Source: Pseudomonas sp. BP8 (GTDB lineage: Bacteria > Pseudomonadota > Gammaproteobacteria > Pseudomonadales > Pseudomonadaceae). From it: 64,000 nucleotides of DNA. The position numbers and the translations under genes are program-made. The DNA is taken from NCBI RefSeq assembly GCF_017875955.1, contig NZ_JAGINK010000001.1:2332001-2396000 (forward strand), written 5' to 3'. Of the stretch, positions 1 to 64,000 are shown in pieces. The notes below the pieces were generated by a model. The model had not been told where the DNA came from and searched no databases. It was given only the letters and a program-made list of their open reading frames with translations. Every line of letters starts with the position of its first letter. Position 1 is the first letter of the stretch.

Positions 1-39
1 AAAGTTGTAATTATTGGTGTGGAGTAAATTGCTCGGTCT

Positions 40-165
40 TGCCGGATAGTCGATGTACTGGATCGCCATCATCCACACACCGAAAATCAACCACAGCGGC
101 GCGGCGATGACGTTCACCACCGGGATGAACGAGAGGATCAACAACGCCAGCGCGCGAGGCAAGAA
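40..165 (-). pseudogene. cysZ fragment (sulfate transporter CysZ relic)
   Basis: The minus strand encodes about 42 residues that read as the C-terminal membrane part of CysZ, including [20 protein letters not shown] and AIQYIDYPA. In intact CysZ the YIDYPA motif is followed by D-N-H and about 60 more residues. Here the frame runs into unrelated sequence (R-P-S-N) at about position 39, and resemblance also stops upstream at about 165, so both ends are missing. No start codon or ribosome site fits a functional gene. This looks like a recombination relic, not an expressed gene. The CysZ identification rests on remembered family sequence. Confidence 0.6.
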
Positions 166-839
166 GCCTAATACATCGTCTGCAACCCACGTTAAATCAA
201 TGCCCTTCCCCAAGGGGGTTGAGCGGGAAACGTATCAGCTAGGTGGATATCGTGTGAAGGGGCAGACTGCGCGCTCCACTACTTGGCCTGGCTCGGGTTC
301 CGGGCGATGAAGAGCCGCCCGAGCGTAGGAGTGTCCTTAGGCAGTGGAGCATTTCAGCAAGGGGCGGAAGGAGAGTGGTTGTGGCACAACTACAGGCTTC
401 TGTAAGAGGGGCCGACCCCGGCAAACGGCGACAGGCCTTGTACGTGCTCCCAAAAAAAGTGAAAACCTCTGGGGATAAGGCCCACAGCCGATACCCACGA
501 ATCACACAAAATCTATGCACAAGTTATCCACAGGCGCTCACCTTGCAAAGGCCCCGAGACCGCATTATCTTGTATTGCAGGCAAGAGCTAGGCACTAGAT
601 GTAGTGTCCTTGCCAGTTACTGACCTCGGACGAGGTAGGAAGAAGAGTCTGCGAGTGATAGCGCTTCGGTCGCCAAACTTAGAACGCAATCACCCGCACC
701 ACCTGACACCACGGTAGCGACTACGCGTTAGTCCAGGGGACGAGCATTGAGCCAAACCGTGTAGCCTGCGTCAATGGCTTCCTGCTCGTTGGCAAGCCTC
801 TGGTCTGACAAATCTACCTTTGATTGAGATTTGACAACC
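166..839. other. Gene-free stretch with DnaA-type and NrdR-type motifs
   Basis: I see no convincing coding sequence here. Visible motifs are a perfect DnaA box TTATCCACA (524-532), a near match CTATGCACA two bases before it (513-521), and a palindrome CACTAGATGTAGTG (593-606) that resembles an NrdR box. This combination is typical of nrdA promoters, but no nrd gene follows. The stretch may be another relic beside the cysZ fragment, or part of an origin. Confidence 0.4.
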
Positions 840-1094
840 ATGACCAATACTAATCGAACCTCCCCTAAAGTCGCCAAGCTGGCTTCTGAGACGCTTCGTG
901 ATCCTGCTGCTTCCGCTATAGCCAAGAGCTTTGCTGCGTCTGCTTTGGCTCAGGCAAAAACTGGTAAGCAGACGAGCGCTGAGATGGAAGCAAAAGCTGG
1001 CAAGGCTTTGCAAAGCACCAAGTTCAGTGCTGATACCAAGGTGCTCGCAGCGTCTGTGGTAGCTCAATCCAACAAGCAGCGGGGGCGTAAATAA
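840..1094 (+). CDS. Small hypothetical protein, Ala/Lys/Ser-rich
   Basis: This encodes an 84-residue protein starting MTNTNRTSPKVAKLASE; a TTG three codons upstream (831) is an alternative start. The sequence is rich in Ala, Lys and Ser, has no signal peptide or membrane segment, and looks helical throughout with a basic tail (QRGRK). I do not recognise a family. Its TAA stop overlaps the ATG of the next gene (TAATG), so the two are almost certainly translated together. A rho-independent terminator follows the second gene, giving a compact two-gene unit. The size and overlap recall toxin-antitoxin or phage accessory pairs, but nothing in the sequence proves that. Confidence 0.55.
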   Translation: MTNTNRTSPKVAKLASETLRDPAASAIAKSFAASALAQAKTGKQTSAEMEAKAGKALQSTKFSADTKVLAASVVAQSNKQRGRK

Positions 1095-1411
1095 TGACCA
1101 TTCATGCAATTCTCACTGTGGACTTGAACGGTTCTGTCTCCACCGCTGCGCGGGCCAGGTTCTACGAGGTGCTGAAGAACCATCACTATGTGAAACACAA
1201 GCTCACCACCCTCTGGACCGTGCAATTTACACCCAGCACGACGCCTGCGAGCGCTGAACGGATTGCGCGAGAGCATGTAGCCCTCGCAGCTAGGACCGCT
1301 GGTATCACTGACTACGAGGCCCTACTCATGCAAGGAACTCAGCCGGCTGCTGAGTGGAAGGGAGCTCGCAGTTCCTCTACCCTCTTGACTGGCGCATTGC
1401 GGAGCTACTAA
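1094..1411 (+). CDS. Small hypothetical protein, possible Cas2/GhoS-like fold
   Basis: This is a 105-residue protein coupled to the preceding gene by a one-base overlap. The N-terminus (MTIHAILTVDLNG) reads as a first beta strand. A helix (ARARFYEVLKNH) and a second strand (TLWTVQFTP) follow, then an Ala-rich helix. This beta-alpha-beta order recalls small ferredoxin-fold proteins such as GhoS or Cas2, but I see no catalytic residue that would settle it and the assignment is tentative. A strong terminator lies 10 bases past the stop. No cas genes or CRISPR repeats are nearby, so a CRISPR role is unlikely. Confidence 0.55.
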   Translation: MTIHAILTVDLNGSVSTAARARFYEVLKNHHYVKHKLTTLWTVQFTPSTTPASAERIAREHVALAARTAGITDYEALLMQGTQPAAEWKGARSSSTLLTGALRSY

Positions 1412-1420
1412 CAGGAGATC

Positions 1421-1447
1421 AGGCCCCGCTACGGCGGGGCCTTTTAG
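1421..1447 (+). terminator. Rho-independent terminator
   Basis: A GC-rich stem (AGGCCCCG, loop CTACG, CGGGGCCT) is followed by TTTTAG. It closes the two small genes upstream. Confidence 0.8.
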
Positions 1448-1492
1448 TATCTGTTATGCGTATGACTGCAGGTCCAGCTATTAGCGTTTAAG

Positions 1493-1550
1493 ATATCAGA
1501 CACATGCGGTACGCAAGCTATCTGATACCTGTGGTGGGTTGTTGCGTACC
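1493..1550. promoter_or_regulatory. Nested inverted repeats upstream of the HEPN gene
   Basis: ATATCAGA (1493-1500) opposes TCTGATAC (1521-1528), and GGTACGCAA (1508-1516) opposes TTGCGTACC (1542-1550). The two pairs interleave, so either can form but not both completely. They sit 58 bases or more upstream of the 1608 start and are candidate operator or structured-leader sequences. Confidence 0.4.
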
Positions 1551-1607
1551 CCATATCCCCAAAACTAAGATGAACTGATCCTCCTACTGCCAAGGTAACG
1601 GATATCC

Positions 1608-2903
1608 ATGCCATCGAAGCAATTGCGACAAGCTCAGGCAGCCTTAAGTGTTTTGCTGAAAGCAGCGAATCTTATGACTGAGTATCAAGCTTCTAAGGCT
1701 TTCGGCTTTATGGAAAGTGTTTATAGGCAAGTGAAGACGCCCAAAGGCGATATAGTGTGTTTTTCCAATGCGGCGCTAGAAAGTTTTGAGCGTCTGAGTG
1801 GACTCGTCTGGCAAACGCTTTCGGGTAAGGAGTATGTCGACGCGAGTGATATTGATCTTGTGTGTAAAGAGGTTTTGGGGCGTTGGTACGAAGATGATGT
1901 TGTTGATAGCGTAGAATGCTTTTTTAGAGAGGTTGAAGACGTAGCAGTTCGCTGCGTGAGTGAGCATGAATTCTATACAGCTTTGAGTGGTATTGAGTTC
2001 GTGGATCTTGATGGTTTTAATATAGGTAGTGTGGTCATTAGTAAGCCTAGTTTCGGTGTGCTGAAGTCCAGTGTTGCTCAAGATGCAGTTATCAATGCCG
2101 CATGGAAAGAAACTAAACACGGCTTGTGGCTAAGTGCTCGGGTTAAAGGGAGTCCGAATAATGCAGAGCGTCGCTTCTTCGAATTGGCGAAGGCAACCTG
2201 TGGCTTGCTTGCTCTCTCTTGTGCTGTTTGCCTGAAACGCGGCGGAGCGGCAGTGCGCCTTGTGCCTGGGTTAGAAGGCCGTTTCAAACCGGGAGCGGTC
2301 ACATGGTTCTCCATAAATTCTAACTCTAAGCTCCTCCATCTCAAAACCAGCTTCGATGGTATCCAACGTTTGGACTTCACTAGAGAGCATGCTGACTCTC
2401 TTGTCGCTTGTGAGTGGTTTCAAGCAATTATTCGTATCATACAGTCCGACGCTAGGGGTGACGCGGAAAGTGCTGTATATCGCGCTCTTTACTGGTTCTT
2501 AGATGCTCAAGCAGATACAAGTCTTGAGATGAAGTTCGTAAAGTATTGGAGCTGTATCGAATGTATGTTTTCAATCAGTAAGTCTAAGGTGACTGAGCAG
2601 ATTAGAAGAGGGTTGACGGCTTTGCTTTGTTATGGCCGTTACCGTTACTCTAATCCTGAAGGGTGGGGCCTCATAGATCGGCGAATAGTTCAGCTCTATC
2701 AGCTTCGTAGTGAGGCAGTCCACGATGCTAGACATGATCACATCGTTTTGCGAGATGTTGTGGATGTTAGTAAGTGGGCGGCTTTTATCCTGATCGAGGT
2801 ATCAATGATGATATCCCGAGGGATGGTCAGCCGACTGCAGTTGAAAGCTGATGTGGAATGCATTCATAAGTTTCACGGCACAACACCGGTTAAATCAGTA
2901 TAG
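1608..2903 (+). CDS. HEPN (Apea-like) domain protein, probable defence protein
   Basis: This is a 431-residue soluble protein. The C-terminal third carries a HEPN-type motif, LRSEAVHDA, which fits R-x4-H, the RNase signature of many HEPN toxins. Before it is a helical stretch (KFVKYWSCIECMFSI) typical of Apea-like HEPN proteins. The N-terminal about 250 residues are unassigned. An AAGGTAACGG ribosome site lies before the ATG. The GC content is lower than the core genes, and the gene sits just upstream of two HNH nucleases on the same strand. HEPN RNases commonly act in abortive infection or anti-plasmid defence, so a defence role is inferred from family and context. Confidence 0.65.
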   Translation: MPSKQLRQAQAALSVLLKAANLMTEYQASKAFGFMESVYRQVKTPKGDIVCFSNAALESFERLSGLVWQTLSGKEYVDASDIDLVCKEVLGRWYEDDVVDSVECFFREVEDVAVRCVSEHEFYTALSGIEFVDLDGFNIGSVVISKPSFGVLKSSVAQDAVINAAWKETKHGLWLSARVKGSPNNAERRFFELAKATCGLLALSCAVCLKRGGAAVRLVPGLEGRFKPGAVTWFSINSNSKLLHLKTSFDGIQRLDFTREHADSLVACEWFQAIIRIIQSDARGDAESAVYRALYWFLDAQADTSLEMKFVKYWSCIECMFSISKSKVTEQIRRGLTALLCYGRYRYSNPEGWGLIDRRIVQLYQLRSEAVHDARHDHIVLRDVVDVSKWAAFILIEVSMMISRGMVSRLQLKADVECIHKFHGTTPVKSV

Positions 2904-3022
2904 TCAAACTCTGAATCTCGTATTGGTGACTCAGAGCATAAGTAGTACTTGTCAAAATGGAATAGGGTGCTCAGTCGTGGTCGTGTCGCCGGTGTTCCAA
3001 GAGTTATTCTTAAGGAGGAGAG

Positions 3023-4162
3023 GTGAAAGAGTGTGTGCTGTGTGATGTCGCGATTACGTCAGATAATGATTCTGATGAGCACATTATAATTAATGCCGTT
3101 GGCGGACGCTACAAGGTATCTGGTGTGCTTTGTATTAGGTGTAATAGTGGTGTTGGCCAGGCTTGGGATAGCGCTTTAGCAAAGGACCTTCACTCTCTTA
3201 GCCTGTTAATTGGAATAAAAAGGGAGCGTGGAGAGTTGCCCTCGTTAAAGGTTGAGAACCTCGACGGCGAGGAGCTATTGCTACATGCTGATGGTAGCAT
3301 GAGTCCAGCTAGAGCCACGTTCAGCCAAACTCCCGAAGGTTCTGGAGCGATGAAGATTGAGCTCGTCGCTCGTACTCCTGAAGAGGCGCGTAAGATACTT
3401 AAAGGTGTTAAGCGGAAGTATCCTAAATTTGACTTGGAGTCGGCCATTGCCAACTCTGGAGTGCAGTCAAGGTATTCAGAGAGCCCGCTGAATTTTATCA
3501 TGGAGTTTGGTGGTCCGCTATCGGGTCGCTCGCTCGTTAAATCTGTGCTTTGTTTTGCTGTAGTTAACGGGGTTGTACCCCAACATTGTATTAATGCCAG
3601 GCAGTATTTGCTGGAGGACGGAGCGGAGGCATGCTTCGGGTACTGGTATGAGAGTGATTTAATTCTGCGTAGGCCGGAAGGGATTCCACTTCACTGTGTG
3701 ACAGTGAGTAACCGGGGGACGGATGGTCAACTGCTTGGGTATGTAGAGTTCTTCGGCGTCCGGCGGATGGTGGTATGCTTGGCTGAGAGTTATTCGGGTG
3801 CGCCTGTGCATACTAGTTACTGTATTGATCCAAGAAGTTCTCAGGAAATTGATATAGAATTTGACCTTGGGCTTGATAGAGCTGATGTACATGCATCTTA
3901 TAACTATGGACGCATTCCTGATGGCAGCATTGAGCGAGCGTTTGATTGTATATTAAGTGAGGCCGTGAAGCGCTCAGCTCTAAGAGCAAGAGATCAAGCT
4001 ATTGATAGGGCAGTGCAATATACAATCAGCAACCTTGGTCTGGATGAAGGCGCCATTCTTACGGAACCGGATCTCGAAAAGCTTTCCGGATTACTCATGC
4101 ATGAGCTGACACCTTACCTAGTGCATATTATTGGGAATATGCGGCGACGGGCCCCGCGCTGA
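3023..4162 (+). CDS. HNH_5-type endonuclease-like protein
   Basis: This is a 379-residue protein starting with GTG just after a strong AAGGAGGAG ribosome site. The first 45 residues form a zinc-type HNH module: C-x2-C (CVLC), then EHIIINAVGG, then C-x2-C-N (CIRCN). This matches the HNH_5 family seen in many island nucleases. The remaining about 330 residues are unassigned and may sense or bind substrate. The gene lies 119 bases after the HEPN gene and 256 bases before a second HNH nuclease. Nuclease activity is a family-based inference, because HNH_5 proteins are poorly studied. An operon with the HEPN gene is plausible but not certain. Confidence 0.65.
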   Translation: MKECVLCDVAITSDNDSDEHIIINAVGGRYKVSGVLCIRCNSGVGQAWDSALAKDLHSLSLLIGIKRERGELPSLKVENLDGEELLLHADGSMSPARATFSQTPEGSGAMKIELVARTPEEARKILKGVKRKYPKFDLESAIANSGVQSRYSESPLNFIMEFGGPLSGRSLVKSVLCFAVVNGVVPQHCINARQYLLEDGAEACFGYWYESDLILRRPEGIPLHCVTVSNRGTDGQLLGYVEFFGVRRMVVCLAESYSGAPVHTSYCIDPRSSQEIDIEFDLGLDRADVHASYNYGRIPDGSIERAFDCILSEAVKRSALRARDQAIDRAVQYTISNLGLDEGAILTEPDLEKLSGLLMHELTPYLVHIIGNMRRRAPR

Positions 4163-4418
4163 CCTTGTTTACCTTTAGCCGTTCTCTTTGTCCTATAAAA
4201 AAGCGCGAAGCAGTTGGGGTGATGGCGTAATGCGTTAGTGGTCAACGCAGTTCTCAGGAAGGCAAAGGGCTCCCTACTGAGGAGTTATTAAGTATCACTG
4301 CCGATGCCGCTACGCTTATAATCGATTATCTTCATTTAGGCTCCATGCTACTATGGTGTGGTTTGAGTGAATGCATAGAGATGAAGTTTATGAAGCGAAC
4401 AATTGCAGGGAATAGCCA

Positions 4419-5594
4419 ATGTCAATGACTCCAGTGGAAGACGACGTATTTACTGCTTTTTTGCGAGAGAAAGCAGCAGAAGCTCAACGGGCCGTTAAGT
4501 ATAGGCCGATTGAGTTTTTAAAGATGCTCGGCTCAATTGGTGGTTACAAAACCGCCGTGTCACTGCTCACGAAACCTAAGGTTTCCAATGGATTTACCAG
4601 GCTCTTTATAGGGGGTAGGTTGGATTTGACCGTTGAGGCGGTAATTTTAGAGAGTCGATGGGCAAGGTTCTTTGATGATTACTTGATCTCATCTGCTGAA
4701 AAGCGGCTTAGCAATGTTGGTTACAAGGTCGTAAGACCAGACCAGAGTGCAGGTGCTTTCTCAGGGGGGATGGATGCAGCATCAGGAGCCGAGATGTTAA
4801 ATAATTCTTCTTATGATTCTGATGTTCAGAGTCTGTCATTTAATGTTGGGCAAGAATACACGAGGGTAGGGGTGCTCGCATTGCTCGGCATCCCTCGCCC
4901 CACTGGTGGTAAGTGGTACAGCGGGCATGTTTATCACGCTGGTAACCACTTTTTATTCTGTAATGTAGGCAGCGCTGGCAGGACTGGGCATAACTATAAT
5001 AATCACTACCTTGACAGTAGGTTGGTTTGGTACGCTAGATCGGATTATAGGCTGGGTCAGCCGCTTGTCTCTAAGCTTATTGGTCAAGAAGAGAGTGTAT
5101 TCGTCTTCTATCGTCAAAGTGATAGAGATCCATTTATGTTCGCTGGGATTGCTCTGCCATATGAAGTAGTGGACGCCGCTGATGGGGATCCTCTAAAGGT
5201 GGTGTGGGATTTTAGTTCTCAGCATATACAGAAATTAGTTGAGGGGGCAGTCTCTGCGACTGTGCTTGAGGGTGCTGCTTCAATGAAGATAGTCAAAGTG
5301 TATGAACGAGATCGTGGGGCTAGATTGCGATGTGTTAAGCGTTGGGGGCGAAAGTGCTTTGTATGTGGCTTTGAGTTTGAGAAGGTTTATGGGGAGTTAG
5401 GTAGGGGGTTCATACATGTTCATCACCTTAAACCTTTGTCGGAGCAGGGTGGGGAATATGATTTGAATCCAGAGCAAGACCTGCGTCCGGTTTGTCCTAA
5501 TTGCCACGCGATGCTTCATCGCTCAATGCCAGCCCTCACAATTGAGGAGCTGCAGCGTCAGATGCATCTGGCTCGTCTGCAGTCAAATGCTTGA
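4419..5594 (+). CDS. McrA-like HNH restriction endonuclease
   Basis: This is a 391-residue protein with three parts. Residues about 20-100 form a helical module (RLDLTVEAVIL) found in several HNH nucleases. Residues about 140-280 contain a DUF3427/SRA-like region (WYARSDYRLGQ, FVFYRQSDRDPFMFAG). The C-terminus is an HNH nuclease with zinc ligands (CFVCGF and CPNC) and the catalytic core HVHHLKPLSEQGG followed by NCHAMLHR. This layout fits type IV, modification-dependent restriction enzymes such as McrA relatives, which cut DNA carrying modified bases. No partner methylase is nearby, as expected for type IV. An AGGGA ribosome site lies before the start. Which modification it recognises cannot be read from the sequence. 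Confidence 0.75.
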   Translation: MSMTPVEDDVFTAFLREKAAEAQRAVKYRPIEFLKMLGSIGGYKTAVSLLTKPKVSNGFTRLFIGGRLDLTVEAVILESRWARFFDDYLISSAEKRLSNVGYKVVRPDQSAGAFSGGMDAASGAEMLNNSSYDSDVQSLSFNVGQEYTRVGVLALLGIPRPTGGKWYSGHVYHAGNHFLFCNVGSAGRTGHNYNNHYLDSRLVWYARSDYRLGQPLVSKLIGQEESVFVFYRQSDRDPFMFAGIALPYEVVDAADGDPLKVVWDFSSQHIQKLVEGAVSATVLEGAASMKIVKVYERDRGARLRCVKRWGRKCFVCGFEFEKVYGELGRGFIHVHHLKPLSEQGGEYDLNPEQDLRPVCPNCHAMLHRSMPALTIEELQRQMHLARLQSNA

Positions 5595-5679
5595 TCTGGG
5601 GAGCGGTGTTAAGAACCTCGACTATTCGCTGTCGCTGCCAGTGGCGCAAATTCCAGAATATCGCAGGCGGGGTCGTTAG

Positions 5680-5889
5680 CTAGGGTCGCAGCCGTTCTAT
5701 GGCTGAAGCTATTGCTTCCGAATTGGTGTCCAGTGCCTCTAGGATCGCCATCACGTTATGGTGGACGTTCAAGCTGCCCCGCTTTCGTATCCAGGCACTG
5801 ACCTCCTCCACCGAAGCTCTGAGGGCGATCTGGTTAAGGTGCAGCAATTCTAAGGTATCGGCCAGGACGGCCGCTTTATCATCATCCAT
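5680..5889 (-). CDS. Small hypothetical helical protein
   Basis: This encodes a 69-residue acidic protein (MDDDKAAVLADTLELLHLNQ...). It is helical throughout, with no cysteines, signal or membrane segment. I do not recognise a family. It lies directly upstream of the resolvase gene on the same strand boundary, 41 bases from the resolvase stop codon, and could be an accessory of that element. The ribosome site is weak (TTGAGATG). Codon use and composition are compatible with a real gene, but a chance open frame cannot be excluded. Confidence 0.45.
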   Translation of the reverse strand: MDDDKAAVLADTLELLHLNQIALRASVEEVSAWIRKRGSLNVHHNVMAILEALDTNSEAIASAIERLRP

Positions 5890-5930
5890 AATGTCATCTC
5901 AACAATTGTAGTGGCTTGGATTGAGTGAAG

Positions 5931-6491
5931 TCAGGTGCTAGCCTTCATCGCACGCTGGATGGTGCTCAGGCTTACACGCAATTGCTCAGCCGCCTTACGG
6001 AATGACAAGCCCTTGGTTACGCCGTCACCAGCGATAGCTGCTCGTATTGCTGCGTCATCCACTGTCTTAGTACGGCCTTTGTAGGCGCCTCTCTCTTTAG
6101 CCTTGGCGATACCTTCTCGTTGGCGTTCCCTGATCATAGCTCGCTCAAATTGTGCGACAGCTCCCATCATCGATAGCATCAATTGCTGGGTCGGGTTGTC
6201 CTCGCCAGTGAACTCCAACTGCTCCTTATCAAAGCGGATAAATATGCCCCGCTTGGTCAGGTCTTCTACCAGTTTGAGCAGGTCGGACAGCGAGCGAGCA
6301 AACCGATCAATCGAGTGAACGACGATGCTATCTCCCTCTCTCACGTACTCAAGCATCGCTTGTAATTGCGGGCGGTCGGTCGTAGCACCGCTCTCTTTGT
6401 CGGTGAAGACTTTATCCAGAGTAACACCATCAAGCTGGCGATCTACGTTCTGATCTATGGAGCTAACACGGATGTATCCAACTCGTGCCAT
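5931..6491 (-). CDS. Serine recombinase, resolvase/invertase family
   Basis: This is a 186-residue small serine recombinase. The N-terminal catalytic domain shows GYIRVSSIDQN (nucleophile Ser10), DRFARSLSDL and the E-helix region AQFERAMIRERQREGI. A C-terminal helix-turn-helix (SFRKAAEQLRVSLSTIQRAM) binds DNA. The length matches TnpR or Hin-type enzymes. Three TGTATTCAT repeats lie directly upstream, the expected position of a res site. No Tn3 transposase is visible nearby, so this is either an orphan resolvase of the island or a DNA invertase whose target I cannot see. Family assignment is firm; the exact role is inferred. Confidence 0.9.
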   Translation of the reverse strand: MARVGYIRVSSIDQNVDRQLDGVTLDKVFTDKESGATTDRPQLQAMLEYVREGDSIVVHSIDRFARSLSDLLKLVEDLTKRGIFIRFDKEQLEFTGEDNPTQQLMLSMMGAVAQFERAMIRERQREGIAKAKERGAYKGRTKTVDDAAIRAAIAGDGVTKGLSFRKAAEQLRVSLSTIQRAMKAST

Positions 6492-6502
6492 ACGGCTGCC
6501 TC

Positions 6503-6597
6503 TGTATTCATTTGATTCTAGATGCTGGCAGTGTGACTGTATTCATTAATAAAATCAAGTCTAATGAACACGGATCTCTGGGGTTAAGTGTATTCAT
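6503..6597. promoter_or_regulatory. Candidate res site: three TGTATTCAT repeats
   Basis: Exact copies of TGTATTCAT occur at 6503-6511, 6538-6546 and 6589-6597, and a related inverted sequence (ATGAACACG) starts at about 6564. Spacings of 35 and 51 bases and the location just upstream of the resolvase start fit recombinase subsites that would also autoregulate the gene. Confidence 0.5.
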
Positions 6598-6805
6598 CAG
6601 CTTGTGGTCGGTTGGGTAGAGCCTAAAGACTACAAAGCTAGGCTTCTTAGGACTTGGCGAGGTCATACCCGCAGGCGGCTATCTGGTAACCTCGATGCGG
6701 CGGTGTTTCGGCGAGAACACCCTCACAGTCTCTGTGCGGATCTTGTATAAAGTTAAATCCACTGGCGAACTGCCATCTTGCTTGAATCCCAGGATGGGGA
6801 ATTTG

Positions 6806-7783
6806 ATGCTTCGACTACTGCTAACTGGCTTTATCATGACGGCACTCCTTGCCGGGTGTCAGAATCAGCATTACTTGATTATGTGCAAGCCCCAGTACAG
6901 CGATAGAACTTGCAATCTCAGCGACCTCGATGCGAGGGGCTGTTCGTCAGCGAAAGCGACGGTTAGGACTTGCTCGTTTTTTGTAGACAGCGAGGTCCGC
7001 AGACAGCTAGCGCTGAAGCGGGGTCAGACAAATTCCCCAGCTTCGTACCTCAATTCTTCGGCAGAAGTAGTGAGGTTGGGAAGCAACGCTAGTGGGGGAG
7101 GTATCGTGTATGTTTACCTAGATTCATCCACGCCTAAGACCTACAGCCAGTCAGCGTATGACGCTAAGTCTTTGGTCAACTCCAGGGTGTCCCTGCTGAA
7201 ATTTGCAATGAGCCGCTACGTTAGTGATGTTGTCAGTGGCAACCAAAATACATCGGAGGGCGAGGTGCTTGCCGCCATTGCATCCCTGCAATCATTGGAG
7301 GCGCCATTGAAACGCATGATTGAAGATGGCGAAAACATGTTTGACTTTTACTCTTCTCAGCCTTCGATAGATTATGAGGCAATGGCTCGAGAGGTTGTCC
7401 GCAAAACTAATGATCGAGATCCATACCTTCGTGCCGGTGCGGAGATGGCTATTACTGAAAGCAAGCGTTATGAGTCAAATAGTCCGAAAGTTCGAGTAAG
7501 AGAGGCGGTTGAGAAATTTGAACTCCTTCATACTCTTGCTATCGCTCCCTACTCTGAGCAATTCGCTGAGCTCAAGAAGCAGGCTAGTGTTCAGGCTCGT
7601 GTTGCGGCTAAATCTGCTGAGCACAGGAGAGCTCAGCATAGAGCCTATGAGCAGGAGCAGCGGCAGGGAGGGGGCTTCGATAGTGGTGGGGGCTGTTCAT
7701 GTGCGGGCGGTAATGTGTGCTATGGGCCTAGAGGTGGTCGATACTGCATAACCGCTGGCGGCAATAAACGATACGGTATTTAG
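6806..7783 (+). CDS. Predicted lipoprotein with Gly/Cys-rich C-terminus
   Basis: From the ATG at 6806 (after a GGGGAAT ribosome-like site; 6794 is an alternative) the 325-residue product starts with a lipoprotein signal, MLRLLLTGFIMTALLAGC, with lipobox L-A-G-C. It should therefore be lipid-anchored outside the inner membrane. The middle is charged and helical. The tail is a Gly/Cys-rich segment ending GPRGGRYCITAGGNKRYGI. That tail resembles the short basic adaptor motif known from chlorovirus proteins and some bacterial toxins, but the match is from memory. Cysteines near the N-terminus (CNLSDLDARGC) could form disulfides. Function is unknown. Confidence 0.6.
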   Translation: MLRLLLTGFIMTALLAGCQNQHYLIMCKPQYSDRTCNLSDLDARGCSSAKATVRTCSFFVDSEVRRQLALKRGQTNSPASYLNSSAEVVRLGSNASGGGIVYVYLDSSTPKTYSQSAYDAKSLVNSRVSLLKFAMSRYVSDVVSGNQNTSEGEVLAAIASLQSLEAPLKRMIEDGENMFDFYSSQPSIDYEAMAREVVRKTNDRDPYLRAGAEMAITESKRYESNSPKVRVREAVEKFELLHTLAIAPYSEQFAELKKQASVQARVAAKSAEHRRAQHRAYEQEQRQGGGFDSGGGCSCAGGNVCYGPRGGRYCITAGGNKRYGI

Positions 7784-7923
7784 CGTTGGAGCAGTTTGAC
7801 AAATTCCACCTGGTCAATGAGCCTTTCTTACTAGCGGTCAGGGATCATTGGAAGGGAGGTTTCGCTGCTGCGCCATGAGCTAATTTCCGTGTTGGGGCAG
7901 GCTAGCGTTCCGCCCCAAAACTT

Positions 7924-8709
7924 TCAAATCCTGTCTGCTGTGGTCGCCTTGATTGTCGGCCCACGTGTGCAAGCGGCATGGAATAAGCTACCGAATTCAC
8001 TCAGCTTTACCGCCCAGGCTGGTTGCCCATTTAATACACTGAAGCATGAAGCGAGAGCGTGTTGTTGGTCATTAACGTACTCAATCAGCCCGAGTGTCTG
8101 TAGGTGTTGTATGTAAAGCTGCAAGTAAGCTGGCTGCGAAAGAATCTCAGGGGCTATGAAACGATTCCAATCTAACTCTACTGGTTCAAGTGAGTTAGCA
8201 GTTAGATGCGCTTTTATGTCGCGCGAGTGTTCGGTCCATGATAGCAGTTCCTTGCCGATGTAAATTCTAGCTAAGGGGCCGGCTAGATGATTGAGCAGAA
8301 TTGCTTCGTCCGGACTAAGCTGCGATATCAATCCGGTGAATGCAGGGTGAGCTTGACCACAGCGGCGCTTGTCAAATGCACATGCAAGAAGCTCTAAGTA
8401 CATATCTGTTAACAAGGAGTCTTCTTCCTGAAAGCGCAGCTTCTCAGATACTTGTAAAACCAGTGATTCTACAGGCTTGACTCTATCCTGTTCCGGGACG
8501 CGCTGTAGTGCCTGGTTTAGGTAATTCTCAAGTCGCTTTTGATAATGTGAAGCAAACTGTACTGGAAATAGTGCAAGTCGAACCATTCGGGCAGCATCCG
8601 CTCCCAGCTTACCAACTTCTTGAAGTAGCGGCGAAGCTGCATCTTGATAGGTGCTTTGCAAGACTGGTGTTAGATCCAGTTTGACCTCTACATCCGGTAA
8701 TATGGTCAT
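7924..8709 (-). CDS. Abi-alpha (DUF4393)-type protein, probable abortive infection
   Basis: This is a 261-residue protein resembling the Abi-alpha/DUF4393 family. An N-terminal segment (GKLGADAARMVRLALFPVQF) precedes a long helical domain. The signature ELLACAFDKRR is followed by HPAFTGLISQLSPDEAILLN, the best conserved part of the family. Family members have been linked to phage resistance through abortive infection, but the mechanism is unknown. A GAGAG ribosome site lies before the start. The gene is single, convergent with the lipoprotein gene, and lies in the same island as HEPN and HNH nucleases. Defence is thus supported by family and context, not by visible catalytic residues. Confidence 0.7.
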   Translation of the reverse strand: MTILPDVEVKLDLTPVLQSTYQDAASPLLQEVGKLGADAARMVRLALFPVQFASHYQKRLENYLNQALQRVPEQDRVKPVESLVLQVSEKLRFQEEDSLLTDMYLELLACAFDKRRCGQAHPAFTGLISQLSPDEAILLNHLAGPLARIYIGKELLSWTEHSRDIKAHLTANSLEPVELDWNRFIAPEILSQPAYLQLYIQHLQTLGLIEYVNDQQHALASCFSVLNGQPAWAVKLSEFGSLFHAACTRGPTIKATTADRI

Positions 8710-8835
8710 GTAAGGCTCTCAATTTTATTCTGGCGATAGCTTAGTATGGACTGGTCAGGGCGCTATTACCATAGATTCAAAGAGTGGAGTCGACACGCTC
8801 GGTCCTTTACAGGGTTTGTCTCGCTCTCACAAGTA

Positions 8836-9090
8836 TCAGGGATTAGCGTCTTCATCATTGGCAGGCCGAAACCTCCTGCCTGATATCTCCACGAGAGCCC
8901 TGATTGCCGGTTCGATCTTGTAGCTTGAATCCAGAAGTCTCTTGGACAGTTGCATTACCCGTACAGCCTGATCAGGGTGGCCGGTCTCAGTAAGCAGTAA
9001 CGCCAGGGCAGGAAGGGCCTCGCACATGGCCATTTGATTCCCCCAGAGACGCGGGACCACTGTGGTGATGCAAACTTCTTGTTCCGACAT
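8836..9090 (-). CDS. Small hypothetical protein
   Basis: This encodes an 84-residue protein starting MSEQEVCITTVVPRLWGNQ, with a strong ribosome site (GGGAGG) ten bases before the ATG, which argues that it is real. The sequence is helical and Leu-rich (ALPALALLLTETG) with a basic Arg-rich patch near the end. No signal peptide or clear family is visible. It is 126 bases upstream of the Abi-alpha gene on the same strand, so the two may be co-transcribed. Confidence 0.6.
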   Translation of the reverse strand: MSEQEVCITTVVPRLWGNQMAMCEALPALALLLTETGHPDQAVRVMQLSKRLLDSSYKIEPAIRALVEISGRRFRPANDEDANP

Positions 9091-9379
9091 GATGCCTGCC
9101 TCCCTGCTCTCCGATCATTGCAGCAGCCCGGATGCTCCACCGGCTGCTTAGATAGCGGCCTTCTCCTTCATCGCGGCAGCTAAATGACTGGCTGAACCTA
9201 AGCCCTTATTATTTGAAAGGTTAATTCCTCAGGAGGGCGATTCTCTTGACCCTGCGCGTATCAATCCCAGCATGAATAGGGGTTAGAGGAAAGGCTAGCT
9301 GTCAGAGGTGCGCGCATAGGCCTAGTTGGCGATTAGCAACCAATTAAATAAAGCGTTGGCGTGTAGGCTTGGCGCTGGC
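9091..9379. other. Non-coding gap
   Basis: I see nothing convincing in these 289 bases. There are short AT-rich stretches (9200-9220 and 9345-9355) that could be promoter elements for the minus-strand genes. Confidence 0.3.
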
Positions 9380-9610
9380 TCACATTCCTTCAAACAGAGC
9401 GGAAATGCTGACGCCTAGGGCGTCGGCCAGCACCTTGATGGCGTTGATGGACGGATTCGCTCCCCCCGTCTCTATACGGGACATGTACGTCCTAGCGAAG
9501 CCACACCGATCAGCAAAAGCCTCCTGGCTCATGCCCATAGCCACACGCAGCTCCCTGACTCGGGTGCCGAATTGATGTTGCAGGGCTGGATGGTGGGGTG
9601 GGGCAGGCAT
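9380..9610 (-). CDS. Xre-family transcriptional regulator
   Basis: This encodes a 76-residue protein that is almost entirely one Xre/Cro helix-turn-helix: TRVRELRVAMGMSQEAFADR, then FARTYMSRIETGGANPSINA, then a final helix ending ALGVSISALFEGM. Such short repressors usually autoregulate and control a neighbouring divergent gene. Two direct repeats of TCACGATTAG lie 25-50 bases upstream of its start and are the likely operator. The divergent neighbour (9829) is an HNH-like protein. The start is uncertain by a few codons, because the Pro/His-rich leader MPAPPHHP may not be translated. Confidence 0.85.
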   Translation of the reverse strand: MPAPPHHPALQHQFGTRVRELRVAMGMSQEAFADRCGFARTYMSRIETGGANPSINAIKVLADALGVSISALFEGM

Positions 9611-9634
9611 TTCCCCATCGTCCAGGGATGTGCT

Positions 9635-9659
9635 CTAATCGTGAACACACTAATCGTGA
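9635..9659. promoter_or_regulatory. Probable Xre operator (two direct repeats)
   Basis: CTAATCGTGA occurs at 9635-9644 and again at 9650-9659, start points 15 bases apart. It lies in the divergent region between the Xre gene and the gene at 9829. Confidence 0.5.
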
Positions 9660-9828
9660 CATCGGGGTGGAATGCCATCCTACCAGTGTCGACATGTGCA
9701 CCATTGCATTGTGGTATGGCGCTGTACTGCAAGCGGCGGTTCGATTGGTGGGTAGTGGTCTGTCGGGGTTACCGACTCACCGTTTGGTTTTTAGCCGCAC
9801 TCGACGCGGCTTGATAGGGTTCAGGTAC

Positions 9829-10479
9829 ATGAAGCAACGCAAGGTCAGGGTTAAATACGATAGAGAGCTTAACGGTCAGTGGTTGAAGCACTGGTCTGAG
9901 CCTGGTGAGGGCGAGACGATCACTTATCAAAGCCTTAGTGCGAGCAGATACGGTGCGTTGATGGAGCGTTGCACGTCCAGTGCGAGGAAGCTAGCCAATC
10001 CAGGGTATGCGGAGGCAAGGTCGAGCTTCGAGAGCTTTCAGCATTTTGTATGTTGGTCGCGGGGGGAGTACGGATACGATCTGAATGAAGCCTCGTGGTG
10101 CTTGGACAAGGATATCCTCATGACCGGCAACGCCGATTACGGCCCGATTACCTGTGTGTTCGTGCCACAGGAGGTCAACAAGTTTTTCTGCATTGGTGGG
10201 TCTCAGAAGCTTCCCTACCCAGATCCGGCACTACCAGATATCCCTTTCGTGGGCTGGTCGACATCACAGCAACGCTATAGGGCAATATGTGGAGACAAGT
10301 CTAGGCACTTCGATGATCCATATGAAGCCCATGCATGGTGGCAGGTAAACAAAATTGCCGCTGCTCTTGAGTTTAGGATCAAGTACTCCAAGCACGTGCG
10401 GTTAGTCGGTGCACTCGACGAGCGGATGGAGCTGTGCTTAGGCGACCTTCGCCATGGTCGCTTAACCACGCGGTTCTAA
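9829..10479 (+). CDS. Phage-type HNH/homing-endonuclease-like protein
   Basis: From the ATG at 9829 this is a 216-residue basic protein. The core (YDLNEASWCLDKDIL, then TCVFVPQEVNKFF) matches a motif common in phage HNH or homing endonuclease-like proteins, where W-x-L-D-K-D and C-x-F-V-P-x-E-N mark the region. The C-terminal half (AICGDKSRHFDDPYEAHAWW) fits the AP2-like DNA-binding part of the same group. A longer frame reaches back to 9598 but crosses the likely Xre operator, so I chose the inner start. It is followed after two bases by a Cys-rich mini-gene. Activity is inferred from family only. Confidence 0.65.
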   Translation: MKQRKVRVKYDRELNGQWLKHWSEPGEGETITYQSLSASRYGALMERCTSSARKLANPGYAEARSSFESFQHFVCWSRGEYGYDLNEASWCLDKDILMTGNADYGPITCVFVPQEVNKFFCIGGSQKLPYPDPALPDIPFVGWSTSQQRYRAICGDKSRHFDDPYEAHAWWQVNKIAAALEFRIKYSKHVRLVGALDERMELCLGDLRHGRLTTRF

Positions 10480-10481
10480 GG

Positions 10482-10670
10482 GTGTCCCGCTGCAAGTGTT
10501 GCTGCCTTTGCCGTGTCGAGTGGAAGTGCGGGCAAAGTCTTCCTACCGGTGTCATCAGTTGCGTGGGGCAGATTGGTGGTAAGCGTCTGGCGAAGTCGTA
10601 TTGCATGAAATGCTGGTGTGCCTTGCCGGCTTGGCACTCCATTTTTGGCATTTCCCAGCTTGAGATGTGA
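10482..10670 (+). CDS. Cys-rich mini-protein, possible zinc binder
   Basis: A GTG start two bases after the previous stop gives a 62-residue protein. The first half is dense in cysteine (CKCCCLCRVEWKCG), then GGKRLAKSYCMKCWC. The C-x-C-C-x2-C and C-x2-C spacing suggests zinc binding. The tight spacing implies translational coupling with the HNH-like gene. I do not recognise a family. Confidence 0.4.
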   Translation: MSRCKCCCLCRVEWKCGQSLPTGVISCVGQIGGKRLAKSYCMKCWCALPAWHSIFGISQLEM

Positions 10671-10727
10671 CTCTCTCGGTCGACGAGTAAGGTAAGGGCT
10701 GGCTTGTTACGATTGGTGGGCGTCGTC

Positions 10728-11036
10728 ATGGAACAGTGGTACAGGGTGAGCCTCGGCAGCGGCGCGGCGGTCTTTTAGCAGCTACGCGACCTCCGCGAGC
10801 TACGTTTTCAGCATGATTCAGACGTAACCCGTGAGCGAATCGACATTGTCGTTATGGATACTGGCTCCACTGAGACCTTTGGCTATCTACCACCTGGCAA
10901 CGAGGTCTTAGCACAACACAGTGGCGCGGAATTGTGCGAAGCGCTCGATCTAGGCGCTAAGCGCTTCACGGTCTTGTCCCCACGAGGAGTTCCCGATAGT
11001 CCCGGCTCACTAAGCTACATTGACATTTACCCATGA
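10728..11036 (+). pseudogene. Amber-interrupted small gene
   Basis: From ATG at 10728 the frame encodes MEQWYRVSLGSGAAVF, meets TAG at 10776-10778, then continues without stops for 85 codons to 11036 (starting QLRDLRELRFQHDSDV and ending SLSYIDIYP). The protein-like composition on both sides of the stop suggests a single roughly 101-residue gene with one nonsense mutation, or less likely suppressor read-through. An ATG at 10854 could rescue the last 60 residues. No family is recognised. It follows the HNH-like and Cys-rich genes on the same strand. Confidence 0.45.
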
Positions 11037-11065
11037 ATGCACTCATTAGAGTTGGGGCAGAGTAG

Positions 11066-11192
11066 AAGCCCCTTATGCTTGCAATGTTAGCTTTCATAAC
11101 AATATGTGACGCATCGTCACGAACATCAACTCCGGGGCTTGATTCTACAGTTAAGATCAAGAGCGGGGAGGGCTGTCCGCCCCATCTCCCCG
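11066..11192. other. Structured intergenic element (three stems)
   Basis: AAGCCCC (11066-11072) pairs with GGGGCTT (11134-11140) and encloses a perfect hairpin GTGACG-CAT-CGTCAC (11106-11120). A separate stem CGGGGAG/CTCCCCG spans 11164-11192. No poly-T follows, so it does not read as a simple terminator. A small RNA or cis element is possible. Confidence 0.4.
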
Positions 11193-11283
11193 TTAACCCT
11201 GCAAGATTATCATATGTTCCTCTAGGCACAGGCTATCATCGGTGACGTCAACGTTACATGGCTAATAAGTAGTAGAGGTGGTT

Positions 11284-11341
11284 AATCTCAAAGCTTCGCT
11301 TTGGCCATGCGTTCACTCACCATGCTGAGCATGGCGAGATT
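11284..11341. other. Three-way-junction-like DNA/RNA fold
   Basis: An outer stem AATCTC/GAGATT (11284-11289, 11336-11341) encloses two perfect hairpins: CAAAGC-TTC-GCTTTG (11289-11303) and CCATGC-TGA-GCATGG (11320-11334). On the minus strand the first contains GCGAAGC, known as an exceptionally stable mini-hairpin. It lies just past the stop of the minus-strand gene at 11371. Confidence 0.45.
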
Positions 11342-11370
11342 CACTCTATATATCTGTCGCTAATTGCCGA

Positions 11371-12255
11371 TCATTGACCCCCCCTCTCTGCTACCGGCAG
11401 TGACCCTTTATCCCAAGCCTTGACAGTGTTCTTGGAGATGCCCAGCTCTCTCGCGACCGTTTTGATCGGAGCTCCCGCCCGCCTCATCTCCAGTGCCAGG
11501 TATTTCTTTGAGCGGGGGACAGTTGTTAAATCGCGTTCGCCTTGAGCTGGCCAGAGAGTGTCGAAGTTGATCGTCATGCCAACGGATTCAGCAATGTGCG
11601 AGTGGCGTTCAAGATGTAATGCTATGCCACGTAGTGCGGTTCTTGCGGCTTGTATTACCCGCTGTATCTGCCGGGTGCTCATTGGTTCCCTGTCATGATT
11701 GCAGAGACATTCAGCCGCCGCCGCTACTGAGAGTTCATGAATGCGCAGTACCCGCTTGACGTCTGCGAGGGATACGCTGTGGCGGCCCCCGATCAAACCT
11801 GGGCCCATGTATATCGCTCCAAAGGCGAAGTCATCTAACCAGGGCGTGTGGTGACCCTCAAAGCTCAGAACGCTCAAAATATCGGCAAGGGGGTTGTCGA
11901 TAACCTGGGGTTTCTTGCCCGCCCGCGACTTCTGCCCCGGTTGTTTATCCGGTTGTCGAGGAAACAGCTCAATAATCGGAGCGAGTTGCGGAGGGCTACT
12001 TGGGTTGTCCTGTAAGAGTCGAGGGGTGCCATCCTCTTCAGCGTACCAGCGCTCCTTCAGCCTAGTAGGTTTATCTGGCTGTTTTGAGGGCTGGCCTGGT
12101 GAGAATGGAACTTCAATGTAGGTCCCGTAATACTCTCCAGTATTTTTGTCGTAAACATCACTGCCAAGTAATGTGGTTCGGGCTTCGGCTACTTTTGCTC
12201 GAAGTTGTTCAGTGGGGCATGCGATATGTTCGAGCGTAGCTGTATTTAACTTCAT
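11371..12255 (-). CDS. HTH-containing hypothetical protein of the island
   Basis: This is a 294-residue protein of phage or mobile-element type. The C-terminal about 45 residues form a helix-turn-helix (MRRAGAPIKTVARELGISKN, then TVKAWDKGSL) similar to MerR/FlhC-like or transposase-type DNA-binding segments. The middle (DILSVLSFEGHHTPWLDDFAF) and the Arg-rich helix (TRQIQRVIQAARTALRG) are unassigned. It reads like a regulator or replication accessory, but I cannot name its family. It is downstream of the Rha-type gene on the same strand, 154 bases apart. Confidence 0.6.
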   Translation of the reverse strand: MKLNTATLEHIACPTEQLRAKVAEARTTLLGSDVYDKNTGEYYGTYIEVPFSPGQPSKQPDKPTRLKERWYAEEDGTPRLLQDNPSSPPQLAPIIELFPRQPDKQPGQKSRAGKKPQVIDNPLADILSVLSFEGHHTPWLDDFAFGAIYMGPGLIGGRHSVSLADVKRVLRIHELSVAAAAECLCNHDREPMSTRQIQRVIQAARTALRGIALHLERHSHIAESVGMTINFDTLWPAQGERDLTTVPRSKKYLALEMRRAGAPIKTVARELGISKNTVKAWDKGSLPVAERGGQ

Positions 12256-12409
12256 GAATGTTATTCCTTGTGTGCGATCTAGTTCATGTGCGAGCCTCGG
12301 TGTGTTCCGGTTATGGATGGTCGGGAACTCGTTGCTAACAACCCCAGTGCATTACTCCCTGGAGTCAAGAAGTGCACTGGGTGATATTCAACGGCATCGC
12401 GGTACATGG

Positions 12410-13264
12410 TTATGCTGCCTGAGAGTGGCTGCCATCAACTTTCTTGCGAACGTGGTCTGGGGCCTTGAGTTCAACATAGGCCTTGGCCTTCTCAGTGAAC
12501 TTGATTACTTGACTGAAGCCATACTCATTCTGTTCAGAGATTACTTTACAGTAACCATCGTCTACAGCTTTGGCAGTCGGGAGTGGATTACGCTCCCAGC
12601 GGTTTACACGAAGCCACTTGATATCACGAAGCCAAAGTTTAATGGTGCGTTGATTCACACTCAGTTGCGTGCAGAACTCTTGAAAACCGTACAAGCCTCC
12701 TGAGGCAATGAACTTGTTGAACACCTTAACCTTCGGTGCATCTTTGGCAATCTTCTCGTCGCGTTCCTTCACAATCTCAAGGGCCAGGGTGCGGCCTTCG
12801 AACTCTGTAGCCCAAGCGCGAGCTGCTACAACTGGGTTCGTGAAATCCGGCAGTATGAACGCAGGCGGTTTGGCCGCCTTGGTCTCAAGTTCACGCAATC
12901 GCACAACAACCTTGTGGCGAAGCGGGATGCTGTAACCGGTGATCAGCGTTTCAGTCAAATCGCGTGGGAGGTTAAAGCACATCCGCTCCTGATTATTCAG
13001 GTCTTTATATCCGCCCTCAAAACTGAGGTGGGGCAAATCAAGGCTTTCGAGCATCGTCCGGATGTCACGGGCTACGTTGTCGTGCCGCTTGCCTGTCAGT
13101 TCTGCAATCTCCAGGCTGCTCATGGTCACAGGATGTTCAGTGTCATCGTCGCCATTAATCGTAGTGCTGAAGGCGGGGACTTCGATGGGGCCTCCATTAC
13201 CAGCAAGAATGCTGCTGGTGGTATGTTTGGTTACAGCCTGATTGTAGCTAATATTCTGGGTCAT
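12410..13264 (-). CDS. Phage Rha/KilAC-type regulatory protein
   Basis: This is a 284-residue protein with two domains. Residues about 45-135 match the phage Rha regulatory family (VTMSSLEIAELTGKRHDNVA, then NLPRDLTETLITGYS). Residues about 170-265 resemble the KilA-C antirepressor domain (KVFNKFIASGGLYGFQEFCT, then IKWLRVNRWERNPLPTAKA). Such proteins act as prophage antirepressors. A GAGAGA ribosome site precedes the ATG. About 40 bases further upstream is a C23(AC)8 tract, read as G on the coding strand, which could vary expression by slippage. It is transcribed toward the HTH gene at 11371. Confidence 0.8.
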   Translation of the reverse strand: MTQNISYNQAVTKHTTSSILAGNGGPIEVPAFSTTINGDDDTEHPVTMSSLEIAELTGKRHDNVARDIRTMLESLDLPHLSFEGGYKDLNNQERMCFNLPRDLTETLITGYSIPLRHKVVVRLRELETKAAKPPAFILPDFTNPVVAARAWATEFEGRTLALEIVKERDEKIAKDAPKVKVFNKFIASGGLYGFQEFCTQLSVNQRTIKLWLRDIKWLRVNRWERNPLPTAKAVDDGYCKVISEQNEYGFSQVIKFTEKAKAYVELKAPDHVRKKVDGSHSQAA

Positions 13265-13301
13265 TTGTTTCTCTCTATAAGTACAGGATTTAAGTCATCC
13301 G

Positions 13302-13340
<39 letters not shown>

Positions 13341-13786
13341 ATTCGCTTCAGTCTTAAGTGGGTGATAGGAAGTCGGTTTACGATGGAACAGGCGTCAGGC
13401 ATAGATCGTCAGGGCGGATAAATGCTCGGTATAATTATTAAGTCATCAATGGGTGCTCCTACCGAGAAATTAGGTTGTTGGTCCGCCTTTCTCCAGGTGC
13501 CGCGAAGCCCACGTCTGCTCAACGGCCTATGGGCTGCAGCAAATAAGATTGCCTTCTGGGAGAAGGCTATCGAGCTCGCCGGGTGTTAATTTGGTGGTTT
13601 ATTGCAATGTGTACAGCGGCTGTCCATGCGTTACCATTAGCGATCCTCTAAGAGTGCTTCAGCCAAGATCGGTGCATAACGTCGTTCCCGGCCCCGCACT
13701 TTCCCATTTAGACTTGGCTCGCCAAGTGGCAGTCATGATGCAGTGGTGCCCTTAACTACCGCTTTGGTAGTGCCAAGCCAATCCCA
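13341..13786. other. Non-coding gap between the two KilAC-type genes
   Basis: I see no convincing gene in these 446 bases. A TATAAT-like box occurs at about 13430-13435 within an AT-rich patch. A hairpin ACTACC-GCTTT-GGTAGT (about 13756-13772) sits just beyond the 3' end of the gene at 13787 and may be a weak terminator. Confidence 0.35.
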
Positions 13787-14299
13787 TTACAAGCCATCTC
13801 GTCCGTTCTGCTTAATAAATTGCTGAATCCAGATGATCCCTTTACCAGTGAACAGAGGAACGGGAGTGATCTTCCGCTTGCCGGTCTTGCGGTCCACGCA
13901 ATTGACCCACACAACCTTGAATCGTCCAGCATCCAGATGTTGCTGGTATGGTAGGTTGCGCTTATATCCCCCGCCCATCAGAATCTTATGCTGAACAAGA
14001 TATTTGACGAACCTTGTCTTGCCCGTATCATTCGCCTTAGCAGTGACGCCTGTATTAAAGAGCTCCTCTGTGCCGGCCATGTCGTCGTAGAACTCTACCT
14101 TATCTGCATCAGCATCCAGCTGTCGTTCCAGTACATCCACTAAGCTAGTCAGTGCTTCGCGTTCTCCTTCCAGATCAGCAGCGAGTTTTAGCGTGTTGTA
14201 GAGCGTATTCGGCACCGTGAAGGGGGTTCCGTTAGCCATGATTACAGCGCCAGCTGTTTGGTTGTGTGTTGGGTGGGTGTATGTGTTTTGCGTTTTCAT
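13787..14299 (-). CDS. KilAC-domain phage antirepressor-like protein
   Basis: This is a 170-residue protein. After a Thr/Asn-rich leader, residues about 35-60 form a coiled-coil-like helix (LEGEREALTSLVDVLERQLD). Residues about 65-150 match the KilA-C domain (KVEFYDDMAGTEELFNTGVT, then KYLVQHKILMGGGYKRNLPY). It is shorter than the Rha-type protein at 12410 and has only the KilA-C part. The N-terminal segment (AVIMANGTPFTVPNT) faintly echoes that of its neighbour (SILAGNGGPIEVPAFS), so the two may share ancestry at both ends. Likely role: prophage or island gene regulation. Confidence 0.7.
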   Translation of the reverse strand: MKTQNTYTHPTHNQTAGAVIMANGTPFTVPNTLYNTLKLAADLEGEREALTSLVDVLERQLDADADKVEFYDDMAGTEELFNTGVTAKANDTGKTRFVKYLVQHKILMGGGYKRNLPYQQHLDAGRFKVVWVNCVDRKTGKRKITPVPLFTGKGIIWIQQFIKQNGRDGL

Positions 14300-14688
14300 A
14301 TGATGTTAACTTCTCAAATTTGGAGTGCAGTTGCCCGTCGCTATTAGTTTAGCGATGATTGTGGGCATTAATAGATTGCGGTTTCCTCGCGTGACTCTAA
14401 TGCGGGCGAGGTGTGTAGTTGTTCGTGTTGTCAGGGCATCGAATGTTCTCTCTGTAATTGTAGGGGATTTAGGTAAAGTGATGCCGTCACGGAAACTCGA
14501 TATTCCGTTTTATGAGTAGAGTTGGGGTATCAGCTTTACCTTGCGGCTCTATGCTTAGCCGAGTGAACAAGGGTGATTCTCTTATGTCATGGCTGCGCTC
14601 CTTTACAGGCTGAGGATGTGTTGCAGATCAGTGCTGGGCGTGTCGTCAGGGCATTGAGGCTACTCGCGTGGTTGAAACTAGGTCTAGG
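14300..14688. other. Non-coding gap
   Basis: I see no convincing coding region. Short open frames here lack ribosome sites and recognisable sequence. Confidence 0.3.
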
Positions 14689-14922
14689 ATGTCTAGATTT
14701 GTCAAATCCAGGGCACGACAAAACCTCCGTGCTAACAATTCAACTTTTGGTCGAATCCGCAGGGAGGTAGGTGTTGCAGCTGGCTATTGGGGCCTGATAA
14801 TCACCGGTGGCTTGGTGATGGGTGCCATCATACAGGCTCAGAAATCCCTGTCAACAAGTCACCTGAAAAAAAGCGTCGCAGTAAGTTTCTATCCACCACC
14901 CACCGTTGGGCTGCCCCTTTAA
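14689..14922 (+). CDS. Possible small membrane protein
   Basis: From the ATG at 14689 this gives 77 residues: a basic leader (MSRFVKSRARQNLRANN), one hydrophobic segment (AAGYWGLIITGGLVMGAII) long enough to cross the membrane, and a polar tail. The basic leader before a single helix suggests an N-in orientation. No family is recognised. A GC-rich hairpin (GGCCGGA/TTCGGCC, 14962-14984) follows and could terminate transcription. It faces the integrase gene. Treat as provisional. Confidence 0.35.
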   Translation: MSRFVKSRARQNLRANNSTFGRIRREVGVAAGYWGLIITGGLVMGAIIQAQKSLSTSHLKKSVAVSFYPPPTVGLPL

Positions 14923-14991
14923 GGTTTCTGGTCCCGTGGGGCATCTCTCATTATAGAAGGCCGGACCCGGTGGTTCGGCCATCGAGCTAGG

Positions 14992-16296
14992 CTAGGCTTG
15001 GGTCACGGGAATATTGCGAAGTGCGTCCATCATCGCGTTCAACGGGGATCGGCTGCCATAAATGCTGAAGGTCACCGCGCTGTCCTCGTGCCCGGCGATT
15101 CTCTTGATGAGTGAGTCCTGTACCCCGGCGTCGCGTAAGTCGTCGATGAGCGTGTGGCGAAAACTGTGGAAAGTCTTCCTCGGGTCGGTGATGCCCAGCT
15201 TCATCTTGTACCGCCCAAACCACTTCGAGGGTGCGTGGCCCAGCTTCCCTCGCACCGCTTCTAGTTCGGGGAACAGGCGATCAGCTCCAGTCGCCTTAAC
15301 TGCTTCAACATGCTGAAGCAGGCCTAGATCGATAAGTGCGGGGTGCAGAGGCAGCACACGACGACTGCTGGCGTTCTTCAGGTTTTGTCCTTCGCGACTG
15401 TCATCAACGCGGATGCACTGGATGCCCTGCTGTTCAATGAAGTCATCGACACGTAGTTGGCACAGCTCTTCAATGCGTGCCCCAGTGACTCGCCCAAGCA
15501 GCGGCAGCCAGTAACGCCATGGAAGCTTGCGGGCTTCTTTAAGTAGGAAGTCCTGGTTTAGGAGAATTATCAGGTCGCCAGAGTCGAACGACAGCCGTGC
15601 CTCTTTGGCAGATCCTGTCATCACTTTCATTCCGGCTAGCGGGTTGTCAGCCACATACCCGTTCACCCTGCACCAATTCAGGAAGGCATTGAGCTTGCGG
15701 AGCCTGTTGTTCACAGTCACGGCGGTGATGGGTTTGTACGTGCTGCCTGATTCCACCACCTGTCTCAGGGTCTTGCCCTTGAACTCGGGGCGTAGGCCAA
15801 AGTACTGGGGGCAGCGACTGAGCCGTTCTTTCAGCAGGCGGGCTTGTTGAGCATCGAACGCTACCGCAGGCATATCACCCATCAGCTCGAACAGATCCGC
15901 TAGGGCACGTTCTACGTCATCGATACTGCCCTGCCGCCATGTGCCGCCACGTTTCCCTTCTTCTATATAGAGCTTCGAGAGAGCAGCGAGGGTAGGGCCG
16001 TTACTTGACGGGTTGGCTGGGGTGACCGTTGCCCGGTGCAGTTGCGGCAGGGTGGTTGGCAGAGGTGACGAGTCGCGCCATTGAACGCACAGCACACGCA
16101 GAGTCTCGGGGGACGTTAAGGGGTGTTCGCTCAGATGGCTGTTTACCTGCTGAGCAAGTGAGCTGGCAAGGTACAGGGCTGCCTGACGCTCTCTCACTCG
16201 CAGCGATAGACGAAGGGTGTCACGGTTCGGGAACAGGTGCTTCGGTAGTCTCAGGTTGAGGTAATAGACAGACTGTCGGCGGACGATATAGGCCAT
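14992..16296 (-). CDS. Tyrosine site-specific integrase (ffs-integrating island)
   Basis: From ATG at 16296 this is a 434-residue phage-type integrase. The N-terminal segment (MAYIVRRQSVYYLNLRLPKH) is the short SAM-like start seen in island integrases with a DUF6538-type N-terminus. A core-binding domain follows (about 120-240). The catalytic domain has the Arg in TGARIEELCQL, the box HSFRHTLIDDL (H-x2-R), then GHEDSAVTFSIYG with the His and Tyr nucleophile. All catalytic residues are present, so it should be active. A longer frame reaches back into ffs but is excluded as it overlaps the RNA gene. Its position against ffs indicates that the island recombined into the 5' part of that gene. Confidence 0.92.
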   Translation of the reverse strand: MAYIVRRQSVYYLNLRLPKHLFPNRDTLRLSLRVRERQAALYLASSLAQQVNSHLSEHPLTSPETLRVLCVQWRDSSPLPTTLPQLHRATVTPANPSSNGPTLAALSKLYIEEGKRGGTWRQGSIDDVERALADLFELMGDMPAVAFDAQQARLLKERLSRCPQYFGLRPEFKGKTLRQVVESGSTYKPITAVTVNNRLRKLNAFLNWCRVNGYVADNPLAGMKVMTGSAKEARLSFDSGDLIILLNQDFLLKEARKLPWRYWLPLLGRVTGARIEELCQLRVDDFIEQQGIQCIRVDDSREGQNLKNASSRRVLPLHPALIDLGLLQHVEAVKATGADRLFPELEAVRGKLGHAPSKWFGRYKMKLGITDPRKTFHSFRHTLIDDLRDAGVQDSLIKRIAGHEDSAVTFSIYGSRSPLNAMMDALRNIPVTQA

Positions 16297-16307
16297 GAGA
16301 TCACCAG

Positions 16308-16342
16308 AGTGGACCACTAAAGTGGACCAATTGAGTGGAACA
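16308..16342. repeat. Three tandem AGTGGACCA repeats, 13-bp period
   Basis: AGTGGACCA at 16308-16316 and 16321-16329, then AGTGGAACA at 16334-16342, start exactly 13 bases apart, directly upstream of the integrase start. They are candidates for integrase arm sites or an operator. Confidence 0.6.
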
Positions 16343-16436
16343 ATTCTGGTCACACCCCAAGCCATGAGCGTCCATGCGTGGTGTTCACGCAGGTAGAGAT
16401 ACTGCACCCTCATCAGCCTCAAACCCTTTTCCTGTA

Positions 16437-16546
16437 AGGCCTGCATTGATTCCCTTGCATGCTTGCATGCTACCTGGTCAGATCCGGAAGGAAGCAGCCA
16501 AGGCGGGGACATTGAGTGCCGGGGTGTGGCTGGTGGGGCCGCCTCC
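16437..16546 (+). ncRNA. ffs: 4.5S RNA of the signal recognition particle
   Basis: The diagnostic SRP domain IV loop GGTCAGATCCGGAAGGAAGC (about 16478-16497) and following GCCAAGG are perfectly conserved, as is the descending arm ending GTGGGGCCGCC. This RNA binds Ffh to target membrane proteins and is essential. Its 3' end reads GGGGCCGCC, which would pair with GGCGGCC at the 5' end, but the 5' end here reads AAGGCCTGC. The outermost pairs thus appear to be changed where the island joins. The 5' boundary is approximate. Confidence 0.93.
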
Positions 16547-16853
16547 ATTTCAGGGGTCGGAAAATATGCCGACTGTCCTGCCTCAGCGTCAAACCTCCCT
16601 CTCCAGAATTTATTCGCTGTCTGCCTTGCTGGCGGATGGTGTGTTTGCGGGCCTCTTCGCGGGTCAACCTCCAGCGCTTATCAGTTAAGGCTTGGTCGCC
16701 TGGTTTGGGGCCGCTGCGCAGCCCTTTCGCGACACAAGGCCGCTCCCACCCTGATCGTGCATGCTCCCTATTTACAGGGCGAGCGCGGACGGTGTGGAAG
16801 CGGCCTTGTGTCGCGAAAGGGCTGCGCAGCGGCCCCGGCAATCTCAAGCCAGA
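16547..16853. repeat. Intergenic long inverted repeat (REP-like)
   Basis: GGGGCCGCTGCGCAGCCCTT (16705-16724) continues to about 16743, and its inverted copy lies at about 16796-16836, so arms of roughly 38 bases enclose about 50 bases. Both arms carry GTGTCGCGAAAGG. No coding sequence is seen. This is a common Pseudomonas intergenic repeat type distinct from the GTAGGAGC family. Confidence 0.7.
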
Positions 16854-17106
16854 CTCAATGCAACCGGCTACGTGCAGCCTCGATGTCGTCCATGATCGCC
16901 TTGGCAAACGCACTCAGGTAATCGGCAGCCCCAAGAAACTTGTGGTCATCCTCCATATCCCCTTCGCGCACCAGGTGTTTGATATAGCCGAGCAGCACTG
17001 AAGTTCAAGGGTGTGGGCCAAGGCGTCAGGTGGGTAAAGGTCGGGTTGAATGGAGGCGTAGATGGGGCTGTTGTCGGAAGAGGGGGGCGGGCACTATTTT
17101 TTTCAT
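16854..17106 (-). pseudogene. Frameshifted DUF3077-like small gene
   Basis: A good ribosome site (GGAG) precedes ATG at 17106, encoding MKKIVPAP, a start shared by a P. putida family of small proteins related to DUF3077/DUF6124. After a C-rich run the frame shifts: DNSPIYASIQPDLYPPDAL continues in another frame. A second shift leads to VLLGYIKHLVREGDMEDDHK and finally AKAIMDDIEAARSR before TGA at 16854. Removing one C in the run restores the first junction. Two shifts indicate an inactivated gene, unless they are sequencing errors. The family identification is from memory. Confidence 0.5.
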
Positions 17107-17160
17107 GGCGAATCTCCATTTCAGCAGGAGCTGCCATCTCAGCCTTCTTACGGGTCAAGG

Positions 17161-17373
17161 TGGCAGCCGTACGCAGGGTGAGAAACCGAGGAAACGGACA
17201 AACTCGGCCAGACCGAAGTCTGCCGGCGTACGGCTGCCATAACGGCTTGCCGAATGAGTTTCGTACGGGTTCTCACACCCGGTCACCAGATATGGCGACC
17301 CGAGGAAGTTATCCCCGAGGCATATCCCCGACAAGACAGGCGCTTCGGCAAGGCGCGTAGGATAGTTCCGAAG
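17161..17373 (-). ncRNA. Structured leader of the small gene at 17106
   Basis: On the minus strand a perfect 14-bp stem (TGGCAGCCGTACGC with GCGTACGGCTGCCA; plus coordinates 17161-17174 and 17226-17239) encloses two hairpins. One is CAGAC-TTCG-GTCTG, a C(UUCG)G tetraloop, and the other is CCGAG/CTCGG. Two further stems lie upstream: GGGT/ACCC (17267-17280) and CTTCGG/CCGAAG (17343-17373). It ends 54 bases before the gene's start codon. A cis-regulatory RNA or independent small RNA is likely; no known Rfam family is asserted. Confidence 0.5.
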
Positions 17374-17495
17374 CACGACTAATCTGAAGTATTTGGTTTC
17401 AGGTTCGGAAATGTCCTACGACTGGAGGGCATCTGAGGTGTCTGAGGGCTGCACTACCGCGCAGAGAACAAAGCCTTCAAATACGGCGCATACCC

Positions 17496-17610
17496 CTGTA
17501 GGAGCGGGCTTGTCCCGCGAAGAGGCCGGCCCAGCCACCCCGGTGTATGGCAGGCACCGGCTGTGCCGGTTTCGCGGGCAAGTCCGATCGCCGCACCGCC
17601 GCTCCTAAAG
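17496..17610. repeat. REP element pair
   Basis: CTGTAGGAGCGGGCTTGTCC at 17496 with a degenerate inverted partner ending GCTCCTAAAG at 17610. This is the usual P. putida REP family with a decayed right arm. Confidence 0.7.
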
Positions 17611-17617
17611 GATTTCT

Positions 17618-18025
17618 CTAAATCAATTTCCGCCTCGGCTCAGCCGGCAGCGCCCCCGCGGCCGACAACTTCATCAACCGCTGAAACGTCGGACACGCCA
17701 GATGATCCTTCTCCGGACACGCCGCCGCATGCCGCAGACCCTTGCTCATCGCCTGCAACCGCTTCACCCGCGCATCTATCTCGTCTGCCTTGGCGATCAA
17801 CATCCCCCGATCCACCTGCAGGTCCACCAGCATCGCGCCCACTTCGTCCAGCGAAATACCCGCTGCCTGCCCCAATGCAATCAGCGCCAGCCGATCCGCC
17901 ACGTCCGCCGCAAATTGTCGGCGCTGACCGGGCCCTGACAACGACCGAAGCAAGCCGATCTTCTGGTAGTAACGCAGCGTCGAGGCAGGCACTCCAGTGC
18001 GTTTGGCCACATCGGCGATGTCCAT
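17618..18025 (-). CDS. MerR-family transcriptional regulator
   Basis: This is a 135-residue MerR-type regulator. The N-terminal winged helix-turn-helix (MDIADVAKRTGVPASTLRYY, then QKIGLLRS) is typical, followed by a dimerisation helix. The C-terminus holds two cysteines (CPEKDHLACPTF), as in metal- or redox-sensing members, but the sensed signal is unknown. The gene is divergent from a DUF2938 membrane protein, and the shared region carries a palindrome in a promoter with a 19-bp spacer, exactly the MerR arrangement. It therefore likely controls that neighbour. Confidence 0.88.
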   Translation of the reverse strand: MDIADVAKRTGVPASTLRYYQKIGLLRSLSGPGQRRQFAADVADRLALIALGQAAGISLDEVGAMLVDLQVDRGMLIAKADEIDARVKRLQAMSKGLRHAAACPEKDHLACPTFQRLMKLSAAGALPAEPRRKLI

Positions 18026-18035
18026 TGACGACTCC

Positions 18036-18066
18036 TTGACTTGAAGTTGACTTCAACTTCTATGCT
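18036..18066 (+). promoter_or_regulatory. MerR-type promoter with 19-bp spacer
   Basis: The -35 TTGACT (18036-18041) and -10 TATGCT (18061-18066) are 19 bases apart, and the spacer holds the perfect palindrome GAAGTTGA-CT-TCAACTTC (18043-18060). This directs transcription to the DUF2938 gene at 18111 under control of the regulator at 17618. Confidence 0.85.
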
Positions 18067-18110
18067 GCGCGGCATTGGGCTTTTCCGTCAACTCGCCAGA
18101 GGCATTCACA

Positions 18111-18608
18111 ATGACCATCGCCAACCTGACCTTATCCATCATACTCATCGGCATCGGTGCCACTCTGGTCATGGACTTGTGGACCCTGCTGCTCAGGCGC
18201 CTGGGTATTACCACATTGAACTACGCCATGCTTGGCCGCTGGGCGGGGCATGTGCTGCAAGGGCGTATTCGCCATCAGGCAATCGCCAAGGCTACGCCAG
18301 TGCGTCATGAGCTAGCCTGGGGTTGGCTGCTGCACTATGCGATCGGGCTGCTATTCGCAGGGCTGCTGGTCGCAATGGCGGGGCAGGGATGGCTGCTATC
18401 GCCGACACTGTCTCAGGCGCTGATTTTTGGTCTGTGCTCGGCCATAGCGCCGCTATGCCTGATGCAGCCGGCAATGGGGGCGGGGTTCTTTGCTGCGAAA
18501 ACACCCACGCCTTTGAAAAACTGCTTGCGCAGCCTCTGCACCCATGCCGTTTTCGGCCTCGGCCTGTTCATGTCTGCACAGTTGTCCTGTGCTATTTGGC
18601 CTGCCTGA
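18111..18608 (+). CDS. DUF2938 integral membrane protein
   Basis: From the ATG at 18111 (AGAGG ribosome site) this is a 165-residue protein. It has four likely membrane segments, beginning LTLSIILIGIGATLVMDLWT and including WLLHYAIGLLFAGLLVAMAG and ALIFGLCSAIAPLCLM. The pattern matches DUF2938, a family of uncharacterised inner-membrane proteins. The MerR gene next door and its promoter architecture suggest that it is induced by a stress signal. I do not assign a substrate. Confidence 0.8.
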   Translation: MTIANLTLSIILIGIGATLVMDLWTLLLRRLGITTLNYAMLGRWAGHVLQGRIRHQAIAKATPVRHELAWGWLLHYAIGLLFAGLLVAMAGQGWLLSPTLSQALIFGLCSAIAPLCLMQPAMGAGFFAAKTPTPLKNCLRSLCTHAVFGLGLFMSAQLSCAIWPA

Positions 18609-18749
18609 CAGGTTGCTGATTAAACACGTCATGTTTATAGAGGGCCGGAAAATTCAGATGGGCCTGACGCGTCGTCGGGGTGACGTCTGGCATTCAGTCG
18701 CGGCCGGCGCTGATAGTGTGGGGGCTGGTCAGACAACAGGCGCACGAAA

Positions 18750-19649
18750 ATGAAACTTAGCAAGCTGGACTTCGCCGCTGGCGTATTGGTCACGATAGTG
18801 TGGGGGGGTAATTTTTCAGTGATCGAGCTCGGCTTGAGGTCGCTCGACCCCTATCTGTTGACCCTACTACGATTCACCTTTTGCGCGATTCCGTTGGTGT
18901 TCTTCATCCGAAGGCCGGCTGGTATTTCTTTTTATGTCTTGGCGTTATACGGCGTACTGTTCGGGGCGGGGCTATGGTGGATGGTCAACTTTGCCATGTA
19001 CCAAGGTTTGTCGCCTGGGATGTCTTCGGTGTTCCTGCAATTCAGCGCATTCTTCACGATCATCTTCAGTAGCGTGTTGTTAAAGGAGCGCATAACCGCA
19101 CTGCACGGCTGCGGGATGTTGCTGGCTGTTGTGGGCTTAATGATCATTCTTTTGTCCACTGATGCTTCGTCCACGCCCGCTGGCATAGCGTTGATACTGG
19201 TCGCGGCGTTGGCGTGGTCTTTCTGCAATCTGCTGGTCAAATTCAATCGTCCCGTCGAAATGATGGCTTTCATCATCTGGTCCAGCCTGTTCTCGGTGCC
19301 CGCCATTTTCGCACTAACCCTGGTCGCCAAAGGATGGGAACCCTTCTCAGGATTGGCAGAAAGCCTGAGCTGGGGAGCGGTGTTTTCAATCGGGTTTCAA
19401 AGTTATATCACGACGATCTTGGGTTATCTGGTCTGGAACAACCTCATGAAAAAATACCCGGCAACCACGGTCGCACCGCTGTCGTTGTTGGTACCTGTAT
19501 CAGGTTTGCTTGCTTCGCATGTTTTTTTCGGGGAAGAAATGAGCCAGCTTCAGGGAGTGGCGATCGGGGTGGTATTGCTGGGAATCCTGATTTTTCTCAA
19601 TGCGCACGCCTTGCAGTCATTCATAGAAACGCGTTCAAACACCGCATGA
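18750..19649 (+). CDS. EamA-family (DMT) transporter
   Basis: This is a 299-residue inner-membrane protein with ten predicted helices in two repeated EamA halves. Typical marks are LVTIVWGGNFSVIELGLRSL at the start, VFLQFSAFFTIIFSSVLLKE in the first half and APLSLLVPVSGLLASHVFFG in the second. EamA carriers export amino acids, metabolites or drugs; the substrate here is unknown. It is a single gene between the DUF2938 gene and dnaX, with no strong ribosome site visible before ATG 18750. Confidence 0.88.
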   Translation: MKLSKLDFAAGVLVTIVWGGNFSVIELGLRSLDPYLLTLLRFTFCAIPLVFFIRRPAGISFYVLALYGVLFGAGLWWMVNFAMYQGLSPGMSSVFLQFSAFFTIIFSSVLLKERITALHGCGMLLAVVGLMIILLSTDASSTPAGIALILVAALAWSFCNLLVKFNRPVEMMAFIIWSSLFSVPAIFALTLVAKGWEPFSGLAESLSWGAVFSIGFQSYITTILGYLVWNNLMKKYPATTVAPLSLLVPVSGLLASHVFFGEEMSQLQGVAIGVVLLGILIFLNAHALQSFIETRSNTA

Positions 19650-19815
19650 AGCATGCCAGGCGGGATCTTGCCGGCTCTGCATAGGGTTGGTGACTGGCCT
19701 GATCAGCGCAGAACCATGCGTTCCTTAATGTAGACGAGATTGGCCGGGTGCAATTTCGGCCCCGCTCCGCTAGCATTAGCGATCTCCCGCTGGTTCAGTT
19801 TGCGATGGTTTTTTG

Positions 19816-21867
19816 ATGAGTTATCAGGTTCTTGCACGTAAATGGCGTCCGCGCTCGTTCCGCGAAATGGTCGGCCAGACCCATGTGCTCAAGGCTTTGA
19901 TCAACGCCCTGGACAACCAGCGCTTGCATCACGCCTACCTGTTCACCGGCACCCGTGGGGTCGGCAAGACCACCATCGCGCGGATCATCGCCAAGTGCCT
20001 GAACTGCGAAACCGGCATCACTTCGACGCCCTGCGGCACCTGTTCGGTGTGCCGCGAGATCGACGAGGGGCGCTTTGTCGACCTGATCGAGATCGACGCC
20101 GCCAGCCGCACCAAGGTCGAAGACACCCGCGAACTGCTCGACAACGTCCAGTACGCACCGAGCCGTGGGCGCTTCAAGGTCTACCTGATCGACGAAGTGC
20201 ACATGCTCTCGACCCACTCGTTCAACGCCTTGCTGAAGACGCTGGAAGAGCCGCCACCCTACGTCAAGTTCATCCTGGCCACGACGGATCCGCAGAAGCT
20301 GCCGGCGACCATCCTCTCGCGTTGCCTGCAGTTCTCGCTGAAGAACATGAGCCCGGAGCGGGTGGTCGAGCACCTGAGCCATGTGCTCGGTGCGGAGAGC
20401 GTTCCCTACGAAGAAGACGCCCTGTGGCTGCTCGGGCGCGCTGCCGATGGCTCGATGCGCGACGCCATGAGCCTGACCGACCAGGCCATCGCCTTTGGCG
20501 AAGGCAAGGTGCTCGCCGCTGATGTGCGGGCGATGCTCGGCACCCTCGACCACGGGCAGGTGTATGGCGTACTGCAGGCACTGCTCGAAGGCGATGCGCG
20601 GGCACTGCTCGAGGCCGTGCGCGACCTCGCCGAGCAGAGCCCGGACTGGAGCGGCGTGCTGGCCGAAATGCTCAACGTGCTGCACCGGGTGGCGATTGCC
20701 CAGGCATTGCCGGAGGCGGTCGATAACGGCCACGGCGACCGTGACCGGGTGTTGAGCCTGGCCTCGGCGCTGCCGGCCGAAGATGTGCAGTTCTATTACC
20801 AGATGGGCTTGATCGGCCGACGCGACCTGCCGTTGGCACCGGATCCGCGTGGCGGCTTCGAGATGGTCCTGTTGCGCATGCTGGCGTTCAGGCCGGCCGA
20901 TACCGACGACGCACCGAAACCGGTACTAAAGCCGGTGGGGATCAGCCAGGCCACAGCTGATTCTGCAAAACCGGTGGCAGCGGCGGCAATTGTTGCCGAA
21001 CCCCCAGTTGCCCAGGTGCCGGTTGCAGTTGCCGTGCCTGTAGCGGCGGCAGAGCCTGCTGTCGTCGAGCCGGTTGCAGTGCCCGCAGCGCCCGAGGCTG
21101 TGCCTGAGTCTGAGCCTGAAATCGCTGTGGCTGCGCCCGAACCTGTGGTGGAAGAGGTCATCGACCTGCCGTGGGACGAGCCCGCTGCTCCTGCGCCAGC
21201 CGCCAGACCCGCGCCACAACCAGCGGCGCCGGCAGTGGCGCCGCAGAGTGCCCAGCCTGCAGATGATGAGCCGCCGTTCGACCCCTCTGCCTACGAATCG
21301 GTAGGCATGGACCGCGACGACGAGCCGCCGCTGGACGAAGACTATTACGCGCCAGAGTCTGACCCGGTCGGCTTCAGCTACCTGGACGAACTGGCTGAAC
21401 ACGTGCACGAGGCCGAGCCGGCTGCACTGCCTGAGCCACTGCCAGCATCCAAGCCGGCCACCGGCCTGGCCCTGCAATGGCTGGAATTATTCCCACAGTT
21501 GCCTGTATCCGGGATGACAGGCAACATCGCCGCAAACTGTACGCTGATCGCTGCCGACGGTGATGAGTGGCTGCTGCACCTGGACCCTGCTCAGGGCGCG
21601 CTGTTCAACTCGACCCAGCAGCGGCGCTTGAACGAGGCGCTCAACCAGCACCTTGGGCGCACCTTGCAGCTGAAGATCGAGCTGATCCGCCCCGAACAGG
21701 AGACGCCAGCCCAAGCCGCATCGCGCAAGCGTTCCGAACGTCAGCATGAGGCGGAAGTGTCGATCGAGCAGGATCCGCTCATCCAGCAGATGATCCGCCA
21801 GTTTGGCGCGACCGTGCGGCAGGATACTATTGAACCTGTGGAGCCCCTGGTCAGCCAGGCGCAGTAA
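19816..21867 (+). CDS. dnaX: DNA polymerase III subunits tau/gamma
   Basis: From the ATG at 19816 this is a 683-residue clamp-loader ATPase. It shows the Walker A motif GTRGVGKTT (about residue 45), zinc ligands CLNC and CGTCSVC, Walker B IDEVHML and sensor region ATTDPQKLPATILSRC. A Pro/Ala-rich linker (about 370-540) joins a C-terminal tau domain that contacts the polymerase and helicase. I see no A-AAA-AAG slippery site where E. coli makes gamma, so tau may be the only product. dnaX, ybaB and recR form the conserved replication/repair cluster. Confidence 0.97.
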   Translation: MSYQVLARKWRPRSFREMVGQTHVLKALINALDNQRLHHAYLFTGTRGVGKTTIARIIAKCLNCETGITSTPCGTCSVCREIDEGRFVDLIEIDAASRTKVEDTRELLDNVQYAPSRGRFKVYLIDEVHMLSTHSFNALLKTLEEPPPYVKFILATTDPQKLPATILSRCLQFSLKNMSPERVVEHLSHVLGAESVPYEEDALWLLGRAADGSMRDAMSLTDQAIAFGEGKVLAADVRAMLGTLDHGQVYGVLQALLEGDARALLEAVRDLAEQSPDWSGVLAEMLNVLHRVAIAQALPEAVDNGHGDRDRVLSLASALPAEDVQFYYQMGLIGRRDLPLAPDPRGGFEMVLLRMLAFRPADTDDAPKPVLKPVGISQATADSAKPVAAAAIVAEPPVAQVPVAVAVPVAAAEPAVVEPVAVPAAPEAVPESEPEIAVAAPEPVVEEVIDLPWDEPAAPAPAARPAPQPAAPAVAPQSAQPADDEPPFDPSAYESVGMDRDDEPPLDEDYYAPESDPVGFSYLDELAEHVHEAEPAALPEPLPASKPATGLALQWLELFPQLPVSGMTGNIAANCTLIAADGDEWLLHLDPAQGALFNSTQQRRLNEALNQHLGRTLQLKIELIRPEQETPAQAASRKRSERQHEAEVSIEQDPLIQQMIRQFGATVRQDTIEPVEPLVSQAQ

Positions 21868-21930
21868 ACCGATATCCGTGTGGCCGGCAGTGTGCCGGGC
21901 GCATCACATGACCCAATCGAGGTGTACCCC

Positions 21931-22257
21931 ATGATGAAAGGTGGCATGGCCGGCCTGATGAAGCAGGCGCAGCAGATGCAGGAAAAAATGGCCAAGATGC
22001 AGGAAGAGTTGGCCAATGCAGAAGTGACCGGTCAATCCGGTGCGGGCCTGGTCAGTGTGGTGATGACTGGGCGTCATGACGTCAAGCGCATCAGCCTGGA
22101 CGACAGCCTGATGCAGGAAGACAAGGAAGTGCTGGAAGACCTGATCGCTGCTGCCGTCAATGACGCAGTACGCAAGGTCGAGCAGAACAGCCAGGACAAG
22201 ATGGGTGGCATGACTGCCGGTATGCAGTTGCCGCCTGGGTTCAAGATGCCATTCTGA
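21931..22257 (+). CDS. YbaB/EbfC nucleoid-associated protein
   Basis: From ATG 21931 (GAGGTG ribosome site) this is a 108-residue YbaB/EbfC protein. The N-terminal helix ([20 protein letters not shown]) and central [20 protein letters not shown] are hallmarks. It forms dimers that bind DNA and influence nucleoid structure. It lies between dnaX and recR, as in most proteobacteria. A terminator follows 45 bases downstream, so recR probably has its own promoter as well. Confidence 0.95.
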
Positions 22258-22301
22258 TGGGTACTGGCCGGCGACCAGGCCTTGCAGGACAGGTCGCGGC
22301 A

Positions 22302-22336
22302 AAAACGCTCGGGGTTCGCACCGGGCGTTTTTTTTC
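22302..22336 (+). terminator. Terminator after ybaB
   Basis: The stem AACGCTCGGG/CCGGGCGTT is followed by eight T residues (22328-22335). Confidence 0.85.
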
Positions 22337-22474
22337 GCCTGCGCTACGGCCCGCTGCCAGGCATGTGAACGCTGGCAGGCGTCCGTAGGTCAACCGCAGC
22401 AACGGCTAGCTGATTTGACGCTGCCTGCCTTGGCCGGTATAAACCGCCTCTCATTGATCTGTCAGGCCTTTCCC

Positions 22475-23077
22475 ATGAGCTTCAGTCCTCTCATTCGCCA
22501 ACTGATCGACTCGCTGCGCATCTTGCCTGGCGTCGGTCAGAAAACCGCCCAGCGCATGGCGCTGCAGTTGCTCGAGCGCGATCGCAGTGGCGGCCTGCGC
22601 CTGGCCCAGAGCCTGACCCAGGCGATGGAAGGGGTAGGCCATTGCCGTCAGTGCCGCACCCTGACCGAGCAGGAGCTGTGCCCGCTGTGCGCGGATGTCC
22701 GCCGCGACGATACCCAGCTGTGCGTGGTGGAAGGGCCGATGGATGTGTACGCAGTGGAGCAGACCGGTTATCGCGGGCGCTTCTTCGTATTGAAAGGCCA
22801 CCTGTCGCCGCTGGACGGCTTGGGGCCTGAGGCGATCGGCATTCCGCAGCTGATGGCGCGGATTGAAGAGCAGGGCAGTTTTACTGAGGTGATTCTGGCG
22901 ACCAACCCGACTGTGGAAGGTGAGGCGACGGCGCACTACATTGCGCAATTGCTGAACGAGAAGGGGCTGGTGGCTTCGCGGATTGCGCATGGCGTGCCGC
23001 TGGGCGGCGAGCTGGAACTGGTCGATGGCGGGACCTTGGCCCATGCGTTGGCTGGGCGCCGGCCGATTTCGTTGTGA
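22475..23077 (+). CDS. recR: Recombination mediator RecR
   Basis: From the ATG at 22475 this is a 200-residue protein. It has the helix-hairpin-helix start ([20 protein letters not shown]), a four-cysteine zinc finger (C57, C60, C69, C72) and a Toprim domain ([18 protein letters not shown], then [15 protein letters not shown]). RecR acts with RecO and RecF to load RecA at gaps. It ends the dnaX-ybaB-recR cluster; a REP pair follows. Confidence 0.97.
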
Positions 23078-23121
23078 GTCAGTAGAAGATCACCCAGCCT
23101 TTTGGCAGGCGCGCCGCATAC

Positions 23122-23221
23122 CCTGTAGGAGCGGGCTTGACCCGCGAAGAGGCCGGTCCAGCCACCGTGGTGGATGGCACCGGCTTCGCCGGTTTCGCGG
23201 GTCAAGCCCGCTCCTACAGGG
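23122..23221. repeat. REP element pair between recR and apt
   Basis: Two inverted REP arms (CCTGTAGGAGCGGGCTTGAC and its reverse complement) flank about 30 bases. It separates convergent recR and apt and could act as a bidirectional terminator. Confidence 0.85.
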
Positions 23222-23276
23222 ATGGGAGCCGATTTACCGGGACGCTGGGCCGCAAAGCGGCCCAAAGACAGGCGAC

Positions 23277-23825
23277 TCAGTATTCGTTCAGGGAAAACTC
23301 GGTCAGGCAGAAGGTCGGCACGCCGGCCGCCTGCAGGCGACGCGAGCCGTCCAGCTCTGGCAGGTCGATGATCGCAGCCGCTTCGAACACCTGGGCACCG
23401 GTGCGACGCACCAGGTTGGTGGCCGCCAGCAGGGTACCGCCAGTGGCGATCAGGTCATCGAAGATCAGCACCGAATCACCTTCGCAGATGCTGTCGGCGT
23501 GGACTTCAAGGAAAGCCTCGCCGTATTCGGTCTGGTAGCCCTCCGAGAGCACATCAGCCGGCAGCTTGCCCTGTTTGCGGAACAGGATCAGCGGCTTGTT
23601 CAACTGGTGGGCGATGATCGAGCCGATCAAGAAGCCGCGCGCGTCCATCGCGCCGATGTGGCTGAACTCGGCCTCGACATAGCGCTCGATGAACTGGTCG
23701 GCCACATAGCGCAAGCCGCGCGGCGACTGGAACAGCGGGGTGATGTCACGGAAGATCACGCCTGCCTTGGGGAAGTCCACTACCGGACGGATCAGGGCTT
23801 TGAGGTCGAAGGTGTCGCTGTGCAT
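23277..23825 (-). CDS. apt: Adenine phosphoribosyltransferase
   Basis: From ATG 23825 this is a 182-residue enzyme that converts adenine and PRPP to AMP in purine salvage. The PRPP-binding motif [17 protein letters not shown] is present, as is the base-binding loop [17 protein letters not shown]. The length is usual for the family. It lies downstream of anr on the same strand, 55 bases apart, but as a housekeeping gene it likely has its own promoter. Confidence 0.97.
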
Positions 23826-23880
23826 GTAAGGGGTATCCTGTAAAACCAAGCGGCAAGTATACCCCGTAGTGCTGGCGGAT

Positions 23881-24615
23881 TCAGGCGTCCATTGCGCCGC
23901 CGGCCAGGGCGCACAGCTGGATCGGGTCGAGGATATGCACTTCCTTGCCCTCGGCGCTGATCAGACCGTTCTGCTGGAAGCGGGTGAACACCCGCGACAC
24001 GGTCTCCACGGCCAGGCCCAGGTAGTTGCCGATCTCGTTGCGCGACATGCTCAGGCGGAACTGGTTGGCCGAATAACCGCGTGCACGGAAGCGCGCTGAC
24101 AGGTTGACCAGGAAGGTTGCAATGCGCTCGTCGGCGGTCTTTTTCGACAGCAGCAGCATCATCTGCTGGTCGTCGCGAATCTCGCGGCTCATCACCCGCA
24201 TCAATTGACGGCGCAGTTGCGGCAACTGCACGGAGAGTTCATCGAGGCGCTCGAACGGGATTTCGCAGACCGAAGTGGTCTCCTGCGCCTGGGCCGAAAC
24301 CGGATAGGCCTCGGTGTCCATGCCGGACAGGCCGACCAGTTCGCTGGGCAGGTGAAAGCCAGTGATCTGCTCTTCGCCGCTGTCGCTCAGGCTGAAGGTC
24401 TTGAGCGCACCGGAGCGTACTGCGTAGACCGAGGCGAAACCGTCACCCTGGCGGAACAGAAACTCGCCCTTTTTCAGTGGGCGACCGCGTTTGACGATCT
24501 CATCCAGTGCGTCCATGTCCTCAAGGTTGAGGGACAGGGGCAGGCACAGGGGGGCCAGGCTGCAATCCTTGCAATGGGCCTGATTGTGTGTGCGCAGTTT
24601 GACTGGCTCGGACAT
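23881..24615 (-). CDS. anr: Anaerobic regulator Anr (FNR family)
   Basis: From ATG 24615 this is a 244-residue FNR-type regulator, the standard Anr length. The oxygen-labile [4Fe-4S] ligands are C15, C18, C24 and C117. A cAMP-fold domain is followed by the DNA-binding helix-turn-helix [20 protein letters not shown], whose E, S and R residues read TTGAT-N4-ATCAA. It should switch on the hemN and cco genes next to it when oxygen falls, and matching boxes are visible upstream of hemN and ccoN-1. Confidence 0.97.
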
Positions 24616-24804
24616 TTCAATCGATCCTTGTGGGAAATCACACATAAGCCGTAAGGATAACCGACGGCATAGGCTGGAGGCCAGCGCGCACTTTTTGCGG
24701 CCGCGTCGACCTGGCTACGGCAGGGGTGTGCCGTAGCCGTTCACCAGTCCTTAGTGTGTCGCTCACTGAACGATGTCCATGTGGGTATATCGTCTTGCTC
24801 TGGC

Positions 24805-26187
24805 TCAGATCACCCGTGAAAAACGCTGGCGATCAAGCTGGGCCAGGTAGCCGTCGAACACCATGCACACCGACCGCACCAGCAGCCGACCGGCAGGCAG
24901 GACCTTGAAGCCGTGGCGATCCAGACTGATCAGGCCATCGCGGTGCATCGCTTGCAGTTGTGGCCATTGAGCGTTGAAGTAACCGCGAAAATCGATCGTG
25001 AACTGCCGTTCGATCTGCTCGAAGCTCAGCTCGAAGTGGCAGATCAGTTGCTGGATAACGGCGCGGCGCAGACGATCGTCCTGGTTGCACAACAGGCCAC
25101 GCTGGGTCGCCAGCTGGGCGCTGGAGAGAGTCTCTTTGTAGGTGTTGAGGTCGCTGCTGTTCTGGCAATAGAGGTCGCCAATCTGGCTGATCGCCGACAC
25201 CCCGAGGCCGATCAGGTCGCAGTGACCGTGGGTGGTGTAGCCCTGGAAGTTGCGCTGCAAAGTGCCTTCTTCCTGGGCAATCGCCAGTTCGTCGTCGGGC
25301 AGGGCGAAGTGGTCCATGCCGATGTAGCGGTAGCCGGCGCCGGTCAGTTGCTCGATGGTGGCGTGAAGCATCTCCAGCTTGGCTGCCGGGGCCGGCAGGT
25401 CGCTGCTGTCGATGCGCCGTTGCGGCATGAAGCGTTCGGGCAGGTGCGCGTAGTTGAATACCGACAGGCGATCGGGCTGCAGGCGGATCACTTCGTCGAC
25501 GGTGCGGGCGAAGCCCTCCGGAGTCTGCTTGGGCAGGCCGTAGATCAGGTCGAGGTTGACCGAGCGAAACTGCAGGGTACGCGCCGCCTCGATCAGCGTG
25601 CGGGTCTGCTCCAGGCTCTGCAGCCGATTGACCGCGCGCTGCACCACTGGGTCGAGGTCCTGCACGCCGAGGCTGACCCGGTTGAAGCCCAGTTCACGCA
25701 GCAGGCCCATGGTCGACCAGTCGGCCTCGCGCGGGTCGATCTCGATGCCGAAGTCACCACTGGCATCGTCGACCAGGTTGAAGTGCTGGCGCAAGGTAGC
25801 CATCAACTGGCGTAGCTCGACGTGGCTTAGGAAGGTGGGGGTACCGCCGCCAAAGTGCAGCTGTTCAACACGCTGTTCAGGGGCCAGGTGGCAGGCAATC
25901 AGCTGGATTTCCTGCTGCAGGCGTTGCAGGTAGGGCTGGGCGCGGGCGCGGTCCTTGGTGATGACTTTGTTGCAGGCGCAGTAGTAGCAGATGTTGGCGC
26001 AGAACGGCACGTGCACATACAGCGACAGCGGGCGCGTCGCCCGGCGGCTTTCGCGCAGGGCGTGGAGCAGGTCGAAAGAACCCACTTCGCTGTGCAGTTG
26101 CACCGCGGTCGGGTAGGAGGTGTAGCGAGGGCCGGCCAGGTCGTAGCGGCGGATCAGGTCGGCATCCCAACGAATGTCGTCGAGCAT
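24805..26187 (-). CDS. hemN: Oxygen-independent coproporphyrinogen III oxidase
   Basis: This is a 460-residue radical-SAM enzyme of haem synthesis. The cluster motif CANICYYCAC (C-x3-C-x2-C) lies in the typical position (about residue 65), followed by HFGGGTPTFL. It converts coproporphyrinogen III to protoporphyrinogen IX without oxygen, supplying haem for the cbb3 oxidases. An Anr box, TTGACTTGTATCAA, lies 65 bases upstream of the start (26252-26265). Confidence 0.97.
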   Translation of the reverse strand: MLDDIRWDADLIRRYDLAGPRYTSYPTAVQLHSEVGSFDLLHALRESRRATRPLSLYVHVPFCANICYYCACNKVITKDRARAQPYLQRLQQEIQLIACHLAPEQRVEQLHFGGGTPTFLSHVELRQLMATLRQHFNLVDDASGDFGIEIDPREADWSTMGLLRELGFNRVSLGVQDLDPVVQRAVNRLQSLEQTRTLIEAARTLQFRSVNLDLIYGLPKQTPEGFARTVDEVIRLQPDRLSVFNYAHLPERFMPQRRIDSSDLPAPAAKLEMLHATIEQLTGAGYRYIGMDHFALPDDELAIAQEEGTLQRNFQGYTTHGHCDLIGLGVSAISQIGDLYCQNSSDLNTYKETLSSAQLATQRGLLCNQDDRLRRAVIQQLICHFELSFEQIERQFTIDFRGYFNAQWPQLQAMHRDGLISLDRHGFKVLPAGRLLVRSVCMVFDGYLAQLDRQRFSRVI

Positions 26188-26251
26188 GTGGGTAGTCCCC
26201 GGAAAAGGAGCATCAGTGTCCGGAGTCTAGGCGCGTCTGTAAGAATCTATG

Positions 26252-26265
26252 TTGACTTGTATCAA
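26252..26265 (-). promoter_or_regulatory. Anr box of hemN
   Basis: TTGACTTGTATCAA differs from the FNR/Anr consensus TTGAT-N4-ATCAA at one position. It lies 65 bases before the hemN start. Confidence 0.8.
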
Positions 26266-26318
26266 AAAGCATTGGGGCCGCTGCGCAGTCCTTCGACCGG
26301 TCCGCCGCCCCGGCAATC

Positions 26319-27002
26319 TCAATGCCCCATCAGCCAGTGCTGGTGCGGCCCGGGCAGGGTCCACAGGCCAAACAGCATCACCAGCACGCCGCCGGCCACG
26401 CGCACGCTGCGTTTACGCAGCAGGCGGTTGACCCGCTCCGCCGCTAGCCCGGTGGCCAGCAACACCGGCCAGGTGCCTAGCCCAAAGGCAATCATCAACG
26501 CCGCGCTGTAGCCGGCATTGCCCTGGCTCGCTGCCCAGAGCAAGGTGCTGTACACCAGCCCGCACGGCAACCAGCCCCATAGCGCGCCGAGCAACAGTGC
26601 CCGCGGTATGCTGGACACCGGCAGCAAGCGCGTGGCGATCGGTTGAATGTGCCGCCACAAGCCCCGTCCCAGTGCTTCGACCCGGGTCAGCCCGCTCCAC
26701 CACCCAGCCAGGTACAGCCCCATGGCGATCAGCAGCAGTGCGGCCACCACCCGTAGCGCCTGGGCGGCAGGGCTGCTGGCCACGGCCCAGCCGGCCAGGC
26801 CGACCAGCAGGCCGGCACAGGCATAGCTGAGAATCCGCCCCAGGTTATACGCCAGCAGCAGGCGCAGGCGCCTGCCCCGTTGTTCACGGGGGATGGCCAA
26901 GGTCAGGGCGCCCATCAGCCCGCCACACATGCCCAGGCAGTGCCCTCCACCGAGCAGGCCGAGGACCAGGGCGGAGCCCAGCAGTGGCAGCAACTCAGTC
27001 AC
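26319..27002 (-). CDS. TauE/SafE-like membrane protein in cco cluster
   Basis: A GTG start at 27002 overlaps the end of ccoS by eight bases, giving a 227-residue protein. It has about six membrane helices and the N-terminal motif GHCLGMCGGLMGAL, characteristic of the sulfite exporter TauE/SafE-type group found after ccoS. Proteins of this group (often called CcoS-linked or SirA-like) are thought to help copper supply or maturation of cbb3. The Cys/His motif supports metal handling. Its exact role is not established. Confidence 0.85.
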   Translation of the reverse strand: MTELLPLLGSALVLGLLGGGHCLGMCGGLMGALTLAIPREQRGRRLRLLLAYNLGRILSYACAGLLVGLAGWAVASSPAAQALRVVAALLLIAMGLYLAGWWSGLTRVEALGRGLWRHIQPIATRLLPVSSIPRALLLGALWGWLPCGLVYSTLLWAASQGNAGYSAALMIAFGLGTWPVLLATGLAAERVNRLLRKRSVRVAGGVLVMLFGLWTLPGPHQHWLMGH

Positions 27003-27207
27003 GAGGGGTCTTGTCCTCGTCGGCGGGCTTGGCGCTGTCGTGCTTGACCGCAGCCTGGTGGCTCGGGTCCTGGTCGTCGAAGAGGATGCTGTGTGCCGGG
27101 CTGTCGAGGTCGTCGTACTGACCGCTGTCCACCGCCCAGAAGAAGATGTAGATGGCCACACCGACGATCAGCAGGGCTGCGGGGATCATGATGTAGAGGG
27201 CGGGCAT
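26995..27207 (-). CDS. ccoS: cbb3 oxidase assembly protein CcoS
   Basis: This is a 70-residue protein with one membrane helix (LYIMIPAALLIVGVAIYIFF) followed by the conserved WAVDSGQYDDLDSPAHSILF, the CcoS signature. CcoS is needed for haem and copper insertion into CcoN. It starts 11 bases after ccoI ends, in the ccoGHIS operon. A charged tail (DPSHQAAVKHDSAKPADEDK) is species-variable. Confidence 0.95.
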   Translation of the reverse strand: MPALYIMIPAALLIVGVAIYIFFWAVDSGQYDDLDSPAHSILFDDQDPSHQAAVKHDSAKPADEDKTPRD

Positions 27208-27218
27208 GGTGGTATCGC

Positions 27219-29684
27219 TCAGTTGAGAAGGGTTGAGCCGGTGCCGGCTTCAACGCGGGGCTGATCTGCTGCCACGGGCGCCTGCGGCAAGCGGGTCAGG
27301 CGCAAGGCATTGAGAACCACGATCAACGAGCTGACCGACATGCCGATGGCGGCCCACACCGGGGTGATCCAGCCCAGCGCGGCGAAGGGCAGCATGAGGC
27401 CATTATACAGGGTGGCCCAGAGCAGGTTCTCGAGGATAACGCGGCGCGTGCGCCGGGCCAGGTCAAAGGCCTGCGCCAACGCCTGCAGGCGATTGGATAG
27501 CAACACGGCATCGGCGCTGGTCTTGGCCAGGTCGGTGGCCGAGCCCATGGCGATGCTGATGTCCGCGGCGGCCAGCACCGGCACGTCGTTGACCCCGTCG
27601 CCGAGCATGAGCACCTTGCGACCTTCGGCTTGCAACGCGCGCAGGCGTGCCAGCTTGTCGTCCGGCAACAAACCGCCAATGGCCTGGTCGATGTTCAGTT
27701 GCGCGGCCACTTCGGCGACCATCGGCGAGCTGTCGCCGGACAGCAGCAAGGTCCGCCAGCCGCGCGCCCTGCAGGCGTCGAGCAGGGCCTTGGCGTCGTC
27801 ACGCAGGCGATCATCGAGGCCAAACCAGGCCAGCGGCCCCTGGCGGTCACCGAGCAGCAGCCACTGGCCACGCGGCTCGGGCACTGGCGGCACTTCGGCG
27901 CCGCTCAGGGCGCAGACAAAACTGGCCTGGCCGATGCGCAGGCGCTGGCCGTCGAGCTGCCCCTCAAGGCCCAGGCCGGGCACGTTCTGCACCTCCTCGG
28001 CGGCTTGCGCGGTGCGGCCGAAGGCGCGGGCGATGGGGTGTTCGGAGCGGTTTTCCAGGGCTGCGGCCAAGGCCAGGCAGCGGTCGGCGGCGAGCGCGCC
28101 AAGCGGACGTACACTGCGCAGGGCCAGGCGACCCTCGGTGAGCGTGCCGGTCTTGTCGAAAATCACCGTGTCGATCTGGTTGAGGCCTTCCAGCACATGG
28201 CCGCGGGTCACCAACAGGCCGAGCTTGTGCAGGGTGCCGGTGGCGGCGGTCAGCGCCGTCGGGGTCGCCAGGGACAGGGCGCAGGGACAGGTGGCGACGA
28301 GCATGGCGAGGACGATCCAGAACGCCCGCGAGGCATCCAGTTGCCACCACAGCACACCGATCGCGGCGGCGGCGAGCAGGCTGAACAGCAAGAACCACTG
28401 CGCGGCGCGGTCGGCGATCTGCGCCAGGCGCGGCTTCTGCGCCTGGGCCCGCTCCAGCAGGCGGACGATCGCCGACAGGCGCGACGCCTGGCCGAGCGCT
28501 TCGACCTCGACGGTCAGGCTGCTTTCGATGTTGAGCGTACCGCCAGTGACACGGTCATCCGGACGACGCGCCAGTGGCAGGTATTCACCGGTCAGCAGTG
28601 ACTCATCGACGCTCGAGCAGCCCTCGAGGATGCGCCCGTCAGCCGGAATCACCGCCCCGGGCAACACCTGCACGCGATCACCGCGCTGTAGTTCGGCGAG
28701 CAGAATGCGCTCGCTGCGGCCATCGTCGTTGAGCCGCAGACACGAGGCCGGCAGCAGGTTGACCAGTTGCGCGGTGGCCGCCGCGGTGCGTTCGCGGGCG
28801 CGCCGCTCCAGGTAGCGGCCGGTGAGCAGGAACAGTGCGAACATGCCAACGGTATCGAAGTACAGCTCGCCACTGCCGGTGATCGCCGTCCAGATCCCTG
28901 CGCAGTAGGCCAGGCCGATGGCCAGCGAGACCGAGACGTCCATGCTCAGGTGGCGGGTGCGCAGGTCGCGGGCGGCGCCCTTGAATATCGGCGCGCAACT
29001 GTAGAAGACGATGGGCGTGGTCAGGAACAGCGCGACCCAGCGCAGGATGGTGTGCAGTTCGGGGCTCAGGTCGATGTTGAATTCCGGCCAGGTGGCCATG
29101 GTCGCCATCATCGCCTGGAACCACAGCAGGCCGGCCACGCCCAGTCGGCGCAGGGCGCTGCGGTTTTCCTTGGCCAACTGCTCGGCAGCCTGATCGGGCT
29201 GGTAGGGATGGCCGGCATAGCCGATCTGGCGCAGTTCGGCCAACAGCCGTGAGAGCGGCAGTTGCTGGTCGTCCCAGCTGATCAACAGGCGGTGATTAGA
29301 GAGGTTGAGGCGGGCTTCGGCGACACCTTGCAGTGCCCGCAGGTGCTTTTCGATCAGCCAGCCACAGGCGGCGCAACTGATGCCTTCGATCATCAGAACC
29401 GCCTCGGCCAGGGCGCCTTGATGACGGACGAAGTTTTGCTGCACGTCGGCCCGGTCGTACAGCGCCAGTTCGTCCTGCAGCTGGCGTGGCAAGGCCTCGG
29501 GGTTGGCGTTGGTTTCGCTGCGATGCTGGTAGTAATGCTCAAGGCCACCGGCGACGATCGACTCGGCCACGGCCTGGCAACCGGGGCAGCAGAACGCACG
29601 TGGTTCACCGAGCACCACGGCGGTGAAACGGCTGCCGGCGGGGACGGGCAGGGCGCAGTGGTAGCAGAGGGTGGGGTGGGTCAT
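27219..29684 (-). CDS. ccoI: Copper P1B-type ATPase CcoI
   Basis: This is an 821-residue copper-exporting ATPase. N-terminal zinc/heavy-metal sites CYHC and CCPGC are followed by an HMA domain with GISCAACGWLIE. The membrane CPC motif is in LVATCPCALSLATP. The phosphorylation site is DKTGTLTEG and the hinge is GDGVNDVPVL. It delivers copper for the CuB centre of cbb3 oxidase. A perfect REP pair separates it from ccoH upstream. Confidence 0.96.
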   Translation of the reverse strand: MTHPTLCYHCALPVPAGSRFTAVVLGEPRAFCCPGCQAVAESIVAGGLEHYYQHRSETNANPEALPRQLQDELALYDRADVQQNFVRHQGALAEAVLMIEGISCAACGWLIEKHLRALQGVAEARLNLSNHRLLISWDDQQLPLSRLLAELRQIGYAGHPYQPDQAAEQLAKENRSALRRLGVAGLLWFQAMMATMATWPEFNIDLSPELHTILRWVALFLTTPIVFYSCAPIFKGAARDLRTRHLSMDVSVSLAIGLAYCAGIWTAITGSGELYFDTVGMFALFLLTGRYLERRARERTAAATAQLVNLLPASCLRLNDDGRSERILLAELQRGDRVQVLPGAVIPADGRILEGCSSVDESLLTGEYLPLARRPDDRVTGGTLNIESSLTVEVEALGQASRLSAIVRLLERAQAQKPRLAQIADRAAQWFLLFSLLAAAAIGVLWWQLDASRAFWIVLAMLVATCPCALSLATPTALTAATGTLHKLGLLVTRGHVLEGLNQIDTVIFDKTGTLTEGRLALRSVRPLGALAADRCLALAAALENRSEHPIARAFGRTAQAAEEVQNVPGLGLEGQLDGQRLRIGQASFVCALSGAEVPPVPEPRGQWLLLGDRQGPLAWFGLDDRLRDDAKALLDACRARGWRTLLLSGDSSPMVAEVAAQLNIDQAIGGLLPDDKLARLRALQAEGRKVLMLGDGVNDVPVLAAADISIAMGSATDLAKTSADAVLLSNRLQALAQAFDLARRTRRVILENLLWATLYNGLMLPFAALGWITPVWAAIGMSVSSLIVVLNALRLTRLPQAPVAADQPRVEAGTGSTLLN

Positions 29685-29716
29685 CGGGTTACTGTCTTAT
29701 GGGTGAGATGGGCTGC

Positions 29717-29820
29717 TGCCGGCCCCTTCGCGGGTCAAGCCCGCTCCTACAGGTAGTGCGTCGTTGTTGAAGCCGGCGCAGATCCTGTAGGAGCGGGCTT
29801 GACCCGCGAAGGGGCCGGCA
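29717..29820. repeat. Perfect 37-bp REP pair between ccoI and ccoH
   Basis: The 37-base arms (29717-29753 and 29784-29820) are exact inverse copies, separated by about 30 bases, inside the ccoGHIS operon. Confidence 0.9.
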
Positions 29821-29843
29821 GCGGCCCCAGCTAGCGCCGGTCA

Positions 29844-30368
29844 TTATCGATGCTCGGCCCCTTGCAGGGCCTCGTCACCCAGTTCCAGGGTCACGCCATG
29901 CGCGACTTTCTCTTCCTCGAACAGCCGCCACACCTGGCCATCCTGGCTACCGAGCAATTCGACGAAGCGCCGGCCCTCGACCTTGTCATCCAGCTGGCCG
30001 ATATAGCGTCCCGGCTCGCTGCGCGCCAGCTGTACCTTGCGGTCCTTGTCCGGTTGGGTCGGCGAAATCAGGTTCAGCTCCAGCGTTTGCGGGTCGCTGT
30101 TACCGCTCAGGCGCAGTTCGACTTCGCCGGTCAGCTCGTCGAGGAACACCCGCGCCTTGAGGTTGAGGGTCTGCGCCAGCAGCTCGCGGTCCAGCGAGCG
30201 GTTGATGCCCTTGCCGGCCTCGTAGTAGTTGTCGTTGACCAGGTTGTCCGGATTGCGCACGGCAATGCTGACCATGGTCAGGCTCAGGCACACCGAGGTG
30301 GTCAGGATGCCAATGATGATCCAGGGCCAGAGGTGCTTGTACCAGGGGCTGGTGGCGGTGGCAGGCAT
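29844..30368 (-). CDS. ccoH: cbb3 oxidase assembly protein CcoH (FixH)
   Basis: This is a 174-residue FixH-type protein with one N-terminal membrane helix (WIIIGILTTSVCLSLTMVSI) and a periplasmic domain with VNDNYYEAGKGINRSLDREL, the FixH hallmark. It stabilises the CcoNOP complex during assembly. Eleven bases separate it from ccoG. Confidence 0.95.
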   Translation of the reverse strand: MPATATSPWYKHLWPWIIIGILTTSVCLSLTMVSIAVRNPDNLVNDNYYEAGKGINRSLDRELLAQTLNLKARVFLDELTGEVELRLSGNSDPQTLELNLISPTQPDKDRKVQLARSEPGRYIGQLDDKVEGRRFVELLGSQDGQVWRLFEEEKVAHGVTLELGDEALQGAEHR

Positions 30369-30379
30369 GGAGCGGTTCC

Positions 30380-31795
30380 TTAGCGTATTTGCGGGCCGAT
30401 GAAGCGGCTCTTGGCTTCAACCTTGGTGCCGTTGTCATCGGCATCCTTGAGGGTGAACAGGACGTCGTTGGTGGTCGACGGCAATTGCTCGGGGGCGACC
30501 GACAGCTGCACCGGCAGGCTGACGATATCACCGGCGGCCACGGCAATCTCGCGCCGGCCTTCGAGTTTGAGATCGGGCAGGCCGCTGGCGTCGAGCACAT
30601 AGACGTGGTCGCGCTGGTCCTTGTTCATGATCTTGAGGCTGTAGACGTTTTCGATCCGCCCCTGGGCGTTCTCGCGGTACAGCACGCGGTCCTTGCTGAC
30701 ATCGAAGCCGACCAGCGAGCGGGTGGCGAAAGCTGCGGCCAGGGCGCCGATCATCACCAGCAGCACCAGCGCATAGCCGATCAGCCGTGGCCTGACCCTG
30801 TGGGTCTTCTGGCCCGACAGGTTGTGCTCGGTGGTGTAGCTGATCAGGCCCTTGGGGTAGTTCATCTTGTCCATGATGCTGTCGCAGGCGTCGATACAGG
30901 CGGCGCAGCCGATGCACTCGATCTGCAGGCCGTCGCGGATGTCGATGCCGGTTGGGCAGACCTGCACGCACATCGTGCAGTCGATACAGTCGCCCAGGCC
31001 CTGGGCCTTGTAGTCGAGGTCTTTCTTGCGCGGGCTGCGGGGTTCGCCACGGCGCGGGTCGTAGGAGACGATCAGCGTGTCCTTGTCGAACATCACGCTC
31101 TGGAAGCGCGCATACGGGCACATGTACACGCACACCTGCTCGCGCAGCCAGCCGGCATTGCCGTAGGTGGCGAGGGTGAAGAAGCCGACCCAGAAGTACG
31201 CCCAGCCGTCGGCCTGGCCGGTGAAAAACTCGATGACCAGTTCGCGGATCGGCGAAAAATAGCCGACAAAGGTGAGGCCCGTGACCAGGCCGATCAGCAG
31301 CCACAGGGTGTGCTTGGCGGTCTTGCGCAGCAGCTTGTTGCCGCTCATCGGCGCCTTGTCGAGCTTGATGCGCTGGTTGCGGTCGCCTTCGGTGACCTTC
31401 TCGCACCACATGAAGATCCAGGTCCAGACGCTTTGCGGGCAGGTGTAGCCGCACCACACCCGGCCGGCATAGACGGTGATGAAGAACAGGCCGAAGGCGG
31501 CGACGATGAGGATGCCCGACAGCAGGATGAAGTCTTGCGGCCAGATGGTCGTGCCGAAAATGTAGAACTTGCGCTCGGGCAGGTTCCACCAGACTGCCTG
31601 GTGGCCGCCCCAGTTCAGCCATACGGTGCCGAAGTAGAGCAGAAACAGCACGGCGCCGCCGACCATCCGCAACCTGCGGAAAATGCCAGTGAACGCACGG
31701 GTGTAGATCTTCTCGCGAGAGGCGTAGAGGTCGACGGAATCCTTTCCTTTGCTGGCAGGCGGGGTGACGTCATGTACCGGTATTTGCTTGCTCAT
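30380..31795 (-). CDS. ccoG: Ferredoxin-like protein CcoG (RdxA/FixG)
   Basis: From ATG 31795 (31798 is an alternative start) this is a 471-residue membrane protein. It has about five helices and two [4Fe-4S] motifs, CIDCTMCVQVCPTG and CIGCAACIDACD, plus CGYTCPQSVW near the membrane. CcoG reduces copper for insertion into cbb3 oxidase. It heads the ccoGHIS operon, and a degenerate Anr-like box lies at 31971. Confidence 0.95.
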   Translation of the reverse strand: MSKQIPVHDVTPPASKGKDSVDLYASREKIYTRAFTGIFRRLRMVGGAVLFLLYFGTVWLNWGGHQAVWWNLPERKFYIFGTTIWPQDFILLSGILIVAAFGLFFITVYAGRVWCGYTCPQSVWTWIFMWCEKVTEGDRNQRIKLDKAPMSGNKLLRKTAKHTLWLLIGLVTGLTFVGYFSPIRELVIEFFTGQADGWAYFWVGFFTLATYGNAGWLREQVCVYMCPYARFQSVMFDKDTLIVSYDPRRGEPRSPRKKDLDYKAQGLGDCIDCTMCVQVCPTGIDIRDGLQIECIGCAACIDACDSIMDKMNYPKGLISYTTEHNLSGQKTHRVRPRLIGYALVLLVMIGALAAAFATRSLVGFDVSKDRVLYRENAQGRIENVYSLKIMNKDQRDHVYVLDASGLPDLKLEGRREIAVAAGDIVSLPVQLSVAPEQLPSTTNDVLFTLKDADDNGTKVEAKSRFIGPQIR

Positions 31796-31970
31796 CATCA
31801 AGTCCCACGGCTGTGGAGAAATGCCATGGCCAGTGCGTGCCGGCCGTGGTCGTGCGCCGTCTGCTGGCGCTCTGCGGCCCATGATACGCCTGTGTTGGCG
31901 GGGCGGGGCGGTGGTGCGACTTTTAGCCGCATTGGGTTGGCGGGTTGAATCGTGTTATGGCGGGTGTCAA

Positions 31971-31984
31971 TTGATCCAGGTCAT
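31971..31984 (-). promoter_or_regulatory. Degenerate Anr box before ccoG
   Basis: TTGATCCAGGTCAT keeps the TTGAT half and has a poor second half (two mismatches). It lies about 175 bases upstream of ccoG. Confidence 0.4.
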
Positions 31985-31998
31985 TTCGGGATGGATTT

Positions 31999-32035
31999 GC
32001 CGGCCTCTTCGCGGGTAACCCGCGAAGAGGCCGGC
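31999..32035. repeat. REP palindrome after ccoP-2
   Basis: GCCGGCCTCTTCGCGGGT and its exact inverse meet at the centre with no real loop, 12 bases past the ccoP-2 stop. It may act as the operon's terminator. Confidence 0.85.
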
Positions 32036-32047
32036 ACTGACAGACCG

Positions 32048-33031
32048 CTAATCAGCCTTGGCGGTTTCTTCTTGCTCCTGCTGCGACAGGCTGTACACAT
32101 ACGCCGCCAGCAAGTGCACTTTGTCGTTACCCTGCAGATCGACTTGCGCCGGCATCTGGCCCTGGCGGCCATAGCGAATGGTCTGCTGCAGTTGGGCAAA
32201 GCTCGAGCCGTAGATGAACGCCTGCGGATGGGTCAGGTCAGGCGCGCCCATGGCCGGCGTGCCCTTGGCTTCCGGGCCGTGGCAGGCAACGCAGTTGGCG
32301 GCGAAGATTTTCTGCCCATTGGCGGCGTCGGCCTTGATCCCTTCGGGCAAGGTGCGCCCGTCCAGGTTGGTCAGGACAAAGGCGGCGACATCGGCCACGC
32401 CCTGTTCGCCAATCACTTCCGACCAGGCCGGCATGACCCCATGACGACCGTTCAGGATAGAGGTCTTGATGGTCTCCGGCTCGCCGCCCCAACGCCAGTC
32501 GTTGTCGGTCAGGTTGGGGAAACCATACGAGCCCTTGGCGTCGGAACCGTGGCACACCGAGCAGTTGGAGGCGAACAGCCGGCCACCCATTTTCAGTGCC
32601 TGCGGGTCCTTGGCCACTTCTTCGATCGGCATGGCGGCGAACTTGGCGAAGATTGGTCCGAAGCGGGCGTCGGCCTTGGCCATTTCCTTTTCCCACTCGT
32701 GCACGCCGGTCCAGCCTGGCTGGCCGTTGCTGAACTCGGTCTGCTTGTCGGTATCAAGGTAGCTGTAGCCGGGCAGGATGCCTTTCCAGTTGCCCAGCCC
32801 CGGGTACAGCACCAGGTAACCGAGGGCGAAGATGATGGTGCCGACGAACAGCCAGAACCACCACTTGGGCAGCGGGTTGTCGTATTCCTCGATGCCATCG
32901 AAGGCGTGCCCGACGGTCTCGTCGGTAATCTCTTCGCGCTGGCCCTTGCGGGTCGACAGCAACAGCCAGGTCAGGGCGAAGATCGTGCCCAACGTCAGGA
33001 CGCTGACGTACAGACTCCAGAAGGTTGTCAT
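32048..33031 (-). CDS. ccoP: cbb3 oxidase subunit CcoP (copy 2)
   Basis: This is a 327-residue dihaem cytochrome c subunit. One N-terminal and one further membrane helix precede two CXXCH motifs, CSVCH (about residue 180) and CVACH (about 260). It passes electrons toward CcoN. Compared with copy 1 (313 residues) it carries an insertion [14 protein letters not shown] after the second helix. It overlaps ccoQ-2 by four bases. Confidence 0.97.
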
Positions 33032-33225
33032 TCTTGTTTGCTCCTAGACGCTTTTGCTTGCGCTTTGTCGACGTGCTGGCTGGCCTCGGGATCATCGGCA
33101 AAGGGCAATCGCGTCGCCTCGTCGAAATCCTGCTTGCGCCGTGGGTTGAACACCCACAGCGCCAGGCCGACAAAAGCCACCATCACCACCACGGTGCCCA
33201 GGCCACGGATCATTCCGATATCCAT
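33028..33225 (-). CDS. ccoQ: cbb3 oxidase subunit CcoQ (copy 2)
   Basis: This is a 65-residue protein with a membrane helix ([20 protein letters not shown]) and a charged tail ([17 protein letters not shown]). CcoQ helps complex stability. It starts five bases after ccoO-2 and overlaps ccoP-2 at an ATGA. Confidence 0.93.
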
Positions 33226-33230
33226 CAGCG

Positions 33231-33839
33231 TCACCGTTTGCTCTTGATGATGGTGCCAAGGCCTTGCAGGTACGCCACCAGGGCGTCCATCTCGGTCTTG
33301 CCCCTGACCGCGTCGGCAGCACCGGCGATGTCGGCGTCGGTGTACGGCACACCGAGGGTGCGCAGCACTTCGAGCTTCTTCGCGGTGTCCTTGCCATCGA
33401 GCGTGTGCTCGACCAGCCACGGATAGGACGGCATTTTCGACTCAGGCACGACGTTGCGCGGGTTGTACAGGTGCGCACGGTGCCAATCGTCGGAATAGCG
33501 GCCGCCGACCCGGGCAAGGTCCGGCCCGGTGCGCTTCGAACCCCACAGGAACGGATGATCCCAGACGCTTTCACCGGCCACCGAGTAGTGCCCATAGCGT
33601 TCGGTCTCGGCGCGGAACGGACGGATCATCTGCGAGTGGCAACCCACGCAACCTTCGCGGATATAGATATCGCGGCCTTCGAGCTCGAGCGCCGTGCGCG
33701 GCTTCATGCCTTCGACCGGCTTGTTGGTGACGTCCTGGAAAAACAACGGGACGATCTGGGTCAGGCCGCCGATGCTCACGGCGATGACCATGAAGAAGGC
33801 CAACAGGCCGATATTCTTCTCGACTGCTTCATGCTTCAT
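33231..33839 (-). CDS. ccoO: cbb3 oxidase subunit CcoO (copy 2)
   Basis: This is a 202-residue monohaem cytochrome c subunit. One N-terminal anchor helix ([20 protein letters not shown]) precedes the haem site [11 protein letters not shown], and the rest is periplasmic. It links CcoP to CcoN. Its start overlaps the ccoN-2 stop (TGATG). Confidence 0.97.
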
Positions 33840-35281
33840 CAGTGCGCTCCCACGACGACGATCTTGGCGGCGTCTTCCGCTTGTGTCGCGTCAGCGGCAC
33901 GCACCGTACGGAACACGTTGTAGGCCATCAACAGCATGCCCGAGGCAAAGAACGCACCGCCCAGGGCGCGGACGATGTAACCCGGATGGCTGGCCTGCAG
34001 GGCCTCGACGAACGAGTAGGTGAGGGTGCCGTCATCGTTGATCGCGCGCCACATCAGGCCTTGGGTAATGCCGTTGACCCACATCGAGGCGATGTACAGC
34101 ACGGTGCCGATGGTCGCCAGCCAGAAGTGCGCGTTGATCAGGCCGATGCTGTGCATCTGGATGCGGCCGTAGAGCTTGGGAATCATGTGGTAGATGGCGC
34201 CGATGGAGATCATCGCCACCCAGCCGAGGGCGCCGGCATGCACGTGGCCGATGGTCCAGTCGGTGTAGTGCGACAGCGAGTTGACCGTCTTGATGGCCAT
34301 CATCGGGCCTTCGAAGGTCGACATCCCGTAGAACGCCAGCGACACCACGAGGAAGCGCAGGATCGGGTCGGTGCGCAGTTTGTGCCAGGCCCCGGACAGG
34401 GTCATCATGCCGTTGATCATGCCGCCCCAGCTCGGTGCCAGGAGGATGATCGACATGACCATGCCCAGCGACTGCGCCCAGTCGGGCAGGGCGGTGTAGT
34501 GCAGGTGGTGCGGGCCGGCCCAGATGTACAGGGTGATCAGCGCCCAGAAGTGCACGATCGACAGCCGATACGAATAGATCGGCCGCTCGGCTTGCTTGGG
34601 CACGAAGTAGTACATCATCCCCAGGAAACCGGTGGTGAGGAAGAAGCCTACGGCGTTATGGCCGTACCACCACTGGATCATCGCATCGGTGGCACCGGCG
34701 TAAGCCGAGTACGACTTGAACAGGCTGACCGGCAACGAGATGTGGTTGACGATATGCAGCATCGCGGTGACCACGATGAACGCGCCGTAGAACCAGTTGC
34801 CGACATAGATGTGCTTGGTCTTGCGCTTGACGATGGTGCCGAAGAACACCAGTGCGTAGGTGATCCAGACGATGGCCAGGAGGATCGCGATCGGCCATTC
34901 GAGCTCGGCGTACTCCTTGGTGGTGGTGTAGCCCATCGGCAAGGTGATCAGTGCACTGACGATCACCGCCTGCCAGCCCCAGAAGGTAAAGGCGGCCATG
35001 CCGTCGGAGATCAGCCGGGTCTGGCAGGTGCGCTGCACCACGTAGTAGGAGGTGGCGAACAGCGCACACCCGCCAAAGGCGAAGATCACCAGGTTGGTGT
35101 GCAGTGGGCGCAGGCGGCCAAAGCTCGTCCATGGCAGGTCCAGGTTCAGCTGAGGCCATACCAGTTGCGAGGCGATGAAGACGCCGAGGCCCATGCCAAG
35201 GATCCCCCAGACCACCGTCATGATGGCGAACTGGCGGACCACCTTATAGTTATAAGCAGTCGGACTGATTGCTGTGCTCAT
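33839..35281 (-). CDS. ccoN: cbb3 oxidase catalytic subunit CcoN (copy 2)
   Basis: This is a 480-residue haem-copper oxidase subunit with twelve membrane helices. Ligand histidines for haem b, haem b3 and CuB include [33 protein letters not shown] and [10 protein letters not shown]. It reduces oxygen with high affinity and pumps protons. The copy nearest ccoG corresponds to cbb3-2 by KT2440 convention. No Anr box is visible upstream, unlike copy 1. Confidence 0.97.
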
Positions 35282-35793
35282 TCTAAGGTTCCACGGTTTG
35301 GGTAGTTCTTGTTGGTTGAAAATCGGCGCCAGTATCGGTAACCACCAGGGTTATCGCAATCCAAGGCTGCTTGCGCCGACCCGTGTCCAGGCCCTTTTCG
35401 CCGCCGTCCCGCGGCTTCGGGTTCGAAAGATTGTACACAAATAAATTCTTGTAATGTGTACCGTTTTTCAACTTTTTCTGATCGATCGGTCAGGCTTTTT
35501 TCGGGTCAGGATACCCTAGGTATCATCCCAAAGCCGTAAGTTGAACCGTGCCAAAGTCTGCGCGGCGTCAGGCCATGCGCCGCGTTGTAGGCCGACGCTG
35601 AGTGCGTGGCCACTTTGGCAACAAGCTTAGTTCTGTTCGAAGGGGGTGCAAGCAGGAGCGGAGCCACCCAGCCCTTGTAGGAGCGGGCTTGCCCCGCGAA
35701 GGCGTCAGGCCCGGCAACGATGTTGTCAGGGCTGACGCCTTCGCGGGGCAAGCCCGCTCCTACAGGATCTGTGTGTGGGCTTGGAGGGCGGGG
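35282..35793. other. Intergenic region between the two cco operons, with REP pair
   Basis: The 512 bases contain no convincing gene. A REP pair (35674-35766) has long inverted arms starting CTTGTAGGAGCGGGCTTGCC. An AT-rich stretch (about 35430-35490) is the likely ccoN-2 promoter area; no TTGAT-N4-ATCAA site is visible there. Confidence 0.7.
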
Positions 35794-36735
35794 TTATTTC
35801 GCAGTTACGGTTTCAGCGGGCTCTTGCTGCGACAGGCTGTACACATAGGCAGCCAGCAGGTGCACCTTGTCATGCCCCTGGATATCTTCCTGCGCCGGCA
35901 TTTGCCCTTGGCGACCATAGCGAATGGTCTGTTGCAACTGGGCAAAGCTCGAACCATAGATGAACGCCTGCGGATGGGTCAGGTCAGGCGCGCCCATCGT
36001 CGGGGTGCCTTTGCCTTCAGGCCCGTGGCAGGCCACGCAGTTGCCGGCGAAGATCTCCTGGCCCTTGAGCGGATCGGCCTTGGCCCCTTCCGGCAGGCTG
36101 CGGCCGTCCATGCTGGTCAGGACGAATGCCGCCACATCGGCTACGCCCTGTTCGCCGATCACCTCTGCCCAACCCGGCATGACTCCGTGCCGACCGCTCA
36201 TGATCGACGCCTTGATCGTCTCCGGATCGCCACCCCAGCGCCAGTCGCTGTCGGTCAGGTTGGGGAAGCCATAGGCGCCCTTGGCGTCCGAGCCATGGCA
36301 CACCGAACAGTTGGAGGCAAACAGACGGCCACCCATTTTCAGCGCTTGCGGGTCCTTGGCCACTTCTTCCACCGGCATGGCGGCAAACTTGGCGAAGATT
36401 GGCCCGAAGCGCGCGTCGGCCTTGTCCATTTCCCGCTGCCATTCATTGACCTGAGTCCAACCGTTTTCATAGCCGGGCAGGATGCCTTTCCAGTTGCCCA
36501 GGCCCGGATAGAGAATCAGGTAACCAACGCCAAATGCCAGGGTGCCGACAAACAGCCAGAACCACCATTTGGGCAGCGGATTGTCGTACTCCTCGATCCC
36601 GTCGAAGCTGTGCCCCATGGTCTGGTCGGTGGTGTCCGAGCTCTGCCCCTTGCGCGTGCTGAGCAGCAACCAGGTCAGGCCGATCAGGCTGCCGAGGGTC
36701 AGTACACTGATGTAGGTACTCCAGAAGGTGGTCAT
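35794..36735 (-). CDS. ccoP: cbb3 oxidase subunit CcoP (copy 1)
   Basis: This is a 313-residue dihaem cytochrome c subunit with CXXCH motifs [11 protein letters not shown] and [11 protein letters not shown]. Sequence identity with copy 2 is very high apart from the extra segment that copy 2 has before residue 120, so the two operons arose by duplication. It overlaps ccoQ-1 by four bases. Confidence 0.97.
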
Positions 36736-36929
36736 TGCCGATTATTCCTCATGGCAGATTCCTGCCCGGCAGGGGGCAGGCGGTGATCGTCGAAGGGCAG
36801 CAGGCGCGCTTCGGCGAAATCACGGTCACGGCGGCGGTTGAAGACCCACAGACTCAGGCCGATGAAGGCGATCATCACCACCAGGGTGCCGATGCCGCGG
36901 ATCATGCCGATGTCAATTGACAGGTCCAT
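36732..36929 (-). CDS. ccoQ: cbb3 oxidase subunit CcoQ (copy 1)
   Basis: This is a 65-residue protein with helix [20 protein letters not shown] and a basic-acidic tail. It starts three bases after ccoO-1 and overlaps ccoP-1. The tail differs clearly from that of copy 2. Confidence 0.93.
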
Positions 36930-36932
36930 TGC

Positions 36933-37541
36933 TTACCTCTTGTTCTTGATCGCGGTGCCGAGCACCTGCAGGTAGGCCACCAGAGCGTCCATCTCGGTAT
37001 GGCCGTTGACCGCCTCGCGGGCCCCGGCGATGTCGGCATCGCTGTAGGGCACGCCGAGGGTGCGCAGGGCGCGCATCTTGGCCTCGGTGTGGCTGTTGTC
37101 GACCTGATCGGCCACCAGCCACGGGTAGGACGGCATCTTCGACTCGGGCACGACGTTGCGCGGGTTGTACAAGTGCGCCCGGTGCCAGTCGTCGGAGTAG
37201 CGTCCGCCGACCCGCGCGAGGTCCGGCCCGGTGCGCTTGGAGCCCCACAGGAACGGGTGATCCCACACGCTCTCACCGGCCACCGAATAGTGGCCGTAGC
37301 GCTCGGTCTCGGCGCGGAACGGGCGGATCATCTGCGAGTGGCAGCCGACACAGCCTTCACGGATATAGATGTCGCGGCCTTCGAGCTGCAGCGCGGTGTA
37401 TGGCTTCATGCCCTCGACCGGCTTGTTGGTGACGTCCTGGAAGAACAGCGGGACGATCTGGGTCAGGCCGCCGATGCTGACGGCCAGGACCATCAGGATG
37501 GCCAGCAGGCCGACGTTTTTCTCGATGACTTCATGTTTCAT
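36933..37541 (-). CDS. ccoO: cbb3 oxidase subunit CcoO (copy 1)
   Basis: This is a 202-residue monohaem cytochrome c with the haem site [11 protein letters not shown]. It is nearly identical to copy 2 except in the C-terminal 50 residues ([20 protein letters not shown] here), and transfers electrons to CcoN-1. Confidence 0.97.
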
Positions 37542-37554
37542 CAGGCGTGTCTCC

Positions 37555-38979
37555 TCAGGCCAGTTGGGCGTTGGCAGGGGCGGGCACGGTGTGTGGTGCG
37601 CGCACCGTGCGCCAGGTGTTCCAGGCCATCAGGAACATGCCGCTGAGGAAGATCGCCCCGCCAACGAAGCGCACGATGAAGCCGGGGTGGCTCGCCACCA
37701 GGGTTTCGACGAACGAGTAGGTGAGCGTGCCGTCGCTGTTCACCGCACGCCACATCAAGCCTTGGGCGATGCCGTTGACCCACATCGAGGCGATGTACAG
37801 CACGGTGCCGATGGTTGCCAGCCAGAAGTGCGCGTTGATCAGGCCGATGCTGTACATGCGCTCTTTGCCGTAGATCTTGGGGATGGTGTGGTACAGCGCG
37901 CCGATCGAGATCATCGCCACCCAGCCGAGGGCGCCGGCATGCACGTGGCCGATGGTCCAGTCGGTGTAGTGCGACAGGGCGTTGACCGTCTTGATGGCCA
38001 TCATCGGGCCTTCGAAGGTCGACATGCCATAGAACGCCAGCGACACCACCAGAAAGCGCAGGATCGGGTCGCTGCGCAGTTTGTGCCAGGCCCCGGAGAG
38101 GGTCATCATGCCGTTGATCATGCCGCCCCAGCTCGGTGCCAGGAGAATCAGCGACATCACCATGCCCAGCGACTGTGCCCAGTCGGGCAGGGCGGTGTAG
38201 TGCAGGTGATGCGGGCCGGCCCAGATGTACAGGGTGATCAGCGCCCAGAAGTGGACGATCGACAGGCGATAGGAATACACCGGCCGTTCGGCTTGCTTGG
38301 GCACGTAGTAGTACATCATCCCGAGGAAGCCTGCGGTCAGGAAGAAACCCACCGCGTTATGCCCGTACCACCACTGCACCATGGCGTCGGTGGCGCCGGC
38401 GTAGACCGAGTAGGACTTGGTCAGGCTGACCGGGATCTCCAGGTTGTTGACGATGTGCAGCAGCGCCACGGTAAGGATGAACGCGCCGAAGAACCAGTTG
38501 CCGACATAGATGTGCTTGGTGTTGCGCTTGATCAGCGTGCCGAAGAAGACGATTGCGTAGGCCACCCAGACGATGGTGATGAGGATATCGATCGGCCATT
38601 CCAGTTCGGCGTATTCCTTGGAACTGGTGTAGCCCAGCGGCAGGCTGATGGCGGCGAGGACGATGACCAGTTGCCAGCCCCAGAACGAGAACGCTGCCAG
38701 GCGCGGTGCGAAGAGGGTGGTCTGGCAGGTGCGTTGCACCGAATAATAGGAGGTGGCAAACAACGCGCAGCCGCCGAAGGCGAAGATCACCGCATTGGTG
38801 TGCAGCGGGCGCAGGCGGCCGAAGCTGGTCCACGGCAGGTCGAAGTTGAGTGAGGGCCAGGCGAGTTGAGCGGCGATGAATACGCCGAGCCCCATCCCGA
38901 CGATTCCCCACACCACCGTCATAATGGCGAATTGGCGGACCACCTTGTAGTTATAGGCGGTACTGGGTGTTGTGTTCAT
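37555..38979 (-). CDS. ccoN: cbb3 oxidase catalytic subunit CcoN (copy 1)
   Basis: From ATG 38979 (38997 is an alternative) this is a 474-residue catalytic subunit with the same metal-ligand motifs as copy 2 ([38 protein letters not shown]). It heads the ccoNOQP-1 operon. A perfect-looking Anr box (TTGACGGGGGTCAA) lies about 75 bases upstream, so this copy should be the one induced at low oxygen. Confidence 0.97.
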
Positions 38980-39028
38980 GTATGGGTTCCCATCCACGGT
39001 TATAGGCAGGCTAAACAGCGAGGCAAGA

Positions 39029-39721
39029 ATGAAAGAAGGGCAAAGTGCCGGTATTGACGGGGGTCAATGGGCGCATGTGGGAAATGTCCCAGGCTTGCGC
39101 TGCGATGCTCCACAAACAGGCAGTGATCGCGGCTATTCGGGCTGCTTGATCCTCGCCCATGGCGCAGGCGCGCCGATGGACAGCGGCTTCATGAGCGATA
39201 TGGCGCAAAGGCTGGCGGCACAAGGCGTGGCCGTGGTGCGCTTCGAGTTTCCCTACATGGCCGAGCGGCGGCTCAGCGGTGGCAAGCGGCCACCCAATCC
39301 GCAGAAGGTGCTCCTGGAGCGCTGGCGCGAGGTGTATGGGCAGGTGCGACCTTTGGTCACGGGGCCTGTGGCGATTGGCGGCAAGTCGATGGGCGGGCGC
39401 ATGGCCAGCCTGGTGGCGGATGAACTGGAGGTCGATGCGCTGGTATGCCTGGGCTATCCGTTCTATGCCGTGGGCAAGCCGGAAAAGCCGCGGGTCGAGC
39501 ATCTGGCAGGGTTGCGTACGCGCACGTTGATCGTGCAGGGCGAGCGTGATGCGTTGGGCAACCGGCAGGCGGTGGAAGGGTATCAACTGTCGCCGGCGAT
39601 CGAAGTGTGCTGGCTGGGTGCGGCGGACCATGACCTGAAGCCGTTGAAGGCGTCGGGGTTGACCCATGAAGGGCATTTGCAGACGGCGGCGGAGCGGGTG
39701 GCGGCGTTTATTCGCGGTTGA
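39029..39721 (+). CDS. Alpha/beta-hydrolase-family protein (KANL3/Tex30 type)
   Basis: From ATG 39029 (GAGG ribosome site) this is a 230-residue protein. It has [15 protein letters not shown] near the N-terminus, [18 protein letters not shown] with the nucleophile-elbow motif G-x-S-x-G, and DHDLKPLK with the likely catalytic Asp/His. This matches the Tex30/KANL3-like hydrolases. The substrate is unknown. The Anr box of ccoN-1 lies within its first codons (39054-39067), and the gene is divergent from ccoN-1, so the start may be a little further in. Confidence 0.85.
39054..39067 (-). promoter_or_regulatory. Anr box of ccoNOQP-1
   Basis: TTGACGGGGGTCAA is a symmetric FNR-type site with TTGAC and GTCAA half-sites. 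It lies upstream of ccoN-1, overlapping the 5' end of the divergent hydrolase gene. Confidence 0.8.
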
Positions 39722-39732
39722 GGGTATCTGGG

Positions 39733-39815
39733 CGGGCTTCTTCGCGGGGCAAGCCCGCTCCTACAGGGATCATGCTGAACCTGTAGGAGCGGGCTTGCCC
39801 CGCGAAGAGGCCCGC
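39733..39815. repeat. REP pair
   Basis: Inverted arms with GCCCGCTCCTACAGG at 39753-39767 and CCTGTAGGAGCGGGC from 39780 lie between the hydrolase and ppnP stop codons, convergent genes. Confidence 0.85.
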
Positions 39816-39827
39816 ACATTCAATGCA

Positions 39828-40112
39828 TCAGTCGCGGTATTCACACAGGTAAGCGGTTTCAACAGCCACTTTCAGCTGGAACTTGCTGTCGGCAGGCACA
39901 TTGAACTGGCTGCCGGCGGTGAAGTTTTCCCAGTTGTCGCTGCCCGGCAGCTTGACGGTCAGCGCGCCGGAAACCACGTGCATGATCTCGCGCTTGGCCG
40001 TGCCGAATTCGTATTCGCCCGGGGCCATCACGCCAACGGTGGCCGGACCTTCTTCGCCGGTAAAGGCGATCGACTTGACGGTGCCATCGAAGTACTCGTT
40101 GACCTTGAACAT
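39828..40112 (-). CDS. ppnP: Pyrimidine/purine nucleoside phosphorylase PpnP
   Basis: This is a 94-residue cupin-fold protein (DUF1255). The N-terminus [17 protein letters not shown] and [20 protein letters not shown] are characteristic. It catalyses phosphorolysis of several nucleosides to free base and ribose-1-phosphate. The length is that of the family. It is a single gene downstream of a DEDDh exonuclease on the same strand, 74 bases away. Confidence 0.92.
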
Positions 40113-40186
40113 GGGGCGACTCCTGAAAAAGGATGAGAAAAAGGGCTGGCCAGTATGCCCAAGGCCTGCCCCGTCGTCATCTGCTT

Positions 40187-40738
40187 TCAGGCGCCGTCGG
40201 CCGGCAGGCTCAGCGGCAGCAGGCGTGCGGTATTGCGCGCGTCTTCCAGGGCACGGTGCTGCTGGCCGGTGAACTGCAAGCCGGCCAGTTGCAGCGCGCC
40301 GTTCAGGCCGGCGGGGCGCTGCAGGTGACGCGCCTTGGCGAAGCGCTGCTTGAGGTTGATGTGGGGCAGATCCTGGAGCCGGCTGCGGACCTTGTAGTCG
40401 TGCCATTCCTGAAGCAATTGCCGCCGGTCATAGTCACCCCAACTGACCCAGGCCTGCAGCGCATCGGCCTGCGCGCCGAGCCAGCCCTCGAACTGGGCCC
40501 AGGCTTCACGAAAACAGGCCGCGCCATCCACATCGGCCTGGCTGATGTGGGTCAGCTCGCGGCAGAACGGCGTCAGTTGCGGGCGCCGTTTGGGCCTGAC
40601 GAAACATTGGAAATGGTCGACCTCATGCCCTTCGCGGGTCACCAGGCTGGCGCCAATTTCGATGATTTCCATTTCCGTGACCGGCCAGCCACCGTCGTCG
40701 GTGGTGGCCTCCAGGTCGATCACTAACCAATGGGCCAT
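40187..40738 (-). CDS. DEDDh 3'-5' exonuclease (ERI-1/KapD-like)
   Basis: From ATG 40738 this is a 183-residue exonuclease. The DEDDh residues are visible: D and E in VIDLEATT, D in [11 protein letters not shown], and H and D in [14 protein letters not shown]. The layout matches the ERI-1/KapD-like subgroup that trims RNA ends. The substrate is not deducible. It is monocistronic or paired with ppnP. Confidence 0.88.
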
Positions 40739-40897
40739 GGTGGGCTCCCTTGCAAGACTTGCTAGAGCGTAGCCAAAGTCGGCCCGCGCGACACCCCCTG
40801 GCACTTTGGCATACCCGGCGGTTGTGCCTGGGCGGGAAAACGCCTAGCTTAGGCCAATCGAGGTTACGTCCCGTATCGAGTGTGTGTCTTGACTCCA

Positions 40898-41689
40898 ATG
40901 CCCAGGCTCAAGGCCATGTCCCCGCTGCTGATGTTCGCCCTGCTGTGGCTGGCTGCACCTGCTCAGGCTCAAGCCTGCGTCGAGGTGAGGATCGGCGCGG
41001 CGCATTTCCCGCCGTATACCGTGCGCCCGGAGCAAGGCGTCGACAGCGGCTTGTTGCCGCAACTGGCCGCGGCCCTGAACACGCTGCAGCATGACTATCA
41101 CTTCGTTCTGGTGCCGACCTCGATTCCGCGACGCTTTGGTGATTTTCAGCAGGGTCGCACTGACATGGCGATCTTCGAGAACCCGCAGTGGGGTTGGCAG
41201 CAGATTGCCCACCAGGCCGTCGACATGGGTCTGGAGGACGCCGAAATCTTTGTCGCACAGCGCCAACCTGGGCGCGACCAGCACTATTTCGACGACCTTC
41301 GAAGCAAACGATTGGCATTGTTCAACGGCTATCATTACGCCTTCGCCAAGTTCACTGCCGACTCGCGCCAGTTGAGCGCCAGCTACAACGCGACGCTGAC
41401 CTATTCCCACGACAGCAACCTGTTCATGGTCCAGCGCGGGCGTGCCGATATCGCTTTGGTGACGCGCTCGTTCTTCAGCGACTTTCTAGTGCGCAACCCG
41501 GCCAGCCGTAATCAGCTGATGGCCTCCGATCGGGTGGACCAGGTCTACCATCACTACGCCCTGTTGCGTCCGGGCGCACCGATCAGCAGCCAAGCGTTCG
41601 AGCTGTTACTGGATCGCCTGCGCGACAACGGCGAACTGCTGCGGATCTTTCAGCCTTATCGAATCACCGTTGCCGCGCCTGGCCACTAA
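40898..41689 (+). CDS. Periplasmic solute-binding protein, amino-acid type
   Basis: From the ATG at 40898 (ATG 40916 also possible) the product has about 263 residues with a signal peptide (MSPLLMFALLWLAAPAQAQA) and the fold of family-3 solute-binding proteins (PPYTVRPEQGVDSGLLPQLA). No permease or ATPase gene lies next to it, so it may be an orphan binding protein or a signal sensor. Its stop codon TAA forms the start of the PvdS box for the next gene, so the genes are tightly packed but separately regulated. Confidence 0.8.
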   Translation: MPRLKAMSPLLMFALLWLAAPAQAQACVEVRIGAAHFPPYTVRPEQGVDSGLLPQLAAALNTLQHDYHFVLVPTSIPRRFGDFQQGRTDMAIFENPQWGWQQIAHQAVDMGLEDAEIFVAQRQPGRDQHYFDDLRSKRLALFNGYHYAFAKFTADSRQLSASYNATLTYSHDSNLFMVQRGRADIALVTRSFFSDFLVRNPASRNQLMASDRVDQVYHHYALLRPGAPISSQAFELLLDRLRDNGELLRIFQPYRITVAAPGH

Positions 41690-41710
41690 ATTAGCGTGGT
41701 GCGCTGACGT
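41687..41710 (+). promoter_or_regulatory. PvdS (iron-starvation) box before the acyltransferase gene
   Basis: TAAAT-N16-CGT, an exact consensus PvdS promoter, overlaps the upstream stop codon and lies 44 bases before the ATG at 41754. Confidence 0.8.
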
Positions 41711-41753
41711 TTGCACAAGTGAGCCTTTCTTTCATTTGCCGTGAGCCAAGACC

Positions 41754-42767
41754 ATGCCGTTCGATGCCGCTTCGCAGCCCCTGTCCTTACCCCGTTGGCG
41801 TAGCCTCAGTGCCGATGAGGGTGACTGTCGCCTGAGCCTGACCCTTGAGGGCCGCCCGCTGATTCAGCTCCACCTGGCACCGGGCGAGGTGCTTGCCGTG
41901 CAAGTGCTGGAGCTGTGCCGTGAGCGGCCGCAACAAGCGTTGTGGGCGGCCTGTTATTGGCTGTTTGCGCGCGATCCGGGTTGCCAGCGGCTTGAGTGGC
42001 ATTTGCCCGACCCGGTGCCGCAGGCTCAGGCCAATGGTTTGTTGCTGGCCACTGAGCGAGCAGGTGTCTACCTCAGTGAGCGCACACTGTTCTGGCAGCT
42101 TCCGCAGCCTTGGTTGGGTGAGTCGGCTGTGGGGGTTTATCCGCAGCAGATGCAGATGAGCCATGGCAAGCGTCACCCGGTGCGAGCGCCCAAGCCGCGG
42201 GGTGAGGTGTATCGGCGTTTCGATGCGCGGCTGGGGGCGTGGGTGTCGCTGCGCACCTTGGAGATCGAGCAGGATCTGCAGCGTTACAACCGTTGGCAGA
42301 ACAACCCGCGGGTGGCGCATTTCTGGCAGGAGCAGGGCAGCCTGGAGCAACACCGGGAGTACCTGGCCAAGCTTGAGGCTGACCCGCATACCTTGACCTT
42401 GATTGGCTGTTTCGACGATCAACCGTTCGCCTATTTCGAGGCCTATTGGGCCAAGGAAGACCGCATTGCGCCGTTCTACCCGGCTGACGACTATGACCGC
42501 GGTATCCACATGCTGGTAGGCGAAGAGAGCCATCGTGGGCCGCACAAGGTTGCCAGCTGGATGTCGGCGCTGGTGCACTACCTGTTCCTGGATGATCCGC
42601 GCACTCAGCGCGTGGTAGCCGAACCGCGGGCTGATAACGCGAAGATGATCGGCTATATGCAGAATCAGTGCTTCCACTGCGAGAAGGAGTTTGACTTCCC
42701 TCACAAGCGGGCAGCGCTGATGATCCTGGGGCGCGAGCGGTTTTTTGATCGGTGTGCGTTAGTCTGA
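41754..42767 (+). CDS. Siderophore N-acyltransferase, AlcB/PvdYII-like
   Basis: This is a 337-residue protein. The C-terminal 190 residues match the AlcB/IucB acyltransferase domain: RYNRWQNNPRVAHFWQEQGS, then FAYFEAYWAKEDRIAPFY and HMLVGEESHRGPHKVASWMS. Such enzymes acetylate or formylate hydroxylated amines of siderophores. PvdYII of some P. aeruginosa types acetylates hydroxyornithine, so a similar step in pyoverdine assembly is likely. A perfect PvdS box precedes it. It converges with pvdS across a shared terminator. Confidence 0.85.
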   Translation: MPFDAASQPLSLPRWRSLSADEGDCRLSLTLEGRPLIQLHLAPGEVLAVQVLELCRERPQQALWAACYWLFARDPGCQRLEWHLPDPVPQAQANGLLLATERAGVYLSERTLFWQLPQPWLGESAVGVYPQQMQMSHGKRHPVRAPKPRGEVYRRFDARLGAWVSLRTLEIEQDLQRYNRWQNNPRVAHFWQEQGSLEQHREYLAKLEADPHTLTLIGCFDDQPFAYFEAYWAKEDRIAPFYPADDYDRGIHMLVGEESHRGPHKVASWMSALVHYLFLDDPRTQRVVAEPRADNAKMIGYMQNQCFHCEKEFDFPHKRAALMILGRERFFDRCALV

Positions 42768-42776
42768 CCGCTGGGC

Positions 42777-42795
42777 GGGGTCGCCTGGCGACCCC
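42777..42795. terminator. Bidirectional terminator hairpin
   Basis: GGGGTCGC-CTG-GCGACCCC is a perfect 8-bp stem between the convergent acyltransferase and pvdS stop codons. Confidence 0.75.
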
Positions 42796-42803
42796 TGAAT
42801 GCC

Positions 42804-43334
42804 TCAAGCCAGGCGGCTGGCGGTCTTGCGGCAGTGGACCAGGGCATCACGGATCATGAAGTTGACCAGGGTCGGCGATACGCCGAGTTCCTTGGCGATG
42901 TCCTTCTGCGGCACGCCATGCAGGCGGTACATCTCAAAGGCATAGCGGGTGCGCTTGGGCAACTCGTTGAGCGCTTCAGCGATGTCTTCGAGCGTCGTCA
43001 GATTGATATGTTTGGCTTCTGGCGAGGCGTTCTGAATGACGACATTCATCCCTTCTTCCTCGCTACCGGAATAGCGCAGCTCCATCGCCTGCTTGCGATA
43101 GTGGTCGATCGCCAGGTTGCGCACGATCTGGAACAGGTAGCTCAGCTGAGCCTTGAAGGACGAGGTGATCTGCGGCGCGGTACTGAGCCGAAAGAATGCA
43201 TCCTGCACCACATCCTCAGCGCGCGAACGGCAGCCAGTGATCCGTGCGGCGATTTTGACCAGAATGCTTCGGTTGTCGACGAATGCCTGCAGCAAGGGTG
43301 AATCGCACTTACCTGTGGATAGCTGTTCCGCCAT
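42804..43334 (-). CDS. pvdS: Extracytoplasmic-function sigma factor PvdS
   Basis: From ATG 43334 this is a 176-residue ECF sigma factor. Region 2 (FFRLSTAPQITSSFKAQLSY, then DHYRKQAM) and region 4 (VPQKDIAKELGVSPTLVNFM) are clear. It directs RNA polymerase to TAAAT-N16-CGT promoters of pyoverdine genes. A Fur-binding sequence (43410-43428) lies upstream, so it should be repressed by Fe-Fur and expressed in iron starvation. Neighbouring PvdS boxes support the assignment. Confidence 0.95.
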   Translation of the reverse strand: MAEQLSTGKCDSPLLQAFVDNRSILVKIAARITGCRSRAEDVVQDAFFRLSTAPQITSSFKAQLSYLFQIVRNLAIDHYRKQAMELRYSGSEEEGMNVVIQNASPEAKHINLTTLEDIAEALNELPKRTRYAFEMYRLHGVPQKDIAKELGVSPTLVNFMIRDALVHCRKTASRLA

Positions 43335-43409
43335 GGAAATCACCTTGTCTCTTAAGGGGGAGGGAGCATCCTGTAACTGGATGCTTCCAACGACGTGCGA
43401 CACGCTATT

Positions 43410-43428
43410 CCCAATGATAATTATTGTC
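43410..43428 (-). promoter_or_regulatory. Fur box of pvdS
   Basis: On the minus strand GACAATAATTATCATTGGG matches the Fur 19-mer at most positions, with an intact AATTATCATT core. It lies about 75 bases before the pvdS start. Confidence 0.75.
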
Positions 43429-43550
43429 AAATGCGAAATCGAATCAGTACGTATTCCGGTTGGTTCTATTCGCAACAGCGTGAAGCGGGTCACTTCTTGG
43501 TCCGTATCGTTGGTCTGCCATCGGATTGCCCGGGGGGGTGGTTCGGGTGG

Positions 43551-44259
43551 TGGGGTTTGTAGGTTGGGGGGCTTATCCAATTGATGTGGTGGCTTTTCGG
43601 GCCCCTTCCGCCCTTACGGCGGGTCACTTTTTTTCTTGGAAAAAAGTAACCAAAAACCGCTTGCTCCTGCATCCGGCCCTTCGCTGCGCTACGGGTTCCC
43701 TCGCTCCGGTCTTGCTCCGGGAGGACCGCGCTGTACGGCCCATCCTGGGCCTCAGCGCTTTCCGGCCATCCATGGCCTCCACCTCCCTGCGCAAGACCTG
43801 CGCTCGGCCTCCTGAAGTCGCTGGTAGATCAAGAGCCAGATCAAGATCAACAGCCAGGGCAACGGCGGGCGAATCGCTGCGCTCTCGCTTTGTTTATTTA
43901 CCAGCGGAATTGTGGTGTGGCTGGCAGGGCTGCGCCCTGCGATTTGCATTGGCAGTCCCGGCCTCTTCGCGGGACAAGCCCGCTCCTACAGGGGTTGCGC
44001 CGAATTCAAAGTTTGCGCTGTACCTGTAGGAGCGGGCTTGCCCCGCGAAGAGGCCCGAATATCCACCACCTATGCCACTATCGAAAACAACGCCAGCCCA
44101 GACGCCACCCGTAACTTGGAGACCTCAGGAGGCCGTATGTGGGAGCCAGCGGTTTTTGGTTACTTTTCTCCAAGAAAAAAAGTGACCGCCGTAAGGGCGG
44201 AAGGGGCCAGCAGCGCCACCCCATCAAATGGATAAGCCCTCAACCTGCAAGCCCCAGCC
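43551..44259. repeat. About 110-bp imperfect inverted repeats flanking a non-coding segment
   Basis: The left arm (about 43551-43661) and right arm (about 44149-44259) are inverse copies. Shared marks are GGCTTATCCA, GGCCCCTTCCGCCCTTACGG and GTCACTTTTTTTCTTGGA followed by AAGTAACCAAAAACCG. The about 490-base interior holds no gene but contains a REP pair (43964-44057). It separates pvdS from the pvdL promoter. Fold-back or MITE-like origin is possible. Confidence 0.75.
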
Positions 44260-44295
44260 CCAGCCCCATCTCACTCCACAATCCGTGAAGAACCT

Positions 44296-44319
44296 TAATT
44301 ATTCCGTCCGCCAATCCGT
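44296..44319 (+). promoter_or_regulatory. PvdS (iron-starvation) box before pvdL
   Basis: TAATT-N16-CGT at 44296-44319 fits the PvdS promoter pattern with one change from TAAAT. It lies 91 bases before the pvdL ATG and shows that the longer open frame from 44228 is not the real start. Confidence 0.75.
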
Positions 44320-44410
44320 TCCCCTGTGTACATCCGGCTGCCGAACGCTGCCCACCGACCTTGCGTGGCCGCGCCGGCGCGACTTACCCAGACACTGGCA
44401 GGAACACCCC

Positions 44411-47400
44411 ATGACGGACGCCTTCGAACTCCCGCACTCGCTGGTCCAGGCCCTGGCGCAACGCGCCGCGCAGACCCCGGACAAGATCGCCTTGCGCTTT
44501 CTGGCCGACGATCCCCGCGAGCAGGCCGTGCTCAGCTACCGGGAGCTCGACCAGCGTGCACGCACCATCGCCGCTGCCTTGCAGGCCCGTGCCGGCTTCG
44601 GCGACCGTGCTGTGCTGTTGTTCCCCAGTGGTCCAGACTACGTGGCGGCGTTCTTCGGTTGCCTGTATGCCGGGGTGATCGCGGTACCGGCTTACCCGCC
44701 GGAGTCGGCCCGCCAGCACCATCAAGAGCGATTGCTGTCGATCATCGACGATGCCGAGCCGCGCCTGCTGCTGACTGTTACGGCCTTGCACGGCAGCCTG
44801 CAAGGCCTGGAAGCGCTGGCGGCGGACAACGGCCCTGAACTGCTGGCAGTGGACAGCCTGGACTCGGCGCTGGCCGCGAACTGGCGCGAGCCCGTGCTGA
44901 AGGCTGATGACGTCGCCTTCCTGCAGTACACCTCGGGCTCCACCGCATTGCCCAAGGGCGTGCAGGTCAGCCACGGCAATCTGGTGGCCAACGAACAGTT
45001 GATCCGCCAAGGTTTCGGCATCGACCTCAACCCCGACGACGTGATCGTCAGCTGGTTGCCGCTGTACCACGACATGGGCCTGATTGGCGGCCTGCTGCAG
45101 CCGATCTTCAGTGGCGTGCCGTGCGTATTGATGTCGCCGGGTTACTTCCTGGCCCGGCCGCAGCGCTGGTTGCAGGCCATCAGCGAGTATGGCGGCACCA
45201 TCAGCGGTGGCCCCGACTTTGCCTATCGCCTGTGCAGCGAGCGGGTTAGCGAGGCCTCGTTGGCCGGGCTCGACCTGAGCCGCTGGCGCGTGGCCTATTC
45301 CGGCTCCGAGCCGATCCGCCAGGACAGCCTGGCGACGTTCGCCGACAAGTTCCAGGCCAGCGGCTTCGACCCGCAAAGCTTCTTCGCCAGCTACGGCCTG
45401 GCCGAAGCCACCCTGTTCGTCAGCGGCAGCCGCCGTGGCCAGGGCATCGCCGCGCTGCAACTGGACGCCGAAGCCTTCGCCGCCAACCGCGCCGAGCCGG
45501 GCAAAGGCAGCGTGCTGATGAGCTGCGGCTACCCGCAGCCCGGTCACCCGGTACGTGTTGTCGAGCCGCAGCACTTGCAGGTGCTGGGCGACAACCAGGT
45601 CGGCGAAATCTGGGCGGGTGGCCCGAGCATCGCCCTGGGTTACTGGCGCAACCCAGAAGCCAGCGCCCGTACCTTCGTTGCAATGGACGGCCAGACCTGG
45701 CTGCGCACCGGCGACCTGGGCTTCATGCGCGAGGGCGAGGTGTTTGTCACCGGGCGACTGAAAGACATGCTGATCGTGCGCGGTCAGAACCTGTACCCGC
45801 AGGATCTTGAAAAAACCCTTGAACGCGAAGTCGAGGTGCTGCGCAAAGGCCGGGTGGCCGTGTTTGCCGTCGAGCAGCGCGGCGAGGAGGGCATCGGCGT
45901 GGCAGTGGAGATCAGCCGCAATGTGCAAAAGGCAATCAAGCCCCAGGACCTGATCAAGACCCTGCGCCAGGTGATCGCCGACGCCTGCCGCCAGGCCCCG
46001 GCCGTGGTCCTGCTGCTGAACCCGGGCGCGTTGCCCAAGACTTCCAGTGGCAAGCTGCAGCGCTCGGCCTGTCGCCTGCGTATGGACGATGGCAGCCTGG
46101 ACTGCTACGCGCGCTTCCCTGACCTGAACGAAACCGGTGCAAGCGCGGCTGTTGGCGATGAGCTGCAGGCGCGCATCGCCGCTGTGTGGCGCGATATCCT
46201 CAAGGTTGAGGCGGTTGCGGCAGACGACCACTTCCTGCTGCTGGGCGGCAACTCCATCGCCGCCACCCAGGCCAGCGCGCGTCTGGCCGATGAGCTGGGT
46301 GTCAACCTGAGCCTGCGCACCTTGTTCGAAGCGCCGGTACTGGCCGATTACCGTAACGCTGTGGCGTCGATCATCGCCGAGGGCGCTGCTGGCACCGCCA
46401 CCATCGCAACGCTGGAGCGCACTCAGGCCTTGCCCCAGTCGCTGGCGCAGAACCGCTTGTGGCTCATGTGGCAGTTGCAGCCGCAATCGGCGGCCTACAA
46501 CATCCCGGCCGGCCTGCAACTGCGCGGCGAGCTGGACGAAAGCGCGTTGGAAGCGGCGTTCGAGGCGCTGGTGGCACGCCACGAATCCCTGCGCACGGTA
46601 TTCAGCGAAGAAAACGGCGAGGCCCTGCAACGCATCTTGCCGAAGCAGTCGTTCAGCCTGCGCCGTCTGGACCTCGAAGGCCAAACCCTCGAGCAGGTCA
46701 CCGACCAGCGTGAAGCCGAGGCCCGTCAGCCGTTCGACCTGACCCAAGGCCCATTGCTACGCGTGACCCTGGCACGCCTGGACGACGAAGACCATCAGCT
46801 ATGGGTGACCCTGCACCACATCGTCGCTGACGGCTGGTCGCTGAACATCCTGCTGGATGAATTCGCCAAGCTTTACGCTGCCCGTTGTCAGGGCCTGGAG
46901 GCCAACCTGGCACCGCTGACCCTGGGTTACGCCGACTATGGCACCTGGCAGCGCCAATGGCTGGCCGGCGGTGAAGCCGAACGCCAACTGCAGCACTGGA
47001 AGGCACAGTTGGGTGATGAACTGCCGGTGCTCGACCTGTGCACCGACCACCCCCGCGCCAGCCAGCGCGAGCACAGTGCTGCGCGGTTCAACCTCAAGGT
47101 GCCGGCCAAGCTCGCTGACGCACTCAAGGGCCTGGCCCGCGAACAGCAGGCCAGCCTGTTCATGGTCCTGCTGGCCGGTTGGCAGGCACTGCTGCACCGC
47201 TACAGCGGCCAGGCTGACATCCGTGTCGGTGTGCCCAACGCCAACCGCCCGCGCCTGGAAGCCCAGGGTATGGTCGGCTTCTTCATCAATACCCAGGTAC
47301 TGCGCGCGCAGCTCGATGGCCGCCTGCCATTCACGCAGTTGCTGGCCCAAGTGCGCCAGGCCACCCTTGAGGCGCAGGCTAACCAGGATCTGCCGTTCGA

Positions 47401-50400
47401 ACAGCTGGTCGAAGCCCTGCCTGAAGCCCGTGAGCAAGGTCTGTTCCAGGTCATGTTCAACCACCAGCAACGCGACCTGTCGGCCCTGCGTCGCCTGCCG
47501 GGGTTGTTGGCCGAGGAGCTGCCGTGGCACAGCCGTGAAGCCAAGTTCGACCTTCAGTTGCACAGTGAAGAAGACCATCAGGGCCGCCTGAGCCTGGCCT
47601 TTGACTATGCCGCCGAGCTGTTCGACGCCAGCACCGTCAAACGTCTGGCCCATCACCTGCTGGCGCTGCTCGAACAGGTGTGCGCAGCGCCGCAGCGGGT
47701 GCTGGGCGAGGTGCAATTGCTCGACCAACCTGGCCGCGCGCAACTGCTGGGTTGGGGCCAGGCACCGGCCAGCGCACCGCAGCACCTGCTGGTCGAGCAA
47801 CTCAATCAGCAGGCACGCCTGACCCCGCAGCGCACTGCCCTGGCCTGGGACGGCGGTAGCCTCGACTACGCCGAACTGCACCAGCAGGCCAACCGCCTGG
47901 CGCACTACCTGCGCGACAAAGGCGTCGGCCCCGACACCTGCGTAGCGATCGCCATCGAGCGTTCACCGCAGTTGCTGGTGGGCCTGCTGGCGATCCTCAA
48001 GGCCGGCGGCGCCTATGTGCCGCTAGACGTTGACTACCCGGCCGAACGCCTGGCCTACATGCTCGCCGACTGCAACGCCGGCCTGTTGCTGAGCCACAGC
48101 AGCCAGCTGGGCAAGCTGCCGCAGGTCGACGGGGTCAGCGCCATCGCCCTCGACCAGCTGCACCTGGACAGCTGGCCCAGCCACGCGCCTGGCCTGCACC
48201 TCTGCGGCGACAATTTGGCGTACGTGATCTACACCTCCGGCTCCACCGGCCAGCCCAAGGGCGTGGGCAATACCCATGCGGCGCTGGCCGAGCGCTTGCA
48301 GTGGATGCAGGCCACCTACGCGCTGAATGACAGCGACGTGCTGATGCAGAAGGCGCCGATCAGCTTCGATGTGTCGGTGTGGGAATGCTTCTGGCCGCTG
48401 GTGACCGGCTGCACACTGGTACTTGCCGGCCCCGGCGAACACCGTGATCCACAGCGCATTGCCGCGCTGGTGCAGGCCCATGGCGTGACCACGCTGCACT
48501 TCGTGCCGCCGCTGTTACAGGTGTTCGTCCAGGAGCCGCAGGCGGGTGCCTGCAGCAGCCTGCGCCGGTTGTTCTCCGGTGGCGAAGCGCTCTCTGCCAC
48601 GCTGCGTGACCGCGTGCTGCAAGTGCTGCCGCAGGTGCAGTTGCACAACCGCTACGGCCCGACCGAAACCGCCATCAACGTCACCCACTGGCACTGCCAG
48701 GCGGCGGATGGCGAGCGCTCGCCAATCGGCCGGCCGCTGGGCAATGTGGTGTGCCGTGTGCTGGACGATGAGCTTGAGCTGACCGCCCCCGGCGTGCCGG
48801 GCGAGCTGTACCTCGGTGGGGCGGGCCTGGCCCGTGGCTACCTTGGCCGCCCCGGCCTTACTGCCGAGCGCTTCGTGCCCCAGGCCGACGGGCACGGCGA
48901 GCGTCTGTACCGCAGCGGCGACCGTGCCCGCTGGCAGGTGCAGCTTGAGGCGCTGGAATACCTCGGTCGCCTCGACCAGCAGGTAAAGGTGCGTGGTTTC
49001 CGCGTCGAGCCTGAGGAAGTGCAGGCCTGCCTGCTGGCACAGGCAGGTGTGGAGCAGGCGCTGGTGCTGATTCACAAGGATGCCGTTGGCGCGCAACTGG
49101 TGGGTTATTACCGTGGCAGTGCGCAGCCCGGCGAAGTCCTGGCCGTGCTGGCCGAGCAACTGCCCGCGTACATGGTGCCGGCGCAGCTCATCCAGCTGGC
49201 ACAGCTGCCACTGGGCCCCAGCGGCAAGGTCGACCGTAAGGCGCTGCCGGCCCCGGTGTGGCAGCAACGCGAACATGTCGAGCCGCAAACCGAGTTGCAG
49301 CAACAGGTCGCCGCCATCTGGCGCGAGGTGCTGAACCTGCCGCGCGTCGGTCTGCAGGATGACTTCTTCGCCTTGGGCGGACACTCGCTGCTGGCCACCC
49401 AGATCGTCTCGCGCAGCCGCCAGGCCTGCGATGTCGAGCTGCCGCTCAAGGCCCTGTTCGAAGCCAGTGAGCTGGGCGCCTTCTGTGCCGAGATCGCTCG
49501 CATCCGCGCGGCCGGCGAGCGCAACCTGCAAGGCGCAATCGCTCGCGTCGACCGCCGTCAGGCCGTAGCGCTGTCGTACTCGCAGCAGCGCATGTGGTTC
49601 CTCTGGCAAATGGAGCCGGACAGCCCCGCATACAACGTCGGCGGTATGGCGCGCCTGCGCGGTACCCTGCATGTGGACGCCTTCGAGCGTGCGCTGCAGG
49701 CGCTGATCGTGCGCCACGAAACCCTGCGTACCACCTTCCCCAGCATCGACGGCGTGCCGTATCAGTGCGTGGCCGAAGACAGTGGCCTGCACCTCGACTG
49801 GCAAGACTCCAGCGCCTTGCCCATTGATGCCCGCCAGCAACGCCTGCAACAACTGGCCGACGACCAGGCGCACCAGCCGTTTGACCTGGAGCGCGGCCCG
49901 TTGCTGCGCGCCTGCCTGGTCAAGGCCGACGAGCGCGAGCACTACGTCGTGCTGACCCTGCACCATATCGTCACCGAAGGCTGGGCCATGGACATCTTCG
50001 CCCGCGAGCTGGGCGAACTGTACGAAGCCTTTGTCGATGACCGCGAGTCACCGCTGGCGCCGCTGCCGGTGCAATACCTTGACTACAGCGTGTGGCAACG
50101 GCAATGGCTGGAAAGCGGCGAGGGCGCTCGCCAATTGGCCTACTGGAAGGACCGCCTGGGCGATGAGCACCCGGTGCTGGCGTTGCCTGCCGACCGCCCG
50201 CGGCCGGCAGTACAGAGCCACCGCGGTGAGTTGTACCGCTTCGAACTCGACCCGGCGCTGGTCGCCCGTGTGCATGCCTTCAACAGCCAGCGCGGCCTGA
50301 CCCTGTTCATGACCATGACCGCCACCCTGGCCGCTTTGCTACACCGCTACAGCGGCCAGCGTGACCTGCGCATCGGTGCGCCGGTGGCCAATCGCATCCG

Positions 50401-53400
50401 CCCGGAAAGCGAAGGCCTGATCGGCGCCTTCCTCAATACCCAGGTGCTCCGCTGCGAGCTGGACGGTCAGATGACCGCCAACGCGCTGCTGGAGCAGATG
50501 CGCCAGGCCGCCATCGAAGGCCAGTCGCACCAGGACCTGCCGTTCGATCAGTTGGTGGAAGCTTTGCAACCGCCGCGCAGTAGCGCCTACAACCCGCTGT
50601 TCCAGGTGATGTGCAACGTGCAGCGCTGGGCCTTCCAGCAAAGCCGCACACTGGCCGGCATGCAGGTGGATTATCTGGTCAACGACGCCAGTGCCACCAA
50701 GTTCGACCTGTACCTGGAAGTCACCGACCTCGACGGCCGCCTGGGTTGCTGCCTGACCTACAGCCGCGACCTGTTCGACGAGCCCCGCATCGCGCGCATG
50801 GCCGAGCACTGGCAGCAGCTGCTGGTCGGCTTGCTGGACAACCCGCAGCAGCGCCTGTGCGAGCTACCGATGCTCGGCAGCGCCGAACAGCAGGTGCTGG
50901 CCGGCCAGTTGCAGGGCGAGCACGGCTTCGACCTCGAGCAGACCCTGCACGGCCTGTTCGCCGCCCAGGCGGCGCGCACGCCAGAGGCTGGCGCGCTGAC
51001 CTTCGCCGGCCAGCACATGAGCTATGCCGAACTCGATCAGCAGTCCAACCGCCTGGCCCGCGCCCTGCGCGAGCGTGGCGTCGGCCCGCAGGTACGCGTG
51101 GGCCTGGCGCTGGAGCGCTCGTTGGAAATGGTCGTCGGTCTGCTGGCCATTCTCAAGGCCGGCGGCGCCTACGTGCCACTCGACCCCGAGTACCCGCTCG
51201 ACCGCCTGCGCTACATGATCGAAGACAGCCGCATCGGCTTGCTGCTCAGCCAGCGTGAGCTGCTGCAAACCCTGGGCGAGCTGCCTGAGGGCGTGGCCCG
51301 CTGGAGCCTGGAAGACGATGCCGCCTGCCTGGTGGCGTACAGCGATGCGCCTCTGGACAACCTCAACCTGCCGCAGCACCAGGCTTACCTGATCTACACC
51401 TCCGGCTCCACCGGCAAGCCCAAGGGCGTGGTGGTCAGCCATGGCGAATTCGCCATGCACTGTCAGGCGGTAATCGCGGCGTTCGGCATGCGCAGCGATG
51501 ATTGCGAGCTGCATTTCTATTCGATCAACTTCGACGCTGCCAGCGAGCGCCTGTGGGTGCCGTTGCTGTGCGGTGCCCGTGTGGTACTGCGCGCCCAGGG
51601 TCAGTGGGGCGCCGAGGACATCTGCCAGCTGGTGCGCGAGCAGCAGGTGAGCATTCTGGGCTTTACCCCCAGCTATGGCAGCCAGCTGGCTCAATACCTG
51701 AGCGGGCAGGGCGAACAACTGCCGGTGCGCCTGGTGATCACCGGTGGCGAAGCGCTGACCGGTGAGCACCTGCAGCGTATTCGCCAGGCCTTTGCGCCGC
51801 AGCAGTTCTTCAACGCCTACGGCCCGACCGAAACCGTGGTCATGCCGCTGGCCTGCCTGGCGCCTGAGGTATTGCCAGCGGACCTCGGCAGTGTGCCGAT
51901 CGGCCGCGTCATCGGTAGCCGCACGGCCTACATCCTCGACGAAGACCTTGCCCTGTTGCCGCAAGGTGGCATTGGCGAACTGTACGTTGGCGGCGCCGGC
52001 CTGGCCCAGGGCTATCACGACCGCCCGGGCCTCAGTGCCGAGCGCTTCGTCGCCGACCCGTTCAGCCGCGAAGGTGGCCGCTTGTATCGCACTGGCGACC
52101 TGGTGCGGCTGGGCACTGACGGCTTGGTCGAGTACGTCGGGCGTGCCGACCAGCAGGTAAAGATCCGCGGCTTCCGCATCGAACTGGGCGAGATCGAGAG
52201 CCGCTTGCAGGCCCATGCCGATGTCGACGAGGCCGTGGTGCTGGCCCTCGACCTGCCGGGTGGCAAGCAGTTGGTGGGTTATCTGGTGTGCAAGCAGGCC
52301 AGCGCCGGTAGCGAGGCGCAAAGCCTGCTGCGTGAAGCAGTGAAAGCCGATGCCCGCCAGCACCTGCCGGATTACATGGTGCCTGCGCACCTGGTGCTGC
52401 TCGACTGCCTGCCGCTGATGGGTAACGGCAAGCTCGACCGCCGTGCGCTGCCGCTGCCGGACCTGGAACAAGCGCGTCAACAGTACCAGGCCCCTGGTAG
52501 CGAGGTGGAAACGCAACTGGCACAGATCTGGCGCGATGTGCTCAACGTTGCCCGGGTGGGTGTGCAGGACAACTTCTTCGAACTGGGCGGCGACTCGATC
52601 CTGTCGATCCAGGTGGTCAGCCGGGCCCGTCAGGCCGGCTTGCAATTCACCCCGCGTGACCTGTTCCAGCACCAGACCATCCAGACCCTGGCGGCCGTGG
52701 TTCAGCACAGCGAAGCCGCGAGCACGGTCGAACAGGGGCTGCGTCAGGGCAAGAGCGGGCTGACGCCGATCCAGCACTGGTTCTTCGACAGCGAAGTGCC
52801 GCAGCCGCAGCACTGGAACCAGGCGGTGTTGCTGGAGGCGCGTCAAGCGCTGGATGAGGCGCTACTGGAGCAGGCCCTGGCTATGCTGGTGCAGCACCAC
52901 GACAGCCTGCGCCTGCGCTTCTGCGAGGCCCGTGACCGCTGGCAGGCGGAGTACGCCCAACCTGACGCCAGGCAATTGCTGTGGACCGCCACCGTCGCCG
53001 ATTTCGCCGATTGCCAGGCGCTGTACACCGACCTGCAGCGCAGCCTCGACCTGCAACAAGGCCCGCTGCTGCGCGCCTTGCTGGTGCGTGACGGGCAGGG
53101 CAGCCAGCGCCTGTTGCTGGCGATCCATCACCTGGTGGTCGATGGCGTGTCCTGGCGGGTACTGCTGGAAGACCTGCAGGCGCTTTACCGTGGTCAGCCG
53201 CTGCCAGCCAAGACTCATGCCATGGGCGACTGGGCTGCGCGTCTGGCCAGTTACGCCGGCAGCGATTCGCTGCGCGACGAACTGAGCTGGTGGCAAGGCC
53301 AACTGGGCGGCGTGCGCCGCGAGCTGCCGTGTGATCATCCGCAGGGCGGCAACCTGCACCGCCACGCCCAGACCCTGGCCATCGGCCTGGACGTGGAGCA

Positions 53401-56400
53401 GACCCGGCAACTGCTGCAACAGGCCCCGGCGGCCTATCACACCCAGGTCAACGACCTGCTTTTGACTGCACTGGCACGTGCCTTGAGTCGCTGGAGCGGC
53501 GATGAGGAAGTGCTGGTACAGCTCGAAGGTCACGGCCGTGACGGGCTGTTCGAAGACATGGACCTGACCCGCAGCGTCGGCTGGTTCACCAACGCCTACC
53601 CGCTGAGCCTGCGCCCGCTGCCAGGCGAGGACGACGCGGCGCGGGCCGGTTCGATCAAACGCATCAAGGAACAACTGCGCCAGGTGCCGCACAAGGGCCT
53701 GGGCTACGGCGTACTGCGCTATCTGGCCGACCCGTCCGGGCGCGAGCAGCTGGCGGCCTTGCCGCAGGCGCGTATCACCTTCAACTACCTGGGCCAGTTC
53801 GACCAGCAGTTCGACAGCGCGGCGCTGTTCCAGCCGCTGGAGACGCCGGCTGGTCTGGCGCATGACCTCGATGCACCACTGCCAAACTGGCTGAGCGTCG
53901 ATGGCCAGGTGTATGGCGGTGCCTTGCAACTGCGCTGGACCTTCAGCGCCGAGCGCTATGAGCCGCAGACCATTGCCCGGCTGGCAGAGGCCTATCGCCA
54001 GGAGCTGCTGGCGCTGGTCGCGCATTGCCTGGCCGATGGCAACGGCAGCTTCACCCCATCGGACTTCCCGCTGGCGCACCTGACCCAGGAACAGATCGAC
54101 GCACTGCCGGTACCGGCTGCGCAGATCGAGGACGTTTACCCGCTGACGCCGATGCAGGAAGGTATGCTCCTGCACACCCTGCTGGAGCCGGGCACCGGCC
54201 TCTACTACATGCAAGACCGCTACCGCATCAACAGTGCCCTGGACCCTGAACGTTTCGCCCAAGCCTGGCAGGCCGTGGTGGCGCGCCACGAAGCGTTGCG
54301 CGCATCGTTCAGCTGGAACAGCGGCGAGGCGATGCTGCAGATCATCCACAAGCCGGGCACGCTGGCGGTGGACTACCAGGACTGGCGCGGCCTTGCTGAC
54401 GAGGCCCAGGAGCAGCGCCTGCAGGCCCTGCACCAGCAGGAGCGCGAGGCCGGTTTTGCCCTGCTCAGCGAAGCACCGTTCCACTTGCGCCTGGTGCGCG
54501 TGGCCGACGAGCGCTACTGGTTCATGATGAGCAACCACCACATCCTCATTGATGCCTGGTGCCGCTCGCTGTTGATGAACGACTTCTTCGAGGTTTACCA
54601 GGCCCTCGGCGACGGTCGCCAGGCCCAGCTGTCGGTGCCGCCGCGTTACCGCGACTACATCGGCTGGTTGCAACGCCAGGGCCTGGATGATGCACGCGCC
54701 TGGTGGCAGGCCAACCTGGCCGGCTTCGAACGCGCCACGGCCATCCCTAGCGACCGCCCGCTGCGCCATGACCACGCCGGTAGCGGCATGGTCGTCGGCG
54801 ACTGCTACACCCGGCTGGACGTGAGCGCAGGCGTGCGCCTGCGCGAACTGGCCCAGGCCCACCAGCTTACCGTCAACACCTTCGCCCAGGCCGCCTGGGC
54901 CCTGGTGCTGGCACGCTACAGTGGCGACCGCGACGTGGCCTTTGGCGTGACCGTGGCCGGGCGCCCGGTAAGCATGCCGCAGATGCAGCGCACCGTCGGC
55001 TTGTTCATCAACAGCGTTGCCCTGCGTGTGCAGTTGCCCGTGTCGGGTGAGCGTTGCAGTGTGCGTCAGTGGCTGCAGGGCCTGCTGCAAAGCAACATGG
55101 AGCTGCGCGAGTACGAGTACCTGCCGCTGGTGGCGATTCAGGAGTGCAGCGAGCTGCCCAAGGGCCAGCCGCTGTTCGACAGCCTGTTCGTGTTCGAGAA
55201 CGCGCCGGTGGAAACCGCCGTGCTCGACCACGCCCAGCACCTGAACGCCAGCTCCGACTCGGGCCGTACCCACACCAACTTCCCGCTGACGGCAGTGTGC
55301 TACCCGGGTGACGATTTGGGCCTGCACCTGTCGTTCGACCAACGCTACTTCGACTACCCGACCGTCGAGCGCCTGCTGGCCGAGTTCAAGCGCCTGTTGC
55401 TGGCGCTGGTGGAGGGCTTCGACGGCGAGGTCAGCGCTCTGCCGCTGTTGGGGGCAGAAGAACAGCGCTTCCTGCTGCAAGATTGCAACCGCACCGAGCG
55501 GGCTTATCCGCTGGAACAGAGCTACATCGCGCAGTTCGAGGCGCAGGTGGCCGCCCACCCGGAACGTACCGTGGCCCGCTGCCTGGCGGCCTCCTACGAC
55601 TATGCCGGGCTGAACCTGGCGGCCAACCGCCTGGGCCACGCCTTGATCTCGGCCGGCGTAAAGGTGGACCAACCGGTGGCGCTGCTGGCCGAGCGCGGGT
55701 TGCCGCTGCTGGGCATGATCGTCGGCAGCTTCAAGGCCGGCGCCGGCTACCTGCCGCTGGACCCAGGGCTGCCGGCGGCGCGCCTGCAGAGCATCATCCA
55801 GCTCAGCCGTACCCCGGTGCTGGTGTGCAGTGCAGCCTGTGCCGAGCAAGGCCGGCAGTTGCTGGCCGAGTTGGACGTTGCGCTACGGCCGCAGCTGCTG
55901 GTTTGGGAAGACACCCAGGCCAGCCCGGTTGCCAGCCACAACCCTGGCATTCACAGTGGGCCGGACAACCTTGCCTATGTGATCTACACCTCAGGCTCCA
56001 CCGGCTTGCCGAAAGGGGTGATGGTGGAGCAGCGTGGCATGCTCAACAACCAACTGAGCAAGGTGCCGTACCTGGCCCTGAGCGAGCACGACGTGATCGC
56101 CCAGACCGCCTCGCAAAGCTTCGACATTTCGGTGTGGCAGTTCCTTGCCGCGCCGCTGTTCGGCGCCAAGGTGGAGATCGTGCCGAATGCCATCGCCCAT
56201 GATCCGCAGGGCCTGCTGGCGCATGTGCAAGCCACCGGCATCACTGTGCTGGAAAGCGTGCCGTCGCTGATCCAGGGCATGCTGGCCAACGACCACCAGA
56301 CCCTCGACGGCCTGCGCTGGATGCTGCCGACCGGCGAAGCCATGCCACCGGAGCTGGCCGCGCAGTGGCTGCAGCGTTACCCACAGATCGGCTTGGTCAA

Positions 56401-57364
56401 CGCCTACGGCCCGGCAGAATGCTCCGATGACGTGGCGTTCTTCCGCGTCGATGCCGCGTCGACCCAAGGCAGCTACCTGCCGATCGGCACGCCGACCGAC
56501 AACAACCGCCTGTACCTGTTTGGCGAAGAGCAGGCACTGGTGCCGTTGGGCGCAGTGGGTGAGCTGTGCGTTGCGGGCACCGGCGTGGGCCGTGGCTATG
56601 TCGGCGACCCGGTGCGCACTGCCCTGGCGTTCATCCCCCATCCCCATGGTGCTGCGGGCGAGCGCCTGTACCGTACCGGTGACCTGGCGCGGCAGCGCCC
56701 GGACGGTGTGCTGGAGTACGTCGGGCGCATCGGCCACCAGGTGAAGATACGCGGCTACCGCATCGAGCTTGGCGAGATCGAAGCCCGCCTGCACGAACAG
56801 GCGCAAATCCGCGATGCAGCGGTGGGCGTACAGGAAGGCGCCAACGGCAAGCATCTGGTCGGTTACCTGGTGGCACACCAGGGGATCGCCGCCGATGCCG
56901 CATTGCTGGAGCAGATCAAGCAACGCCTGCGTGCCGAGTTGCCGGAGTACATGGTGCCGCTGCACTGGGGCTGGTTCGACAGCCTGCCGCACAATGCCAA
57001 CGGCAAGCTCGACCGCAAGGCGCTGCCGGCCATCGACATCGGCGGCCAGCACAGCCAGGCCTACCAGGCGCCGCGCAATGAGCTGGAGGACGTGTTGGCG
57101 GGTATCTGGGCCGATGTGCTGAAGGCCGAGCGGGTAGGGGTGCACGACAACTTCTTCGAGCTGGGCGGGCATTCGCTGCTGGCCACGCAGATCGCCTCGC
57201 GGGTGCAGAAGCAGCTGCAGCTGAACGTGCCGCTGCGGGCGATGTTCGAGTGCAGCACGGTGGAGGAGCTGGCCGAGTATGTGCAGGGGTTGCAGGGCAG
57301 TGCGCTGGATGACGACAAGGTTGATCGGCTTAGTGATCTGATGGCGCAACTCGAAGGGCTGTAG
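44411..57364 (+). CDS. pvdL: Pyoverdine chromophore NRPS PvdL
   Basis: From ATG 44411 this is a 4317-residue synthetase. The domain order is FAAL acyl-ligase ([20 protein letters not shown]) and ACP ([11 protein letters not shown], about 610); C-A-PCP (HHIVADGWS at about 802; about 1272; about 1655); C-A-PCP (about 1850; about 2329; [10 protein letters not shown] at about 2726); E ([10 protein letters not shown], about 2906); and C-A-PCP (NHHILIDAW, about 3375; about 3858; about 4252), with no thioesterase. Specificity residues read DVWHFGRIN, DAEGIGAVM and DIWELTADD, the last being Dab. This fits acyl-Glu, D-Tyr and Dab, the chromophore precursor. The product is handed to the next synthetase. 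Confidence 0.97.
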
Positions 57365-57397
57365 AAAGTCGGGGTCGCAAAGCGCCCCCGACTTTCT
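57363..57397 (+). terminator. Terminator-like hairpin after pvdL
   Basis: The 12-bp stem AGAAAGTCGGGG/CCCCGACTTTCT starts at the pvdL stop. It lacks a long T-run, so it may slow rather than end transcription. Confidence 0.6.
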
Positions 57398-57660
57398 CAA
57401 ATCAATCCAAAGCCCGCCCGACCCGCCACTCAAGCGGGAAACGAACTATTGGGGCTGCCCAGGGGTGGAGAGCATCGCGAGGCCCCTTCTGGAGGGTAGG
57501 CATGACGTTCAGACGAGTCGCCTTCCCGGCGATTTAATCGAGCAGCCCGGGCTGTCGTCGGTGGCCGGGGCTTGGGCTAAATCAGCTCGCGGCTGTTTCG
57601 TCTTTGAGGGATGACTGGGCCCTGTGGTCCCGCTTCCTATCGCTAAGGACGCATCGCATG
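57398..57660. other. Intergenic region between the two NRPS genes
   Basis: No gene is visible. A PvdS box lies at 57578-57601, and an AAGGA ribosome site (about 57643) precedes ATG 57661. Confidence 0.6.
57578..57601 (+). promoter_or_regulatory. PvdS (iron-starvation) box before the second NRPS
   Basis: TAAAT-N16-CGT matches the consensus exactly. It lies 60 bases before the start at 57661, so this NRPS is its own PvdS-dependent unit. Confidence 0.85.
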
Positions 57661-60600
57661 AATGCCGAAAACTCGTTGAAACTCGCTCGCCGCTTTATCG
57701 AACTGCCGCCGGAAAAACGCCGTTTGTTCCTGGCTGGGCTACAGGCAGAGGGCGTCGACTTTTCCGTGTTTCCGATCCCTGCCGATGTTGCCTGCGATGA
57801 GCGCGATGGGTTGTCCTATGCCCAGCGACGCATGTCGTTTCTCTGGCAGTTGGACCCGCAGGGCGCGGCCTACAACCTGCCCATGGCCGTGCGCCTGCAA
57901 GGCCAGCTCGACCGCCCAGCCCTGCAGCAGGCGTTCGATCGTCTGGTCGCGCGCCACGAGAGCCTGCGTACGCGCCTGCGCACCCAGGGCGAGCACCTGT
58001 ACCAGGACGTTGTCGCCGCACAGGCAGTCGCCATCGTCGAGCATGACCTAACCGCCTTGGCAATGGCGCAACGCGAGGCCCGTGTCGCGTCTCTGGCCGA
58101 AGCCGAAGCGCAGGCACCTTTCAACCTGCTGCAGGGACCGCTGCTGCGCGTGAACCTGCTGCAACTGGCCACCGACGAGCACGTGTTGCTGCTTACCCTG
58201 CACCACATCGTTGCCGACGGCTGGTCGCTGAATGTACTGATCGACGAGTTCGTGCGTTTGTACGATGCCGCGTGTCAGCGCAGCGAAGCGATCCTGCCGG
58301 CTCTGCCCATCCAGTACCGCGACTATGCGCTGTGGCAACGCAGCTGGCTGGAAGCCGGTGAGCAGGAGCGTCAGCTGAGCTACTGGCGCGACAAACTGGG
58401 TGATGATCATGCCGTGCTGGAGTTGCCGTTCGACCATCCGCGTGTTGGTGCACAGAGCCACCGCGGCGCACGGCGCGAGTTGCAGATCGATCCGGCGCTC
58501 GCCGAGCGTCTCAGGGCGTTGGCCAGTGCCCAGGGCGTCACCCTGTTCATGGTGCTGCTGGCATCGTTCAAGCTGCTGCTGCAACGCTACAGTGGCCAGC
58601 GCGCGATCCGCGTCGGCGTTCCGGTCGCCAACCGTCACCGTACCGAAGTCGAGGGCTTGATCGGCTGCTTCATCAACACCCAGGTGCTGCATACCGATAT
58701 CGACCCGCTCATGGATGTGAGCCAACTGCTCGGCCGGGTCAAGGACACCGCCCTCGGGGCCCAGGCGCACCAGGACCTGCCGTTCGAGCGCCTGGTCGAG
58801 GCGCTCGACCTGGACCGCAGCAGCGCGCAGAGCCCGTTGTTCCAGGTGCTGTTCAACCATCAGGCGGCTATCGCCGACGCCGGTCAGGTCCGCCTTGGTA
58901 GCGGGCTGACGCTGGAAAAGGTCGCCCTGGACAAGCACAGCGCTCGCTTCGACTTATCCCTCGACACTTATGAAAGCGCCGGGCGTCTGCACGCTGTGCT
59001 CACCTATGCGCTGGATGTCTTCGAAGAAACCACGATCATCGGTTTCGGCGAAGACTGGCTGCGACTGCTCGATGGGCTGACCCAATCATCCGCCACTCCG
59101 GTTGGCGAGCTGCCCTTGGCGACTCAGGCGGCGAACTGGGTGGAGCAGCAAGCTGCCGGTTCGCCAGAGCCCGACCTGTGCGTTCATCACCTGATCGAAA
59201 CGGCCGCCAAGCGCAACTTGCAGGGCCTGGCAGCGAGCGCAGACGCCGGTCGGATCAGCTATGCCACTTTGCAGGCACGCTCGGATGCCCTGGCTCAGGC
59301 ACTGCTCGATCGTGGCGTACAGGTGGACCAGCGGGTCGGCGTGGTGGCCGACCGCTCCTGCGAGATGCTTATCGGCATCCTGGCCGTGCTCAAGGCCGGG
59401 GCCGCCTACCTGCCGCTGGACCCTGACCAGCCCCAGTCTCGCATCAACTTCATGCTTGCCGATAGCGCGGTCAACTGGGTGCTTGGCCGAGCAGGGCAGA
59501 TCAGCCTGCCCCAAGGCGTGACGGCGATCGCCCTCGAGGGCGACTACCCGCCAGCGTCGGCGCCCAAGGTGGCGGTCCATGCAGACAACCTTGCCTATGT
59601 CATCTACACCTCCGGCACCACTGGCAAGCCCAAGGGCGTCGCGGTCAGCCACGGCGCCTTGGTCAACTATGTGCGCGGCGTGAGCCAACGCCTGCCAATG
59701 GACCAGATCAGCAGCCTGGCGATGGTCACCACGCCTGCGGCCGACCTTGGCCACACCATGCTGTTCGGTGCGCTGTGCTACGGCAAGACCCTGCACATGC
59801 TGCCCAAGGAGACGGTGCTCGACGCCGAGGTCTTCGCCGCCTACCTGCAGACCCATGCCATCGATGCACTGAAAATCGTCCCCTCGCACTTGCAGGCCAT
59901 GCTCGCCGCCGGCGCCGAGGCCTTGCCACGGCGCTGCCTGGTGGTCGGGGGCGAAGCCTGCAGCGCGGCACTTCTGGGCCGGATCAAGGCTTTGGCGCCC
60001 GGCCTCGACGTGATCAACCACTACGGCCCTACCGAAACCACGGTCGGTGTCCTTACCCATGCCCTGCAGGATCTGCCGCTGCTCGGCCAGCCCCTGGAAA
60101 ACCTGCGCGCCCATGTGCTGGACAGCTGTCTGCAACCGGTGCCCGGCAAGGCCAGGGGAGAGCTCTATATCGCCGGTGCAGGGCTTGCGCGTGGCTACCT
60201 GGGCCAGGCGGCGCTCACCGCCGAGCGTTTCGTGCCCGACCCCAGCGGTACCGAAGGTGCGAGGATGTACCGTAGCGGCGACTGGATACGCCTGGATGCT
60301 GACGGTGAACGCGTTTTCGCCGGACGTATCGATGGCCAGGTGAAGATTCGCGGCTACCGCGTCGAACTGGCCGAGCTTGATACCTGTCTGCGGCAGTTGC
60401 CGGGGATCGAAAGCGCCGTTGTGCGAGTGGTTGGCGAAGACGCCGATCGGCAGCTGGCCGCCTACCTGGTCCCCCAGCGCTGGCCAGCACAGGACGAGGC
60501 CCGTCAAGCCGTCGTCGACGGCATTCGGGCCGCGCTGAAGCTGGCCCTGCCCGAGCATCTGGTGCCGCATTACCTGATGCTGCTGGAGCGTCTGCCAGTG

Positions 60601-63600
60601 ACCCTCAACGGCAAGGTCGACGTCAAGGCGCTGCCTGAACCGGTCGCTGTCACGGCCGTTTACCGCGCTCCAGAGACAGTGCTGCAGAGCCAGGTCGCGG
60701 CCATCTGGGCCGACGTGCTGCAACAGAACCAGGTCGGCCTCGACGACAACTTCTTCGCCTTGGGTGGGCATTCGTTGCTGGCTACCCAGGTAGTCTCGCG
60801 GATCAGGCAGCAACTGCGCCTGGACGTGGCCTTGCGGGTGCTCTTCGACACTGCCGACCTGGCCGGTTTCGCCGAAGCGCTGCAGGGGCTGGAGCAGGTC
60901 GCCGGAGGGGAAATCCAGGCCCTGGACCGGACGACCGCGCTGCAGGTTTCGCATGCTCAGTATCGCCAGTGGATGTTCTGGAAGCTGCACCCGCAGAGCA
61001 CCGCCTACAACACCCCCCTGGCCGTACGCTTGCAAGGTCAGGTGGACCGCGCCGCCATACAGGCCGCGTTCGATGCGCTGGTGATGCGCCACGAATCCCT
61101 GCGCACGGTCTTTGAAGAGCATGACGGCATCCCCCTGCAGCGCGTACTGCCCGCAGCATCGCCGATCATCGAATTTCATGACCTCAGTGCGGCGGACGGC
61201 CAGGCGCTGCAGCAGCGCATACAGGACGAAGCGCTCACCCCCTTCGACCTCGAACAGGGTCCACTGATCCGGGTCAAGCTGTTCCAGGGTGGCTCGCAGG
61301 AGCAAGTGCTGACCGTGCTGTTGCACCACATCGTCTCGGACGGCTGGTCCATGAGCGTCATGGTCCGCGAGCTGGCTGCCGTCTACAACGCTCACACCAC
61401 CGGGCAGCCGCTCGAACGCCAGGCGCTGGCAGTGCAATACGCCGATTACGCCGCCTGGCAGCGCGAACGTCTGGCCTCGGGCGAGCTGCAGGCTCAGCTG
61501 GCATTCTGGAAAGCCACGCTGGAAGACGATTTTGCAGTCCTCGAGCTGCCTGCCGACCGTATTCGTCCTCAGGTCCAAAGCTATCGAGGCGGGCGCGTGG
61601 ATGTGCTCCTGCCAGCCGCGCTCACGGCCGATCTGCAGCGCCTGGCGGTTGCCGCCAATGCCACGCTGTTCCATGTGTTCCTGGCCTCGTTCGCACTGCT
61701 GCTGTCGCGCTACAGCGGACGCGAAACGCTCAACATCGGCATCCCGGTGACCAACCGCAATCGCCTCGAGCTGGAAGGTCTGATCGGTTTCTTCGTCAAC
61801 ACGCTGGTCGCTCGCGTGGCGGTCGACCCGTTGCAGTCCTTCAGGCACTTGCTGCTGGCGGTCAAGGAGACCACCCTGCAGGCTCAGGCGAACAAGGACA
61901 TCCCCTTCGACGTACTGGTGGAAGCGCTCAAGCCCGAGCGGGGCTTGGGCCACAACCCGCTGTTCCAGGTCATGTACAACCACCTGAGCAATCTTGGCGA
62001 GCGGGTCTCCGGCGACAGCGTGCAAGGGCTGAGCGTCGAGGAGGTCGACCTGGTCGAGCACACCACGCAGTTCGACCTGTCGCTGGACACCCTCGAACGC
62101 AGCGATGGCGTGATCGCCTCCTTCGGCTATGCATCGGACCTGTTCGACGTCGAGCGGATCGAGCGCCTGGCATCGGTCTGGGTCAACCTGCTGGGCGCAC
62201 TGGCCAGTGAGGCGGCATTGCCGGTCGCCGAGTTGCCACTGCTCACCGCAGCCCAGCACACGCTGGCACTCGAAGCCGTCGACTCGGCCCCCTTGCGTTT
62301 CGCCGAAGACCTTGGCGTGCATCAGCTGTTCGAGGCGCAGGCCCAGCGCGCACCGCAGGCCACGGCGCTGGTCCTCGATGATCAGACGCTGACTTACCAC
62401 GCACTCAACCGCCGCGCCAACCAGCTGGCCCACAAGCTGCGCGAACTTGGCGTGGGGCCTGATGTGCGTGTCGGCATCGCCGTGGAACGCAGCCTGGACA
62501 TGGTGGTAGGCCTGCTGGGCATCCTCAAGGCCGGTGCTGCCTATGTGCCGCTCGACCCGCAATACCCGCAGGAACGCCTGCGTTTCATGATGCAGGACAG
62601 CGGCATTTACCTGCTCCTGACCCAGCCTCACCTGGCACCGACGCTGCCGATTTCCCCTGCAGTGACCTGCCTGGAAATGCAGGCGGATGAGCAATGGCTG
62701 GACAACTACAGCACAGCCAACCCGGTGAACCTGACTGTCGCCGACAACCTTGCCTACGTGATCTACACCTCCGGATCCACCGGCAAGCCGAAAGGTGTGG
62801 CCGTCGCTCATCGAGAACTGTCGGTGTTCTGCAGCGTGGCGGCTGACTATTCGCGACTCGACGCCAGTGATCGGGTGCTGCAGTTTGCCACGGTCAACTT
62901 CGATGGCTTCGTCGAGCAGCTTTACCCAGCCTTGTGTTGCGGTGCCCGGGTGGTCATGCGCGGACCGCAGCTGTGGGACATCGAAACCCTCAAGCAGGCC
63001 ATCGTCACCCACGGCATCACCGTGGCGGACCTGACCACCGCCTACTGGCGCATGTTGGCGGCGGAAAAACTGCCTGCCGGCGCCTGCGCGTCGCTGCGTC
63101 AGGTGCACGTGGGGGGTGAGGCCATGCCGATGGAAAGTCTCGGCGACTGGTACGCCAGCGGCCTGCAGCAGGCGCGTCTGCTCAATACCTATGGGCCTAC
63201 CGAAGCGACCGTGGTGACCACCGTGCAGGACTGCGCCGGCTTGCAGCCCGGTGCCGGTGGCAAAGCCATCGTGCCGATCGGTCGGGCGGTGGGCGGCAGG
63301 GTGACGTACGTCTGTGACGATGGCCTTGGCTTGGCCCCGGTCGGTTGGGTGAACGAACTGCTGATCGGTGGCCGCGGCTGCCTCGCCCGTGGTTATTTCA
63401 ACCGCCCGGCATTGACCGCCGAGCGTTTCATTCCCGACCCGTTCGACCCGGTCGGCGGCGGGCGTTTGTACCGTACCGGCGATCTGGCGAGCTACCGTGT
63501 CGATGGTGTTATCGACTATGTCGGTCGCATCGACCATCAAGTCAAGATTCGCGGCCTGCGCATCGAGCTGGGCGAGATCGAAGCGCGGCTGCAAGAGCAT

Positions 63601-64000
63601 GCCAAGGTGCGCGAAGCACAGGTGATCGACATCGACGGGCCGACCGGCAAGCAACTGGTCGCCTATCTGGTGATCGAGGGTGCTCTCGAACAGCAGGATG
63701 CGTTGCGCGAAAACCTGGCAAGCCACCTCAAGGGCGCATTGCCGGACTACATGGTTCCGGCGCACCTGATGTTCCTCGGCGCGTTGCCGCTGACGCCGAA
63801 CGGCAAGCTGGACCGCAAGGCGCTGCCACAGCCCGAGCTGAATCTTGACCAGCCTGCCTATGTGCCCGCTCGCAGCGAACGTGAAAGACAGATCGCTGCC
63901 ATCTGGGCCCAGGTCCTCAAGGTAGACCGTATCGGTCTGACCGATCATTTCTTCGAACTGGGCGGGCATTCGTTGCTGGCCACCCAAGTCACCTCGCGCA
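57661..64000 (+). CDS. Pyoverdine peptide-chain NRPS, 5' part (PvdI/PvdJ-like), cut by window end
   Basis: The frame from ATG 57661 stays open to the last base, giving about 2113 residues of an unfinished synthetase. A short linker (LARRFIELPPEKRRLFLAGL) typical of pyoverdine peptide NRPSs is followed by module 1: C (HHIVADGWS, about 180), A (about 500-990) and PCP ([10 protein letters not shown], about 1035). Module 2 has C (HHIVSDGWS, about 1220), A (about 1700) and PCP (about 2100). There is no epimerase between. Specificity residues read DLTKVGHVGK for A1, which fits Asp, and DGEDHGTVV for A2, which fits Lys. It should extend the PvdL product with Asp then Lys. The remaining modules lie outside the window. 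Confidence 0.9.

Follow-up and report, generated by a model that had tools for sequence, protein, structure and literature searches.

A decayed C4-type antisense RNA in a Pseudomonas genome and its relatives in the leaders of DUF6124/DUF3077 genes

C4 antisense RNA, icd and ant of bacteriophage P1 are covered in PMC8198154, a structure prediction for the Rfam family (RF01695) in PMC4666395, and occurrences of C4 in Burkholderia and Xylella in PMC4603805 and PMC12189769, respectively, as far as the accessible parts of these sources go; the accessible text of PMC4919922 holds a reference mention only. According to the accessible part of PMC5320573, the b′ segment of C4 occludes ribosome-binding sites, a′ provides specificity and RNase P processes the RNA. 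The same text describes 'Group 1' sRNAs of A. baumannii that arise by processing of longer transcripts at a GGW motif, and states that the motif prediction of Weinberg et al. 2010 covered Pseudomonadales. In the P1 record, the a2 site directly follows the end of the Rfam C4 match and b2 lies 11–18 nt before icd.

Here, we analysed a window of 64,000 nucleotides from the genome of Pseudomonas sp. BP8 (hereafter, the host genome), in which the leader of a small gene had been proposed to contain a new cis-regulatory RNA. Novelty did not hold: the RNA scores far above the RF01695 cut-off and, judged by its sequence, belongs to a known RNA family, the C4-type antisense RNAs (Table 1). An Rfam scan at the window leader returned no riboswitch family. 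The perfect 14-bp stem that the earlier note had drawn around two hairpins, one with a C(UUCG)G loop, is nevertheless real and belongs to the minus strand, and the further stems seen ahead of it include an a1/b1-like element, whose score against c4-a1b1 (RF03163) stays below the gathering cut-off.

The C(UUCG)G loop exists on the minus strand only (CAGAC-UUCG-GUCUG), arguing that the window RNA is read on that strand, toward the small ORF with its ATG at 17106–17104. A covariance model made from the 24 C4s of the host genome (window copy included) gave 88.8 bits on the minus and 22.8 bits on the plus strand, and an RNA from the plus strand was ruled out on this ground. Folded alone, the window C4 reached −44.4 kcal/mol (z −6.6), equalled by none of 200 shuffles, and the minus-strand stretch 17100–17380 had a z of −3.83 (0 of 200 shuffles); the plus strand of 17161–17373 also yielded a stable fold (z −4.14), because the palindromic arms pair on either strand. 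Single-sequence minimum-free-energy prediction for the minus strand drew the inner hairpins otherwise than in the Rfam fold; the basis of the two-hairpin C4 fold is the Rfam model together with covariation.

Table 1 Features of the C4 module in the window (all on the minus strand).
Feature	Position	Strand	Basis or remark
C4 antisense RNA (RF01695)	17156–17244	−	68.4 bits, cut-off 45
C4 closing stem	17239–17226 with 17174–17161	−	coordinates checked
C4 hairpin 1, UUCG loop	17222–17209	−	coordinates checked
b′ loop GTTTGTCCGTTTCC	17190–17203	−	loop pairing analysis
a′ segment TTTCTCACCC	17176–17185	−	loop pairing analysis
a1/b1-like target element	17262–17312	−	30.3 bits, under cut-off 46.7; b1 not clear
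a1 core GTGAGAA	17276–17270	−	sequence
a2 site GTAAGAA	17145–17151	−	one mismatch against GTGAGAA predicted from a′
b2 site GAAATGGA	17115–17122	−	over putative ribosome-binding site
ORF1 5′ part (MKKIVPAP...)	17026–17106	−	frame broken, stop after 26 codons
ORF2 3′ part, DUF3077 remnant, 47 codons	16855–16998	−	21.8 bits, cut-off 21
TATCCTAC, conserved upstream element, candidate promoter or operator	17357–17364	−	named-locus comparison
TAGGACATTTCCGAA, upstream motif in part of the host genome's copies	17404–17418	−	motif scan

All 24 C4 matches in the host genome lie above the cut-off. The earlier note had recommended looking for the same stems before related genes, and this search bore out its expectation: 18 of the 24 C4s are followed by the ORF1 start motif (read by hand; the copy at 2011113 has an early stop), two by ORF1 remnants (the window copy and 2012201), and four precede other small ORFs that appear phage-like by eye. 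Twenty-one a1/b1 matches adjoin C4s, 15 of them above cut-off; in this search, run at E up to 1, five of the 26 host-genome matches lie away from any C4, and matches were also obtained in 9 of 14 control genomes, none above cut-off. By protein family, 14 of the 24 C4s precede a DUF6124 or DUF3077 match and 14 of the 17 DUF3077 matches have a C4; the genome's single DUF6124 match is without one.

A search with a paralogous ORF1 protein led to 79 named loci (from the best 80 of 87), 77 of which are labelled Pseudomonas. The scan patterns contained MKKIVPDP, so that the common protein start of these loci reflects selection; C4 was absent from the query. Every one of the 79 loci has a C4 above cut-off, with the ATG 45–61 nt past the C4 end (median 51). 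Two records with C4 and ORF1, L094 (labelled Pantoea) and L124 (labelled Paucimonas, a MAG), represent either transfer or mislabelling. Across three related genomes, a same-strand C4 lies no more than 900 nt upstream of 69 of the 76 DUF6124 matches above cut-off (26/30 in G005, 27/29 in G010 and 16/17 in G018), with chance at about 0.3%. Conversely, DUF6124 or DUF3077 matches above cut-off follow 31/42, 29/36 and 18/30 C4s in these genomes, a count over all 108 C4 rows including four under the cut-off (three in G005 and a partial one in G010). The supposition that the structure stays near the gene start and is common to a gene family is thereby supported.

Compensatory changes among copies, the absence of which the earlier note had named as grounds for refutation, are present. 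The C4s of the listed named loci comprise 84 matches, 82 of them distinct, and 20 of 27 pairs show changes on both sides among these 82 sequences. Altogether, 97.6% of cells are paired (0 of 500 shuffles for each of five measures, against 35–45% pairing in slid controls), in an alignment that leans toward the fold because it was fitted to the host-genome C4 model with the Rfam fold.

The loops, in turn, match their own leaders. For the energy permutation, loop similarity was used to reduce the 79 listed loci to 49 non-redundant loops. In this set, b′ reaches −13.83 kcal/mol with its own leader versus −9.22 with others, and a′ −9.68 versus −7.88 (0 of 20,000 permutations each). In 70 of the 79 listed named loci, a′ forms seven or more contiguous pairs with the leader's first 30 nt; these come in many covarying types and begin, at the median, 5 nt past C4. 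For b′, a run of at least seven pairs occurs in 68 of the 79 listed loci, 57 of these 68 overlapping positions −14 to −8 from the ATG, and is absent in 11; when b′ is set against strangers' leaders, a run of this length appears in 40%, and 30% of those fall at −14 to −8. In the listed loci, b′ and a′ likewise prefer the stretch upstream of their own C4 to those of other copies, as expected for a1/b1. Within the host genome, an initial test on longer segments that included stem letters found the cognate leader best for 4 of 24 C4s (permutation 0/20,000), and trimmed loops raised this to 11 of 24, with the cognate in the top three for 21. When a′ and b′ were combined, using loops read by hand and leaving out two C4s whose leader is missing, the cognate was the best of 22 leaders for 18 of 22 C4s and was outscored by another leader for four. 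Comparison at the sequence level thus establishes the fold, its fixed place ahead of a gene family and a cognate complementarity that varies from copy to copy.

In our main reading, to which we assign a probability of roughly 0.85, the C4-type antisense RNA sits in the leader of the very mRNA that it would control. We infer co-transcription, cutting, repression and its release, as follows. One transcript would run from the promoter through a1/b1, C4, a2 and b2 with the ribosome-binding site into ORF1 and, at part of the loci, ORF2; C4 would fold and then be excised (by RNase P in P1); and a′ would pair with a2 and b′ with b2, covering the ribosome-binding site and leaving ORF1 untranslated. 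In Pseudomonas, this device would have been multiplied to serve DUF6124/DUF3077 genes in place of the phage genes icd and ant. Since sister copies mostly carry a private key to their own gene start, the phage immunity device seems to be the usual lock of this family. More tentatively, and at somewhat less than even odds, Pseudomonas genomes may maintain a variable library, 0–42 per genome, of operons each locked by a C4 with a nearly insulated antisense key, the phage immunity device having become the usual control of DUF6124/DUF3077 genes, perhaps for defence, superinfection immunity or variant switching. If true, DUF6124 and DUF3077—families of unknown function—would gain a testable regulator, many chromosomal C4 RNAs of Pseudomonas would gain a likely target, and antisense switches that are nearly insulated would be available as a natural set.

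As a member of the family, the window copy is unremarkable and decayed—a remnant. The leader does lie close to the start codon of the small gene suggested earlier (ORF1 starts at 17106, 50 positions past the C4 end), but that gene is a pseudogene. Against the intact paralog at 4250168 it aligns as two pieces with 285 bp omitted, arguing that the 5′ part of ORF1 was fused to the 3′ part of ORF2 near 17002/17001; besides this deletion, the ORF1 frame is broken. With its coding part a pseudogene, the window C4 has probably lost its own cis role. The b2 site GAAATGGA still forms eight contiguous pairs with b′, including one G-U, at the expected place, a match that by itself is not beyond chance, and 10.6% (b′), 13.5% (a′) and 5.9% (sum) of 2000 random 62-mers from the window equal the observed pairing, which fits a decayed copy. 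Its own leader comes second of 24 when b′ is scored alone and first in the host genome when a′ and b′ are combined. A promoter and terminator scan of 16800–17640 found none. That the copy is dead altogether, with neither transcription nor target, we regard as an even bet: the broken frame, the loss of about 285 bp compared with the intact paralog, the a2 mismatch, the low a1/b1 score and a pairing within chance speak for it, whereas its C4 score is still similar to those of copies ahead of intact genes and both TATCCTAC and the upstream motif are retained.

The module has a mobile-looking neighbour. An integrase ORF (14992–16548, minus; PF00589, 49 bits) overlaps a partial small SRP RNA (16444–16538, plus; 36.9 bits, cut-off 40), of which a second copy (77 nt, 92% alike) lies about 21 kb leftward, as if an island had entered an SRP RNA gene. 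Inverted repeats at 16717–16826 and around 17495–17605, REP-type by eye, flank the module; the former also drew a meaningless microRNA match under the cut-off. A weak match to the C4 model at 31993–32041 (plus; 23.7 bits, E 0.003), without an Rfam match, is probably due to chance.

Could this C4 belong to the adjoining integrase island instead? Its target would then be the antirepressor-like ORF at 13787–14299 (minus), which carries a phage KilAC/ANT domain (71.1 bits), as does P1 Ant1, and near which a search found no C4 of its own. The leader of that ORF even pairs with b′ slightly better than the cognate does (−12.6 versus −11.8), yet 5.9% of random 62-mers equal this pairing, and over the whole a′–b′ region the cognate prevails (−24.5 versus −17.9). 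Moreover, the island seems to end at a repeat beyond which the C4 module lies, and sister C4s precede ORF1 throughout the genome; we consider an island target very improbable. Better placed, though still unlikely, is the idea that chromosomal C4s work chiefly in trans, against the mRNAs of paralogs or incoming phages instead of their own, and that the window C4, its gene gone, would be a pure trans-acting RNA. Four of the 22 C4s do score higher on another leader, the window stem is still perfect, and trans targets have been proposed for the C4-like RNAs of A. baumannii in the accessible part of PMC5320573. Against this stand the preference of 18 of 22 C4s for their own leader, the C4 ahead of ORF1 in 79 of 79 listed named loci (best 80 of 87), and the window copy, for which the host genome offers no clearly better partner than its own leader, the best by a′ and b′.

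The probing with cell metabolites proposed in the earlier note implied a sensor, and a metabolite-binding riboswitch or another leader refolded by a ligand would share the position ahead of a gene family and the conserved fold. The b′ loop, however, is private to each copy and tracks its own ribosome-binding site, unlike a conserved ligand pocket; we rejected a riboswitch as very improbable on account of this loop, which varies with its target, and of how strongly the RNA matches RF01695, an established family of antisense RNAs, and rate it slightly less credible even than the island target. The comparative evidence points instead to antisense pairing with the leader and the ribosome-binding site.

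ORF1 proteins of the listed named loci begin with M-K/L/R/F-K-..VPDPP... and are 67–108 aa long. Behind ORF1, a DUF3077 protein (ORF2) is found in 29 of the 79 listed named loci, with examples in the host genome, and is missing or not recognised in 50. Of five further ORF1 proteins, four score above the cut-off for DUF6124 or DUF3077, and comparison of the two profiles, ORF1 against ORF2, gave a probability of 96.2% that they are related; an NCBIfam scan of six proteins returned no family. The predicted ORF1 model consists of two helices, that of ORF2 (pLDDT 87.7) of a beta hairpin and two helices, the latter with no fold match in PDB or BFVD at E ≤ 0.001. Neither ORF1 nor ORF2 matched a phage collection at E 0.01, and a phage origin of the cargo was dropped, notwithstanding an ORF2 match to PHROG 36471; blastn with C4/a1b1 DNA against phages returned nothing in a search that was insensitive, since it missed P1 too. 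Kinship of ORF1 with Icd was likewise not supported (0.8% in a direct comparison; Icd has no Pfam match above cut-off). The accessible part of PMC9630843 reports a DUF3077 pseudogene in P. putida.

Further upstream, TATCCTAC occurs about 123 nt ahead of C4 in 48 of 76 listed named loci and in none of 72 control stretches, suggesting a candidate common promoter or operator. The second upstream motif matches the host genome at 14 sites, of which 11 precede a C4, and a reversed control gave 0. Its shortened pattern is found at only 2 of the 83 C4s of the listed named loci, and TAGKNCRTTTCCNAA was dropped as a general operator despite the 11 of 14 here. Three host-genome sites (L139, L140 and L141) have TAGKNCRTTTCCNAA and no C4; a DUF3077 match lies downstream of L140, so this promoter region may serve additional genes.

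C4 was detected in at least 32 of 36 same-genus genomes (host included; 0–42 per genome, at least 585 matches summed), in at least 4 of 21 further genomes from the same order and, in a class-level draw, in at least 17 of 273 other genomes with 1–6 copies each; all are lower bounds owing to stricter filters, and the class draw scored 15 candidates per genome and holds 15 of the host's 24 C4s. In the accessible texts of a literature search whose scope lay outside subscription journals and supplements, no paper linked C4 to DUF3077 or DUF6124, and the known RNA family thus appears in a widespread cellular use undescribed in that literature. The accessible part of Weinberg et al. 2010 (PMC2864571) presents the same C4 and c4-a1b1 motifs in Proteobacteria, gamma-Proteobacteria and phages, and names there neither the gene family nor copy-specific pairing. 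The 'Group 1' sRNAs of A. baumannii are similar in that many C4-like RNAs occur per bacterial genome; unlike here, phage or trans targets were proposed, the accessible part of PMC5320573 naming no gene family and no pairing with a cognate leader. The closest parallel is the c4-icd-ant (immI) operon of P1, whose C4 has the same fold (68.8 bits with Rfam, 49.7 with the host-genome model) and which has the same order of a1, b1, C4, a2, b2, small ORF and second ORF; as in P1, a2 follows right after C4 and b2 covers the ribosome-binding site in the Pseudomonas copies. The cargo differs, ORF1 having no evident kinship with Icd and ORF2 being a DUF3077 protein where P1 Ant1 has a KilAC domain, as does the copy number, with one C4 per phage in P1 and many chromosomal copies per Pseudomonas genome.
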